Shown: positions 1-64,000 of the stretch, piece by piece | Layout: every line of letters starts with the position of its first letter | How positions within the stretch are numbered: the first letter of the stretch is position 1 | Assembly: GCF_000002985.6 (NCBI RefSeq) | Contig: NC_003281.10 | Location: 11,718,001-11,782,000 of the forward strand | Length of the DNA: 64,000 nucleotides | Direction: 5' to 3' | From: Caenorhabditis elegans | Lineage: Eukaryota; Nematoda; Chromadorea; Rhabditida; Rhabditidae | Notes under the pieces: generated by a model | Told to the model about the DNA's origin: nothing | Database searches by the model: none | Seen by the model: the letters and a program-made list of their open reading frames with translations, nothing else | Made by a program: the position numbers and the translations under genes

Positions 1-178
1 GGCCGTGACCAAAGAAGCCTAAGAAGCTCCGCCCATTTTATGGTTGGTTTTTTAATTAAAAATTTGCGCGATTAACCTGTGTTGAGGCGATTTCCAGCTT
101 TCTTTTATTGCCAATAATGAGATTTTTATTCCGAATCAGGTGCTGGATGATGTGAGCACAGTAGATTGACTGAAAAAT
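1..178. other. Window edge, 3' flank of the 179-637 gene
   Basis: No gene is visible. The stretch holds AT-rich sequence and the phrase GCTCCGCCCATTTT, which recurs near 10.13 kb. It is probably the 3' flank of the minus-strand gene that ends at 179. Confidence 0.4.
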
Positions 179-637
179 TCAAACATTCAAAAAATCAATA
201 TTTTTCCGATTTTCCACAAATTTCCGCACCCGATAACCGCCCTGATCCCCGGTGATCGCCAATAAATCGCGATATTCTGCTGTAAATTTCAGAATAGCTC
301 CACGTTCGGCTTCAATTTGCTCCTCTTTCTTCTCATCGACCTCAATTTCCTCGAGGAGCACCTGTAAATGCTCCAAAACCCCCTCATTCCACCCAAAATT
401 CGATAAATCTTCGCTTTTCGGTAGTTGAAGGTCGCGAGTTCCTTTGTAGATGGAGCTCGAGCCAATTCCCGTGAGCTCATGCTTCACGGCGCTTTTTGTG
501 CGGGATTTTGTGTCCGCGAGGTGGGCACTGCCGATTTCATCGAGTTTTTCGCTCCAGAAATCCGAAAAATTGTCGTTTTTCTTGCAGATTTTGGTGGTTT
601 CAGTGGATTCCGGCGTTTTTAGCTTTCTTTTCGGCAT
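179..637 (-). CDS. Unrecognised 152-aa charged protein, single exon
   Basis: This is one uninterrupted exon encoding 152 aa. The start at 637 is chosen because a TTATTTTCAG acceptor ends 8 nt upstream of the ATG, as expected for a spliced-leader site. The N-terminus is basic (MPKRKLKTPEST), followed by a polar Ser/Thr/Lys stretch. Residues about 85-115 are strongly acidic and heptad-like (EHLQVLLEEIEVDEKKEEQI) and could form a coiled coil. No signal peptide or membrane segment is visible, so a nuclear or cytosolic protein is plausible. It lies 350 bp downstream of elongin B on the same strand, so an operon is possible. I do not recognise the family. Codon use and the clean acceptor argue for a real gene. 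Confidence 0.75.
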   Translation of the reverse strand: MPKRKLKTPESTETTKICKKNDNFSDFWSEKLDEIGSAHLADTKSRTKSAVKHELTGIGSSSIYKGTRDLQLPKSEDLSNFGWNEGVLEHLQVLLEEIEVDEKKEEQIEAERGAILKFTAEYRDLLAITGDQGGYRVRKFVENRKNIDFLNV

Positions 638-987
638 TTTATTGGCTGAAAATAATTAAAAATAATTCTAAAATTGAAATAAATCGATAAAAATCAAAAA
701 AAAAAGAAAATTGTGTGCCGTGCCGCAACCTTGCAAAAAAAGCGTGCCAGGCTTGCAGATTGGCTCCGCCTTCGGGATTTTCAGCAATATCAGGCTTACA
801 ATAACCATTTGTCCACAATTTTTCAACGAAAATCGGTGAAAATTAAAACTTTATGCGATTTCGGGATACTTACATGTCAAAATACATAAATTAAGCACAA
901 AAAAGACCAAAAGAAAGGGAGATATATTCAAAAAAAAAATCAAAAAAACGGTGAAATATTCAACGAGACGGAGAGAGAGAGAGAGAT
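638..987. other. Gap between elongin B and the 152-aa gene
   Basis: This 350-bp gap lies between two minus-strand genes. Its left edge carries the TTATTTTCAG acceptor used by the 152-aa gene, and the right part would be the elongin B 3' UTR, with a GAGAGAGA run just downstream of the stop. The spacing is longer than a typical C. elegans operon gap of about 100 bp but not prohibitive. No other gene is seen. Confidence 0.45.
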
Positions 988-1440
988 CTACTCTTGTGGA
1001 GCCTGCTCCTGGCGCATTGTGTCTGGAATTGGTGGAGCAGTGGAGACGTCGCTGATCGTGAGATGCTCCTCGGCGTTGGTGAGTCGGAGTCCGAGAGCCG
1101 CTGGGCATTGGGCCTGGAAATTTTTTAATAATTTTAAATATTAGAGAATATCGATTTTACCTTGGCATTAGTCGACGAGAAGCCGGCGTCAGAAAGCGTG
1201 GCGGTGTCGTGAAGTAGCTGGCTTTTGTTGCCGTCCTCGTCGAGTTTCCACAGCTCCATATGATTGACTGGGTCCTGAAAAACTCTGGCATTAGTCTCAA
1301 AAATTATAAAATCTAGCTCAAACCCGTGTGATTCCGGCGAGCATTAGCTTGAGCTCCATAACCGAGTGAGATTCCTCGGCGTCGAGGTAAATGTGCGATC
1401 TGTTGCGGCGCACCTCGAAGAATAGCTCCTGTTGGGACAT
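988..1440 (-). CDS. elb-1: Elongin B (Elongin BC complex ubiquitin-like subunit)
   Basis: Three exons (1440-1324, 1274-1161, 1113-988) join in frame to 118 aa, exactly the length of human elongin B. The N-terminus reads MSQQELFFEVRRNRSHIYLD, with the ubiquitin-like fold continuing through LKLMLAGITRDP, MELWKLDEDG and LHDTATLSDAGFSS. The C-terminal tail is short and Pro-rich (STAPPIPDTMRQEQAPQE). In the family, elongin B pairs with elongin C as the adaptor of Cullin-2 and SOCS-box ubiquitin ligases and in the elongin elongation factor. Both introns are short (49 and 47 bp) and have GT-AG ends. The gene is divergent from the LITAF gene, 460 bp away. The symbol follows the C. elegans orthologue. 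Confidence 0.95.
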
Positions 1441-1899
1441 TTTGTGATGGCTGAAGTAGGAAATTATATTAAATTTACATTAAAACTAAAGAAAAAATAC
1501 GAAAAATTATGGGAAATCAGTGGTAAATGCGAAAAAATGATTTAAAAAACCGATAAACGTTGAAAACGCGACGGTCTCCAAAATAATGCAAGCGTGCTCC
1601 ACTGCGAATCCCCTGCTCATTTGCGCGCGCATTCAAATTTAGATTTCCCCGATTTATCGTGAAAATCGCTGCCATCTGACACCGCATTGCACCGAAGATG
1701 GCCAAAGATAACCAAAAAACCAATGAATCATTGGTCTATCGAAAATACATTATATTTTGTTGGGAGCAGCCCCACGAAAGCCACGAGAGCCCGCAAAAAG
1801 GTAAATATTGACTTAATATTTGTGGCGGTCTCTTACTTGGTTCCACTTACTTTTACCAATAGGCAGTTATTTTTGCGTTTTGTCGAAAAAATCGATATA
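1441..1899. promoter_or_regulatory. Divergent promoter region between elongin B and the LITAF gene
   Basis: This 459-bp region lies between divergently oriented start codons. It contains the phrase ACTGCGAATCCCCTGCTCATTTG and a TTTTACCAATAG acceptor at about 1861 that may be the trans-splice site of the LITAF gene. The frame is open upstream of 1900 back to 1687, but the homology of the encoded protein begins at MSYPDD, so the longer start is not favoured. No discrete promoter element can be assigned. Confidence 0.4.
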
Positions 1900-2999
1900 A
1901 TGTCTTATCCTGACGATTTCCCGATCCCTCATGTTATTCAGCCAGTTAAAGTGGTCCGGCACGTGGTGAAGGTGAGTTTTCAGTTTTTGAGCCCTAGAGG
2001 GGCTTTTCCCAAACAAAAAAAATTAATTTTTTTTCCAGGAAACACCTATAAAAACTCCGTACTTAGATGTTTGCCCAAAATGTCAGGTTGGTACAGTTTA
2101 GCTTTGAAAATTGAAAAATTAATTTTAAAAACAAGTTCCAACGAAAAATGCTCATATCTCTTGCGGCAATAGTGCTAACAAAAAGTTGTCAACTAATAAA
2201 ATGTAGAACATAGAATTTGCAACAAATTACTAGTTGACAACTTTTTGTTAGCTATTCTCTCTGTCGAGTTACAGGAGTTTAAATGCACAGATAAGTTGAG
2301 GGTCTGTACCGTGAGCCTACTTTCACCCGCATTATCTTATGGATGAAAAATTTTTTTTTTTTAATTTTCAATAAAAAGCTGTAGATAATAAAATTTGCTA
2401 CAATTTATCAATTAACGATTTTCTGATAAGTAAAATGAGAAAAAAGTTACAACAGTTTGAAATATTGTGGGAAAAATTCAAAAAATTAAAATTTCTAATT
2501 CTAAACTCTGATCGCTCATATCTCCACGGGGATTTATTTTATTGAAATTTTGTTACCTATCAAATTATAGAAAATTTAATTTTCTACAACATGTCAGTTA
2601 ACAAATTTCTTGTATCTTTTGTATGCGCCGAGTTATACGTGTTTAAAGAGATGTGGTCTCTGAGAGCGCTCTGTATTTCCAAACTTTGATCGCTCATATC
2701 TCCGCGCCGGATAGCTTTATCAAATTTTTGCCAACTAACAAAATGTAGAAAATTGAATTTTCTACAACTTCCTAGTTAACAAATTTCACAAATAATTCGC
2801 ATCTTCCTTCCAGACAACAATAATGACATCAGTAACAACACATATCGGAATGTGTTGGTGGCTTATTTGCTTCTTCGGAACCTTTTTATTCTGTTGGCCT
2901 ATTCTCATTTGTCTGTGTTTTGATGTATCCAAGGATGTCGATCATAATTGTCCAAATTGCGGATTGTTACTTGCCACGTCGAATCGAGCCGGTTTTTAA
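1900..2999 (+). CDS. LITAF-domain membrane-associated zinc protein
   Basis: Exons 1900-1971, 2039-2086 and 2814-2999 encode 101 aa. A Pro-rich N-terminal stretch is followed by the LITAF/SIMPLE domain: first CPxC knuckle (DVCPKCQ), a hydrophobic segment of about 22 residues (MCWWLICFFGTFLFCWPILI), then the second knuckle (HNCPNCG) close to the C-terminus. In the family the two knuckles bind one zinc, and the hydrophobic part inserts into the cytosolic leaflet of endosomal or lysosomal membranes. Human LITAF has about 161 aa; this is one of the many compact nematode members. Intron 2 (2087-2813) is filled with copies of the GTTGTCAACTAACAAAATG dispersed repeat. C. elegans has several LITAF paralogues, so no symbol is given. 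Confidence 0.9.
2174..2812. repeat. GTTGTCAACTAACAAAATG dispersed repeat copies in the LITAF intron
   Basis: Several imperfect copies of a unit of about 60 bp are present: a phrase like ATATCTCCGCGCCGG, then ATCAAAAAGTTGTCAACTAACAAAATGTAGAAAATT and an inverted partner. The pair at 2183-2255 can fold back on itself. The same family recurs at about 6485-6770, 7420-7490, 7595-7650, 7935-7965, 8230-8450, 15850-15930 and 20360-20400. Confidence 0.7.
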
Positions 3000-3730
3000 T
3001 TTTTAGAAACAGAAATTTCCAGAAATTTGTAAAACATGTATTTTTTTTTGTGACGGGCAATGAAGATTTTGAATTTTTTTGTTGGTATTTTGTTATCCCT
3101 TGACATTAAAAATTAACTGTAAGGCTTTTTTCAGTGCTTTCTGCCGTTCGGCAAATTCGACAAATCAGCAAATTGCCGGTTTGCCGACTTTGCCGGAAAT
3201 TTTCAACTATGACAGTTTGCCGGATATCGACTTGCCGGAAATTTTTAGACGGATTTTTTATAAGACGGAAACATTTAAATCGGTCCTTTAAAAAAAATTT
3301 CCGTTTTCTTTAGAAATTTTCATTGAATTTGCTTACTTTTCAAAATAGCTGTAGGAACAGCCGATTTGCCAGAAATTTTCAATTCCGGCAACTTGCCAAT
3401 TTGCCGATTTGACGGAAAAAATTGTATGCTGCCCATCCCTGAAAAATTAATATTCTGAAGTTTCCAAAAAAAAATGTGCAAAACCACAATTTGCCGAAAA
3501 TTTTCGGCAATTGTAATCACAAGTAAAGTCACAAAAATAATCACAAGTAAAGTCACAGAAAAGACAGAAATCATGGAAAAGGGCAACCCTCTCACTTTCG
3601 CACACACTCTCCGCTCCATTACGTTGCCCTAGGGCTAGTTGGAAGTGTTGAGTTGTCCGATTGTGAAATTCCGTAGAGTATATAACAAAGAATGGGAAAA
3701 ATGGTAAAGCAGATTAGATTTATCTGAAAA
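3000..3730. repeat. Intergenic; CGGCAAAT/TTGCCGG repeat in inverted arrangement
   Basis: There is no gene. About 3140-3420 carries the CGGCAAATTGCCGG repeat family in an imperfect inverted arrangement around a unique centre. The same family forms the large array in the gbf-1 intron. The last 200 bp (GTTGCCCTAGGGCTAG and beyond) look unique and presumably contain the promoter of the 3731 gene. Confidence 0.6.
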
Positions 3731-5513
3731 ATGTCCTCTCCAGCTCCAAACTTCGTTTCCCACTCGGATCGCGTCAAGTCGGTGGACTTTCATTCTGAGA
3801 AGCCATGGATTTTGACTGCTTTGCACACTGGAAATGTTCAAATCTGGAATTATGACACTAAAACGTTGGTCAAGGCTATGGAGGTGAGTTAAAACGATTC
3901 TGATTTTTCAGTAAAGGAGGGGGTGTACTCTAGCTCTACTTACATAGGGGTGCTTATCTCAGCGGAGAGAAAATTTTTCAGAAAAATATCTACTAGCAAG
4001 TTATAGAAAATTTTAATTTCCCACATTTTCCAAATTGATCACTTTTCTATTTCAACTCTCCAGCCCCGATAAACTGGTTTTTACTAATTTTTTGAAACTT
4101 TTGTATTTTTTGGTTCTTTTTTTTCGGTCGTTTTTTATGGAATTTATGATCGACTTCGGAATGCCCAATTTTTCCTGACTTTTGACTTTTTTGACTTTTT
4201 TTTGGATTTTTCGGAATATCTGGGTATTTCTCTTTTCCCTCCCCCAGCCCCGCCTAAGCCTAAGACTAAGCCTATACGTAAGCCTAAACCTAAGCCTAAG
4301 CCTAAGCCTGAGCCTAAGCCTAAGCATAACCATAACCCGAAGCATAAGCCTAAGCCTAAGCCTAGGCATAAGCCTAATCCTACCCGAAGCGTAAGCCTAA
4401 GTCTAAGCCTACGCCTCAGCCTAAGCCTAAACTAGAACATTCACATTACATTTGCCAAGTTTTTCACCGTTTCAAAATTCATAAATTATATTTCCAGGTC
4501 TCCGAAAAATCCACGCGTGCCGCCAAATTCATCCATCGTAAAAACTGGATCGCCACCGCTTCCGATGATCAGCAAATCCGGATCTTCGACGCTGAAACGT
4601 TCAGCCTAATCAACGAGTTCACAGCTCACTCTGACTTTATTCGCTCCCTAACCGTGCACCCGACACTTCCCTACCTCATATCGGCTTCCGACGATCGTAA
4701 GATCCGAGTTTGGGATTGGGAAAACGAGTGGAGAATGGAGCAGGAATTCCAGGAGCATGCTCATTATATCATGCAAATTGCCGTGAACCCTGAAGACCCG
4801 GAGATGTTTGTCAGTGGATCGTTGGATAAAACTTTGAAAGTCTGGAAGCTCGGTGAGCAAGAGTCGATTTGCACTCTGGAGGGTCATGAGAAGGGGGTGA
4901 ATTGTGTGGAGTTTCTGACCGGTGGGAGAATTGTTTCGGGCTCCGATGATTGCTCAATTTGTGTTTGGGATATTCAGGTGAGCGGGAATTTGAAGTTTTA
5001 TAAACATGGTGCATCGAGCGGAAACACCACGCTTAACTTTAGGAGCTCGTATATCGCTGGTATTTTATTCTATCAAAATGTTGCTAATTGACAAAATATT
5101 CTTTGTTTGTTTCTCTATAATTTTGTAATTGACAACTATTTGATAAAGTCCAAACCAACCAAGATAAAAGTGGTCAAAGTTTAAAAAAAGACATGGTGCA
5201 TCGGAACATTTTTCAGACCCAAAAATGCATTGAAACTCTAAAAAATGCTCACAAAAACAACGTTACCTTTGTCACCCCATTCAAGACATGGATTATCTCC
5301 GGAGCCGAGGATTCTACTGTAAAAATTTGGAATTCGCAGACTTTCTCGTGGGTTTCTTTAGCTCAACTTCAATAAAATAAATTCAAAACCTAAAACTTCA
5401 GATTGGAAAAGGAGTTGAATTTTGAGAAGGGAAGAGCTTGGTGTGTGGCTGCTGGAAAATCCGATGCAATTGCAGTTGGATTTGACTCTGGAGCTGTTAC
5501 AGTGGAAATTTGA
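3731..5513 (+). CDS. Short beta'-COP (COPB2) paralogue, WD40 propeller only
   Basis: Four exons (3731-3883, 4498-4977, 5217-5347, 5402-5513) encode 291 aa. The protein aligns end to end with the first beta-propeller of the coatomer beta' subunit: [76 protein letters not shown] and a final blade [18 protein letters not shown]. It then stops (SGAVTVEI) where full-length beta'-COP continues for about 600 more residues with a second propeller and an alpha-solenoid. In coatomer this first propeller reads dilysine (KKxx) ER-retrieval signals. The TAA at the end of the 5217 open frame is avoided by the GTGGGT donor at 5348. Intron 1 contains TTAGGC-type repeats. I recall the C. elegans sequence name Y41C4A.32 for this gene. 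It looks intact rather than a pseudogene. Confidence 0.88.
4252..4432. repeat. Interstitial telomere-like (CCTAAG)n tract
   Basis: About 30 degenerate hexamers of CCTAAG/GCCTAA, the complement of the C. elegans telomere unit TTAGGC, lie in intron 1 of the beta'-COP-like gene. Variants such as CATAAC and CGTAAG show that the tract is old. Confidence 0.9.
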
Positions 5514-6063
5514 GCTTTTTCGGAAATTGTATGTGCTAAATAACGATATATTATAAATATTCTGCAAATGTATACAGTTTTTTGAAATAAAGTGTATTCA
5601 AGTTAAAGTTTCGAAAAAAACGTCTGAAAAGTATGGAATTTTGAGAACGAAAATTTGAAAAATACTGTTGTTTCCAACATAAAAAAAAGTGAATTTTTTG
5701 ATTAAAAAAATTGGAAAATTTGTTTTTTTTTGTTGCAAAAACACAGGGTTCTGGCAATGCATGGGAAAGCCGTGTACTCCACACGGACAAATACATTTAG
5801 TTTTACAACTAAAATCGAGCCGCGACGCGACACACAACGCGCCGTAAATCTACCCCGGATATGGCCGAGCCAAAATGGCCTAGTTCGGCAAACTCTTCCA
5901 TTTCAATTTATGAGGGAAGCCAGAAATCTGTGCAAAAAAATTATGCGTTTTTTTTTTGAAAAAAAATGTTTTTTCCGGAAAAATTGGCAAACTGTGGATT
6001 TTTTTTTAAGGTGTACATGTCCAAAAACCCCTTTATCATTCGACAAAGTATTTATCAGGCAAT
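5514..6063. repeat. Convergent intergenic region with a CCACACGGACAAAT/GAGCCGCGACGCGACAC element
   Basis: About 5745-5930 is one copy of a dispersed element seen again at about 26.38-26.55, 27.89-28.07, 28.20-28.28 and 32.32-32.55 kb. Hallmarks are GTACTCCACACGGACAAATA, AACTAAAATCGAGCCGCGAC and ATGGCCTAGTTCGGCAAACT. It sits between two convergent genes. The rest is AT-rich. Confidence 0.75.
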
Positions 6064-8678
6064 TCAAAGTCTCATAACAATATCATTAAGCCCAGGAATC
6101 GGTGACATTGAGAATTGGCGGCACGAATTGGAATTCTCATCGTTTTTCACAATATCGAACTCGAAAATCTGGTTGAGCAGTTCGTCGCACTGAAAAAACG
6201 TTATTTTAAATTTTTGAATTTTATTTTGAAATTCGACTTGCTATTTTCATGTTATGCTCATTGAACTTTCCAAGTTGTGCGAATTTCTTCCGATCGCGAA
6301 GAACATTTTGAATTCCGGTTAGAACGACAGTTTTCGCCGAGGAAAATGCGTCGGATTCTGAAATTATTCATAACTTTGAAAGAAAATTATTTTTGTTACA
6401 ATGCAAAGTTGTATGAGTTTTTAAGTTTCTCAGTTTTCAAGTTTTTAACTTCAAGCGCCTCTAGCTCCGTAGAGCAGAACGTTAGAAAAAATTATCAACT
6501 AACAAAATATTTAGAATAATTTTTGCTACATTTTGTTAGGGAACAACTTTTTGATACCATTAATACCCGCAGAGTTCCAGGAAGGCAAAGTAAAAAGTGG
6601 CGCCAGCAGTATGAGCGCACGTATCTCCGCGCGGAAAATAGCTATCAAAAAGTTGTCAACTAACAAAATGTTTAAAAATTTATGGACTACATTTTGTTAG
6701 TTGACAACTTTTTTATAACTTTATTTTCTACAGAGATACGCGCATTTAAAAAGTTGTCAATTAACAAAATGCTGCAAAATATATTTTCAATGCTTTTATA
6801 TCTCAAAAACATTTTATGTCCTACTGCTGCATGAATAACCTCATAAAAACTTACCCAAGTCAACTTCGGAAGAACTGAGCACATTTGTCAGACGGAAGAG
6901 CTTTTGCAAGGATAGTATGTGATATGGACGGTTGAGAAGCGTTACCATCTGTAATTTTGTAATTCGAATAAGAATAAAATTGTGGCAAAATCGGAAAAAA
7001 AATTCGAATTTTAAAAAACTAATTTAACTTTTCAAATCGTCATATCTTTGTTCATTTTCGAGATTTCTGGCTGTTTTTTGCTCTAATATTCAAATAAAAC
7101 AAATGTTTTCAAAATAAAAAAAAAACCTACCTCATAACTCCTGACAACCACCTCAATAAGCTTCTCAACGTCTGCAACCCCTCCTAATTTTACAATTTTC
7201 TCATAGGCCACTGCTTCATAGTCGAGCAGCTCGATTTTCTCACTGTGACCTCGTCCAGCTTCAACGGAATCCAGAAATTCTGCCCACCATTTTGCAAATT
7301 TCATAGCATCGTCTGAGCCACTTGCCGCGTTCACCATTTCTGCGTAGGAGTGGTGGGCAAGGGAGATTAGGCACCTGGAAGTTGTTATAAGTCTGTAGGT
7401 TTGAGAGATAGAAAAAAGTTGAAACTGGTAAAATGTTGGAAATTTAATTTTCTACAATTTGTTAGTTGTCAATTTTTTGATAAAACTTAAAACAACTGAG
7501 ATATGGGCGTTCAAAGTGAAAAGAACATGGTGTACCGAGCAGAATCACCTCGAATAACTTTGAAAGCGTATATCTCGCTGGTATTTTATTTTATCAAAAA
7601 TTTGTCAACTAACAAAATGCAGTAAATGATATTTTCTACAATTTTGTTTATTTAAAATCTTACATATCAACTGGAGACTCTCTATTTGCGCCCTCCACCA
7701 GTCGAACACATCTTGAGTAAATTTGTTGGTCATAGGCTTCGACGGCTTCTGTGTAGACGTTTGTCATTTCGGATGATATGTCGGCTGAAATTTTTTTTAA
7801 AAATTAGCTTTGTAGTTGAAGATTCAGTTAACTTCAAGTTTGGTGAATATTAAATTTCAAAAAAAAATTTTTCACAAAAATTTTTAAAACTAATTTTTCG
7901 AACCAAATTAATTTAGCTGCGGTAAATGCAAATGCTATCAAAAATTTGTCAACTAACAAATTGTTCAAAATTAACTTTTTTACAAACTTGAACGGTGGAG
8001 TACCGAAATTTTAGACTTTAGCTAAAAATATACCATTTTTGAGAGAACTTTAAACTGCCATAACTTTAAAAAAATAAATTTTCAAAACGTCTCATAACGA
8101 AATTTGGCAGTTTTGGACTATTTTGGGTCTAAAAAAGCAAAATCTCAAATTTCGGTACTCCACCTTTAATGGTTTTTAAGAAATTTAATTTTCCAAAAAA
8201 CAATTTTTTTAACCTACTTTTCTCAGCCGTGGTAAGCGCTATGAAAAAGGTGTCAACTAAAAAAAAAATTTAAAAAAACATTTTCTATTAAAAAAAATTT
8301 ATTGACGACCTTCTTCTGACAACTTTCATGGTTTTTAAGAAAAAATATATTTTTTCTAAATAAAAATTTTTGTTATTTTTTTTCTCAGCAACCGTAAACG
8401 CTATCAAAAAGTTGTCAACTAACAAAACATTGCAAAATATATATTCTACATTTCATTAATCTTCAATACTCACAATAAATGCTCCCCGAGCCACAGGAAC
8501 CCGGCGGAGTGAGCAGAAGCGGTGTAGGCGCGGCACTTCTTTCAACTTCCTTCCGAATTGTGCTCAATTTTTGCACAATTTCCTGAGCCACCACATTCCA
8601 CTCTTCACATTGCTCCAAGTGCTCATCCATTTCTGCTAGTCGCTCCAGGTTTTGCTGGATTTCCTGGATTCGTTTCAT
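6064..8678 (-). CDS. Unrecognised protein of about 260 aa with an N-terminal coiled coil
   Basis: Exons are 8678-8474, 7784-7664, 7374-7131, 6948-about 6865 and 6189-6064, giving about 259 aa. Residues 1-50 are heptad-like (MKRIQEIQQNLERLAEMDEH), followed by a Pro/Ser linker (SAAPTPLLLTPPGSCGSGS) and then helical sequence (MTNVYTEAVEAYDQQIYSR, FAKWWAEFLDSVEAGRGHSE, VEKLIEVVVRSYEM). No signal peptide or membrane span is seen, so it is likely intracellular. The last junction is unresolved: the best donor (GTAAGT after 6855) is out of phase with the long terminal frame (CDELLNQIFEFDIVKND), whereas a weak donor at 6864 (GTTGAC) keeps it open. A small unseen exon is also possible. I do not recognise the family. 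Introns contain copies of the GTTGTCAACTAACAAAATG repeat. A GATA-site cluster lies just upstream. Confidence 0.72.
6480..6790. repeat. Inverted GTTGTCAACTAACAAAATG repeats in an intron
   Basis: Several copies alternate in orientation: AAAAATTATCAACTAACAAAATAT, ATTTTGTTAGGGAACAACTTTTTGAT, AAAAAGTTGTCAACTAACAAAATGT and ATTTTGTTAGTTGACAACTTTTT. They form strong hairpins inside the last intron of the unrecognised minus-strand gene. Confidence 0.75.
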
Positions 8679-8796
8679 TTTTTTTTGTTGCTGAAAGAAT
8701 TCTAGTTACTTTTTTTTTTATTTTAAAACTAGGAAATAATGAGGAAAATCAATGAAAATTTTTGTTTAAAAAAGAAAAAAATTCGAGAAAAAGTCA

Positions 8797-9375
8797 ACTG
8801 ATAAGAGTGAAAAATTCGGGAAGAATGTTTGATAAGAGTGGTCAATAGGGTTATGGAATTTGCATTTTTGAATTTGACGTCAGGAATTATTCAAATTTTT
8901 TTAAATTCAAAAAACTGGAACGTTTCAATGGATTTTTATGAAAAAAACATTTTGAAAAAAATGAATTTTTCAAAAAAAAATTTCGTAAATTTTCAGAATT
9001 TTTCTCAAAAATTCGAAATTTTTATTCTAAAATTTTTTTCTATAATGAAATTTCCGCCAAATTTTTTTCCTCAAAACTTCGAAATTTTTAAAGCAAAAAA
9101 ATAGAAAAAATCGCTGAATATCTCATTATCAAGTGATAAGTGATACGTTTTTCTTGCGAGAAAGCGAGAGAGCACATCTATCGAAGAGACGCAGAGAAAT
9201 CAGGTTCCCGTGAGACGGGAAGTACATATCATTATGACCTCTTGATAATCTCGAGGGAAAAATGATAAAGATGAATTGATACGGAAAAGGAGGAGCTGGG
9301 AACCGGAAATGTTAAAAAAAATGAGGTTACGAGGGATATCTGGGGAACTTGGGGATTGTTGGGAACCGGTGATAA
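8797..9375. promoter_or_regulatory. Cluster of GATA-factor sites (TGATAA) upstream of the 8678 start
   Basis: Seven TGATAA cores occur within 580 bp: 8797-8804 (ACTGATAA, a perfect ELT-2-type site), 8829, 9126 (reverse), 9134, 9243, 9263 and 9370, most followed by G. The cluster starts 120 bp upstream of the minus-strand gene's ATG. C. elegans intestinal genes are driven by ELT-2 through (A/T)GATAA sites, so I infer a gut promoter or enhancer. Confidence 0.55.
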
Positions 9376-9479
9376 GTTTGAAAGTTGCGCTAAAAATTAA
9401 AAATTATAAGTTTCGCTCCAAAATTATGGAAAATTTGAAATATTCAATTTGGTATTAATATTTTTAATTGTTTGGGAGC

Positions 9480-10085
9480 TTTGAATTTCGCGCCAAAATT
9501 TCAAAATTTTGAAAATTTTGAAAATTTTGAATTTCGCGCCTAAATTTATAAGATGATTTGATTTTTGTATACGTTGAATTTTGCGCCAAAATTTAGAAAA
9601 TTTGAATTTTTAAAGAATTTTTAATTTCGCGCCAAAAAATTTTGAACATTTGATTTTTTTTGGCGCGAAATTGAAAATTCTCAAAAATTCAAATTCTCTT
9701 ATTTTGGCGCGAAATTCAAAACTCTTAAAAATTAAAATTCCGAAATTTTTTGGCGCGAAATTCAAAATTCTCAAAAAAAATAATTAAATCTTCAATTTTT
9801 TGGCGGGAGATTCAAAATTCTCAAAAATTCAAATTCCCAATTTTTTTGGCGCGAAATTCAAAATTCTCAAAAAGAAAAATTAAATCTTAAATTTTTGGCG
9901 GGAGATTCAAAACTCTTAAAAATTAAAATTTCGAAATTTTTTGGCGCGAAATTAAAAATTCTCAAAAAAAATAATGTAATCCTCAATTTTTGGCGCGAAT
10001 GTCAAAATTCCAAATTTTTTTGGCGCGAAATTCAAAATTCACAAAAAAAAAAATTCAAATTCAAAATTTTTTTTTGAATTTTTTG
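9480..10085. repeat. GGCGCGAAATTCAAAATT imperfect array
   Basis: About a dozen units of roughly 40-60 bp are built on TTGGCGCGAAATTCAAAATTCTCAAAAA, with some units reversed (AATTTCGCGCCAAAA). Spacing is irregular. Each unit contains GCGCGAAA, which matches the E2F consensus TTTSSCGC when read on the other strand. No gene is present; the open frames here are repeat translations. Confidence 0.85.
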
Positions 10086-10640
10086 TAAATTTTAGCAATT
10101 TTAGGCCCGGCTCACAATGGGCGGAGCTTGGTAGACTCCGCCCATTTTTCTGGCATTTTCCAATGACGTCAATTTTTTATCTAAAAAGTTATAAAATTTT
10201 GCAGCAAAATTTGAACTTCTGGTAGAAAATCGAAAAGGAACATTTCCAAAAAATGTGAAATTTTAGTAATAGCTACCAATTTTTCCAAAAACAGATGAGT
10301 TACCTACCTACCTGCCTACCTGACAAAGTAGAAACAGGTGTCACAGAATTGCACACACATACACACACATATTGGAAAATATTTGAATAATAACTTGTCG
10401 TCAGAGGTGGTGATGAAAGTGGTGGCAAAGAGCGGGTGGGGGATCATGCTCACAAACAATATGAACAATGTACGGAACAAATAAATTGACAGAAATAGTG
10501 TTGGAGACGAAGAGACGCAGACGTTTGGGAACACGGAACAACTTTTCGAGAAGCCTAAGAAACAAGTGTATGTAATGGATATATTGTATTGGGTTCTGGA
10601 TTTTCTGGATTTTCTATTGAAATATCACAATAAACAGGGT
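10086..10640. other. Gene-free stretch with short simple repeats
   Basis: This stretch holds CTACCTACCTGCCTACCTG at 10305-10323, CACACACATACACACACAT at 10351-10369 and unremarkable unique DNA. A 72-codon open frame on the minus strand has no gene-like features. Nothing else is recognised. Confidence 0.4.
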
Positions 10641-11440
10641 GATTTTGGTGGGAAATTCAAATTTGTTGAGAAAAGTTATGACGGAAAATTAGAATTTATT
10701 GAGGAAAATTATGGCGGGAAATTAAAATTTTCTGAGAAAATTTCTGTATGAAATTCAAATTTGTTGAGAAAAATTATGGCGGGATATTCAAATTTTTAGG
10801 AAAAAAATTGGCGGGAAATTCAAATTTACTGAAAAAGTTTAGGCACAGAATTTAAATCTACTGTGAAAAATTTCGGCAAAAAATTCACATTTATTGAAAA
10901 AAAAGAATGGCAAAAAATTCAAATTTACTGAGAAAACCTATGGCGGGAAATTCAAATTTATTAACAACAATTTTGGCGTAAAATTCAAATTATCTGCGGA
11001 AAATGTTGGTGAGAATTTCAAATTATATTGAGAAAATTCTGGCGGGAAATGTAATTTTAAGAGAAAAATATTGGCGGAAAATTCAAATTTATTGTGAAAA
11101 ATTATGCCGGAAAATTTAAATTGATAGAGAAAAATTATGGCGAAAAATTCAAATTTTTAGGAGAAATATTGGCGGGAAATTCAAATTTATTGAGAAAAAT
11201 TATGGCGGGAAATTCAAATTTTCTAGGGATAATGTTTCTGGGGAATTCAAATTTGTTGAGAAAATTTTAGGCACAAAATTCAAATTTATTGAGAAAATTT
11301 ATGGCGGAAAATTCAAATTTTTAGGGAAAAAATTGGCGGGAAATTCAAATTGTCTAGGGAAAATGTTGCTGGGGAATTCAAATTTATTTAGAGAAATGAT
11401 GGCAGAAAATTCAAATTTTTTGAGAAAAATTTCGGCTTAA
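10640..11440. repeat. GGCGGGAAATTCAAATTTATTGAGAAAAAT array
   Basis: About 20 direct, diverged units of roughly 40 bp occur, with the consensus TGGCGGGAAATTCAAATTT plus a variable AT-rich spacer (TTGAGAAAAA). The same unit forms a second array at 19.70-20.31 kb. Each unit includes GGCGGGAAA, an E2F-type site (TTTCCCGCC on the other strand). Confidence 0.88.
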
Positions 11441-12736
11441 AAAAAAACAATTTTCCATGAAAATTCCTAACTTACACATAGTTTGAACCCATTTATTCTA
11501 CAGTAACTGCCACATCACAAAAACCCGCATAAAAAATGACTGTAAAAGGGTGTTTGAGAGTGTGAAGTACTTGACCCTTTCCCCCTTGTTAAGCCTCTTT
11601 TAAACGGCTTATTCATTAAGTAAACAAAGAGGAAATCGGGGAAATGGTAGAAAAATGACTGAATTTGATGTTAGAAAAACTTAGTTTGATAACAGCCGAC
11701 AAATTACGGGATTGGAGATTTTTCAAGACGCGTAGATTTTCGGCTGCTTTTCTTTCAGCAAATTTTACAACACTTTAAGTTGCCGAAAATAAGCAGAATA
11801 TCTTTTCAAATAAGGAATCAGAAACGAATGTTCGATCACTTAAATTTTCTTTGTTCTATTATTTTTCAAAAAACCACGATAATAGGCGGAAAAGAACACT
11901 TAAATTCCCAACAAATTTCCATTTATAAAATAATAAAATGAACGCCTTGGCTTCTTTTGTATTGAATAAAAGAAGTGAATGAAGAAATGAGATATAAGTG
12001 GAAAGAATGACTGAAGAAGTGAGAAAAACTAGTTGATTGCGAGAAAAAAAACAGATATTTTTTGGATATTTATTAGATAGGAATGTGGTTGTTTTGCGAG
12101 GGATTTTGTGATAAGGGAGGAATTTTGGATATTTTCTGCATTTTTTTTCTGAAAGTTTTGGAGGTTTTTGGAAATTACAGGCTCTTTTGGCAACAATTGC
12201 AAATTTTTTTTCGAACAATCGTTAACTTTCGGCATATTTCCGGCAACTTTTGACAAATTTCCGGCAATTTTTGATAGTTTTAAGCAAACAACTTTTGACA
12301 ATTTTCGGCAATTTTATTACAACTTTTTGAAACTTTTGCCAATTTTCTGCAACTTCCTCGAACCTTCCACAACTTTCGTCATGTTTTGGCATATTTCCGG
12401 CAATTTTTGATAGTTTTCAGCAACTATCTACAACTTGTGGCAATTTTGGCAACTTTCGGCAGCTTTCTTAAACTTTCCAGCAATTTTTGGCGATATTTGA
12501 CAAATTGGTCCAGAAAAGTTCAGAAACTTTCGAAAACTTTTGACAAATATTCGACAAATTTTTTGCCAACTTTCGGCTGCTTTCTCTTGTCGGATAAATA
12601 TTGGAGTTATTATATCTTTCCGTGAACTTACAAAAAATTGGAAAAAAAAGTTTCTAAAAAATCAAATCTCGAATTTTTCCACGCCGCCTCCACTTATTTC
12701 CAACAAATCAATCAAAACAATATCGTTTTTTGAAAA
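11441..12736. other. Upstream region of the 12737 gene, low complexity
   Basis: No gene is seen. From 12170 to 12560 there is a loose repeat of GGCAACTTTTGACAAATTTCCGGCAATTTTTGA type (GGCAAYTTT units). The TTTTGAAAA just before 12737 precedes the start codon. Open frames in this repeat on both strands are low-complexity and are not genes. Confidence 0.4.
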
Positions 12737-13278
12737 ATGTGGAAATTGTTGTTGGTATTCGGATGTTTGTCAAGTTCCGTTTCCGGATATCTTCTGTCGA
12801 AAAGTGATCCGATTTGTCGTGACGAGAGTTTTCTCGTCTATTGGAAATCCAACGATCCGCAGGTGATCAAGGGAGACACTCAGTTCGACGTTACCAGCGA
12901 TTGCCACGTGGAATTCCAGGTAATTCGGGGGTAACAGGGAGGTGTCGGCTGCTTTCTGGGGATGGGGGTTTTGGCGGAAAGTTGTCAACCTGTGAGGTGT
13001 CGGTCGCTACTTGTGGGGTGCCTGCCGCTACTCGCGAGGTGACGGCCGCTACCTCTGAAGTGCCTGCCGCTACCCGTGAGGTGTCGGCCACTACCTCTGA
13101 AGTGCCAGCCGCTACCCGGGAGATGTCGGCCGCTTACTCTAATTGACCCAATTTTCAGGCTTGGTGGGAGCTCTTCATTGGTTTGGTTTTCGTGATCTGG
13201 ATTATGCAGTTCTTGCCGGCCGTCATCAACTTCATTGAGGGACCCGACAGAAGAGTGAAATGTTGCGGTGAAAAATGA
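12737..13278 (+). CDS. Small type I membrane protein, putative distant SUP-1 paralogue
   Basis: Two exons (12737-12919, 13159-13278) encode 100 aa. There is a signal peptide (MWKLLLVFGCLSSSVSG), a short ectodomain with cysteines at about 27 and 56, one membrane span encoded by the last exon (AWWELFIGLVFVIWIMQFL), and a short basic tail ending VKCCGEK. The architecture matches sup-1 at 19.6 kb and the gene at 14442. In all three the last intron falls in phase 0 just before the Trp that opens the membrane helix, and the tail ends in a Cys pair plus Lys. A polyadenylation hexamer (AATAAA) follows at about 13287. The intron contains GTGTCGGCTGC-type motifs and tandem GAGGTG(T/A)CGGCCGCTAC units. 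The function is unknown; the relation to SUP-1 is inferred. Confidence 0.8.
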
Positions 13279-14441
13279 AACTGATTAATAAAGTTTTTGA
13301 CTGAAGCAGCCGACACATTGCAGGTTGTGCCGTCAAGCTCGCGGAAGGCACTTTTCGGGTGCGCCTGAAGCAGCCGACTCTTCACAGGCGGCGCATCATG
13401 GGGCTTCCCCCTTGCAACTGACACCGCACAGGCTGCCAGAAAAGTGCGCTAGGAGCAGCCGACACATTACAGGTTGCTAAAAAATATTTACCACAACGGA
13501 AACCCTAGTAAATGTTCTAAAAATTATCAAAATAGTAGCAGCCGACACAATATAGGAAACGCAAAAATTCCAAAAAAAAAAACTATGTAGAAGTTCGAAA
13601 TGATACGAGAAGGACAAAAGGTGTTACACAATCTAAATGAGAAAAAGCGCGCGGAGAATGTCGTTAAGGCTTCTCCCTTTCTATGGTATAATTAGTCACA
13701 ATCAGCTGCTGTTGTCTTTTTCCTTTCTCTCCCTCTCGAGGTCAAGCACTTGCAGGGGGGCGAGAAACAGATGTAATAATCAGTCGAAAGGGGTAAATCG
13801 TTTGGAAAACAAATGCAGCCGACAGTATACAGGAGCAGCCGACATTTCACAGGTAGGGAAACATATTTACTGTACAAGCAGCAAATAATAGAAACGGACA
13901 AATTTTGGGACAGGATAGAAGTAGTTGATAAATTATGGGTCATCCTTAATTGCAGCCGACAGTTTACAGGTGACGAAAAAAGCAGCCGACAACTCACAGG
14001 CCATCATAGCTCTGGACCACAAGCAGCCGACATCTCACTGGCTTACCAAAATAGAAATTGCAGCCGACATCTCGTAAGCCGTGCTCTTCACAGAACAATC
14101 TAGATTGCGACAGCAGCCAAGACTTCAAAGGAGGTAGATGAGCCCAGTTTAGGGAAAGCAGCCGACACCATGAGATCCTACCCCGGTCAGAGAGAGCAGC
14201 GGACACTTCACTGGCTCTATTTTTCCTTTTTCTCACAGTTTTTCTTTCAAAAAACCGTGACCTCCCACTGATCGTCATAGCCTTGAATCCCACATACGAC
14301 ACGTTTCACTTCGAGAAACAAATTTTCGCTGAAAAAAGTCAGTCTTCGGTATTTTCTTTGTCGGATTCTGCAGTCTCGTTGGATTTTGTGAGTTCTAGTC
14401 GGCAATATTTCAAAAATCAATAATTTTTTCAGAGTCTCATC
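13279..14441. other. Intergenic region between the two plus-strand small membrane protein genes
   Basis: No gene is convincing. Most of the GCAGCCGACA motif copies lie here. A trans-splice-like acceptor (TAATTTTTTCAG) ends at 14432, 9 nt upstream of the next ATG. Open frames of up to 100 codons are interrupted by the motif and lack coding character. Confidence 0.45.
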
Positions 14442-14812
14442 ATGCTAAATCTCAAATTTCTCATCTCCTGCGTGATCATCGTGATCTTTGCGATCGTCTA
14501 CTCGGACGCCGGCGACGGAATGGACTTTAAAGTTTGTCAGGTTGCCGAAAATGTTGCTGAATACTATTTTTAGGGCCAAATTAGTTGTGGAGCGAAGTGC
14601 AATGAGCCATCGTTTGCCCATCACTACTACTGTTGCGGTGATGGCTTCAACGAGTGCTGTATTGGGCTTGAAGTGACATCTCAGGCCTTCAGATCCGATT
14701 GAAAGAACCGGCTAAATTTCAGATTTGGGTGATCATTTTGATGGCGGTTCTCACAATCATATCGATCATCTAGTGTATCATTGGATGCATGTGCTATTGC
14801 TGCAGAAAGTAG
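14442..14812 (+). CDS. SUP-1-like small membrane protein with an in-frame TAG inside its membrane segment
   Basis: Exons 14442-14531, 14574-14672 and 14723-14773 give 79 aa up to TAG at 14771-14773. Signal peptide: MLNLKFLISCVIIVIFAIVY. The Cys-rich ectodomain (ISCGAKCNEPSFAHHYYCCG, then ECCIGLE) aligns with SUP-1 (TKCGTSSIFHYWKCCGELNK, ECCFNLQ), and both introns match SUP-1 positions and phase. Exon 3 encodes IWVIILMAVLTIISII and then TAG. The frame continues past the TAG with CIIGCMCYCCRK and TAG at 14810-14812, and this matches the SUP-1 tail CICCRK. The TAG therefore cuts the protein inside the helix and removes a conserved tail. Possibilities are stop-codon readthrough, a recent nonsense change, or a tail-less functional form. 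Intron 1 is only 42 nt. Confidence 0.75.
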
Positions 14813-15664
14813 TTGGGGGTACATCGAACTACTTGGAATTTTTGTAAAGAATATAATAAAGTGATTAAAGATTTGGTGGACAGGAGGGTGTCGGCTGCTT
14901 AGCATGTTGGCAATCCCGTGAAAAGTCGGCTGCAACAAAGGTGGCTTATAAAACGTCCGCTCTTTAACTCAACAGTTTTTCTGACCCGTGAGGTACCGGC
15001 TGCATTTTAGCTGTCCCGCGAGGTGTGGGCAGCAGCTAAAGTTACCCATTTTTTTTGGAATTTTTTGGAATATCGAATTTTCAGAATGTGACAATTGTTT
15101 TGAAATTATCGATTTTTCGGAATTTATCGATTTTTCGGAATATCGATTTTTCAGAAATTTTTATTTTTTGGTATTCAACAAGTTTTTATGGAATTAATTG
15201 TTTTCTTGCTGAAATAATATATTTTTCGGAATTCAGAGATTTTTTTGGTATTTCGATAAATCTGGAAAAATCGATAAATTCCGAAAATTGATAATTTTTT
15301 CGATTTATATTTATCGATTTTTTCCCAGAAATGTGAAATTGATATGTATTTTCAGAATTTTATTTCATAAAAAAATAGCAATTAATACAGAAAATTCGAT
15401 AAAAGGTATTGTGGAAAAAGTACATGTTTGGAAAGCTTTTTGTTAGCAAATTTTATATAAATGCAATATTTTGTGACCGAGGGAATTATGCGAAACGGAA
15501 GGGGGGCGAAAGATTTTGAAAAATCGATTCTAAAAATATAAAACAAAAAAAAAATTGAGCCAAAGTATATAATTTTAAAAAATGTGGGCGGAGCTTAAAA
15601 TGGGAATAAATCGAGTATCGGGAAATTAAAACTAAATTGGTTGGAGGTGTACATATCGATTTTT
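14813..15664. other. Convergent intergenic region
   Basis: AATAAA at about 14853 probably ends the 14442 transcript. Reverse copies of the GCAGCCGACA motif occur to 15030. About 15060-15320 is a low-complexity stretch of ATCGATTTTTCGGAAT units in both orientations that can fold. No gene is seen. Confidence 0.5.
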
Positions 15665-18600
15665 CTACTTGCGGCAGCAGATGCAACGGACAAGGGAGAT
15701 GACGAAGGAGGCGATGAAGATGACTCCGAACAAGGCGAGGGTTACCCAGACCCATGTCTGAAAAAATTTATTTTTTTGAAAATATTTTGAAATGTGTTTT
15801 TTTTTAACTTTGTAACAAATATCTCAAAAATGGCAAGAGCTATAAAAAAGTTATAAACTAGCAAACTGTAGAAAATTAAATTTCCTACATTTTCTTAGTT
15901 GACAACTTTTTAATAGCTTTTGCCATTTTTGAGATATGAAAGCGCACAGGCAAAATTTCAAAAAAAAGCCTATGCCTATAAACCTATGCCTATGCCTAAG
16001 TCTAAGCCTAAGCCAAAGCCTAACCCTCTTAAAAAGTTACAAGAAGGTTTTTCCTTGCGCTTGGAGCGCAAAAGAAAAGAAAAAGAGCTATTTAGACTTA
16101 GGGTGCCCAACTGGAATAAAATATTGGAAATCCTTGACACACCGGCGGTATGGCGCGGCTTAAGCCTAAATAGCCACTTTTATCAAAATACATTTGAGCG
16201 AGGCGGTTGTAAACTATTCGTTTTTTAGCAAAAATAAAAAAAAACTTTATTTAAATTTAAAAATAAATATCATATGTTATCACACCTTAGAATATCCCGC
16301 CTTAATTTAGTAATCATTTTAGTTCATAAGTGTGAGAGAAAGAAAAATGGATTAATCATCGGAATTAAATATCATCAGAGTGATTATATTCATCAAAGGT
16401 CCCACTTTACTTGAGGGTTAACTTGATCGATATAAAATTCCTATCTCATGTGAAGAAAGGTTCAAATTCTGTACCTATGAATGCTGCCGATATTTGAATT
16501 CCTGTCTCATGGGAAGAAGGTCTTTCTTGTGGAAAGAACGGAGTTATAAAAAAATTTACGCAGGTACAGAATTTGAACTTTTCTTCCCATGAGATAGGAG
16601 TTTGTATATTGGCATTCTATAACTTTACTTTAAAAAAATCTCCAAAGGTTGCTCGCAAATATGTAGAGATTGCTCGCATCCCTTCAAATATTACAAAATT
16701 TCCAAGTTTCTTAGAAATAATCTTCATTTGGATTACTGAAAAATATCCACAGACTACTTTTGAGTTGCCTGAGAAGTTAGAGTAAAACGCAAAGCGAGCT
16801 CAAATGTATTTTGATAAAAGTGGCTATTTAGGCTTAAGCCGCGCCATACCGCCGGTGTGTCATAAGGATTTCCAATATTTTATTCCAGTTGGGCATCCTA
16901 GTATGTTTTTCGGGCCCTTAGGCTTAAGTGTGTCATAAGGATTTCCTATATTTTATTCCAGTTGGGCACCCTAAGTCTAAATAGCTCTTTTTCTTTTCTT
17001 TTGCACTCCAAGCGCAAGGAAAAACCTTCTTGTAACTTTTTAAGAGGGTTTCATATATTTTATTAAAATCGGGGCGAAGCCCTGATTTTAAATCCATATT
17101 GTTTTTTTTTTGTCTTCCTCTAGCCCTGCAAATAGGAAAGAGAATGTGTTCTTTCTCATGAAGTAAAAATCATCATAAAATCTTGAAAACTGAGAGCAGG
17201 AGGTAATATTTGAATATATTGGGTTGTAAATGTGTGTCTCGATGTGGGTGGGGTGGCGATGTGTCGGCAGCCAACCCTTCAACGAACTGTTTCTCCCGCC
17301 TGTATCTCCCTTCAAAGTGAGAATTGAGTTACAAAAATTTGAGGGAATATGAAAAGGTGTAAGGATTTCAAAAATATTAATTTTGAAACACCAGACCAAA
17401 CCACTTTTTCTGGGCAAGAGGCAAAAAATTAATTTTTTGAAAAAATTTCAAACTGGCACAAAATTTTTTCAAAAATAAATTTTTCACAAATTGTTAGTAG
17501 ATTTCATTTTTCATAAATATTGTTCATTGAACACAAAAAAGAAAACAAAGATTCATTAAAAAATGAGTGAAAAATCGCAAAAATTCGAAAAAATCAGTGC
17601 TGAAAAACTCGATTTTTTGGCGGTGCTGAAAAAAATTTTCACTAAAATTTTTTTGAAACTTAGTTTTTCGGATTTAGCGTCAAATTTTAAATCTATATAA
17701 AAAAACAAAATTGAAATTGATTTCAGATTGAGTGAATAATAAACGCTCAAAGTTGAAAAATGAACAACGCAAAAACGGCAGTAACTTGCTTCAAGGTCGG
17801 TTATCTCAGTGAGTTTTCACTCAATTTTCGAAATTTTTTTGCTTTATCGCTTTAGAAATATTTGTAATTTCATTTTTTTTCCTCAAAATCAAAATATCTC
17901 AAACGACCGCCATCCTACGAGAAGGGAAAAAAAAAGTTTTTGGAAAAAAAATCAAAAATTTTTTTTCTGCCTCGATTTTCAAAATGAAAAAATCACTTTT
18001 TCGGAATAATTTTTACTTTAAAATGTACCTACGATCTTTTTATACAACAATTTCACCTTGGAACCAAAGATTTCTCAAAGACAACAGCGCACGAAGCGGT
18101 GGTTTGCGAAAAAACACGAAAAAAACACACCGAAGTGGGAGGGGGGAGGTCAAAATTGCGAATTTGACTTTGGAGCTCTCTAAAAGAGCTCATAGCTGAT
18201 GGATCTGGACGATTTGTATGTTTTTCGACGCATCTCGTCGAGTACTATAAACTGCTAAAAAATCTCGTAAAAATCGCAAAAACTCGAATTTTCCTGCAAA
18301 CAAAAGAGGCGAAAAATGAGAAAAAAAACGTGATTTTTGGAGAATACTCGAAAATACTCTTCATATCTCGGCTCAAATAGCTCCAATCTTTCTGAAATAA
18401 AGCATACAGAGATGGGGCAAGCTTCTTGAAGAGACAGCAAAAAACCGCATCAAAATCCATCCACCCACCGTCAAGTTACACGCGCGTTTTCAGAGCGAAC
18501 GAAAAACAGGGCATAAAAAAATTTAGACGCCCGCACCCGGACTCGAACTTTTGTCGGATTTTGAAGCTTAATATCTCGGCTCCTGTAAATCGAAATTGGC

Positions 18601-19613
18601 TCAAAATTTACAAGAAACCTTATCCTGCTACGATCCTCCTGTCATTAAATTTTCGTGAGCTTAGACCGAAAACTGACAAAACGCCAAACTTTCAAATTTT
18701 AAAAAATAGTTGAGGGTCATTTTGAAAATACCTTAAGCTCCATAACTCGGCGAGTTTTGATGGAATCAATTTGAAATTTTACACGGAAGCTTCTTAGTGG
18801 CCTATACGTCTCTGTGTTAAATTTCGCTTTGATCGGCCAACGGGAACCCTTTGAAAAATGAAAAAAACGCTGTAATCCTAACCCTAAATGCTAACGCTCC
18901 CCCACTGACGCCAAACCTAAGTCTAACACCATTAAATTCCCGAAAAAATGCCGAAAAATAAAAAATTGGCAAACAGACAAATTTTTAAAAAGTCTCGAGA
19001 GCCATTTTGAAAACACCTTAAGTTTCTATCGAATCAACCTGAAACTTCAGAAGCTTTTTGGTGACCTACACGTCTCTCCGTAAAAATTCGCGTTGATCGG
19101 CCAACAGGAACCCCTTGAAAAATCAAAAAAAACCGGAAAATCGTAAGCTTAAGTAGCTAACGCTCGCCACTGACGCCAAGCCTATGGCTAAACCTAAGCC
19201 TAAGCCTGAGACTAAGCTCTACCCTAACCCTAACCCTAAGCCTAAGCCTACGCCTAAGCCTAGGCCTAAGCCTAAGCCTAAGCCTAAGCCTAAGCTTAAG
19301 CCTAAGCTAAAGCCTGAGCCCGGAAATTAAACTTCTTTCAAAACTGTACCTGGAGGTTAAAGCAGCATTCCTTGTTGAGTTCTCCACAGCATTTCCAGTA
19401 GTGGAAGATGCTAGAGGTTCCGCATTTGGTTCCGACCAATGGTACCGGGCAATATGTGTCTCCGTCCTAGAATTTTTTAGAAATTTTGAAGATATATAAG
19501 AGGAAAAGTACCTTTGTAGTGGTGACCTCATTCACTGCACTTTTCACGTCGTGGTCCACGTTGGCAGCCATTGCGAGTCCAATGCACGCGGCGAGTGCGA
19601 TGTAGGACATCAT
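15665..19613 (-). CDS. sup-1: SUP-1, single-pass membrane protein
   Basis: Exons 19613-19512, 19466-19350 and 15757-15665 encode 103 aa: signal peptide (MMSYIALAACIGLAMAA), a short ectodomain with Cys-rich motifs (TYCPVPLVGTKCG, HYWKCCGELNKECC), a single membrane helix (TWVWVTLALFGVIFIASFVI) and a Cys-rich tail (VRCICCRK). As I recall, C. elegans sup-1 encodes a novel single-pass protein of this size, whose G84E change suppresses a vesicular acetylcholine transporter (unc-17) mutation. Residue 84 in this reconstruction is Gly, in the middle of the helix, which supports the identification. The second intron (15758-19349) is 3.6 kb and holds a transposon, TTAGGC-type tracts and duplicated segments. 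A head-to-head duplicate lies at 14442. Confidence 0.85.
15968..16022. repeat. Short telomere-like CCTAAG/CCTATG tract
   Basis: About nine degenerate CCTAAG/CCTATG hexamers abut the left end of the transposon at 16024, inside the sup-1 intron. Confidence 0.75.
16024..17048. mobile_element. Non-autonomous DNA transposon with long terminal inverted repeats
   Basis: Outer ends are CCCTCTTAAAAAGTTACAAG (left) and its complement at about 17020-17048 (right). The inverted match runs about 170 bp on the left to about 16200 and includes GGGTGCCCAACTGGAATAAA, CCGGCGGTATGGCGCGGC and AGTGGCTATTTAGG. The right arm (about 16800-17048) is longer because a segment of about 66 bp beginning GTGTGTCATAAGGATTTCC is duplicated in tandem. 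The interior (about 16210-16790) has a 70-codon open frame at 16573-16785 without recognisable transposase motifs, plus its own inverted pair (TCTCATG...CATGAGATAGG at about 16444 and 16587). No clear target-site duplication is visible. Confidence 0.85.
17049..18720. other. Interior of the long sup-1 intron, no gene recognised
   Basis: AT-rich DNA with short GC-richer patches (about 17100-17400 and 18040-18560). Open frames here are shadows with no splice structure. The phrase CGCCCGCACCCGGACTCGAAC at 18530 resembles part of a tRNA T-arm but has no matching stem or A box. Confidence 0.4.
18725..19200. repeat. Two diverged direct copies of a segment of about 190 bp
   Basis: Segments at about 18735-18925 and 19015-19195 share CTACACGTCTCT, TTTCGC(T/G)TTGATCGGCCAAC, GGAACCC(C/T)TTGAAAAAT and AACGCTC...CACTGACGCCAA. 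They are in direct orientation, about 275 bp apart, and lead into a telomere-like tract. Confidence 0.75.
19163..19318. repeat. Interstitial telomere-like (CCTAAG)n tract
   Basis: About 22 CCTAAG/CCTAAC units, several consecutive and perfect, end just before sup-1 exon 2. The tract is in the sup-1 intron. The unit is the complement of TTAGGC. Confidence 0.9.
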
Positions 19614-19689
19614 TTTGATAGGTTAAGCTGGAATTTTGGATTTTAGAATATTGTGCAAAACGAAAAGCGTTTGGAATTCTTAGGGAGAG

Positions 19690-20320
19690 AAAAAAAATTA
19701 GAAATTTTGGCGGGAAATTGATATTTTATGAGAAAATCTTTGGCGGGAAACTTAAATTTTCTCATAAAACTGTGGCTCGGAACTAAAATTTTCAATTTAA
19801 AAATTTGGCGAGAAACTCAAGTTTTTTGAAAAATATTTCTGGCGGGAAATTCAAATATTCTCAAAAAAATCTTCGGCGGGAAATTCAAATTTTCTGACAA
19901 AAAATGGAGGGAAATTCAAATTTTATGAGAACATCTTTGGCGGGAAATTCAAATTATCTCTGAGAAAATTGGAGGGAAATTTAACTTTTCTTAGAAAAAT
20001 TGTTGGAGGGAAATTCAAATTTTCTGACAAAATCTTTGGCCGGAAATTGAAATTATCTCCTAACAAGTTTGGCGGGTAATTCAATTTTTCTGAGAAAAAA
20101 ATTGGCGGGAAATTCAAATTATTTCATAAAAATATGGCTAGGAATTAAAATTTTCTTTTTAAAAATTTGGCGCGAAATTTAAATTTTCTGAGAAAATCTT
20201 TGGCGGGAAATTCAAATTTTCTGACAAAATCTTTGGCCGGAAATTCAAATTTTTCAGAAAAATTTTGGCGGGAAATTCAAATTTCCTGAGAAAAAATTGG
20301 CGGGAAATTCGAATTTTAAC
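19690..20320. repeat. GGCGGGAAATTCAAATTTTCTGAGAAAAT array (second locus)
   Basis: About 17 direct units of 35-45 bp with the consensus TTGGCGGGAAATTCAAATTTTCTGAGAAAA. It is the same family and orientation as the array at 10.64-11.44 kb. It starts about 75 bp upstream of the sup-1 ATG, so it could lie in the sup-1 promoter. Confidence 0.88.
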
Positions 20321-21060
20321 GAATTTTAAACGAATTTCAACGAATTTAACGAATTTTAAAGTAGCTATAAAAACGTATTAACAAATAAATTATAGAAAAT
20401 TTTATGTACAATAACTTTTCGGTAAGAAATTCTGGTTTACACCCAGAAATCCAAGATTTCCAAAACAACAACTACCACAGGAAAATAAAGAAAAAAAATA
20501 GGGAAAAAAAGAAAGTTGTGGTGTCGGGAAGGGGAGGAAACAAAATTTGAAGTTAGCCATCCGTCGGTTGGTAGTTTCGGAAAAAAAGAGAGATAATTTC
20601 ACAAGATTGTGCGTGTGGATGACACGAGACATTGTGTCAACCGAAGAGATGCAGAAATTGGGGAGGAGGCGGTCAGAGATTAAAGGGAGGGGACCCAAAT
20701 GTGCTTTCTGGTCTTTTTCTTTTTGTGACAGAGGGCGCTTCTTTTAACAGATAGTACTTATCAAAACGATGACGTCACGGGGGTGGTATATCACGAGAAT
20801 TTTTGGAAAAAAAAAGGGGAAAGGGAAATTAAAAACCGGTATTTTTGTTTATGTTGTTTTGGTCATTGACCAGTTACATAAATTATAATATATGTTTTTT
20901 TTTTTGAAAAAAAAAATTAAATTTATTAACCAAAAGTACAACAACTTGGAAACAAATTTGAAATTCAGATTTTTTCTAGAATTTTAGAAGATTTTATAAA
21001 ATTTTTATGGAAGAAAAAAAAACTTTAGAAATCTGAAAAAAAAATCTAATTTTTTTTGGA
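20321..21060. other. Gene-free DNA
   Basis: One GTTGTCAAC-type fragment at about 20360 is followed by purine-rich unique DNA (about 20480-20840). The minus-strand open frame at 20402-20698 has no gene-like structure. Nothing else is recognised. Confidence 0.4.
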
Positions 21061-21079
21061 AGCTTCAGAGCAGTGGTGG

Positions 21080-21190
21080 GCGGCAAACGATTTTTCCGGC
21101 AAATCGGCAAATCGGTAAACTGCCGGAAATGAAATTTCCGGCAAACCCGCAAATTGCCGATTTGCCGAATTAGCCTAAAATTCTCGGCAA
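21080..21190. repeat. CGGCAAATCGGCAAATTGCCGG repeat fragment
   Basis: Alternating CGGCAAAT and TTGCCGG blocks form an imperfect palindrome of the family that is expanded at 42.96-43.92 kb. Another fragment lies at 22185-22300. Confidence 0.8.
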
Positions 21191-21305
21191 AGAATGGTAT
21201 TGCACATTTTTGTTTTTAACACTGCAACTTTTTCCTCACGAGGGACGAGGCAAAAAGGTTTCTAGGCCTTGGCCGAGTCCCCGACAAATTTCAGCGGCCA
21301 TTTAT

Positions 21306-21914
21306 CTTGCTTTGTTTTCCGCCTGTTTTCTTTTGTTTTTCACCAATTTTTTCCGTTTTTTCTTATTAAAACTATTAAATAAATATTTTTTGCAGATGCT
21401 AAAACAATTTCCAAGTAAAAAAATTATGTATTCAGTGGGCAAGTAGCGGTGAAAGTGGTCAATGTAATATGATGGATTACGGGAATACCAAACCTAAACT
21501 TTTTTCCAAACATGATACATATGCTGCTTAAATGCTGAAACTACTTGATTTTCATAACGAGACCGCTGAAAAAGTTTTGGGGTTTTCAAAATTCAACTTT
21601 TTTGGTGAAAAAGTAGAGATTTTCGCACAAAATGTTGAATTTTAAAAATCTCAAAACTTTTTCAGCGGTCTCGTTATGAAAATCAGGTAGTTTCAGCATC
21701 TAAGCAGCATATTTATCATGTTTGGAAAAAAGTTTAGGTTTTGTATTCCCGTAATCCATCATATAACATTGACCACTTTCACCGCTACTTGCCGACTGAA
21801 TACATAATTTTCTCATCTGGAAATTATATTAGCATTAGCAAAAAATATTTATTTATCAGTTTTAATAAGAAAAAACGCGAAAAATCGGTGAAAAACACAT
21901 GAAAACAAAGCAAG
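21306..21914. mobile_element. Large palindromic (fold-back) element
   Basis: An inverted repeat has arms of about 270 bp and a loop of about 60 bp, centred near 21610. Matching pairs include CTTGCTTTGTTTTC with GAAAACAAAGCAAG, GTAGCGGTGAAAGTGGTCAA with TTGACCACTTTCACCGCTAC, GATGGATTACGGGAATAC with its complement, and CATAACGAGACCGCTGAAAA with TTTTCAGCGGTCTCGTTATG. There is no coding content, so it is probably a palindromic MITE. Confidence 0.88.
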
Positions 21915-22184
21915 TACAAAATGTCGTTAAATGCGGTGTATTGTGTGCAAACACCGATTTTTCGCATTTTTTCTCGGCCCCCGTTTGAAAAAAGTTGCAG
22001 TGAATTTTTGGAAGTTTCAGAATTTCAATTTTAATCGGCAAAATTGTACGTCATCTATGAATGTTCCTACATCTATTTTGAAAAGTAAGCAAATTCTATG
22101 AAAAATATCTAGAAAAAACGGGAAAAAAATTTCAAAAAAGCACAGTTTTTAGTATTTTCTTTTTATAAAAATCCCTCTAAAAAC

Positions 22185-22300
22185 TTCCGGCAAATTGATG
22201 TTCGGAAAACGGCGAATCGGCAAATTGTAGGAAATGAAAATTTTCGGCAAATCGGCAAACCGGCAATTGCCGTTTTGCCGAATTGTCTACAAAAAATTTT
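22185..22300. repeat. CGGCAAATCGGCAAACCGGCAATTGCCG fragment
   Basis: A further copy of the CGGCAAAT/TTGCCG family, with a perfect ACCGGCAATTGCCGTTTTGCC fold-back core. Confidence 0.75.
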
Positions 22301-23575
22301 GTCGGAGACATTTTGGGTTTTCTGAGTTGTTTAGAATTTAGGAAAAATACTTTTTTCAATTTTCACACTTTATAGTATTTTAAATTTTGAACGGGAGAAT
22401 TTTTTTCAGAATTTTTCGCACAAAAATTTGAATTTTTAGATAACTTTTCAGAGATTTTTTGGTTGAAAAAAAATTTTTTTTTCAAAGTTTTAGATATTTC
22501 TGCTGATTTTTTAAACTTAATTTTCCAAATTTTGGTAAATTTAAATATCATTTTTAAAAAACTGTTTTGTAATTAACTAAGTTTGCCGAAACTTTGGAAC
22601 TAATCAATTTTTTTTCAGTTTTTAAGCATGGTGAACAAAATTTAAACTATAAACCGGAACTTACAGATATTTTAAAAAGAAAAATTATAATTTTTTGAGA
22701 ATCCAAAAACTGTCCGTTTGAAAAAAATTTTGGAAAATTAGATAATTTTTTTAATATTTTCCAAAATATTTTTTTGTTAAAACTTCCAGTTTTCAGTCAA
22801 TTTAAACAATTTTAAATTGAATACGATTGACTAAAGTTTTTTGAAATATATATTTAAAAACTTACAATTAGAATTCGGAAATTTATTCGTTTCATGAATG
22901 TATCTAGCCTCTAAACACAAAAAAAGCAACACTTTTTTTTGAAATTCTAAATTCTCAAGTATTGGTCGAAAATGTGACCACTACCTCCTATTGTGAAGGA
23001 CAAATCTTCTGTGAGAGAGAGATAGAGAGTGCTCAGAGATACAGAGAACAAATCGAACAGTTCCCCTCCGATCGAACAAACAAAATAAAAAGGAGGTACA
23101 CGAATCTTGTCTGTTTATTTTATTTTTTGTATATATATTGCCACGTCATCACCCGGTCCTCCAATAAAAGTTTCGAGGTGACTGTCATGGTTGAATAGGT
23201 TTTATGGAAATTGGAGATGACGTGGTTTTTTTTTGACAAAAATTGGGTAGAAAATTGTTTGAAAAAGATTCAGAAAATTATTTTAAAAATCTGGAAATTC
23301 AAAAAATTTCGGAAAAAAATTAATATTTCTTGAAAATTAGAAATTTGGAAGTATTTAAGTTATACAATTTTTAAGGCAAATTTCCAAATTTTTCCAGACA
23401 AAATGTAGAAATTACTGAAAAAAATTCCACTTTTTTTCTGAAAAAATGTCTAAACAGTTAAAAAAAAGCCAATTCCAGGAATTTTTTCAAAGTCCAGAAA
23501 AATAAGGTAAATTCAATTTAAAAAATGTTTGAAAAAACTGAAATTTCTATAAAACTTCCAACAAAAAATATTGGG
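22301..23575. other. Gene-free AT-rich DNA
   Basis: Mostly A/T runs. A GAGAGAGAGATAGAGAG patch lies near 23013. A 78-codon open frame at 22962-23198 is not supported by any splice signal or motif. Confidence 0.4.
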
Positions 23576-23577
23576 AA

Positions 23578-23757
23578 ATTGCCACGTGGTGTCAGGCTGT
23601 CCCATAACGGTTTGATCTACAAAAAATGCGGGAATTTTTCGCCCAAAAAATGTGACGTCAGCACGGTCTTAACCATGCAAAATCAGTTGAGAACTCTGCC
23701 GCATTTTTGTAGATCAACGTAGATCAAACCGAAATGGGACACTCTGACACCACGTGA
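23578..23757. mobile_element. Palindromic MITE, CACGTGGTGTCAG...CTGACACCACGTG (copy 1)
   Basis: The ends are perfect inverted repeats (CCACGTGGTGTCAG / CTGACACCACGTG). They are followed by GGCTGTCCCATAACGGTTTG and, inverted, AAACCGAAATGGGACACT. The core includes GATCTACAAAAAATGCGGG and TGACGTCAGCACG. Three more copies lie within 3.5 kb. Confidence 0.88.
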
Positions 23758-24583
23758 AATTGTTAAAAATTCAAACAAAAAAAAATTACTTGTTCGATAA
23801 GCGTTTCTGAATTTTCTGAAAATTATAGAAATTTAAATTTTTTTCTGAGAAATCTGATCTGAGATATTTCAAAAAGCTTTGAAATTAACAAAAAAAAAGT
23901 CTAAAAAAGCACCAAAAACAATATCATTGGTATTTTTTGAGCCCGTAAAGCACAATGTTTTTGCCAGAAAACGTGGGCGGAGCCTACGTTCTCTTGTTGG
24001 AATTGCTGTTTAAGAATGCATTGCACGATGTGCCGGTGTTTGGACATTTGGATTTTTTTTCCCAATTTTTCGCCCAATTTACACGGCTCTAAAATAGATT
24101 TCTTCTGTCTCTCAGAGTAGAAACGAACACAAATTTTTCGAATGAATTTTAGATTATGAAGTACTTGTTTCAAAGTGAATTTTCAAAAAATCTGAAATTC
24201 TAGCTAAAAATTCATCTAAAATCCGTTTAAAAAACGAATAAAAAAAAAAGAGAACAAGAGATCAGCCGAAAAAAATGTAAAGAAAGAGAAAAAAAGGAAA
24301 ATAAATTGAGGAATTTCAAAAGAAAAAAATGATTCAGAAGAACAACGAGAGGGAAAAGTGAAAGGACTCCCGCCTCTCCCCAGCCGGGGGGCTATTATGA
24401 GAGGAAAACTTGTGGCAGGAAACTGATGAGAGGTCGTTTTTGTTTGGAAAGAAAAATGAGTGATTTTGAGTCGGAAATGGGAGAATTCTTTGGTTTTTAC
24501 TCCTATTTGGAGAGTTATTTGCTATATTTTAATAGAAATTTATTTTTAAAAAATTCAATATTTGCGCGTAAAAGACTGTAAAA

Positions 24584-24739
24584 TTACGGTTTGATCTACA
24601 ACGAATGCGGGAATTTTTGCCCAAAAAAATGTGACGTCAGCACGTTCCTAACCATACAAAATCAGTTGAGAACTCTGCCGCATTTTTTGTAGATCTACGT
24701 GGATCAAACATAAATGAGACACTCTGACACCACGTGTGC
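24584..24739. mobile_element. Palindromic MITE, copy 2 (left end truncated)
   Basis: It shares TTACGGTTTGATCTACAA, TGACGTCAGCACGTTC and the right end CTGACACCACGTG with the 23.58-kb copy. The left CACGTG terminus is missing. Confidence 0.85.
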
Positions 24740-25148
24740 ACACCGGAGTACACTAGATTTGACGCGCAAAATAGAATAAATAAAATCCGGGTTTTCCTGA
24801 GGCTCGAAGCAATAACAAAAGCGTTCGAAAAACGCTTTTTTTTAGCATTTTCTATTTTCAAAACCCAAAGTTTCCTCGAGTTTTTCCAATTTTATTCCCA
24901 TTTTTCTAGTACTATTCTTTCTTTGCCTCTTGAAAAGAAGACATATTCATTTCGCAAGAATTTCGATGTCAAGGGTAGGATGTTGAAGGTCGTATTGGGT
25001 GAATCATTGAGGTATAGGATGAGATTGTAAACATTTTTAAATAGATTGTAGAAATTTTTAAGTTTTTTGAATCTTGTGGGGGCTAGTAAAATCTGTTTTT
25101 AATAAATTTTAACGAACATTTTTTATTTTCTTCATGAAAACTATCACA
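24740..25148. other. Gene-free spacer between repeats
   Basis: Contains TAGATTTGACGCGCAAAAT, a terminal phrase of the GACGCGCAAAATATCTCG repeat family. No gene is seen. Confidence 0.4.
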
Positions 25149-25735
25149 GGTACACAAAATTCTGAGAATGCGTATTGCACAACATATTTGACGCGCAAAA
25201 TATCTTGTAGCGAAATCTACAGTAATTCTTTAAATGACTACTGTTGCGCTTGTGTCAATTTACGGTCTCGATTTTCGAAATTGATTAAAATCATTCATTT
25301 ATCTATACACATAGTGTCAGGCTGTCCCATTACGGTTTGATCTACAAAAAATGCGGGAATTTTTTGCAGAAAAAAATGTGACGTCAGCACGTTCTTAACC
25401 ATGCGAAATCAGTCGAGAACTTTGCCCGCATTTTTTGTAGATCTACGTAGATCAAACCGAAATGGGACACTCTGACTTGTTTTATGCTAGAATCCTGCAA
25501 AATCATGTGAAAATTTAGCTATTTTTAAAGAAAAATAGCCTAAAATGACCGATTTTCCGCAAAAAAAGGCTCAAGAACATTTTTAAGTACAGTAACCTTA
25601 AAGGCGCATACCCAAAATCGCTACTTCGGCACGTAAATCGACTGCAGTATCCATTTAAAGGATTACTGCAGTTTTCGCTACGAGACATTTTGCGCGTCAA
25701 GTATGTTGTGCAATACGCATTCTCAGAATTTCAAA
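25149..25735. mobile_element. Hairpin element (TTCTGAGAATGCGTATTGCACAA ends) interrupted by another MITE
   Basis: The left arm (25149-25300) runs ATTCTGAGAATGCGTATTGC, TTTGACGCGCAAAATATC, TACAGTAATTCTTTAAATGA. The inverted right arm lies at about 25590-25735. The CACGTGGTGTCAG-type MITE (copy 3, 25314-25477, with worn ends) sits between the arms, which indicates nested insertion. Confidence 0.85.
25314..25477. mobile_element. Palindromic MITE, copy 3, nested
   Basis: GTGTCAGGCTGTCCCATTAC on the left and GAAATGGGACACTCTGAC on the right enclose the TGACGTCAGCACGTTCTTAA core. It is located inside the hairpin element 25149-25735. Confidence 0.85.
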
Positions 25736-26195
25736 TTTTCTTGAATAAAAACCAAAAAAATCAATACAACAAAACCCAAAATCTGGTGTGTTGCTGGTAG
25801 TATTCTCTGAAGAGTAAACTGGCGGGATCTACTTTCACTAAAAGCTTTTTTCGTCCGAAATCCCAAATCCAATTACATTTACTCCTCATCCCCGCCAGCG
25901 CCACGTCACATCGCCTTAACTAAATTTTAATTTTAATTTGGAAATTTTCAAGTCTGATATCCGTGCCCCGGGTGCAAGAAAAGTACTTTTGTAGATTAAT
26001 TCTGGCCACCCGGACCGGTCAAATTCAATGACGAGACTTGAGAGAGAGTGTGTGGGATTTGAGAGACGCAGAGAATAAGAACGAATGGGGGATAATTGTC
26101 CACCTCGAGAATTATTGTGTACGCGCGGAAAACTGGATATGTTTCTTTTTCAGGGGTTTTTTAAGAAGGATATTTGATGGGACAATGGAGAAAAA
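25736..26195. other. Unique GC-richer DNA with no recognised gene
   Basis: About 25870-26040 is less AT-rich than its surroundings (CCCCGCCAGCGCCACGTCAC, GCCACCCGGACCGGTCAAAT). No open frame with splice signals is seen. It could be regulatory, but there is no direct evidence. Confidence 0.35.
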
Positions 26196-26827
26196 TCGGG
26201 AAAAAGGGATTTACAACTGGAAAATTCAAATTTTGCGCGTCAAATCTGGTGCATTGAATTTTTCGCGCTCCATTGACAATCTCCTGCCGGAAAGGACATT
26301 TTCCACGTGGAGTACACGGAACGTGGCCTAGAAAACTTTTCTCGGGTTTTCACGGGGTTCTGGCCTTCCTCATTGCATTTTTTGTACTCCACGCGGACAA
26401 ATGCATTTAGTTTTACAACTAAAATCGAGCCGCGACGCGACACGCAACGCGCCGTAAATCTATCCCAGATATGGCCGAGCCAAAATGGCCTAGTTCGGCA
26501 AACTCTTCCATTTCAATTTATGAGGGAAGCCAGAACTCCGTGTCTGCAGAACCTAAAGATTTTTAACTCAAAATTGTAGAAATTAGGCTAAAATTGCACT
26601 TCAAGCTGAAATTTAAAAAAGGAATGCACTAGATTTGACGCACAAACGTTAGAAAATTTGAATTTCTCGGGTAGTGCAAAGAATTGTTAAGTTGAAAAAA
26701 ATGCATCAGATTTGACGCGCAAATCTTGAAATATTTGCTGACATTGAGTTTTCACAGTTTTTTTTTAAATAAATTAAAGTTTTGATTACTTTTGATTAAA
26801 TTTTTCGAATATTTTGTCTGAAAGTTT

Positions 26828-27015
26828 CACGTGATGTCAGAGTGTCTCATTTCGGCTTGATCTACGTAGATCTACGAAAATGCGGGAGTTGAGACGCAGA
26901 GTTTTCAACTGATTTCGCATGGTTAAGAACGTGCTGACGTCACATTTTGTTGGGCAAAAAATGCCCGCGTTTTTGTAGATCAAACCGTAATGGGACAGCC
27001 TGGCACCACGTGAAA
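26828..27015. mobile_element. Palindromic MITE, copy 4 (inverted relative to copy 1)
   Basis: Ends TTTCACGTGATGTCAGAGTG and CTGGCACCACGTGAAA. The core carries GATCTACGTAGATCTACGAA and GAACGTGCTGACGTCACATT. Confidence 0.85.
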
Positions 27016-27387
27016 TTCCAGAAAAAATGTCTGAACCTACTGTAGTTCACAATTTAAAGGCGCATACCAAAAAATTATAGCGGGAATTAAATTTTTATTT
27101 AATAATTTTTTCAGTTACAGAGCAATTAAAAAATTCAATTTCATCAAAATTTTATAGACCAATTTTCTCGCTTTATAGCTGAGCTCCGCGAGCCAAAATA
27201 GGAAGGGGAGCACGAAAAAAAAACAGAAAAATGAGCTCGACAGAGCCCATAGCCTCAAGCGCTAACGAACCAAAAAATGCACACACACACAGGAGGCGGA
27301 GTCGTGGAAATTTCGAAAAAAAAAACAAGATTTTCTTCTCTCTCGGCTCAAATTTGAATGCGGAGCAAGAATATTACGGGAACAAAA

Positions 27388-27650
27388 AATTCTGAGAATG
27401 CGTACTGCACAACATATTTGACGCGCAAAATATCTCGTTGCGAAAAGCAAACTACAGTGATTCTTTAAATGACATTTGTAGTGTCGATTTACGGGATCTC
27501 GATTTTCGAAATGAATTCATTTATCATTGATCGAGCCCGTAAATCGACACACGCACTACAGTAGTAATTTAAAGGGTTACTGTAGTTTTGTTTTCGCTAC
27601 GAGATATTTTGTGCGTCAAATATGTTGCCCAATACGCATTCTCAGGATTT
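27388..27650. mobile_element. Hairpin element with TTCTGAGAATGCGTA ends, uninterrupted copy
   Basis: The left arm is AATTCTGAGAATGCGTACTG, ATTTGACGCGCAAAATATCT, CTACAGTGATTCTTTAAATG. The right arm is the inverted set ending AATACGCATTCTCAGGATTT. The same family occurs at 25149-25735, 32820-33122 and 63318-63655. Confidence 0.87.
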
Positions 27651-28475
27651 TTTGTTAGCGTAATAAAATAACAGAAAACACAGAAAAAGGCATGAAATTT
27701 AATTTGAAATACCGCGCTGAGTTTTCTAGGCCACGTGTCGTGTACTCCCCGTGGACAAGCGGTTTTTGCCTTATTTTTCTGAAGTACAAATTCTCAAGTA
27801 CAAGTAAAAAAGTACAAATTTTACCAAATTTGAGGAAAAGAACTAGCATGACAAAAATAGAATTAGAAAAATTCTAGAGAAAAACTACGGATTTCTGGCT
27901 TCCCTCATAAAATGAAATGGAAGAGTTTGCCGAACTAGGCCATTTTGGCTCAGCCATATCTGGAGTAGATTTACGGCGCGTTCCGTGTCGCGGCTCGATT
28001 TTAGTTGTAAAACTAAATGAATTTGTCCGTGTGGAGTACACGACTTTACCACGCGTTGTCCGGCAGGCGATTGTCAATGGAGCGCGAAAAATTCAATGCA
28101 CCAGATTTGACGCGCAAAATTTGAATTTTCAAGTTGTAAATCCCTTTTTTCTTCCCATTGTCCCATCAAATATCCTTCTTCAAAAAAACCCCTGCGTCTC
28201 TCAGGCCATATCTGCGGTAGATTTACGGCGCGTTGCGTGTCGCGTCGCGGCTCGATTTTAGTTGTCTGGCGGGCGATTATCAATGAAGCGCGAATAAATC
28301 AATGAGGAAGGCCAGAACCCCGTGAAGATCCAAGAAAAGTTTTCTAGGCCACGTTCCGTGTACTCCACGTGGAAAATGTCCTTTCCGGCAGGAGATTGTC
28401 AATGGAGCGCGAAAAATTCAATGCACCAGATTTGACCACGCGTCGTGTACTCCACGTGGAAAATGTGGACACTAG

Positions 28476-29048
28476 GGATCTACTAAATGCCTGGAAAATC
28501 GTAAAAATCTCGAAACTTCCTAAAGAAAAAAAAAGCAAATACACAAAAACGCATTGATGTATGAACAAATTGCCCTCCCCGTCTCCCACCAAAAACTCCC
28601 AAAAATTGCTCTTTTTTCATGTTTATATGGGGGACCGCGGGATTTCATAATAGCTCCGTGGTCCGCTCAGCTCATCCGGAGCCAAAAAGAGCACACACAC
28701 ACACGCACACATAAAAGTTGTAAACTAGTTTCGAGCAAAAATGATACGACGGATGAGTGTGTCACGCAATCAGTGAGCTTCTCTCGCTTTCGAAAGAAAA
28801 ATCTTTTTCGCAAAAAGAAAAAGTACTTTACACTGGCCACAGTGTAAAATAAGGGTGAAAAGATCGAAAATCGGAGGTTTCAAATTTGAATTTCCGCGCA
28901 AATGAGAGGGACGAGGTGCGATGGCCTACAAAACTCCGCAGGTGTACTCCTCTCGGAAAACGGTGCGAGAATTAATTTTTTAATTTATATTTAATTTTCA
29001 GCGATTTTTCTCAGTTTTCCGGTTAAAATTTAAATTTTTTCAGGAAAA
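28476..29048. promoter_or_regulatory. Upstream region of mrt-2
   Basis: Unique DNA includes GGGGGACCGCGG...CCGTGGTCCG, an imperfect inverted repeat near 28630-28663, and a CACACACACACGCACACA run at about 28684. A TTTTTTCAG acceptor ends at 29043, 5 nt before the mrt-2 ATG, and fits SL trans-splicing. An ATG at 28921 opens a 20-codon frame that does not join mrt-2 in phase. Confidence 0.45.
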
Positions 29049-31976
29049 ATGATGGAATTAGAAACGGGTCAATGCACAATTATGGAATTGAAAAAAGAAA
29101 ATGTGAAGGAGCTCGCGCAGGTCTTCAAAACCGTCGCTTTTAAGGATGTTAGTGTTGGAAAATATCGATATTAATTTCATTTTTTTTGAGAAAAAATCTA
29201 AATTTTTCAATTTTCCAGACAGGAACGTGGCACGCTTCCGAGGCGGGCATGAAGATCACAGTCGACGATGGATCCTATCAGCTGGCCAGCGTTTTTATCA
29301 ATCCGGCGTTCTTCTCGAGTTTTAAAGTTCGCGAGGAGATAGTTTCGATGAAAATCTCGATTAAATCGATTTCTGTGAGCCTTTAAAAGCCCATAAAAGC
29401 CCAAAAAAGTGGCAAAAAACAAAAAAATTCCAGGAATTCCTGAGCATTTCGGAAAACTCGTCGAGTTCTGTAAAAGTCTCGTATCCGGGAATGTTTCAGC
29501 CTGTGAAAATGCTTGTTGAAGACGCAGACGGATGGGTGGCACGTGGCAATTTTACAACAACGCTGGCAGATCAAGTTCGCCGGGTTTTCGAAATTCCTAG
29601 ATTTTTTTTTGTCTATTTTTAGGAGCTCGACTTTGAATTCGATGACGCTGGTGTGCTGGCGACCTATCTGCTTAAAACTCAAGTTCTCAAGGAGATTATC
29701 AAGGTTTTATCATTGAAACCTTTAAACATTCGAAAAAAATTTATTAAACTCCAGACATTTTCCAAAAAAAATTTTTTTTTTTGGATTTTCGAAAAAAATG
29801 TTTTTTTTTTGAAATTAAATAAAAAACTTTTTTTTTTACTTTTTTAGTGAAAAAACAAAAAAAATCGGTTTCCCTTCAGAAAAATCGGTGTTTTTCGGTT
29901 TTTTTCATATTTTAAAACATTTTCTGAATTTTTTTTTTGACTTTTTGGAAAAAAATTTTTTTTTGGATTTTTTCAAAATGAAATAAAAAACTACTCGAAT
30001 GTCGCAAAAACAAAAAAATTTCTTTTTGTTCTGACAGATTAACATTTTTTGGTTTTTTTCGACTCCAAAAAAAAATTTCTGAAAAAATTAGCTTTTTTGA
30101 AAAAAAAACCATTTTTTTTTAAATTTTTTAGTCGAAAAACGAAAAAAAAAATCGGTTTCCCTTCAGAAAATTATTGTTTTTGGGTTTTTTCCCACATTTT
30201 AAAACATTTTCTGAAAAAAAACTTTTTTTCGACTTTTTTGAAAAAAAATTTTTCGGTTTTTCCGATTTTCTAATTTTTCAACAAAAAAAGACGAAAAAAA
30301 CCAGAAAATTCCGAATTTTAGAGCCAAAAACGAACATTTTCCGTTTTTCAATTTTGAAAAAAAAAACGTTTTATTTTTATTTTTCGATACTTTTTTGTCG
30401 AAAAACGAAAAAAAATGTTTTCCGTTCAGAAAAATCGGTGTTTTTTGGTCTGTTTTTCATATTTTAAAACATTTTCTGAAAAAAATTTTTTTTTCGAATT
30501 TTTCATTACTTTTCAAAAAAAAAATCCGTTTTTGATTGAAAAAACCTTGATATTTTTCCGATTTTCTAATTTTTCAAAATTAAAAAAAACCAAAAAAAAA
30601 ATCCGAAAATTCCGACTTTTTGAGCTAAAAACGAAAATTTTCCGTTTTCAATTTTGGAAAAAAAATTTTACTTGAAAATTCGATTTTCGCTTAAAAAGTA
30701 GTTTTTATTGTTTCAATTTTTCGAAAATAAAAAAAAATCGATTAAATTGCAGAATTTCCAACCCAAACCCAAAAAAATCGACGTCCAATACTTATGATTT
30801 GACGCGCAAATTCTAAAATTCAAATAAAAATTCTTATTTTTGCATTAAAAAAATACGAATTTTTAATTTTTTTTCTCTATTTCAGGACTTCGATGACACA
30901 AGCCGAACGGTGAGAATTCAATTCACCAAGAATTCACTGTGTTTCACGACTTTCGGTGATGTTGGCGAGACTACAGTAGGATTTTTCAAATTGAAAATTA
31001 AATAAATTTTAGGAAATTAAAAAGAAAAAAATTTTAATTTTTTAACTCAAAAAAAAAAAAAAAAAATTGTTTTGAAAAAATATTTTTTAAAAAATTAAAA
31101 CCAAATTTTTTATACTTTCAGGTATCAATACCGTCTCGAAGCCTTCAAATGGAAAGTGTAAAGTGCCTTGAAGAAGTTGAATTTAGCTATCTTCTGTCGC
31201 TTATTCAACGAATGACTACCGCCTTTATACTGGCTACAAAGGTAGTTTCTGGAAAGAAATTTAGCCTATCTGCTAGATTTTTCCTAGTTAAAGTTATCAT
31301 GGTTCCAGGAAAAATTCATTAAAAATATGAAAAAATTGGGGGAAAAAAAAAATTTTTTTCGAAATTTTTTGAAAAAAATCTGAAAAAATTTGTGAAAATT
31401 ATTTTCACTATAATTTTTAATTTAAAAAATTGAGCCGATTTTTTTAGAAAAATAAATTTATTTGTGAAAAAATTAATTTTCCTTTCGAAAAATATTTCGA
31501 TTTTTGAAAATTTTTTTAAATTTGAAAAAAAAAATTTTCATTTTTTTTTCAAAAACAGAAAAAAATTTCGAAAAAAATAAATAAAATGTCTAAAGCATTT
31601 TTAACGATTTTTCCAATTTTGCAACAAAAAATATCAACATTTTTCCGTTTTTTTCCCCGAAAAAAAACCCCAAAAACTCCAAAATTGGCCAAAAAAATCG
31701 AAAAATAAATTAAAACGTTATGCTCCAAATCAAATTTTAGTTTCAAAAATCGAGAAAAAATTAGAAAAAATGTTTTTCTTCGAAATTTTTTTTTCAATTT
31801 TCTAAAAAAAAATGTCTCGAATTTTTTGATGCAAACTTTACAATTTAAGTTTTTTCCAGCTCATCCTCCGTGTCGACGAGCGTGGCGTCCTCTCCTGTCA
31901 ATTTTCAATCGATCACGGCGAGGGAAACGCAAGCTACATTGAATTTCTGACGGTGCCCGCTGATGAAGAAGAATAA
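29049..31976 (+). CDS. mrt-2: RAD1 homologue of the 9-1-1 checkpoint clamp
   Basis: Seven exons (29049-29147, 29219-29374, 29434-29574, 29623-29703, 30886-30975, 31122-31241, 31860-31976) encode 267 aa. The sequence follows RAD1 throughout: VKELAQVFKTVAFKDTGTWH, AGMKITVDDGSYQLASVFIN, FKVREE, ELDFEFDDAGVL, FTTFGDVGET, LILRVDERGVLSCQFSI and a final YIEFLTVPADEEE. The family adopts a PCNA-like fold and forms a ring with RAD9 and HUS1, loaded at damaged DNA to activate ATR. C. elegans mrt-2 also affects telomere maintenance. The start follows an acceptor 5 nt upstream, and the alignment begins at once. The long intron 4 (29704-30885) is dominated by A and T runs. The TAA stop lies inside an AATAAA hexamer (31972-31977). 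Confidence 0.95.
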
Positions 31977-33627
31977 AATATTATATACATTTTTAATTTT
32001 TTTTTAATGTTCGATCCCCGAGTTTTGCAACAAGTGTACCCTCATCTCCCGGGTATAAAAACCCGAAAAACTGCACCGAAACGCACGCAAAAAAAATTAA
32101 TATTTTCTTCTTTTTCGTGCTTCTTGCAATTCTCGCTGTTGATTTAAATTTTCAAATAAATATTGATTTTTATTACGAATATTGCATTTTGAAATGAGAA
32201 AAATTTTTAAAAATTGGGTTTTTTTTCAGTGAGTGTCTCGTCGAATAAAATGCTCGGTACGTAGTACACCGTCACGTCAAAATACACAGAATCGTGGATT
32301 TTTTTCAAAAAAAAAACAAGGATTTCTGGCTTCCCTCATAAATTGAAATGGAAGAGTTTTTGCCGAACTAAGCCATTTTGGCTCAGCCATATCTGGGGTA
32401 GATTTACGGCGCGTTGCGTGTCGCGTCGCGGCTCGATAGTAAAACTAAATGTATTTATCCGTGTGGAGTACACGACACTTTCCCATGCGTTGCCCGTCGG
32501 GCGATTGTCAATGGAGCGCAAAAAATGCAATGAGGAAGGCCAGAACCCCCTGAAAAATCGATGTGTTTTTAGGATTTCTTCAAATTCTAATTAATTTTTA
32601 GAGTTTTTTGCCGGCAATATTATGTGGAAAATGAATGCAAAACTTCTTGTAGCCCTAAAAATCCCCAAGTTTGTGTATTTTTAAAGAAAATTAAAGTCTC
32701 CTGCCGAAATTTTCAATAAATATTGATTTTTATTACGAATATTGGATTTTGCAGTGAGAAAATGGGGTTTTTTTTTTGCAAAAAGACTCCGTAATTGTTG
32801 GAAAAAAGACATATTACAGGAACACAAATTTCTGAGAATTGCGTACTACACAACATATTTGACGCGCAAAATATCTCGTAGCGAAAAGAAAACCACAGTA
32901 ATTATTTAAATGATTACTGTAGGGCTTGTGCAGATTCACGGGCTCGTTATTCGGAATTAATTAAAATTATTTAGGGATCGATTAAGCAAAAAATTCCTTC
33001 GAAAATCAAGCTAGTAAATCGACGCTACAGTAGTCATTTAAAGAATTACTGTAGTTTTCGCTACGAGATATTTCGCGCGTAAAATATGTTGTGCAATACG
33101 CATTCTCAAAATTTTGTGTACCCGTAATACCTCAAATCGTTCATTTTCGCCTAATTTCTGCTTTTCTCAAAAAATTTGAATTTTCCGCTAATAGATTTCT
33201 TAGAAACTTTGAATTTTCCACCAGAATCCCGCTCTAAAATGTGGAAAAATCTTTTAAAAAACGTGGTTTTCATTACTCAAAAAAAAAAAATTTGAATCGA
33301 AAGAAAAATGAAATAAATAATAATAATAATAATAAAACTTTCTCGGGGTGGGGGTGGAGGGACTTGCACGCATAATAAATACAAGAAGCAGTAAATGGGG
33401 AAGGGGAGGAAATTTCAGGAAAAAAAAATTAAAAAAGGGGAACCATAGGACACACAAATCATTCTAACCCAAGTTATTCGACTATTTCTGTGCTGAAATT
33501 TCAAAATTTTCAGATTTTTTCGGGGGGATTTACTTATTTAATTTAAAAAAATGGATGGAGGGGGAATCGCGGAGAACATTCAATTATCACAATGCAAAAA
33601 AAAATTAGATTTTAATTTTTTTTTAAA
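31977..33627. repeat. Convergent intergenic region with two repeat elements
   Basis: An AATAAA at about 32154 is an alternative polyadenylation signal for mrt-2. A copy of the GAGCCGCGACGCGACAC-type element lies at about 32320-32555. A TTCTGAGAATTGCGTAC hairpin element lies at about 32820-33122, with arms around GACGCGCAAAATATCTCGTA and its complement. An (AAT)n run is at about 33312-33335. No gene is present. Confidence 0.75.
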
Positions 33628-36600
33628 TTAAGGCTTCTCCTGTTGGCTCGGATTGTAGGGAATCGGGGTGAAATACGGAGAATCTGCTGACGTTGTTGTT
33701 GGAGCAGATGGAGCAAGAGCAGGAGCATTCTGAAAAAAAAAAATTGTTGAAAATTTTGTGTCAATTAGGCCAATTAGCTAATTTTTTAAATAAAATTGTG
33801 CAGTTTTGGGCCAAAAAATAAAATAAAGTAAATTTTGGCAAAAAAAATTGATGTTTCTTTGGAATTTCTCTCAATTTTTGGCTAAAAGTGTGAAATTTTT
33901 TGGCTTTTTGCCAATTTTTAGCTCAAAACTTCAATTTTTTCTTAAAATTTATCAATTTCGAGCTAAAAATCTCGCTTTTTCCAGTATTTTTCCACGAATT
34001 CTCACATTTTGTGGCGGAGTGTACACATGGGTGAATGCACTGTTCACTGATGGTGCAACAATCGGATGATAAGCTGGATGAGCCGGCAGTGGAAGAGGAT
34101 TCGCCACCGAATACTGCAAAAAATTGGGGTTTTTGGTGGAATTTTTGGGGGTTTTTTGCAGGTGAAAATTGAAGATTTTGTCGAAAATTCAATTTTTCAC
34201 TAGAATTTTTCAAAAAAAAAAAAAATTCAAAAAAAATTGGATTTTTGGCTTAAACTTTGCGAATTTTCACTGGAAATTTTGATTTTTTCGAGTAAAAAAT
34301 GCGAAATACATTTTCGAGAGAGAATTAGAGCCAAAACGTTTTTTTTTTCAAATTTTTGCTGAAAAATCAGATTTTCTAGTTAAAATATACGTTTTGCAAT
34401 CTAAAATTTGTAATTTTTTGTGATAAAAACCAAGTTTTCACAGAAAAATGTGATTTTTGTCTGGTTTTTTCAGGGAAAATTCCAATTTTTCCAAAAATCC
34501 AGGACTATACCTGTCCGTGAACACTGGGACTCGTTGGATTTACTGGGTGCTGCTGTTGTTGCTGTTGCTGCTGTTGATAGTGCTGATATTGATTGGCTGA
34601 AAAAAAAGGAAATTTAGCCCAAAATTCGAAAAATACTGAAAATTTTGATGCAAAAAACGTATAAAAATTATTTTATACCATTTTTCTTCAAGAAAAATTA
34701 GAAAAAATCAAGGAAATAATTCAAAAAACCATTTTTTTCTTTAAAAATTCAAAAACTTCACAATTTTATCACTAAAAAAATTTCCAGGGCCAGTTTTCGC
34801 TCAATTTTTCGATTTTTTGCCTAAAAAAATCCCAATTTTATACCATTTCTTTTTTAATTTGGAAAATGGAAAAAAAAATTGTTCCAAAAAATTCAAAAAA
34901 CCGTTCCAGTGCCAGTTTTTGCTCGATTTTTCGACTTTTTCCCTAAAAAAATCCCAATTTTCTACCATAATGCTCTGCATATTGCTGTTGTTGGTGTGCA
35001 TATTGTTGCTGATAGTATGCCGCGTGTTCTGGTGAATATGCATATTGTTGCTGCTGTTGCTGCTGTTGTTGGGGATAGTTCTGGAAATTTTTGGAAATTA
35101 AAAAAAATCGAAAAATTTCAAATTTCGTGAATAATTTTAGTGGGAAAAACATTTTTTTTTCGATACTTTTTTTCGATTTTGCCAAAAAAATTCAATTTAT
35201 TTGAAATTTTAAAACATTTCCTTAAATGTTTTAACGTAAAAAACTGCATTTTTCTTGAAAAATTTGTCAATTTTCAGCTAAAAATTCGAATTTTTCAAAA
35301 ATGGGTCAACTTTAGGCTAAAAATTCGATTTTTTTCAATTTTTGGCTAGAATTATCAGTTTTTTTTTCGAAACATTGCTCAATTTTGAGCTAAAAATTCG
35401 ATTTTTTTTTTTCAATTTTTACCTGATTATACTGCTGATATTGCTGTGCAGCCGCTGCCTGCTGCTGTCGATATTGCTCATATTGTTGGTGCTCCGAATG
35501 TTGGTGTTGCGGGGGACTTGAAGCTGGTGGCTCAGTTTGTGGTGGTGAGCCAATTGGTGATGTTGGTCCCGAGTGAACAATTACTTCAGTCTGCAAAAAA
35601 AAAAATTTCGAAAAAAATTTTTTTTTTTGAGAGAAATTTGTGGAATTCAAAAATTTTTGAAGATTTTCGGATTGTTACAGGAAAAAAAAAATCGAATTTT
35701 TGAAAATTTCTTGGCATTGAGACCAAATATCTTTAAAAAATTCGAATTCTCCGCCGAAAATTTTTTCTCAGAAAATTTGAATTTCCCTGCAATTTTTCAG
35801 CGGGAAATTTAAATTTTGAGAAAAAAAACAATATTTTTTTCAGAAAATTTGAAGCTCCCACCAAATTTTTTTAGTTGAATTTTCCGTTAAAACAGTATGT
35901 GAAATATTTCAAATTTCCCGCCAATTTTTTTTGAGGTAAAATATTTTTTTAAAGAAGTGCAAGTATATAACTGAATTTAGTGAAAATCTAATTTTTTCAA
36001 AATTTTCAAATTTTCCGTGAAAAAACTATGGCGGGAAATTTAAATTTTGAGAAAAAACAATTTTTTTTTCAAAAAAATTGAATCTCCCAATGTTTTTTTA
36101 AATTTGAATTTTCTGTTAAAACTTTATTTGAAAAATTGCAAATTTTCCGCCAAAATATTATTCTGGCGAAAAATTCATTTTTGAGCATTTTCAATTAAAA
36201 CAAACGTCAGTTCTCTGATTTTTCATGGAATTTTTAATTTTTTTCAGGTCTTCAAACAAAATATCTCAATTTTTGAGGCACTACTGGGCCCCCAAACTAC
36301 TGACCAATGGATGTTGTATTGGAATCGGAGCACTAATTCCAGCATCTTCTGGACATGTAACAAGTGGTCCAACAACAGATGAAGCTGTCGAAATTGAAGA
36401 TTGTGCAGTAGCGATCGAAGGATCAGATGTTGAAGTGGCGGCTGTTGAGTTGGATGATGGTGGTGGTGGCTGCAATTTTTCTAGTTGAAAAAAAACTTTT
36501 CCTAGTTAAAAATTGGCCGTTTCCAGCTTAATTTATAATTTTATTTTAAAATTTTCGTTCCGGTAATTTTTTGTTTAATTTTGTGATGTCTTGGGTATAA

Positions 36601-39600
36601 AAAAAGGCGAAAACATCAGTGTTAATTTCTCAATTTTTGAAAAAATCTCGATTTGGATTAATCATGTTTTTTTTCGAATGTACGTCCTTTTTTTTTTAAA
36701 GAGCTCAATTTTTTCTCTGCTTTAAACACCAATCAAAAATCGAAAAATTTCGATTTTTCGGTATTCTGGATCGGAAAATTTTTTATTTTTCGAAAAATAA
36801 GTAATTCCAGTTTTTTAAAATATTTTTAAAAAAATTTAATGCTCAAAATTTCAGGGAATTTCTCTATTTCTATGTTTATTTTTAATTTTTTTCGTTGAAA
36901 TATTCGAAATTTCGAAGAATACATATATTTCCGGAGATTTTGACCGGGAATTTTGACCGAGAGAAAAAGAAATCGAAAATTGACCGAAAATCATCTTTTT
37001 TTTTTCTGATTTTTCAGTAAAAAAAAATTCTCGAGCACCTCAAGCCCAGAAGCATGCTCCTTCTTCGGCTCCGACGCTTCCGACTGCTGCTGCCCTGGCC
37101 GTGGTGGATTCGGAATCGTATCCTTAATCAATTCGGGCATAAATTTGTTGAGCCTCTCCACAGTCACATCATAAAGCCGAGGTGTTGCAGCGAAAATTCC
37201 CGTACTATCCATAACGAGAAGCATATTTTTCAGCGATTCCGGCACTGCTTCATTCAAATTTCCACAGCTATCAACTCGAAGATATTGCTCCATATAGTCG
37301 AGCAGAAGCATCCAAAGATCCGGGAATGAATCAAGAGCCGACAGGGCTGAGAGATGATTTAAAAGAGTTTTCGCGACGATTTGAAGTGTCCGAACACGTG
37401 TATCCTCCATTCCAATCGGATCCATTTGAGAGAATGGCTCCAGAAGCTTAGTGAGCAATGGGAAGAGCACTTCTCCAAAGCATGATTGCCATTCTGCGGC
37501 TCCAAGAGTTGCCATATTTGCCGGCAGGAAGGCGCGCTGGAAAATTAGGGCTTTTTAGAGAGGAAATTGAGCTGAAAATCTGGAAAATTTCAGATTTTTT
37601 TTTCGAAAAAAAAAATTAATTTAGGGCTTTTTAGAAGGGAAATTTAGCTGAAAATCTGGAAAATTTCAGATTTTTTCTTGAAAAAAAAATTAATTTAGGG
37701 CTTTTTAGAGGGGAAATTGAGCTAAAAATCTGGAAACTTTCAGATTTTTTTTTGGAAAAAAAAAATTAATTTAGTGCTTTTTAGAAGGGAAATTGAGCTA
37801 AAAATCTGGAAAATTTCAGATTTTTTTGAATTTTTTCGTTGAAAAAATTGCTTTTTTCTTCAATTTTCAACTTTAGAAGCGAAAAATTACGATTTTTGTT
37901 AAATGGGAAAAGGTATGCGCCTTTAAAGAGTACTGTAGTTTTTCGATAAAAACGCATGTTTTTTATCACACAGACACAAGCTAATATACTCTGTTTGGCA
38001 CTTGCTGGGCGAAATTTCGTGATTTCGGGTGTCGACACGACAAATTTGTGTTGTTTTCTGTTTAATGCAAAAAGATATGCGCCTGCGCCTTTAAAGGGGG
38101 TACTGTAGTTTCAAACGTTTGAAAAACCACAGTACCCTGTTTAAAGGCGCAAATCTTTTTGCATTTAACAACAAAAAAAAAAACACAAATTTGTCGTGTC
38201 GAGACCCGAAATCACGAAATTTTTATCGAAAAACTATGAAAACTCCAAAAAGTGAAATTAGAATTTTTTTTTCAACAAAAAAAAACTGAAAACCACAATT
38301 TATCGTGTTTTGCAGAAGAAAAAAAAAGAATTTTTCACTTCAAATTTTGAAAATTTCAAATAATTTGCATATTTTTTTCCGACAAAAAAAATCGTGCCTG
38401 CAAATGAGTCAACGCCGCCGCACGGACACCTCGTCGGCAATCACAGCTGAGCCGTCCAATTGCTTGGAGCAACGGGCGCCAGATATCTGTCCATATGAAC
38501 GCGACAGTCGCCAGATCCGATGCAGCTGGAGATGCTCCTTGAGCCCACTTTGCAAAGATTGCCGGAGTTTGAGAATGGAGTTGGGAGCACAAGTCGAGCA
38601 GGTGGAGGGACATCTGGAAAATGAAAAAAAAATGGATATTTCATTAACTACACCTTTTTTCACAAATTTGAGGTTTTTTTTCGTTATTTTCAGTTTGTTA
38701 AAAACGTCAAAATTTTTGTGATTTTTTAGCAAAAAAAGCAGTTTTCTGTAGTAAAATTTTTCAGAAAATTCGCTTTTTTCTAGAAAAAAACGACAATTTT
38801 CATTCTTTTTTCGATGATTTTTTAAATCAAATTTTGGGATTTTTTGGGGAAAAAACAAGTCATTTTTTCTGGGTTTGGGCAAAATGAGCTCAATTTCAGT
38901 GGAACTCGCTGATTTTTTGAATTTTGTGGTAAAACCGTCGGAAAATCGCTTTAAAAGTCTAAAATTCGCAGAAAAAAGCTGCAAAAGTTCGCGCATTTTC
39001 TAGCTAAAACGACAATTTTCAAATTTTTCGACGAGATTTGTAACGATAAATTTCGAGAATTTTTTGAGAAAAATGGCAATTTTTGTGCAAAATGAGCGCA
39101 GATTTACTCAATTTCAGTGGAGAAAATGTGAAAATTCGCAATTTTTCAAAAATCCTCAGTTGTGGAAATTTGTTTTTTCTAATTTTCGGAAAATTTGTTT
39201 TTTTAATGTCAAAATTTCTCAATTTTTAAAAATTAAAAATTTTTCAAGAACAAAAATCTTAAATTTTCACATTTTTTGGGAAAAAAAGGACCAATTTTAA
39301 ACGTTTTTTGTCAATTTTTGTCAATTATTTTCAAAAATGTTCTAGTTTTTTTAGCAAAAAAAGCATATTTCATAGCAAAAAGTGGCAATTTTCAAATTTT
39401 TTGACGATTCTTCTTATCAATTAAAAATTTTTGGGCAATTTTTTGTTGAGAAAAAGTCATTTTTTCAAGTTTTGGGCAAGATAGGAGCAGATTTGCTCAG
39501 TTTCTTTGGAGAAAATGTGCAAGCTAAATTCGCTGATTTTTCGCAATTTTTCGAAAATCCTCAAGTTGTGAGAAAAAAAATGCAAATTTTCGCGGAAATT

Positions 39601-42600
39601 TGTTTTTTTTTTTTCAATTTTAAAATTATTTCCGTTAAATTTCCACAATTTTTGAGCAAAAAGAGCCTAAATTTTGCTCAATTTCATCCAGTTTTTCTCG
39701 TCGAGCACCTGTTGATAATTCCCAATCAACTGTTGCTCTTCATTTCGGCTCTCGTCAGCATCTTCAGTAACATCCGTACACAATTCCTTCTTCTTATGCC
39801 CATGATGATGATGATGATGTTTCTTAACAGCTTTCTCATCTGTAACATTGCTCCTCAGCCGATTCTGAGCATCTCCACTCAATGGCCCAGCTGCGTAGAC
39901 ACCTCCATCCAGACTTGCTTCAACCATTGTTCGAAGGCATTGAAGGCTCGATTCAAAGTTGTCCGGTGTCACGTGAACAGCGTCGCGGAGCAAGAATGCC
40001 AGGCACTCACAGACTTTCAAAAAAGCTGCTGGCTCATGTCTTCCGAGCCCATTCCGGAGCACAAGGCTTCCAAATTGACGGAAATTCTTTTTGCTGCTAA
40101 CAACGTTGGCTCCGAGAGCTGTGAGCGCTTCTTCGGTGGCTTTTGCCGCATCTTTATGGTCCAGATGGATCCAGTCGGCCGGTTGTTTCTGGGCTCCGAG
40201 TAGGCTTCCAGCAGAGTCCACACGGCTCTCCAGGTCACTGTTGGAGTCTGGAAATGAGGCATTTTTGGGGAAACAAAGGGATTTTCATGAGTTTTTATGT
40301 GAATTTTGGTAGTTTTGAGAATTTTTTGGCTAGGAAAATGCAAAAATTGTGAAATTATTGTCGTAAAACCGAGATTTTCAATACTTTTTCACGAGAAATT
40401 TGGCTTTTTCAAAAAAAGAAGGATCTTATGCGAAAAATTCCAATTTTTCAGATTTTTAAGTAAAAATATGCTCAAAAAATCGATTTTTTTGGATTTTGTG
40501 CTCCAAAATGGGTTGAAATTCAAAAATCTGAGAAAATTGGAGCCATTTTTATCACTTTTTGACCAAATTTCGGTTCAAAAACTCGAAATGTTTTAATTCC
40601 TGGGTTTTCTTTCAAAATTTTGAATTTTTCCACTTGTACTCGAGGATATTTTTTTCTAGAAAAATTACGGGGATCTTCCGGAAGTATGTGCAATTTTTGG
40701 CAAAAAAACCAAAATGAATCAGATCTAATTTTTTTTTGAGCTCATAAGGAGCATTTCCAGCCATTTTTTGCTCTCTCAGACCAAATTCCGGCACAAAAGT
40801 GCACAAAAAACGCATTTTTCTCTCGATTTCTAGCGATGTTTCTCGATTTTTTAATGCAAATTTCAGCGTTTTTTCGCATATCCGTACCATAACCGCCTCG
40901 CCGTCTCTCCTCTCCCTCCGATGTATATGCTCTTTCTTCATGTGCTCCACCACCTCTTCCAGATGCTCCTTCAACATCCGAATAAGCCATTCTCTGCTGC
41001 TGCTGATCCCCTCCAACTCTCAAGCTCTGCTGCTGCTTTTCCGTCGTCGTCATCATCACATAATCATCAGGTAGAACTGCTGCTCCAGCGGCTTCAAGTA
41101 ACGCAAAGAGCACTGCCCAGTGCTCCTTTTTGTGCACATTCGCCGCGTTTGCTCGAATGAGCTCGTAGAGCCCAAAAGCGATTTGCCGACTGAAAATGAA
41201 GAGCGCCTTTGGGGAAAGTCGCAGGAGCATCGACAGCGAGTGAAGAACATCGTCGGAAACTGTGTTATCACGGAATAGATTCCGATTGGCTACACGTAAA
41301 AGCCCGACGACGGCCCGTTCGACGAGCACCGGGCACCGGCCGAAACGTGGTGACAGAAGCCATTCGAGGTGGCGGCGGACGTGAGGCCAGACAAGAGGTA
41401 GACGATCCTTGTTCTCGAGAGTTATGGCGACAATTAGTTCCAGGTAGAAGACCAGCGCATCCTCATCCTCTCCACTCAGGCTTGCGGTCTGTAAAATTTT
41501 GAAAATTTTGTTGGCTTTTTCTGATGAAATTGTGTTTAAAAATCCAATTTTCTGCACAAAAATCGAAGGTTTTCACAAATTTTTGAGCAAAATTCGTTTA
41601 AAAAAAGTATTTTCTTTAATTCTGAGAATTTCACGAAATTTGAGTTGAAAAATCATCAATTTTGCCTATTTCTCATTCAATTTTTAATTTTTTTTTCGCC
41701 CTATTTACTAAAAATTAATTTTTTTACAAAAAAATTAGCACAGCAAAATTAATTTTTTTAAAACCATTTTCACCTGCCTCGCCTACGCCTATTTTTTTCT
41801 GCACAAAAAGCAATTTTTTCACACATTTTTCATGGTTTTATACGATCAATGTAAAATTTTGAATTGTTGGCTTTTTCTGCTAAAAATTATGTTTAAAAAT
41901 CCAATTTTCCGCACAAAAATCGACGTTTTTCACAAATTTTGAGTTGAAAAATCATCACTTTCGGCAATTTTCAGTGAATTTGACTGATTTTCTCAGCTAA
42001 AAATCGTTTTTTAACCAAATTTTTGTTCAATTTTTTGCACAAAAATCGATGCTTTTCACACATTTTTGAGCAAAATTCTGAGATTTTAGCAATTTTAGCC
42101 GAATTTTACAAATTTTGAAATTGTTGGCTTTTTCTGCTGAAATTATGTTTAAAAATCCAATTTTCAGCACAAAAATCGCGGTGGTTTTTCACACATTTTT
42201 GAGCAAAATTCTGAGAATTTTACTTTAATTTTTGGCTGAATTTCACGAAATTTGAGTTGAAAAATGATTAATTTTGCCTATTTTTCATTCAATTTCAATT
42301 TTTTTTGCCCTATTTACTAAAAATTGATTTTTCTAGTATTATCGCCTGCTTTGCCTCGCCTACGCCTATTTTTTTCTGGACAAAAAAAACCATTTTTTTC
42401 ACACATTTTTCATGTTTTTTCGATCAATTTTTTTTCGGAGAACTTACGGAAATTTCTGTATTTTTTTAGGCGAAAAATTTTTAAAAATTTATTTGGCACC
42501 TAATTTTTTTTGTTTCAGAATTCGAATTTCAGCCCATATTTTTTTTAGATTTTCAGGTAAATTTTGAGCACTTTTTCGCAATTTTTTGTTCGAAAATTTC

Positions 42601-45600
42601 GAGCTTTGAGCTTAAAATTATGGAAAATTTGAGCTTAAAATTATGGAAATCTATCAATTTTAACAATTTTTTCTCCATTTCTACCTTTTGCTGTGGCTCG
42701 GCTTGCTCAACAATTTGCGCACTGTTCGCCGCAATCGATGAGAGGAGCTCGGCGAGCGATGTGCTCGTCAGATACTTGCTATCAGCCACAATTTGCGACG
42801 GACGGCACTCCGAAATGACTTGTGACGCGAGCTTCATCGAGCTCAGTTGCTCTTGGGTCGGCTTACGGCGATCCGCTTCTGAAGCGCCTCCACCGAGTCC
42901 GAACCATGAAAGAAGGCCTGAATCGTTGCGGGTGTGTGGGAGCTCTCTGCAAAAAATGGCAAAAATTTCGGCAAATCGGCAAACCGGCAAAGTGCCAGAA
43001 TTCAAAAATTTCGGCAAAACGGAAAATTGCCATAATTCAAAAAATTCGGTAATTCGGCAAATTGCCATAATTCAAAAATTTCGGCAAATCGGCAAATTGC
43101 CATAATTCAAAAATTTCGGCAAATCGGCAAATTGCCATAATTCAAAAATTTCAGAAAATCGGCAAATTGCCAGAATTCAAAAATTTCGGCAAATCGGCAA
43201 ATTGCCAGAATTCAAAAATTTCGATAAATCGACAAATCGCCAAAACTCATAAATTTCGGCAAATCGGCAAATTGCCAGAATTGAAAAAAATTTGGGCAAA
43301 TCGGCAAATTGCCAGAATTCAAAATTTTAGGCAAATCGGCAAATTGCCAGAATTAAAAAATTTCGACAAATCAGCAAATTGCCAGAATTCAAAAATTTCG
43401 GCAAATCGGCAAATTGCCATAATTCAAAAATTTCGGCAAATCGGCAATTTGCCGAATTCAAAAATTTCGGCAAATCGGCAAGCCGATAAATTGCCACAAT
43501 TCAAAAATTTCGGCAAATCGCCGAAGTGCCAGAATTCAAAAATTTTGGCAAATCGGCAAATTGCCATAATTCAAAAAATTCGGCAAATCGGCAAATTGCC
43601 AGAATTCAAAAATTTCGGCAAATGGGCGAATTGCCAGAATTTAAAAATTTCGGCAAATGGGCGAATTGCCAGAATTCAAAAATTTCGGCAAACCGGCAAA
43701 TTGCCAGAATTACAAAATTTCGGCAAATCGGAAAATTGCCAGAACTCATAAATTTCGGCAAATCAGCAAATTGCCCAATTCAAAAATTTCGGCAAATCGC
43801 CGAAGTGCCAGAATTCAAAAATTTCGGCAAATGGGCGAATTGCCAGAATTTAAAAATTTCGGCAAATGGGCGAATTGCCAGAATTCAAAAATTTCGACAA
43901 ATCGGCAAAACGGCAAATATCCGGATTTTTTTTTCAAAAACCGTGCTCACTTCTGATGAACCCTCTGAATATTAACCCATCCCTTCTCATCAACATAATC
44001 CTCGACTTCAGTGAGCTCTGCAGGAAGCAATCGTGCTCTAAACAGCTGCAGAAGAGCCTCAAACAAGTTGCGCCATCCCTCTCTGAGTATATTCCCATTC
44101 TCATGAACCAAATAGAACAGGGTTCGAGTGGCAAGTTGAGCCTTATGATTCTCTCCAAATGCGAGGGCGACAGCTTCAGGTGAGGAGCTATGGCTCAAAA
44201 GAGCAGCCGCCGAAAGATCCACATCCTCATCGGCTCCACCACCAGCTCCACCATCCCGCATTGAAGTTAACGTTGTGAACTTGCAAAGATGAATACATAG
44301 ATTATCGAAAACCTCCTTCATCCCGTAGTAGGCAGCGATTTTCGCACACTTCCGATAGCCTGTCAGAGCCTTCTGAAGTATCTGCTCGTGCTCCGATTTA
44401 TCGAATACATAGCTGAGAGCAGCGACAGCAGGACCCCAGCAAACTGCGAATAGATCATGATCATTCCATCCGGTTGGAGCATGATAAAACGATCCTTCGG
44501 CAGTCTCACCACGACGGAGCAACACTTTCCACATGTAATCCTCCTTTACGGTGCCCTTTTGCTCGGCTGGCATCACGATTTCCTCGGTTTTGATGGCCTG
44601 GTACATGTCGGCGAGCATTTCTGGGTCGAAATCTCGGGAATCGTTGGTTCCAGAGAGATTCCGACGGAAACAGTCGACTGTCATTGGTGGTTGACTTCGT
44701 TTGGCCTGGAAAATTGAGGGAATTTGAAAAAAAAAATGTTCCGTTAAAAATTTTTTTTTTTTTTTTGGGTAGAAAAATCAATTTTTTTCAGTGATTTTTG
44801 TGACAATTTGATCAGATTCTTACTAAACTATTCAAATTTTCCACAGATTATTGATTTTTTTTTGCGAAAAAATCAGATTTTGCTAAATTTTTGCATGGAA
44901 ATTTGTGAATTTTCAGGTTTTTTTTGGTCGAAAATGGAGGTTTTTCGGGAATTTTTGGGGATTTTTAGAAATTTTTTTCAAGTTATTTACGCGAAATTTG
45001 AGAATTTGAAAAAAAAAATATATTTCGGTTAAAAATTGGTTTTTAGTGTAGAAAAATCGATTTTTCAGTGATGTTTGAATCAATAAACATGTTTTAGTAA
45101 AAATTCTCAGCTTTTTTGTGTACATTTTCTCAAAATGCCAATTTTACTTGTAATTTTCACGAAAAAAAGACAGATTTTTGGCTTTTTTTGAGAAAAAAAA
45201 TCTGATTTTGCTCATTTTCAGCAGTTTCCGAAAGCTGGGTTCGTTTTACCTGAAAATTCGAGGGGTTTTTCGGTTAAAAATTGGTTTTTTGGGTAGAAAA
45301 ATCATTTTTTCGGTGATTTTCGTGAAAATTTCCAGACTTTTACAAATTATTGAAATTTTGCACAGAAAAATACTTTGTTTTTTTTTTTGCAAAAAGTCCT
45401 GTGAAAATTTGGAATTTTCAACAGACTTTTAGTTTTTTTTTTTTTTTGAAAAAAAAATCTGTTTTTGCTAATTTTTAGCAGTTTCCGAGAGTTTGTTTCG
45501 TTTTGCCTAGAAATTTCTGAATTTTGAGATTTTTCGGTCGAAAATGGGGGTTTTTCGCTAATCTTTGAAATTTAATGCAATTTTTGAAGAAAAAACCAAA

Positions 45601-48600
45601 TTTTTAAAGTGATTTTCGTGAAAAATTGAGATTTTTTTTTTTTGATAACTTTGAATTTCGATAATTTTGAGCCGTTTTTAGTGGAAAAATTGATTTTTTG
45701 GGCAGAAAAATCAATTTTTTCCGATTTTCGTGAAAATTTGAGATTTTTATTAAATTATTGAATTGTTTTTTTCTTCTAAAATCTTTATTTTAGAGACAAA
45801 AATAGTGAAACAATTTTTTAAAAACAATTTTCAAAATCTGATTTTTTCAGTGATTTTGACTACAAAACTGTGTGTTTTAATCACATATTCTGACTTTTTT
45901 TTGATTGAATTTTCTCGATATTTTCCATAAAAAATCAGTTTTCGCCTATTATTTTGTTATTTTTTTCAGATTTTTCTCATTTTTATCGAATTTTTCAATT
46001 TTTAAGCGAATTGCTCTAAAATTAGCCAAAAATTCAATTTTTTAACGGGTGAATTCAAGAAATTTAGATTTTTCAAACGATTTTTTAAAAAATAAATTAA
46101 GCTTCAGGAGAAAAATCAATTTTTTGAAGCAAAAAAAAAACTCAAAAATATTATATTTTTGGTTTTTTTTTTTCGAAAAAACCCGCCGAAAAATCGATTT
46201 TCATCCAAATTTTGAGCTTTTCTTCTACAAAATGCTCTACCTGCGGATTATGCTGATCAACATTGAGCATAATAATCGCATAAGAGAGAGTAAAAGCGGC
46301 ATCGACATGGAAAAATGGCTCATTGTTGGCTCGGAACCATTCTTCGGAGAAATGTTGCATTACAAGTGCAATTTCAGCCGATTCTCCAGGCAGGCGGAAC
46401 GTTTCGAGGAACATTCGGAGAGCAACGTCCAGGCGGGTATTCTCGAATGGAAAACTCTTGACAAACGCGTTGAGAACCTGCAAAAATGTGTGGAATTATG
46501 GCAATTTTTGAGTGGTTTTTCGTGGTTTTCAGCAGAAAATTGAGCTTTTTAGTGATAAAAAAACGCTAAAAACTTCATTTTTATACTGAAAAGTCAAGTT
46601 TTTTGAGTTTTTTCGACGGAAATTTACTAGAAAACAGATTTTCTAGTCTGTAAAATGTTAAAAATTAGAGAGATTTTCGATTTTTTTTCCGTTTTTCCCT
46701 TAAATTTCGCTGAAAATCGTTCAAAATTTCGGATTTTCTGGGAAATTTTTTTAAATGTCGATTTTTCCCAGAAAACGCTCAAAATTTCCGCATTTTTGTG
46801 CTGTTTTCTGTGGATTTCTCAAAATTTTCTCCGCAAATTCGATTTTAAATTTTTTTTCTTCTAAAATTGCTCCAAATTTCGGTATTTTCATGCTCTTTTT
46901 TGTCAATTTCCAGGGCTCCAACAACACTCGCCTCAGCATGCTTCCGATTACAAATATAATCTGCAATAGCCTTCTTATCCAACTGTGGATTCGTTCGGAG
47001 CCACTGCACAAGGCTCTGCTCATCGTGTCCCAGAATTCCCTTTTCCCGGAGAAAAGCGATTCCTTTTTTGGGACTTTGATTGAACAGTTCGGTTCCTTCG
47101 GCAATCAGTCGTTTTCGCTTCTTTTGTTCAATTATTTGGCTCATCGATGGGAGTTCTGTTGACGGAGCATGTCGATTCGAACGGAGCACAATTGATGAGC
47201 TCACAGGCATTGGAGAAGCTTTTCCTCCCGTTGAAATCGCCATTTTCTTCGCTAGATCATAGCCGCTGAGCACTGGGAGCCCGAGCTTCTTTAAGCTGAA
47301 AAATTGGTTAAAATTAGTGAAAATTCGAATTCTTTTGTTTAAAAAATGAACAAAAAAATCGCGAAAATTGTAAATTTTGGCTGAAAATTGAAACACATTT
47401 CGCTGATATTTTGAGCAATTTAAATTTTGTTTTCAATTTAAAAAGGTTTTCAGCTAGATTTTTTGCAATTTTTGATAAATTTTCGGCTTCACCGCTTCAA
47501 ATTCAGTAAAATTACAGCGTTGGAGCACTTTTAGTCTAATTTTCTGCACAAAAAAGTGTACTTTGAATGGGAGGGAATTTTGCAGAACATTTTGAATTTT
47601 GTAATTTCAGAGCCTAAAAAAGCTTGAAAATGCTAGAAAAAAAAGTCGAAAATCGTAGAATTTTCAGTTTTTCCGCAAAATATTCTAGTTTTTCGGCAAA
47701 AAAACATTACAAATAACGATAAAAATTTAGAATTTTCTGCAATTTTTAACGATTTACAGCTTTCGAGCACTTTCCAGGGCTCTCTGGCTCTAATTTTTCG
47801 AAGTTTTTTTAAACGAAATTTTTGAAAATTTCAGAGCTCCGCTGCTCGAAATTCAATAAAATTTATATATATTTGGAACAATTTTAGAAAAAAAAATTTA
47901 AAAATCGAATTTGCGGAGAAAATTTTGAGAAATTCACAGAAAAAAGCACAAAAATGCGGAAATTTCGAGCGTTTTTTGGGAAAAATCTGCATTAAAAAAT
48001 TTTTTTATTTCGAAAAACTAGTGAAAATCTGAATTTTCATGCGAATTTGTACTAAAAAATACTGGAAATTGACTGAAAAATTCGGAGACACTTTATTAAA
48101 AATTGTTCTTTAAAAAAATAATTATTATATGAAATATCCGTCGAAAAAAGGAAAATTTTTTCGGAAATTTACTGAATCCCAGAAAATCCGAAATTTTGAA
48201 CGATTTTCAGCGAAATTTAAGGGAAAAACGGAAAAAAAATCGAAAATCTCTCTAATTTTTTACATTTTACAGGTCAGAAAACCTGTTTTCTAGTAAATTT
48301 CTTAATTTTCTAATTTTTTAAGCGAAATTTTTGAAAATTTCAGAGCTCCTCTGCTCTAAATTCAATCAAATGTTAGTTTCAGAGCGTTTTCAGGGCTCCG
48401 GGGCTTTAATTTTCAAAATTTTCGAGTTTTTTAACAAAATTTTTGTGAATTCCAGGGCTTTTTGGCTGAAATTTTCCATTTTTTCGAGTTTTTAAACGAA
48501 ATTTCAAGAAATATAAGAGCTCCACAGTTTGAAATTCAGCGAAATTACAGCTTTTGAGCACTTTTCAGGGCTCTCTGGCTTTAATGTTCTAATTTTTCAA

Positions 48601-51600
48601 AATTTTTTTAAACGAAATTTTTGAAAATTTCAGAGCTCCGTTTAGTTTCAGTGCGTTTTCAGAACTTTTTTTCAAAATTTCTGGAGATTTCAGAGCTTTT
48701 TGGCTGAAATTTTCAAAATTTTCGAGTTTTTAAACGAAATTTTAAGAAATTCCAGGAGCTCCATAGCTCGAAATTCAGCGAAATTACAGCTTTTGAGCAC
48801 TTTTCAGGACTCTCTGGCTCTATTTTTCTGATTTTTAGACATTTTTTCCACTACATACTCCTTGTGCTCTTGCTCTTTGGCAACTTCTCCTCGTCCATTC
48901 TCTCGATCTTCACAATTCTGTTCAATAGTCTCAATAACGACTAAAAGAGCATCCAGAGAGAGCAGCGAGGCTGTGTGTCCACCAACTGTTGGAAATGAGT
49001 TCTCAACGAGAAGCTTTGTCAAATCTTCGAAGATATTTCTGCAAATTTTCATGGTTTTTGGTGGGAAAAATTAATTTTTCACAACTTTTGACTGAAATTT
49101 CATGCAGAAAATGTGTAAAAAATCAAGAAAATTTCAGAAAATAAAGTTTTTATGCCGAAATTTTGTGTGATTTTCAAAAAATTTCGAAGATTTCAACGGA
49201 AATTTTACATTTTAAGCAAATTTTTGGGCATTTTCGAGCAAAAATTTTACGAAAATAGGCTCATAAATCAATTTTTTTTGCGAAAATTCAGCCCTAAAAC
49301 GGATTTTACAGATTTTTTAAAAACATTTCTGTGTAAAAAAGGTGATTTTTGGGTGAAATTTCGTGTAATTTTTGAGCCAATTTTCGAGAAAATCGGCTTC
49401 ACGCTAGTCAGGCCAATTTCTATGTCGAATTTTCATGTTTTTTGAGAAAATTTTGAGCAAAAACTAATTCCGGGCTAATATCACCGATTTTTAAGCAAAT
49501 TTTCAACATTTTTAAGCTAAAATATGGCCAATTTTACTGGATTTAAACTAAAATTTCAGCATTTTCGAGCCAAAATTCGCTAATTTCAGAGTAATTTTCA
49601 CATTTTTAAGTGAATTTTCAGCACAAAAATCAAATTTTTCAAATTTTACTCGATTTAAATTGAAATTTCAGCATTTTTAAGCCAAAATTCCTGTTTTAAC
49701 AATTAAAATTGAGATAAATCTCGGTAATTTCTGACATATTTAGGGCCAATTTTACTCGATTTGGACTAAAATTTCAGCATTTTTAAGCCAAAATTCGCCA
49801 ATTTCAGAGTAATTTTCACATTTTTAAGTGAATTTTCCGTACAAAAATCCAATTTTACTCGATTTTAACCAAAATTTTAGCATTTCGAAGCCAAAATTTT
49901 ACCCGCAATAGAGATCACAATCAAAATTGAGATACATCTCGGTAACCAATCCGGGAATTCTCCACAACTGAACAAGTGACTCCAAAGCCATTTCTTTTTG
50001 CTCCGTTCCACCACCACCGTTTTCATGCTGCTTTTCCTCGGTGAGCACAATCGATTGAAGCTTCTTCAAATAGCTTTCCAACTGGAATTTCATGTGCATT
50101 CTCATCGATTCAAACAGCAAAAAACAGCAGCGATTTGTGGCGGCGAGCACTGGTAGGCGATTCGTGTCGAGCAGTTGGAGCAAATTTCGACAGAGCTCAT
50201 TTTTGATAAGTGGCATGAGAATATCGTAGTTTGGAAGGAAGTCGGCGATGGCTTCCAGAGCAACAATGAGCAAGTTTAAGCCGAGAATTACCATTGATTC
50301 AGTATTGTGACGGTCAACTGGGTTGGTCATTGTGATGAGGAATCTGGAAAAAAAAGTTGGGATTTTATTGTGAAAATCGACTGAAAATCCCAAAAAAAAG
50401 CTGGTAGATTTGGATAAAAATTGGCTGGAAATTCGGAAAATTCACAAATTTTCGGTGAAAATAGTTCCGAAAATGTGAAAAATTCTAGATTTTTTAGTGA
50501 AAATTAACTGAAATTTTGGAAAATTCACAATTTTTTGGTGGAAAATAGTCGAAATCTTGGAAATTTTAAATGGTTTTCAGTGAAAATTGGCTAAAAATTT
50601 GGAACATTAACTATTTTTTCGGTGAAAATAGTCCCGAAAATGTAAAAAATTCCAGATTTTTCAGTGAAAAATGACTGAAAATGTGGAAAATTCGTGATTT
50701 ATCTATAAAATTGGCTGGAAATTCGGAAAATTTACAAATTTTTAGTGAAAATTAACCAAAAATGAATGAAATTACCGTCATTGAAAATCGACGGTGAAAA
50801 TAGCCCGAAAATGTAAAAAAATGCTCGCTTTTCTCCGTGAAAATTGACCAAAAGTATAGATTTTTTACGATTTTTGGTTAGAAATGGCTGAAAATTTAGA
50901 AAAGTCTGCGTTTCGCGGGTGAAAAATGACCAAAAATGTGTAAAATTGAGAGATTTCCGCCGAAAATTGGCTGAAAATGCAAAAAATTCCAGATTTTCTC
51001 GGTGAAAATTGACCGAAAATTTGGAAAAATCCTGATTTATTCAATAAATTGGCTGGAAATTCGGAAAATTTACAAATTTTCGGTGAAAATAGCCGGAAAA
51101 TGGAAAAAATTCCAGATTTTCCAATGAAAATTAACTGAAATTTTGGAAAATTCACAATTTTTTGGTGGAAAATAGTCGAAATCTTGGAAACTTTAAATGG
51201 TTTTCAGTGAAAATTGGCTAAAAATTTGGAACATTAACTATTTTTTTTCGGTGAAAATAGTCCCGAAAATGTAAAAAATTCCAGATTTTTCAGTGAAAAC
51301 AGCCTGAAAATTCAAAATTTTACAGCGAAAAATGACTGAAAATGTGGAAAATTCGTGATTTATCTAAAACATTGGCTGGAAATTCGGAAAATGTACAAAT
51401 TTTTTGTGAAAATTAACCAAAAATGGATGAAATTACCCATTTTTCAGTGAAAATGTGAAAATCGATGGTGAAAATAGCCCGAAAATGTAAAAATTCTCGC
51501 TTTTCTCCGTGAAAATTGACCAAAAGTATAGATTTTTCACGATTTTTGGTTAGAAATGGCTGAAAATTTAGAAAAGTCTGGGTTTCGCGGGGGAAAAATG

Positions 51601-54600
51601 ACCAAAAATGTGTAAAATTCGAGATTTTCTCGGTAAAAATTGACCGAAAATTTGGAAAAATCCTGATTTATTTAATAAATTGGCTGGAAATTCGTAAAAT
51701 TCGCGATTTTTCGGTGAAAATCGCCTTGAAAATGGAAAAAAATTCCAGATTTTCTCGTTAAAAATTGATCGAAAATTTGGAAAATTCCAATAAAATCGCT
51801 GAAAATTTACATAAAAATTTTTTTAAAACATTTTCAGCTTCCAGAAGCTTAAAATTGCACTTATATTAGTTAATTTGAGTCAATTTTTCCATTTTCCAAC
51901 CAATTTTTAAAGCATTTCAGATCAAAAATCGGGCTTTCAGGGGCGATTTTTCATACCTCAGAGGCTCTGATTTTTAATTTTCTGCATATTTCGAGCGTCT
52001 CTGAGTTGAAAAATGGATTTTTTTTTCTGAATTTTGGCCGTTTTTTTTGCCAGTTCTAGCCGAAAAAGCACCAGAAATTTACAATTTTCAGCTCCTAAAA
52101 GCGAATTTCAACCAATTTTTGCACTTTTTCAGCGAATTTTTGAGCATTTCAGAGCAATTTTTCATGAAAAACGGGCTTCCAGACAACTTTTCAGTACCTC
52201 AAAAGCTCTCTACAACATGGGAGCCCATAGGGCATTTTTTCTTCTCCTCCAACAGTTTGCTCCGTATCGATTTCCTCTTCATCCGACACAATTTCTCTCT
52301 GTAATCCAGCGTGAGCCCGAACGGGGGGACGTTCGTGATGCTCTTCACCGCCACCGCCTTCTGATTCTGAATCGGCTTCATCTCCGGCTGAAATTGGCTC
52401 AGCAAGCTTTATGATTTCTTCAATTGGTGGATCCGGGTGGGTTACTGTATCGACTGGTGGATCCGTCGTGAGCACTACGTCGTAGCCTGTAATTTTGAAG
52501 CATTTTCAGGGCTCAAATATACAGAAAACTGTTTTAAAATTGAAATTTCAAGCTATTTAGAGCACTTTTGGGGGCTTTTTTCGCACAATTTGGAAACTTT
52601 TTTAGAGATTTTGAGTTTAAAATTGACAGTTTTGGAGCATTTCTGGAGCATTTTGAAAGCTCAAAATTTCAGAAAACTGCTCAAAAACCCAAAATTTCAG
52701 GAGTTTCAGAACATTTTTTGGGTTTTTCAAACAGAAATTCACAATTTCCGGGGATTTTGAGTTTGAAATTGCCAATTTTAGAGCATTTTGAGAGCTCAGA
52801 TGATTGGAAACAGTCTAAAAAACCGAAATTTCAAGGAATTTAAATTTTTTTGAGCTTTTTTGCCCAAATTCGCAAATTTCCGGAGATTTTGACATTAAAA
52901 TTGGCATTTTTGGAGCATTTTCAGAGCTCAAATATTCAGAAAACTGCTTAAAAATTGAGATTTCAAGCTATTTAGAGCATTTTTTAAACCAATCTTGCTC
53001 AAATTCACAAATTTCCGGAGATTTTCAGTTTAAAATTCGCAATTTTGGAGCATTTTGAGAGCTCAAATTTCGCAAAACTGCTGGAAAACCTGAAATTTCA
53101 GAAATTTCAGAGCATTTTTGAGGCGTTTTTTAGTTCAAATTGACACTTTTTTTGTGCTTTTCCGGTTAATTTTCATAACTTTTACACATTTTGGAGCATT
53201 TTTCGTGCTCAAATTTCGATTTTTCGAGAGATTTGGCTTTAGAAAATGGTTTTTTGTGCTAAAACCCGCACCAAGATTCGCTGCTCCGTCAGTTTCAGCA
53301 GTTTCTGCAGCTTCTCCAATCAATTTTGTCATTTCCGTTGGCACATTCTCCGGTTCCTTGGCCTTCGTCTCAATATGCACTGACAATTGACGCTTTTTCT
53401 TCCGTTTTTGTCGTTTTTCAGTGGGATTTACCTGGAAAAATCGGATTTTTAGAGGGAATTTCGGCGATTTTCAATGAATACCAGCTGCCGAATGTATGGA
53501 TGACGGGTGTCTTCGACAAAAGTTGGCAATCTGGTGAAAATGAGCTGTGTCATGTCGGCTAGCGTCGATTCGGCGGCCTGAAAATTGGATTTATTGGTTG
53601 AAAATTTGATTTTTTCGGCTGAAAATTGGATTTTTTGACTAAAAATTTGATTTTTGGCTGAAAATTGGATTTTTTGGTTGAAAATTTGATTTTTTTGGCT
53701 GAAAATTTGATTTTTTTTGGTTGATAATTGAATTTTTTGACTGAAAAGTGGATTTTTTTACTGAAAATTGAATTTTTTTTGGTTGAAAATTTGATTTTTT
53801 GGTTGAAAATTGAATTTTTTTGGTTGATAATTGGATTTTTTGGCTGAAAATTGAATTTCTTGGCTGAAAATTGAATTTTTTTTGGCTGAAAATTTGGGAT
53901 TTTTCAGCAAAATTACCTTTCTAAGAAGCAGAGAGAGGTTCTGCTCGAACACAATTCTGAAACAAGACTGCATCATATCACAGACGGCTTCATTAGACAA
54001 AAGGATGCCTGGAGGGGAGAGAAGCAGCGAGCGGAGCACCTGGAAAATTGAGATTTTTTGAAATTTTTAGAAATTATCAGGTTTTTGGAGTTTTTTTTTG
54101 TGAACTTTCGGCGGTTTTTAGCAGCGCCTGTAAAATCTAAAAAATCGCGAAAAAATACGAAATTCATTTAAATTTTCATATTAAATTTTTTGCGTTAAAA
54201 ACCTGAAAATCATGGTTTTTGGGAGTTTTTAGGTGTTTTTTTTCAATGAAAAATTGGTTAAAAATTTCTGAAAATTCGAGAAAATCGGATAAAAATGCAT
54301 TAAAATGGAGTGAAAATCGATTTTTTTTTTAATTTTTACCATGAAAAATTGATTTTTATTTTCGTTAAAAACCTAAAAAATTCCTATTTTCTGCGATTTT
54401 AGGGTATTTTTCTGGAGGTTTTCTGGTAGAAATTTGAATTTTTGACGAAGTTTTTTGGCTAAAAATTGGCTAAAAACTCTGAAAATTCGAGAAAATCGGA
54501 TAAAAATGGACTAAAATTAATTTTTTTAAAAATTTTTACTATTTAAAAGTTTTGAAATTCAATTTTTTTTCCTAAAAATCGTTAAAAAACACTGGTTTTA

Positions 54601-55661
54601 GTTTAAATTCATGAAAAAGTAATGCCGAAATTGTGAAAACTTTAGAAATTCCGTGTAATTTAGAATTTAAACGTCGAAAAATACGAAATCCATTTAAATT
54701 TTCATATTAAATGCATTTATGCATTTTTTTCAAGCGTTTTTATTGGAAAAATGGAATTTTCAAGTTAATTAATGACAAATTTCTCTTTTGTCTATAGAAT
54801 TGTGGATTTTTCACAATTTCCATAGAAAAAAAACTTGAAAACTCCATTTTTCCAATAAAAAAATGCATGAAAAAATGCATAAATGCATTTAATATGAAAA
54901 ATCAAATGAATATTGTATTTTTCGCGATTTTTTAGATTTTACAGAAGCCAAAAATCGCTAAAAAATTTAAAAATTTTTTAAAATTTCATAATTGAAAAAC
55001 GGTAAAAATAACATAAAATTCATCCAAATTTGCACTTCTAATGAAATTTTGGCACATTTCTAGCAAATTTTGCGTTGATTTTTTATGAAAATTGACCTTT
55101 TTTCTCGAATTTCTGAGAAAAAGACCTGAAATTCTTAGATTTTCACATTTTAACATGAATTTTCAGCACTCCTGGTACCTGTAGAATCTTAAAAAGGACA
55201 CATTCATCACTTCCAGTGCTTTTCCCGCCGATAAACTTTGTATGAACCACAGCGTAGGCGATAGACTCGACAGCGTTCGCCGCCTTAATACTGCTCGCGT
55301 CAATGAGCCCGTAGTTCAGAAATTTGGCGACAGCGGCCAGCGCGGCTTCCGTAATCGGTCCATTCGTGTTCTGAGCCTTTATTACGTCGAGAAACGGTGA
55401 TAGATACGTTTGTGGATTCATATCTGCCAGATCGGCAACCTCATTCAGCACTTCCTTGAGATCTGTGAAGTTTCGCAGCAGTGGATCCGTGTCTTCGAGC
55501 GTCGGCACTTGTGACAGTTGGTATTGTCTGGAATTTAGTATTAATTTTTAATTCCAAAAACGCAAAATTAATTTTTTTGAAACAAACCTCCGAGCCTTAT
55601 TGAGCAGCGCGACGACACAATTCGCCTCGCCCATCACGATGTAGACGCCGTTGGTCGCCAT
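33628..55661 (-). CDS. gbf-1: GBF1-type Sec7-domain Arf guanine nucleotide exchange factor
   Basis: Twenty-two exons encode about 1977 aa: 55661-55588, 55527-55179, 54039-53917, 53577-53482, 53431-53272, 52486-52198, 50343-49903, 49038-48859, 47295-46926, 46477-46241, 44705-43951, 42946-42685, 41488-40888, 40247-39709, 38613-38398, 37536-37039, 36469-36305, 35590-35423, 35080-34966, 34596-34511, 34113-34006, 33729-33628. Domains in order: DCB (from [20 protein letters not shown]), HUS ([10 protein letters not shown]), Sec7 (about 620-810, with FRLPGE, catalytic Glu about 726) and HDS regions ([26 protein letters not shown]). The tail from about 1730 is Pro/Gln-rich with polyQ. The family activates Arf1 at cis-Golgi membranes, upstream of COPI. 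One intron (38397-37537) starts with GC. The boundary at 36305 is the least certain. Confidence 0.95.
35820..36180. repeat. GGCGGGAAATTTAAATTTTGAG units in a gbf-1 intron
   Basis: Several diverged copies of the GGCGGGAAA unit, in both orientations, lie between exons 17 and 18, related to the arrays at 10.6 and 19.7 kb. Confidence 0.6.
37545..37830. repeat. Four tandem copies of a unit of about 72 bp in a gbf-1 intron
   Basis: The unit reads TTAGGGCTTTTTAGAGAGGA, AATTGAGCTGAAAATCTGGA, AAATTTCAGATTTTTTTTT plus an A run. The copies are nearly identical, so the expansion is recent. Each copy contains an acceptor-like TTTCAG on the plus strand only. Confidence 0.85.
37905..38230. mobile_element. 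Palindromic element in the GC-AG intron of gbf-1
   Basis: Inverted arms (about 38010-38110 and 38125-38225) pair TTCGTGATTTCGGGTGTCGA with TCGAGACCCGAAATCACGAA, and CGCCTTTAAAGGGGGTACTGTAG with CAGTACCCTGTTTAAAGGCG. The centre is TTTCAAACGTTTGAAA at about 38110-38125. A second partial left arm (GGTATGCGCCTTTAAAGAGT, 37911) precedes it. Confidence 0.85.
41500..42470. repeat. Diverged tandem segments in a gbf-1 intron
   Basis: Repeats of about 250-300 bp are marked by TTGTTGGCTTTTTCTGCTGA, AAATCCAATTTTC(C/A)GCACAA and CACACATTTTTGAGCAAAAT, with CCTGCCTCGCCTACGCCTATTTTT twice (about 41774 and 42349). No coding content. Confidence 0.7.
42958..43922. repeat. Minisatellite of about 34 bp, about 28 copies, in a gbf-1 intron
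   Basis: The consensus AATTTCGGCAAATCGGCAAA plus TTGCCAGAATTCAAA repeats head to tail for about 960 bp between exons 11 and 12. It starts 12 bp outside exon 12. Variants (CATAATTC, GAGCGAATTG, CCGGCAAA) form sub-blocks, for example a doubled block at about 43500-43690 and 43790-43900, showing unequal-exchange history. Because 34-35 bp units drift in frame, long plus-strand open frames arise; they are translations of the repeat, not genes. Confidence 0.92.
44710..46240. other. A/T-run-rich gbf-1 intron (around exon 10/11)
   Basis: This 1.5-kb intron consists of short A and T runs recurring roughly every helical turn (AAAAATCAATTTTTTC, GGTTTTTTGGGTAGAAAAATC). It resembles the periodic An/Tn clusters described in C. 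elegans germline genes. The same texture fills 47.3-48.8, 49.05-49.9, 50.35-52.2 and 54.05-55.15 kb. No gene is hidden in it. Confidence 0.6.
50510..51570. repeat. Tandem duplication of about 0.4-0.5 kb in a gbf-1 intron
   Basis: Segments beginning near 50515 and 51135 share long runs such as GGTGGAAAATAGTCGAAATC, GGTTTTCAGTGAAAATTGGC, GGAACATTAACTATTTTTT and CCGTGAAAATTGACCAAAAG. The offset is about 615-620 bp. The two copies differ at scattered bases. Confidence 0.8.
53580..53910. repeat. TTTTTGGCTGAAAATTGAA short tandem repeat in a gbf-1 intron
   Basis: About 14 units of 22-25 bp (GGATTTTTTGGCTGAAAATT and GGTTGAAAATTTGA variants). The same unit builds the larger array at 55.75-56.54 kb. 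Confidence 0.85.
54665..54935. repeat. Inverted repeat in a gbf-1 intron
   Basis: AAATACGAAATCCATTTAAA, TTCATATTAAATGCATTTAT and TTTTTATTGGAAAAATGGAA (54677-54770) are mirrored by TTCCATTTTTCCAATAAA-type, ATAAATGCATTTAATATGAA and TTTGAT...ATTGTATTTTTCG (54840-54935). The loop is about 60 bp. Confidence 0.8.
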
Positions 55662-56963
55662 CTTACACTGACGACGACCTTCTGAAGTAATTATTTCGAT
55701 TATAAACGGTTAAAACTATAAATTTATGAACATTTCAAGAAATTTGGCTTTGAAAACGGCTTTTTTGGGTGAAAATTAGATTTTTTGGCTAAAAATTGAA
55801 TTTTTCTGCTAAAAGTGGATTTTTTCTGCTGAAAAGTGGATTTTTGGTTGAAAATTGAATTTTTTGGCTGAAAATTTGATTTTTCTGCTAAAAGTGGATT
55901 TTTTCTGCTGAAAAGTGGATTTTTGGTTGAAAATTGAAGTTTTTGGCTGAAAATTTGATTTTTCTGCTACAAGTGGATTTTTTGGCTGAAAATTGATTTT
56001 TTCTGCTGAAAATTGAATTTTTCTGCTAAAAGTGGATTTTTTCTGCTGAAAAGTGGATTTTTGGTTGAAAATTGAATTTTTTGGCTGAAAATTTGATTTT
56101 TCTGCTAAAAGTGGATTTTTTCTGCTGAAAAGTGGATTTTTGGTTGAAAATTGAAGTTTTTGGCTGAAAATTTGATTTTTCTGCTACAAGTGGATTTTTT
56201 GGCTGAAAATTGATTTTTTCTGCTGAAAATTGAATTTTTCTGCTAAAAGTGGATTTTTTCTGCTGAAAAGTGGATTTTTGGTTGAAAATTGAATTTTTTG
56301 GCTGAAAATTTGATTTTTCTGCTAAAAGTGGATTTTTTCTGCTGAAAAGTGGATTTTTGGTTGAAAATTGAAGTTTTTGGCTGAAAATTTGATTTTTCTG
56401 CTACAAGTGGATTTTTTCTGCTGAAAAGTGGATTTTTGGCTGAAAATTGAAGTTTTTGGCTGAAAATTTGATTTTTCTGCTACAAGTGGATTTTTTCTGC
56501 TGAAAAGTGGATTTTTGGCTGAAAATTGGATTTTTTGGCTCGATTATTAATTAAACCTATAAATTTATGAAGTTTTCAAGAAATTTGGCTTTGAAAACGT
56601 GGAGAAATTGAGGTTTTCTTGCGAAATCCGGAAGAGAAAAGCGATAAAATCAAGTGAAAACGACACGTCACGTGCACCGTTTTCTGGTGTTTTGTACGCA
56701 AACACCGCCACGGCAGAATGCACAGCGAGAATGTTTTTCGATTTTTTTTTGTTTATTATTTTTGTTTTTCGCTCTTAAAATGTTTTAAAAAGTGTTGAAA
56801 TTCAATTTTTCACCTAAAAATCGTTAGAAATCACTGGTTTTAGTGTGAATTCATAAAAAGTCATGCCGAAATTGTGAAAACTCTATGAATAATGTGTTTT
56901 CTCCGTTAAAAAAAGCGTCAAAACTTGAGAAAAACACATCTTTTTCCAGATTTTCTGACAAAT
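55662..56963. promoter_or_regulatory. Divergent gbf-1 / immp-1 intergenic region
   Basis: It holds the 217-bp higher-order repeat (separate entry). A unique piece at about 56640-56730 includes GACACGTCACGTGCACCG, with a CACGTG E-box-like core, and this is the most promoter-like part. TTACTTCAG just upstream of the gbf-1 ATG, and TTTTTCCAG ending at 56949 upstream of immp-1, are candidate trans-splice acceptors. Confidence 0.5.
55750..56545. repeat. Higher-order tandem repeat, about 217-bp period built of 24-28-bp units
   Basis: Subunits are GGCTGAAAATTTGATTTTTC, TGCTAAAAGTGGATTTTTTC, TGCTGAAAAGTGGATTTTTG and GGTTGAAAATTGAAGTTTTT. The diagnostic variant CTGCTACAAGTGG recurs at about 55964, 56181, 56398 and 56478, so three steps are 217, 217 and then 80 bp. 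Confidence 0.87.
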
Positions 56964-58585
56964 ATGGTCAAATCAAAGGGCTTGAAGCTTCTCTGGAGGT
57001 TTACAAAAGGTTTTTTCTCAATTTTTCCTCCGAAAACTGCATTTTAAACCCAAAAATTCCAGGAACCGCCGCTTTTTACTGCGTCGGACACTGCATAAGC
57101 AAGTACATCGGGGAAATGGTGATCTGTAGTGGTCCATCGATGCATCCGACGATTCATGACGGTGATTTGGTGCTCGCCGAGCGATTTAGTAGGAGTTTTT
57201 TGAATGAAAATTTCACATAAAAGTGGCTGAAATTTCAGGTATTCGCAATAAAAACGTCCAGGTCGGAGATATAGTGGGATGTGTGAATCCGCAGAAGCCT
57301 AAGGAGCTTCTGTGCAAACGGATAGCTGCAAAAGTTGGTTTTTCGCTTGGAAATCGTGAAATTCATGTTAAAAAACTTAATTTTCACTGAAAAATTGAAA
57401 AAAGTTGGTTTTTTTGCCTCATTTTTAGAGCCATTTTCCGCGACAATGGTGGGAAAAACCTGAAATTCAGCAATTTTTTTTTACAAAAAAAAGCAAAAAA
57501 AATTGATTTTCAGTTTAAATTTCAGGAAAAAAGTGTAAAAAAGCGAATTTAAGTAGTTTCAACCTGAAAAATCACAAAATCTCTAAAAAAAAAACGCAAA
57601 AAATTGAAAAAAAACTGGCTTTCTACAAAACTTTTTGTAAAAAATCTTTGAAAATTCCATTTTCAGCCATAATTTCAGAGGAAAAACCTGAAAAAAAAGC
57701 ATAGAAATATCTGCAAAAAATGCATTTTTAGCCGAAAATCTCTTTAAAATACCCGATTTTTCATCAAAAAACTACCTAAAAAGTCGCAAAAAACGAGGAT
57801 TTTTATGGAAAAAATCTGTAAAAAGCCAGAAAACGCAAAAAAAAGTCAATTTTCGTTCAAAAAACCCCAGATTTTTTTATTTAAAAAAAACACCTAAAAA
57901 GTCGCAAAAAACGAAGATTTTATGGTTTTTAACGCAAAAAAATCTTTTTTTTTTCGATTTTCTCGAATTTTCAGATGTTTCTTGCACTTTCAGTTGTTTC
58001 CAGCCAATTTTCATTTCAAAAATTCGATTTTTCCTAGAAAACCACCTAAAAAGTCGCAAAAAACGAGGATTTTCAGGTTTTTAACGCAAAAAATCCAATT
58101 TGCTCCGATTTTCCCGAGAAAAAAACCCTAAAATTTCAATTTTTGCAGGAAGGCGACCCAGTGTCATGTTTTTAGCCAATTTTCGTTTAAAAATCCGATT
58201 TTTCATCCAAAACCACCAAAAAAAGTCGAAAAAAAAATAATTTTTCCTTGAAAAATTCAATTTTTTCCGATTTTTTCAAATTTTCAGATGTTTTTAGCCA
58301 ATTTAAATGCTATTTTTCATTAAAAAAAACCCATAAAATTTTCAATTTTTTCAGGAAGGCGATCCAGTAACCTCCCATTTGCTTCCATCTGGCAGAGTTC
58401 CAATTGGTCACGTATTCCTTCGCGGTGACAACGGCCCAGTTTCAACAGATTCCAGACATTTCGGCCCGGTACCTGAAGCCCTTGTTCAGATAAGGCTCAG
58501 CCTGAGAATATGGCCTCCAGAGAGAGCCGGATGGATTTCTGATCATTGGTTTTGGGATAAAAGTGATAGAAATGCAGAGAAATAG
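56964..58585 (+). CDS. immp-1: Mitochondrial inner membrane peptidase, IMP1 type
   Basis: Exons 56964-57009, 57063-57188, 57239-57333 and 58355-58585 encode 165 aa (human IMMP1L has 166). The N-terminus MVKSKGLKLLWRFTKG leads into a hydrophobic anchor (TAAFYCVGHCISKYIGEMVI). The catalytic Ser is in CSGPSMHPTI and the general-base Lys in LLCKRIAA. The signal-peptidase box GHVFLRGDN...STDSRHFGPV follows. Family role: S26 Ser/Lys peptidase that, with IMP2, removes sorting signals from intermembrane-space proteins. The start was chosen because only this frame joins exon 2 in phase, and an acceptor lies 14 nt upstream. Intron 3 is 1.0 kb and contains a decoy copy of the exon 4 boundary at 58149. 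Confidence 0.94.
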
Positions 58586-59643
58586 GCTTCTTTTTCAGTG
58601 TAATTATGTGCTTTTCCACCCTTTTTTCCTGGTTTTTGTCTCACTTTTTTTTTTGCCATAAAATACTATTTTTCCATGTTTTTCTACTTCCATTTTCTAT
58701 TTTTTTAATGGGTTTTAACCCTATTTTTACCTGAAAAAAACACTTTTACAGCAAAAATTCCATGAAAACTATCAATTTGAAGCCAAAAATCCAATTTTTC
58801 ATCAGAAAACTCTCTAAAAAGTCGCTAGAAAACTAGAATTTTTGGTTTTCAGCGCAAAAAAAATTCAATTTTTAATTGAAAATTAAAAAAAAAATTAATT
58901 TTACTCATTTTTTATTCATTTTTATCCGATTTTCAGAGCCTTTCGACCAACTTTTCATCAGAAAACTACCAAAAAAGTATCAGAAAGTATGGATTTTCAA
59001 CGCAAAAAATTTAGATTTCCATGGTAAAAAGTTGAAAAAAAAAATCGATTTTCACTCCATTTTAATTCATTTTTATCCGATTTTCTCGAATTTTCAGAGT
59101 TTTAGCCAAGTTTCGTCTAAACAATTCAAACGTCTACTAGAAAACCTCCTAAAAAGTACCAAAAAACGCACAAAATCCGGTTTTTTATTAGAAAAATACC
59201 TTAAAAATCGCAGAAAATAAGGATTTTTTTTAGTTTTTCAACTCAAAAAAATCAATTTTTCTTGGTAAAAATTTGAAGAAAAAAAATAATTTTTATCCGA
59301 TTTTCTCAAATATTCAAAGTTTTTTAGCCAATTATCTTCAAAAAATTCAAATTTCTACTAGTAAATTCCTAAAAAGTTCCAAAAAACGCATAAAATCCGG
59401 TTTTTTATCAGAAAAATACCTTAAAAATCGCAGAAAATAAGGATTTTTAGGTTTTCAACTCAAAAAAATCAATTTTTAATGGAAAAAATTTGAAAAAAAA
59501 AATGAATTTTCACTCCATTTTAATGCATTTTTATCTGATTTTCTCGAATTTTCAGAGGATTTCGACCAATTTTTATACGAAAATTCCAATTTTTTATTAA
59601 AAACTACATTTCAAGCTCATTTTCAGCCCAAAAACTCTTGAAA
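58586..59643. other. Gap between immp-1 and mdt-21
   Basis: About 1.06 kb of A/T-run-rich DNA. About 58870-59580 holds diverged repeats of AAAATCCGGTTTTTTATCAG, AAAAATACCTTAAAAATCGC and TTTTTATCCGATTTTCTCGA. A CATTTTCAG acceptor at about 59622 precedes the mdt-21 ATG by 20 nt. No gene. Confidence 0.5.
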
Positions 59644-61069
59644 ATGGCTGATCGAATGACCCAACTACAGGATATGATTAACGAAATGGCCGGATTAATG
59701 ACAAATGCGATTGGAGTGCTCCAGGCGACTGCTCCGCCATGTGAATTTGGAGCAATTTCACAGGAGCTTGAGGATGAGCCAAATTGCGCGATTTTTGCCG
59801 CTGGAATTGCAAAAGCCGCTAAAAATATTGAGGTTTTCTATAGAATTGAGCATTTTTCGGCCAAATTTTCAGAAAATCCTAAGCAAAAAGCTTCAGAAAA
59901 GCTGTTTTTCTCGTTTTTCAAACTATTTTTAGCCTGTTTTAACTCAAAAAATTCCAGAAAATTCCAGGAAACCCTAATTTTTATTCAAAAAATTACAAAA
60001 AAATCCTCATTTTTACCCGACAAAAATTTAAAATTTGTATTTTTCTATTTTTTTTAACTGAAAATTAGATTTTTTTTTGAAATTTTTGTGAAAAGTGGAT
60101 TTTTTTTTAATTTTGAGTTTTTTTTAGTTTTAAATTAAATTTTTTTCGGCTGAAAATGAGGATTTTTGTAATTTTTGAAAATTATTGTTTCCTGGAATAT
60201 AAAATAGTTTGAAAAACGAGAAAAACTGCTTTTCTGAAGCTTTTTGCTTAGGATTTTCTGAAAATTTGGCTGAAAAAATTAATTTTACAATATTCAGCCA
60301 AAAAATTTCAGAAAAATTCAATTTTCGGGTGAAAATTTGAAAAAAATTGTGAAAATTCGATTTTCCGGGTGAAAAATGAAGAAAAATCGAAATTTTTCTT
60401 TAAAAAAATTCAAAAATCCACATTTTTAGCCGAAAAAAAAAATTAATTTAAAATTTAAAAAAACTCAAAATTAAAAAAAATCCACTTTCCACAAAAGTTT
60501 CAGTAAAATTAATTTTCAGCCAAAAAAGTACAGAAAAATCCAATTTTTATTGAAAATTTTAAGCAAATTCTCATTTTTGCCGAAAAAATCGTGATTTCTA
60601 CCCAAAAAACAGCAAAAAAAATCCAATTTTCTGTCGAAAAATTCAATTTTCGGGTTAAAATTTGAAAAAAATTGTGAAAATTCGATTTTCCGGGTGAAAA
60701 ATAGAACAAAATTAATAATTTTCTTGAAAAAAATCTCAAAAAAATCGAATTTTAGGTCGAAATTCTTTTGAAAATTCGATTTTCTGGGTGAAAAATGGCT
60801 AAAAATCGAAAAAATTCAATTTCCAGCTTAAAATTTCGGGAAAAAACCAATTAAATAATTTTCAGATCCTCATCGACTCATTCCCAATCGAAGCGGGCAA
60901 CCAGGAAGCGGAAGTCGAGGAGAAAATGATAAAAAACGACGAAAAGCAGCGAGAAAAAGTGAATGAGCTCGTCGGACTCGTCGGCGACAGCAATCGGCTC
61001 GTCGGAGTTGTTCAGAAGAAGCTTGCCGAGATTTCAAAGACACAAATGAGCTCGAGACCCAGTGAATAA
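59644..61069 (+). CDS. mdt-21: Mediator complex subunit 21
   Basis: Two exons (59644-59832, 60866-61069) encode 130 aa. It opens [19 protein letters not shown], the classic MED21 N-terminus, followed by [17 protein letters not shown] long C-terminal coiled coil follows ([36 protein letters not shown]). MED21 pairs with MED7 in the Mediator middle module and contacts RNA polymerase II. The single 1.03-kb intron carries an inverted repeat. The gene follows immp-1 on the same strand at 1.06 kb. The symbol follows the C. elegans orthologue. Confidence 0.93.
59860..60275. repeat. Inverted repeat in the mdt-21 intron
   Basis: GCCAAATTTTCAGAAAATCC, AAGCAAAAAGCTTCAGAAAA and CTCGTTTTTCAAACTATTTT at 59860-59935 are mirrored by AAATAGTTTGAAAAACGAG, TTTTCTGAAGCTTTTTGCTT and GGATTTTCTGAAAATTTGGC at about 60203-60274. 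Arms are about 75 bp, nearly perfect, and the loop is about 270 bp. Confidence 0.87.
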
Positions 61070-62234
61070 TTATTATATTTTGCCGATTTTTGCCGATTTT
61101 TTATTGTAATTTTCATCATTTTTCCATTATTTTGGGCCGATTTTCTGGTAAATTGAGAAAAAAAAATCAATTTTCTAGTCCATTTCCTCTTGACAATTCT
61201 TTAAAATCCAGAAAAAATTGCCTAATTTGCTGTGAAAATTTCAATTTCATATCGATTTTCATGTTTTTTTTCCATGTTTTCAGCCGATTTCCATTTTTTT
61301 TTGTGATTTTTCCTTAATTTTTCGATTTTAAATCAACTTTTTTTCCATTTAAAATCGATTTTTCATCCCTTTTTGCCCCTGAAAATAGTTAAATTCTAAT
61401 TAATTTTCCCCTATTTTTCTTGAAATTTTCGATTTTTCTCATTTAAAATCGATTTCCACCACTTTAAATAATTAGAAATTCCCAGAGAAAATTGATTTTC
61501 ATAGCAAAAAATTATTTTGGGCCGATTTTCCCGGAAAATTGAGAATTCTAAATCAATTTTCTAGTCCATTTCCTCTTGAAAATTCCTTAAAATCCAGAAA
61601 AAATTTTGCCTAATTTTCCGTGAAAATTTCAATTTCATATAAACTTTCATGACTTTCTATTAAAATTGGGATTTTTCCCATTTAAAATCGATTTTTCAAC
61701 CCTTTAAAATATGTCAATTTTAATTTATTTTCATTCATTTTTTCCCATTCAAAATTGATTTTCTACCCTTTTTTCTACTGAAAATTTGCTAAATTTGAAA
61801 AATTGTGGGTAATTTATCTTTTTTTTTTTAAATTTTTTTCCTCAAAAATAATCATTTTTAATTCAATTTTCCCCCATTTTTCTAGAAAGTTGCCAATTTT
61901 TCCCCATTGAAAATCGATTTCCACCACTTTAAATAATTAGAAATTCCCAGAGAAAATCGATTTTTTTTCAAATTTTTCCCTTGAAAATTCCAAAATTTCT
62001 TAAATTTCGAAAAACTGTGATCTCTTTTTCTTTTTATTTAATTTTTAACTGTTTTCTGTATTTTTGCCCATTTTTTACACTTTTCCCCCAGAATTTGGGT
62101 ATTTTTAAATTTAAAATTTGATTTTTTTTTTAAATTTAATACTCCTCATTTTCCTATTCTATTGGCAAAAACCATGGTTTTTTATCTGAAATTCTCTTAA
62201 ATCTAGCCTAAAACCCTAGCAAAACCACTTCCAG
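61070..62234. other. Gap between mdt-21 and the Gemin7-like gene
   Basis: About 1.17 kb of AT-rich DNA with a diverged direct duplication: GGCCGATTTT(C), AATCAATTTTCTAGTCCATT and TCCTCTTGAAAATTC at about 61136 and 61529, and GATTTCCACCACTTTAAATA at about 61450 and 61915. No gene is seen. Confidence 0.5.
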
Positions 62235-62975
62235 ATGGCCCAGAGCACACAAGAAGCAGAAGGAGAGCAACAGAGGCGACAAGCTGTGCTCCGGGAGCGA
62301 TATTTGAGCTTTTTGCAGGTGAAAATTGGACATTTCATCTACAAAACCTCTCAAAAAATCGATATTTTTGGTGAAAATCTGAAAAATTCAGCGAAAATTT
62401 TGAAAAAAGCCACCGATTTTCTCATTTTTCAAGTCTAAAAACTGAAAATTTTCCAAAAATCCCAATTTTTGTGCCATTTTTCCCCGAAAATTCTCGAAAA
62501 ATTCCAGAAATCCGCCGACAAGCCAGCCACCATCGAAATGTGCGAACGAACTACGGTCACCGCCACAATTAAAGCATTTCAACCGTCTTCGGAGCACGTG
62601 ATCGTCGGTACGGTGGCCGTGGCCTAGGAATTTTGCCGGTGGCCGAAGAATTTGAATTTTTTTTGCAATTTGCTGCTAAAAACCGTATTTTACTAGTGAA
62701 ATTTGTGAAAAAATCGTGGAATTCGATAGAAATTTGAAAGTTTATCATGTGGAAGAGATTTCCAACAAAGAAAATCTTCGGCCACGGGGCGAAATTTCTA
62801 CAAAAATTGCAAATTTTCCACATGGAAGAGTTTTCCAACTGAAAATCTTCGGCCACGTAATGAAAATTCTTTTTTTTCAGAAAAACTCGCCACACCCATC
62901 GGAATTCTCGACAAAGCCGCACTACGATCGACGGATATTGTCAAAATCACATTTGACGGAAATTCGAAAAATTAA
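62235..62975 (+). CDS. Gemin7-like Sm-fold protein (SMN complex)
   Basis: Exons 62235-62318, 62508-62607 and 62881-62975 encode 92 aa. A Gln/Glu-rich N-terminus (MAQSTQEAEGEQQRRQ) leads into the Gemin7 signature AVLRERYLSFLQ. Sm-like strands follow: IEMCERTTVTATIKAFQ, then VEKLATPIGILDKAALRSTD and IVKITFDG. Human Gemin7 has 131 aa with the same RERYL and L-TPIG-LR-(S/T)DI pattern. The family protein binds Gemin6 and SMN partners during spliceosomal snRNP assembly. The ATG directly follows a CACTTCCAG acceptor, so the trans-spliced leader may join at the start codon itself. The gene is in line with immp-1 and mdt-21. No symbol is given. Confidence 0.85.
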
Positions 62976-63317
62976 TTCTTTTTTTTTTAAACTTTTTTTT
63001 TTACAACTGTATATTTATAATAAATCTGCAAGCTTTGTAAACAATTTTTCAGCCTATTTCAGCTTAATTTTGGCCTGAATAATTCAAGATTCAAAATCAT
63101 TTTCCTTATTTAAGCCTATTTGTAGCCTGTGACGGCCCGAATTAGGCCTGAAAATCGTTTTTTAATTCCTGAATCCGGCAAAAAAAAGGGCCTGTGACGC
63201 CACAATGGCCCAAAATTTGAAAAAACCCAAGTCCGAATCCAAGTTTGTGTCAAATTCTCAAAGTTTCATGATGTTTTTCAACTTTAAGCCTTTTAAGCTT
63301 GCAAAACTAGATAATAT
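62976..63317. other. 3' flank of the Gemin7-like gene
   Basis: An ATAATAAATC run at about 63017 may serve for polyadenylation. CCTGTGACGGCCCGAATTAG at 63126 and CCTGTGACGCCACAATGGCC at 63191 are an imperfect direct repeat. No gene. Confidence 0.45.
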
Positions 63318-63655
63318 TCTGAGAATTGCGTATTACACAGCATATTTGAAGCGCAAAATATCTCGCAGCGAAAACTACAGTAATTCTTAAAATGAATACT
63401 GTAGCACTTGTGTCGAATTACGGGCTCGAATGAATTTAGAATAAAAAATTTATTTATCGATAAAATATAAAATTTAAGCTAAAAAAGAGGAAATAATGCG
63501 AAGAATCACTCTCGTTATTCGAAAATAAGTAGTTAATTTCAAAAAATCAAGATCCCGTGAATCGACACAAGCGCTACAGTATTCATTTAAAGAATTACTG
63601 TAGTTTTCGCTGCGAGATATTTTGCGCGTCAAGAATTTTGTGCTCATATAATATA
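63318..63655. mobile_element. Hairpin element with TTCTGAGAATTGCGTATT end
   Basis: The left arm (63318-63430) has ATATTCTGAGAATTGCGTAT, GCGCAAAATATCTCGCAGCG, CTACAGTAATTCTTAAAATG and GTGTCGAATTACGGGCTCGA. The right arm (63548-63655) is the inverted set, ending GCGAGATATTTTGCGCGTCA. It is the fourth copy of the family in this window. Confidence 0.87.
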
Positions 63656-64000
63656 TTTTTTTGCATTAAATGAGATTTCAAACATTTCACGTAACCCCCA
63701 CCGGGGGTGTCTTTTAATCACAAAACATAACTCTTGTTTCGTCGAAAATAGTTGAAGAGTACAGCCATTTCGAGCAGATTTTAGTTCCGGCTCACTGAAC
63801 TTTTTTACTTTTTTTCCTCTTTTTTTTCGTTCGTTGCCAATTAATCTATGGAGATTTCTATACTCTTTTTATTATTATTTTTTGTTTCAAATTTTTCAAA
63901 CTGTTTCAAACTTTGAATTTTAGCAAAGCAAACCTGAATTAATTATTGGTCCAATTTAACAAGTGCATTTTTTTCAAAAATTTCTAATTTTTTACTGAAA
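63656..64000. other. Gene-free right edge
   Basis: It contains a short GC hairpin (ACCCCC ACC GGGGGT, 63694-63708) in AT-rich DNA. Nothing else is recognised. Confidence 0.4.

Follow-up and report, generated by a model that had tools for sequence, protein, structure and literature searches.

An in-frame TAG within the membrane helix of a SUP-1 paralogue in Caenorhabditis elegans: a probable recent nonsense change

Results

A SUP-1 paralogue on the plus strand at 14442-14812 of the window (the whole 64,000-nt stretch of C. elegans DNA that was analysed, positions 11,718,001-11,782,000 of contig C3) has an in-frame TAG within its membrane helix, and beyond this stop the frame continues through codons that are homologous to the tail of SUP-1. 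The TAG, at 11,732,771-11,732,773 of chromosome III if C3 follows the reference numbering, probably arose by a recent nonsense change in the sequenced strain and would abolish or reduce function; such a change explains the observations without special machinery. The features of the paralogue are as follows.

14388..14432, plus strand: possible 5' UTR intron, GTGAGT..TTTTTTCAG, 45 nt, or else a trans-splice acceptor just 5' of the ATG; read from the sequence (the donor is shared with the chromosome V copy, whose acceptor is TTTTTCCAG)
14442..14531, plus strand: coding exon 1, which encodes the signal peptide and the beginning of the ectodomain; sequence and spliced translation
14532..14573, plus strand: intron 1, 42 nt, GT..TTTTTAG; spliced frame
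14574..14672, plus strand: coding exon 2, six-Cys DUF2650 ectodomain; spliced frame and Pfam PF10853
14673..14722, plus strand: intron 2, 50 nt, GT..ATTTCAG, donor GAA/GTGACA; spliced frame
14723..14770, plus strand: coding exon 3 to the stop, 16 hydrophobic residues IWVIILMAVLTIISII; spliced frame
14771..14773, plus strand: in-frame TAG within the membrane helix; spliced frame
14774..14809, plus strand: preserved former coding sequence, CIIGCMCYCCRK; spliced frame, tail scoring and segment lengths
14810..14812, plus strand: second TAG, where SUP-1 ends; spliced frame and segment lengths
14855..14860, plus strand: AATAAA poly(A) signal; read from the sequence

Translation of the joined exons gave MLNLKFLISCVIIVIFAIVYSDAGDGMDFK, GQISCGAKCNEPSFAHHYYCCGDGFNECCIGLE and IWVIILMAVLTIISII, followed by the TAG, by CIIGCMCYCCRK and by the second TAG, all in one frame. 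The sequence-only reading had placed a stop in the helix with a conserved tail behind it, and this was confirmed. It had also taken the rest of the gene to be intact, and no second lesion was seen, which counts against the reading favoured here: a signal peptide is encoded, and the six-Cys pattern ahead of the helix is present (SCGAKC..YYCC..NECC, the C..C..CC..CC of SUP-1). A frame or splice error as the cause of the stop was rejected. Of the products from the options tried, the one made with the acceptor at 14722 was the most hydrophobic (2.66), and the runner-up (2.05) used an acceptor 482 nt from the donor, beyond the poly(A) signal, and gave a product with no family likeness. Retention of intron 2 would give a product ending in CCIGLEVTSQAFRSD, a secreted form.

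The window also contains a second gene of this type, on the minus strand:

15665..15757, minus strand: sup-1 exon 3, with the helix, CICCRK and TAG; sequence and translation
19350..19466, minus strand: sup-1 exon 2; sequence search and exon join
19512..19613, minus strand: sup-1 exon 1; sequence search and exon join

The joined exons encode 103 residues with Gly at position 84. This agrees with PMC8664489, which describes SUP-1 as a 103-aa protein with a known G84E change. The two proteins share a signal peptide, a six-Cys ectodomain, an intron just before the helix, a single helix and a CCRK end, and they are 33% identical over residues 22-64. They differ in that the helix of SUP-1 is continuous and is followed by CICCRK, as had been noticed from the sequence before, whereas that of the paralogue is interrupted by the TAG.

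The earlier suggestion that the codons after the TAG are preserved coding sequence is supported by tail scores and by segment lengths. Scored against the SUP-1 tail, the 12-residue tail of the paralogue reached 33. Among the 3,305 open 12-codon stretches that end in a stop on either strand of the 64,000-nt window, only two reached this score, the paralogue's tail and SUP-1's own, and the next best scored 22. When the comparison was confined to the window's stretches of 12 codons with a stop at each end (n = 188), the paralogue's tail was again first with 33, and the next scored 12. A chance tail was ruled out, the similarity to the SUP-1 tail being above that of all 3,303 other stretches in the window. 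With the TAG counted as one residue, the segment from the start of the helix to the end of the protein is 29 positions long in the paralogue, versus 30 in SUP-1, 29 at locus C1:7317816 and 31 at C2:6387180, and it ends in CCRK, as does that of SUP-1. By homology, then, the post-stop codons are former coding sequence.

The gathering cut-off for DUF2650 (Pfam PF10853) is 22.9 bits. SUP-1 scored 67.5 bits and the paralogue, with an X placed at the TAG, 59.1 bits. In a scan of the genome (100,286,401 bases, 7 contigs), 11 DUF2650 loci exceeded the cut-off, and exon 2 of the paralogue alone scored 35.2 bits. Ten of these were modelled: seven by script, together with sup-1, the chromosome V copy described below and the paralogue; the eleventh, C4:4111194, was left out. 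The helix is read through into a tail at 9 of the 10, and only the paralogue stops, with a TAG after 16 residues; the script favours long hydrophobic products, which in part predisposes this count to a helix and to about 17 open residues, and for the paralogue it gave a model that ends at the TAG. The family pattern suggests that a sense codon once stood at the site of the TAG.

With the paralogue as the query, no relatives were found among 195 pattern matches in prokaryote contigs, nor, with SUP-1 as the query, among 26 pattern matches in viral contigs. A literature search for DUF2650 gave no text match. In the available portions of the literature that mentions Y41C4A, which we take to be the clone name for this place, no passage on the paralogue was found.

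The nearest copy of the paralogue is at C5:15672775-15673323, on the minus strand of chromosome V. It is 85% identical in DNA over window positions 14209-14748 and has a similar exon layout. Its homology to the paralogue ends at 14748, 22 bases before the TAG, and therefore it cannot date or polarise the stop; polarisation by this copy was dropped, there being no homology at the TAG itself. The copy's exon 3 continues to CCCCCCCGCLFRSNNN.., with a Cys- and Asn-rich end, and neither this end nor the 3' flank is recognisably related to the paralogue. The 3' flank resembles part of chromosome IV (84.5%), so that the copy is, on sequence grounds, a mosaic. It has also lost the intron 1 acceptor by deletion and lacks 2 of the 6 Cys, and unspliced its frame stops after 46 residues. 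These defects indicate that the copy is probably damaged, and only probably, since 22 of the 48 GT..AG pairs tried still gave a product open into the copy's own exon 3. The acceptors of these open products are non-consensus (AGATAAG, for example), and none is TTTCAG-like. At the donor of intron 2 (14673), the paralogue has GAA/GTGACA versus GAG/GTAACG in the copy.

Between the paralogue and the chromosome V copy, identity is highest in intron 1 (97.4%), followed by exon 1 (93.3%), the 5' flank (91.2%), exon 3 as far as 14748 (88.5%), intron 2 (86.0%) and exon 2 (81.4%), so that exon 2 falls below the non-coding parts. Overall Ka/Ks is 0.118/0.189 (about 0.6; 18 and 7 changes). It is about 0.84 for exon 1 and about 0.38 for exon 2 (10.5 and 5.5 changes), and in the 24 nt of exon 3 that were compared, all three changes are non-synonymous. 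The exon 2 value would fit an ectodomain that was once under constraint. This divergence was set aside as a test of constraint on the paralogue: the changes are too few and the copy is too doubtful.

Discussion

We propose that in the lineage of the sequenced strain one helix codon of a SUP-1-type (DUF2650) gene for a small single-pass membrane protein recently became TAG, and that ribosomes would terminate there, within the helix. The mRNA should escape nonsense-mediated decay, given a last-exon stop and a short 3' end. The product would be a 79-residue precursor with a 16-residue hydrophobic end and without the Cys-rich basic tail. It would be expected to be poorly anchored, retained or degraded, and the allele would therefore be hypomorphic or null, as the tail-less product probably is. 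The codons past the TAG would owe their intact state to the short time since the change rather than to translation.

Against this proposal, the short form may still insert into the membrane, its end being about as hydrophobic as the SUP-1 helix: the best 15-residue means are 2.95 for the short form and 2.79 for SUP-1, and the best 19-residue means are 2.63 and 2.68. That the short form is itself functional is unlikely, and the layout of its C-terminus is what suggests it. A signal peptide combined with a hydrophobic run at the C-terminus, and with no basic tail after it, is the layout of a GPI-attachment signal. The short form has a signal peptide, small residues (e.g., Gly-Asp-Gly), a 9-residue spacer (FNECCIGLE) and 16 terminal hydrophobic residues, and the stop sits in the last exon, so the TAG may have converted what was a transmembrane protein to one that is GPI-anchored or cleaved. 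Cleavage at Gly-Asp-Gly, however, would cost the six-Cys ectodomain its last two Cys, and nothing seen indicates that the short form is under selection. A literature search on GPI gave no match. We consider it less likely that the product is treated as a GPI signal or still inserts than that it is degraded or retained.

The sequence-only reading had left the choice between read-through of the TAG and a very recent nonsense change. Preserved coding sequence beyond the stop was supported, and positive support for read-through did not emerge. Programmed read-through, in which some ribosomes would decode the TAG and the gene would make both a short protein and a full-length one that has a normal helix and Cys-rich tail, is improbable. 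It would fit the full tail, which is open and similar to that of SUP-1, and the second stop and poly(A) signal, which are at the expected place, but intact codons would look identical after a recent nonsense change. A CARYYA-type hexamer after the stop marks a read-through context. Here the context is TAG-T (TAG then TGTATC), without such a hexamer. The RNA fold of the 100 nt after the stop is weak (z = -1.41; 18 of 200 shuffled sequences equalled or exceeded its stability), as are the folds of two overlapping stretches (z = -1.82 and -1.09; 10 and 28 of 200 shuffled sequences did so); none of the three speaks positively for read-through. By a criterion drawn in part from PMC3609751, the TAG of the paralogue is not in a leaky stop context.

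In that portion of PMC3609751, five C. elegans genes carry the conservation signature of read-through. The paralogue resembles genes of the C18B2.6 type in having an in-frame stop and then open, coding-like sequence. It differs in that their case rests on coding conservation across species, whereas the paralogue is known here from one genome. The worm candidate C18B2.6 stops at TGA-C and is predicted to form a structure (PMC3609751), in contrast to the TAG-T and the lack of a significant fold in the paralogue. The rarity of read-through and the stop context favour a recent nonsense change over read-through. A combined scheme, in which the TAG is a maintained switch that yields mainly a tail-less, possibly GPI-anchored form, while rare read-through adds a transmembrane form that carries a Cys-rich tail, would give one gene two membrane fates; we regard it as very improbable.

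Avoidance of the stop at the RNA level, by A-to-I editing of the UAG or by splicing out 14729-14773 as an exonic intron, is highly improbable. The U and A of the UAG do close a 9-bp stem in the predicted fold of 14723-14822, but no ungapped run of at least 13 paired bases spans the TAG when G-U pairs are admitted and partners up to about 4 kb away are considered, and none of 25 inverted pairs, out of 46, lies over it. The acceptor consensus is TTTTCAG. The segment 14729-14773 starts with GT, ends with AG, is 45 nt long, 60% AT and in frame, and spans most of the helix; against its being an intron, its acceptor ATCATCTAG is unlike the consensus, and its removal would delete the helix, giving IWCIIGCMCYCCRK. 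An error in the reference is scarcely to be expected either: a single base decides the stop, but the assembly is chromosome-scale, in 7 contigs.

A recent nonsense change would make this an ordinary case of natural loss, affecting the paralogue of a synaptic membrane protein; it would be useful for annotation and would show that the sequenced strain may lack a SUP-1 relative. Were read-through or a functional short form true, the anchoring of a protein would depend on a stop inside its membrane helix, which would be rare among worms.

Sequences near the paralogue

Upstream of the paralogue is a small plus-strand gene (12737-12919 and 13159-13278) that encodes a signal peptide and has an intron just before the helix (Q/AWWELF) and a CCGEK end. 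It gave no Pfam match above the cut-off, and by these features it looks like a divergent SUP-1-like neighbour. The 8-mer CAGCCGAC, often inside GCAGCCGACANNTCACAGG, has 12 plus-strand copies within 11693-14159, and the stretch 13307-14159, directly upstream of the paralogue, contains 11 of these. Exact GCAGCCGACANNNCACAGG occurs 39 times in the genome, versus 0 for the reversed control. On the minus strand the 8-mer has 4 copies (7780, 12944, 14890 and 14925), two of which are just downstream of the paralogue.
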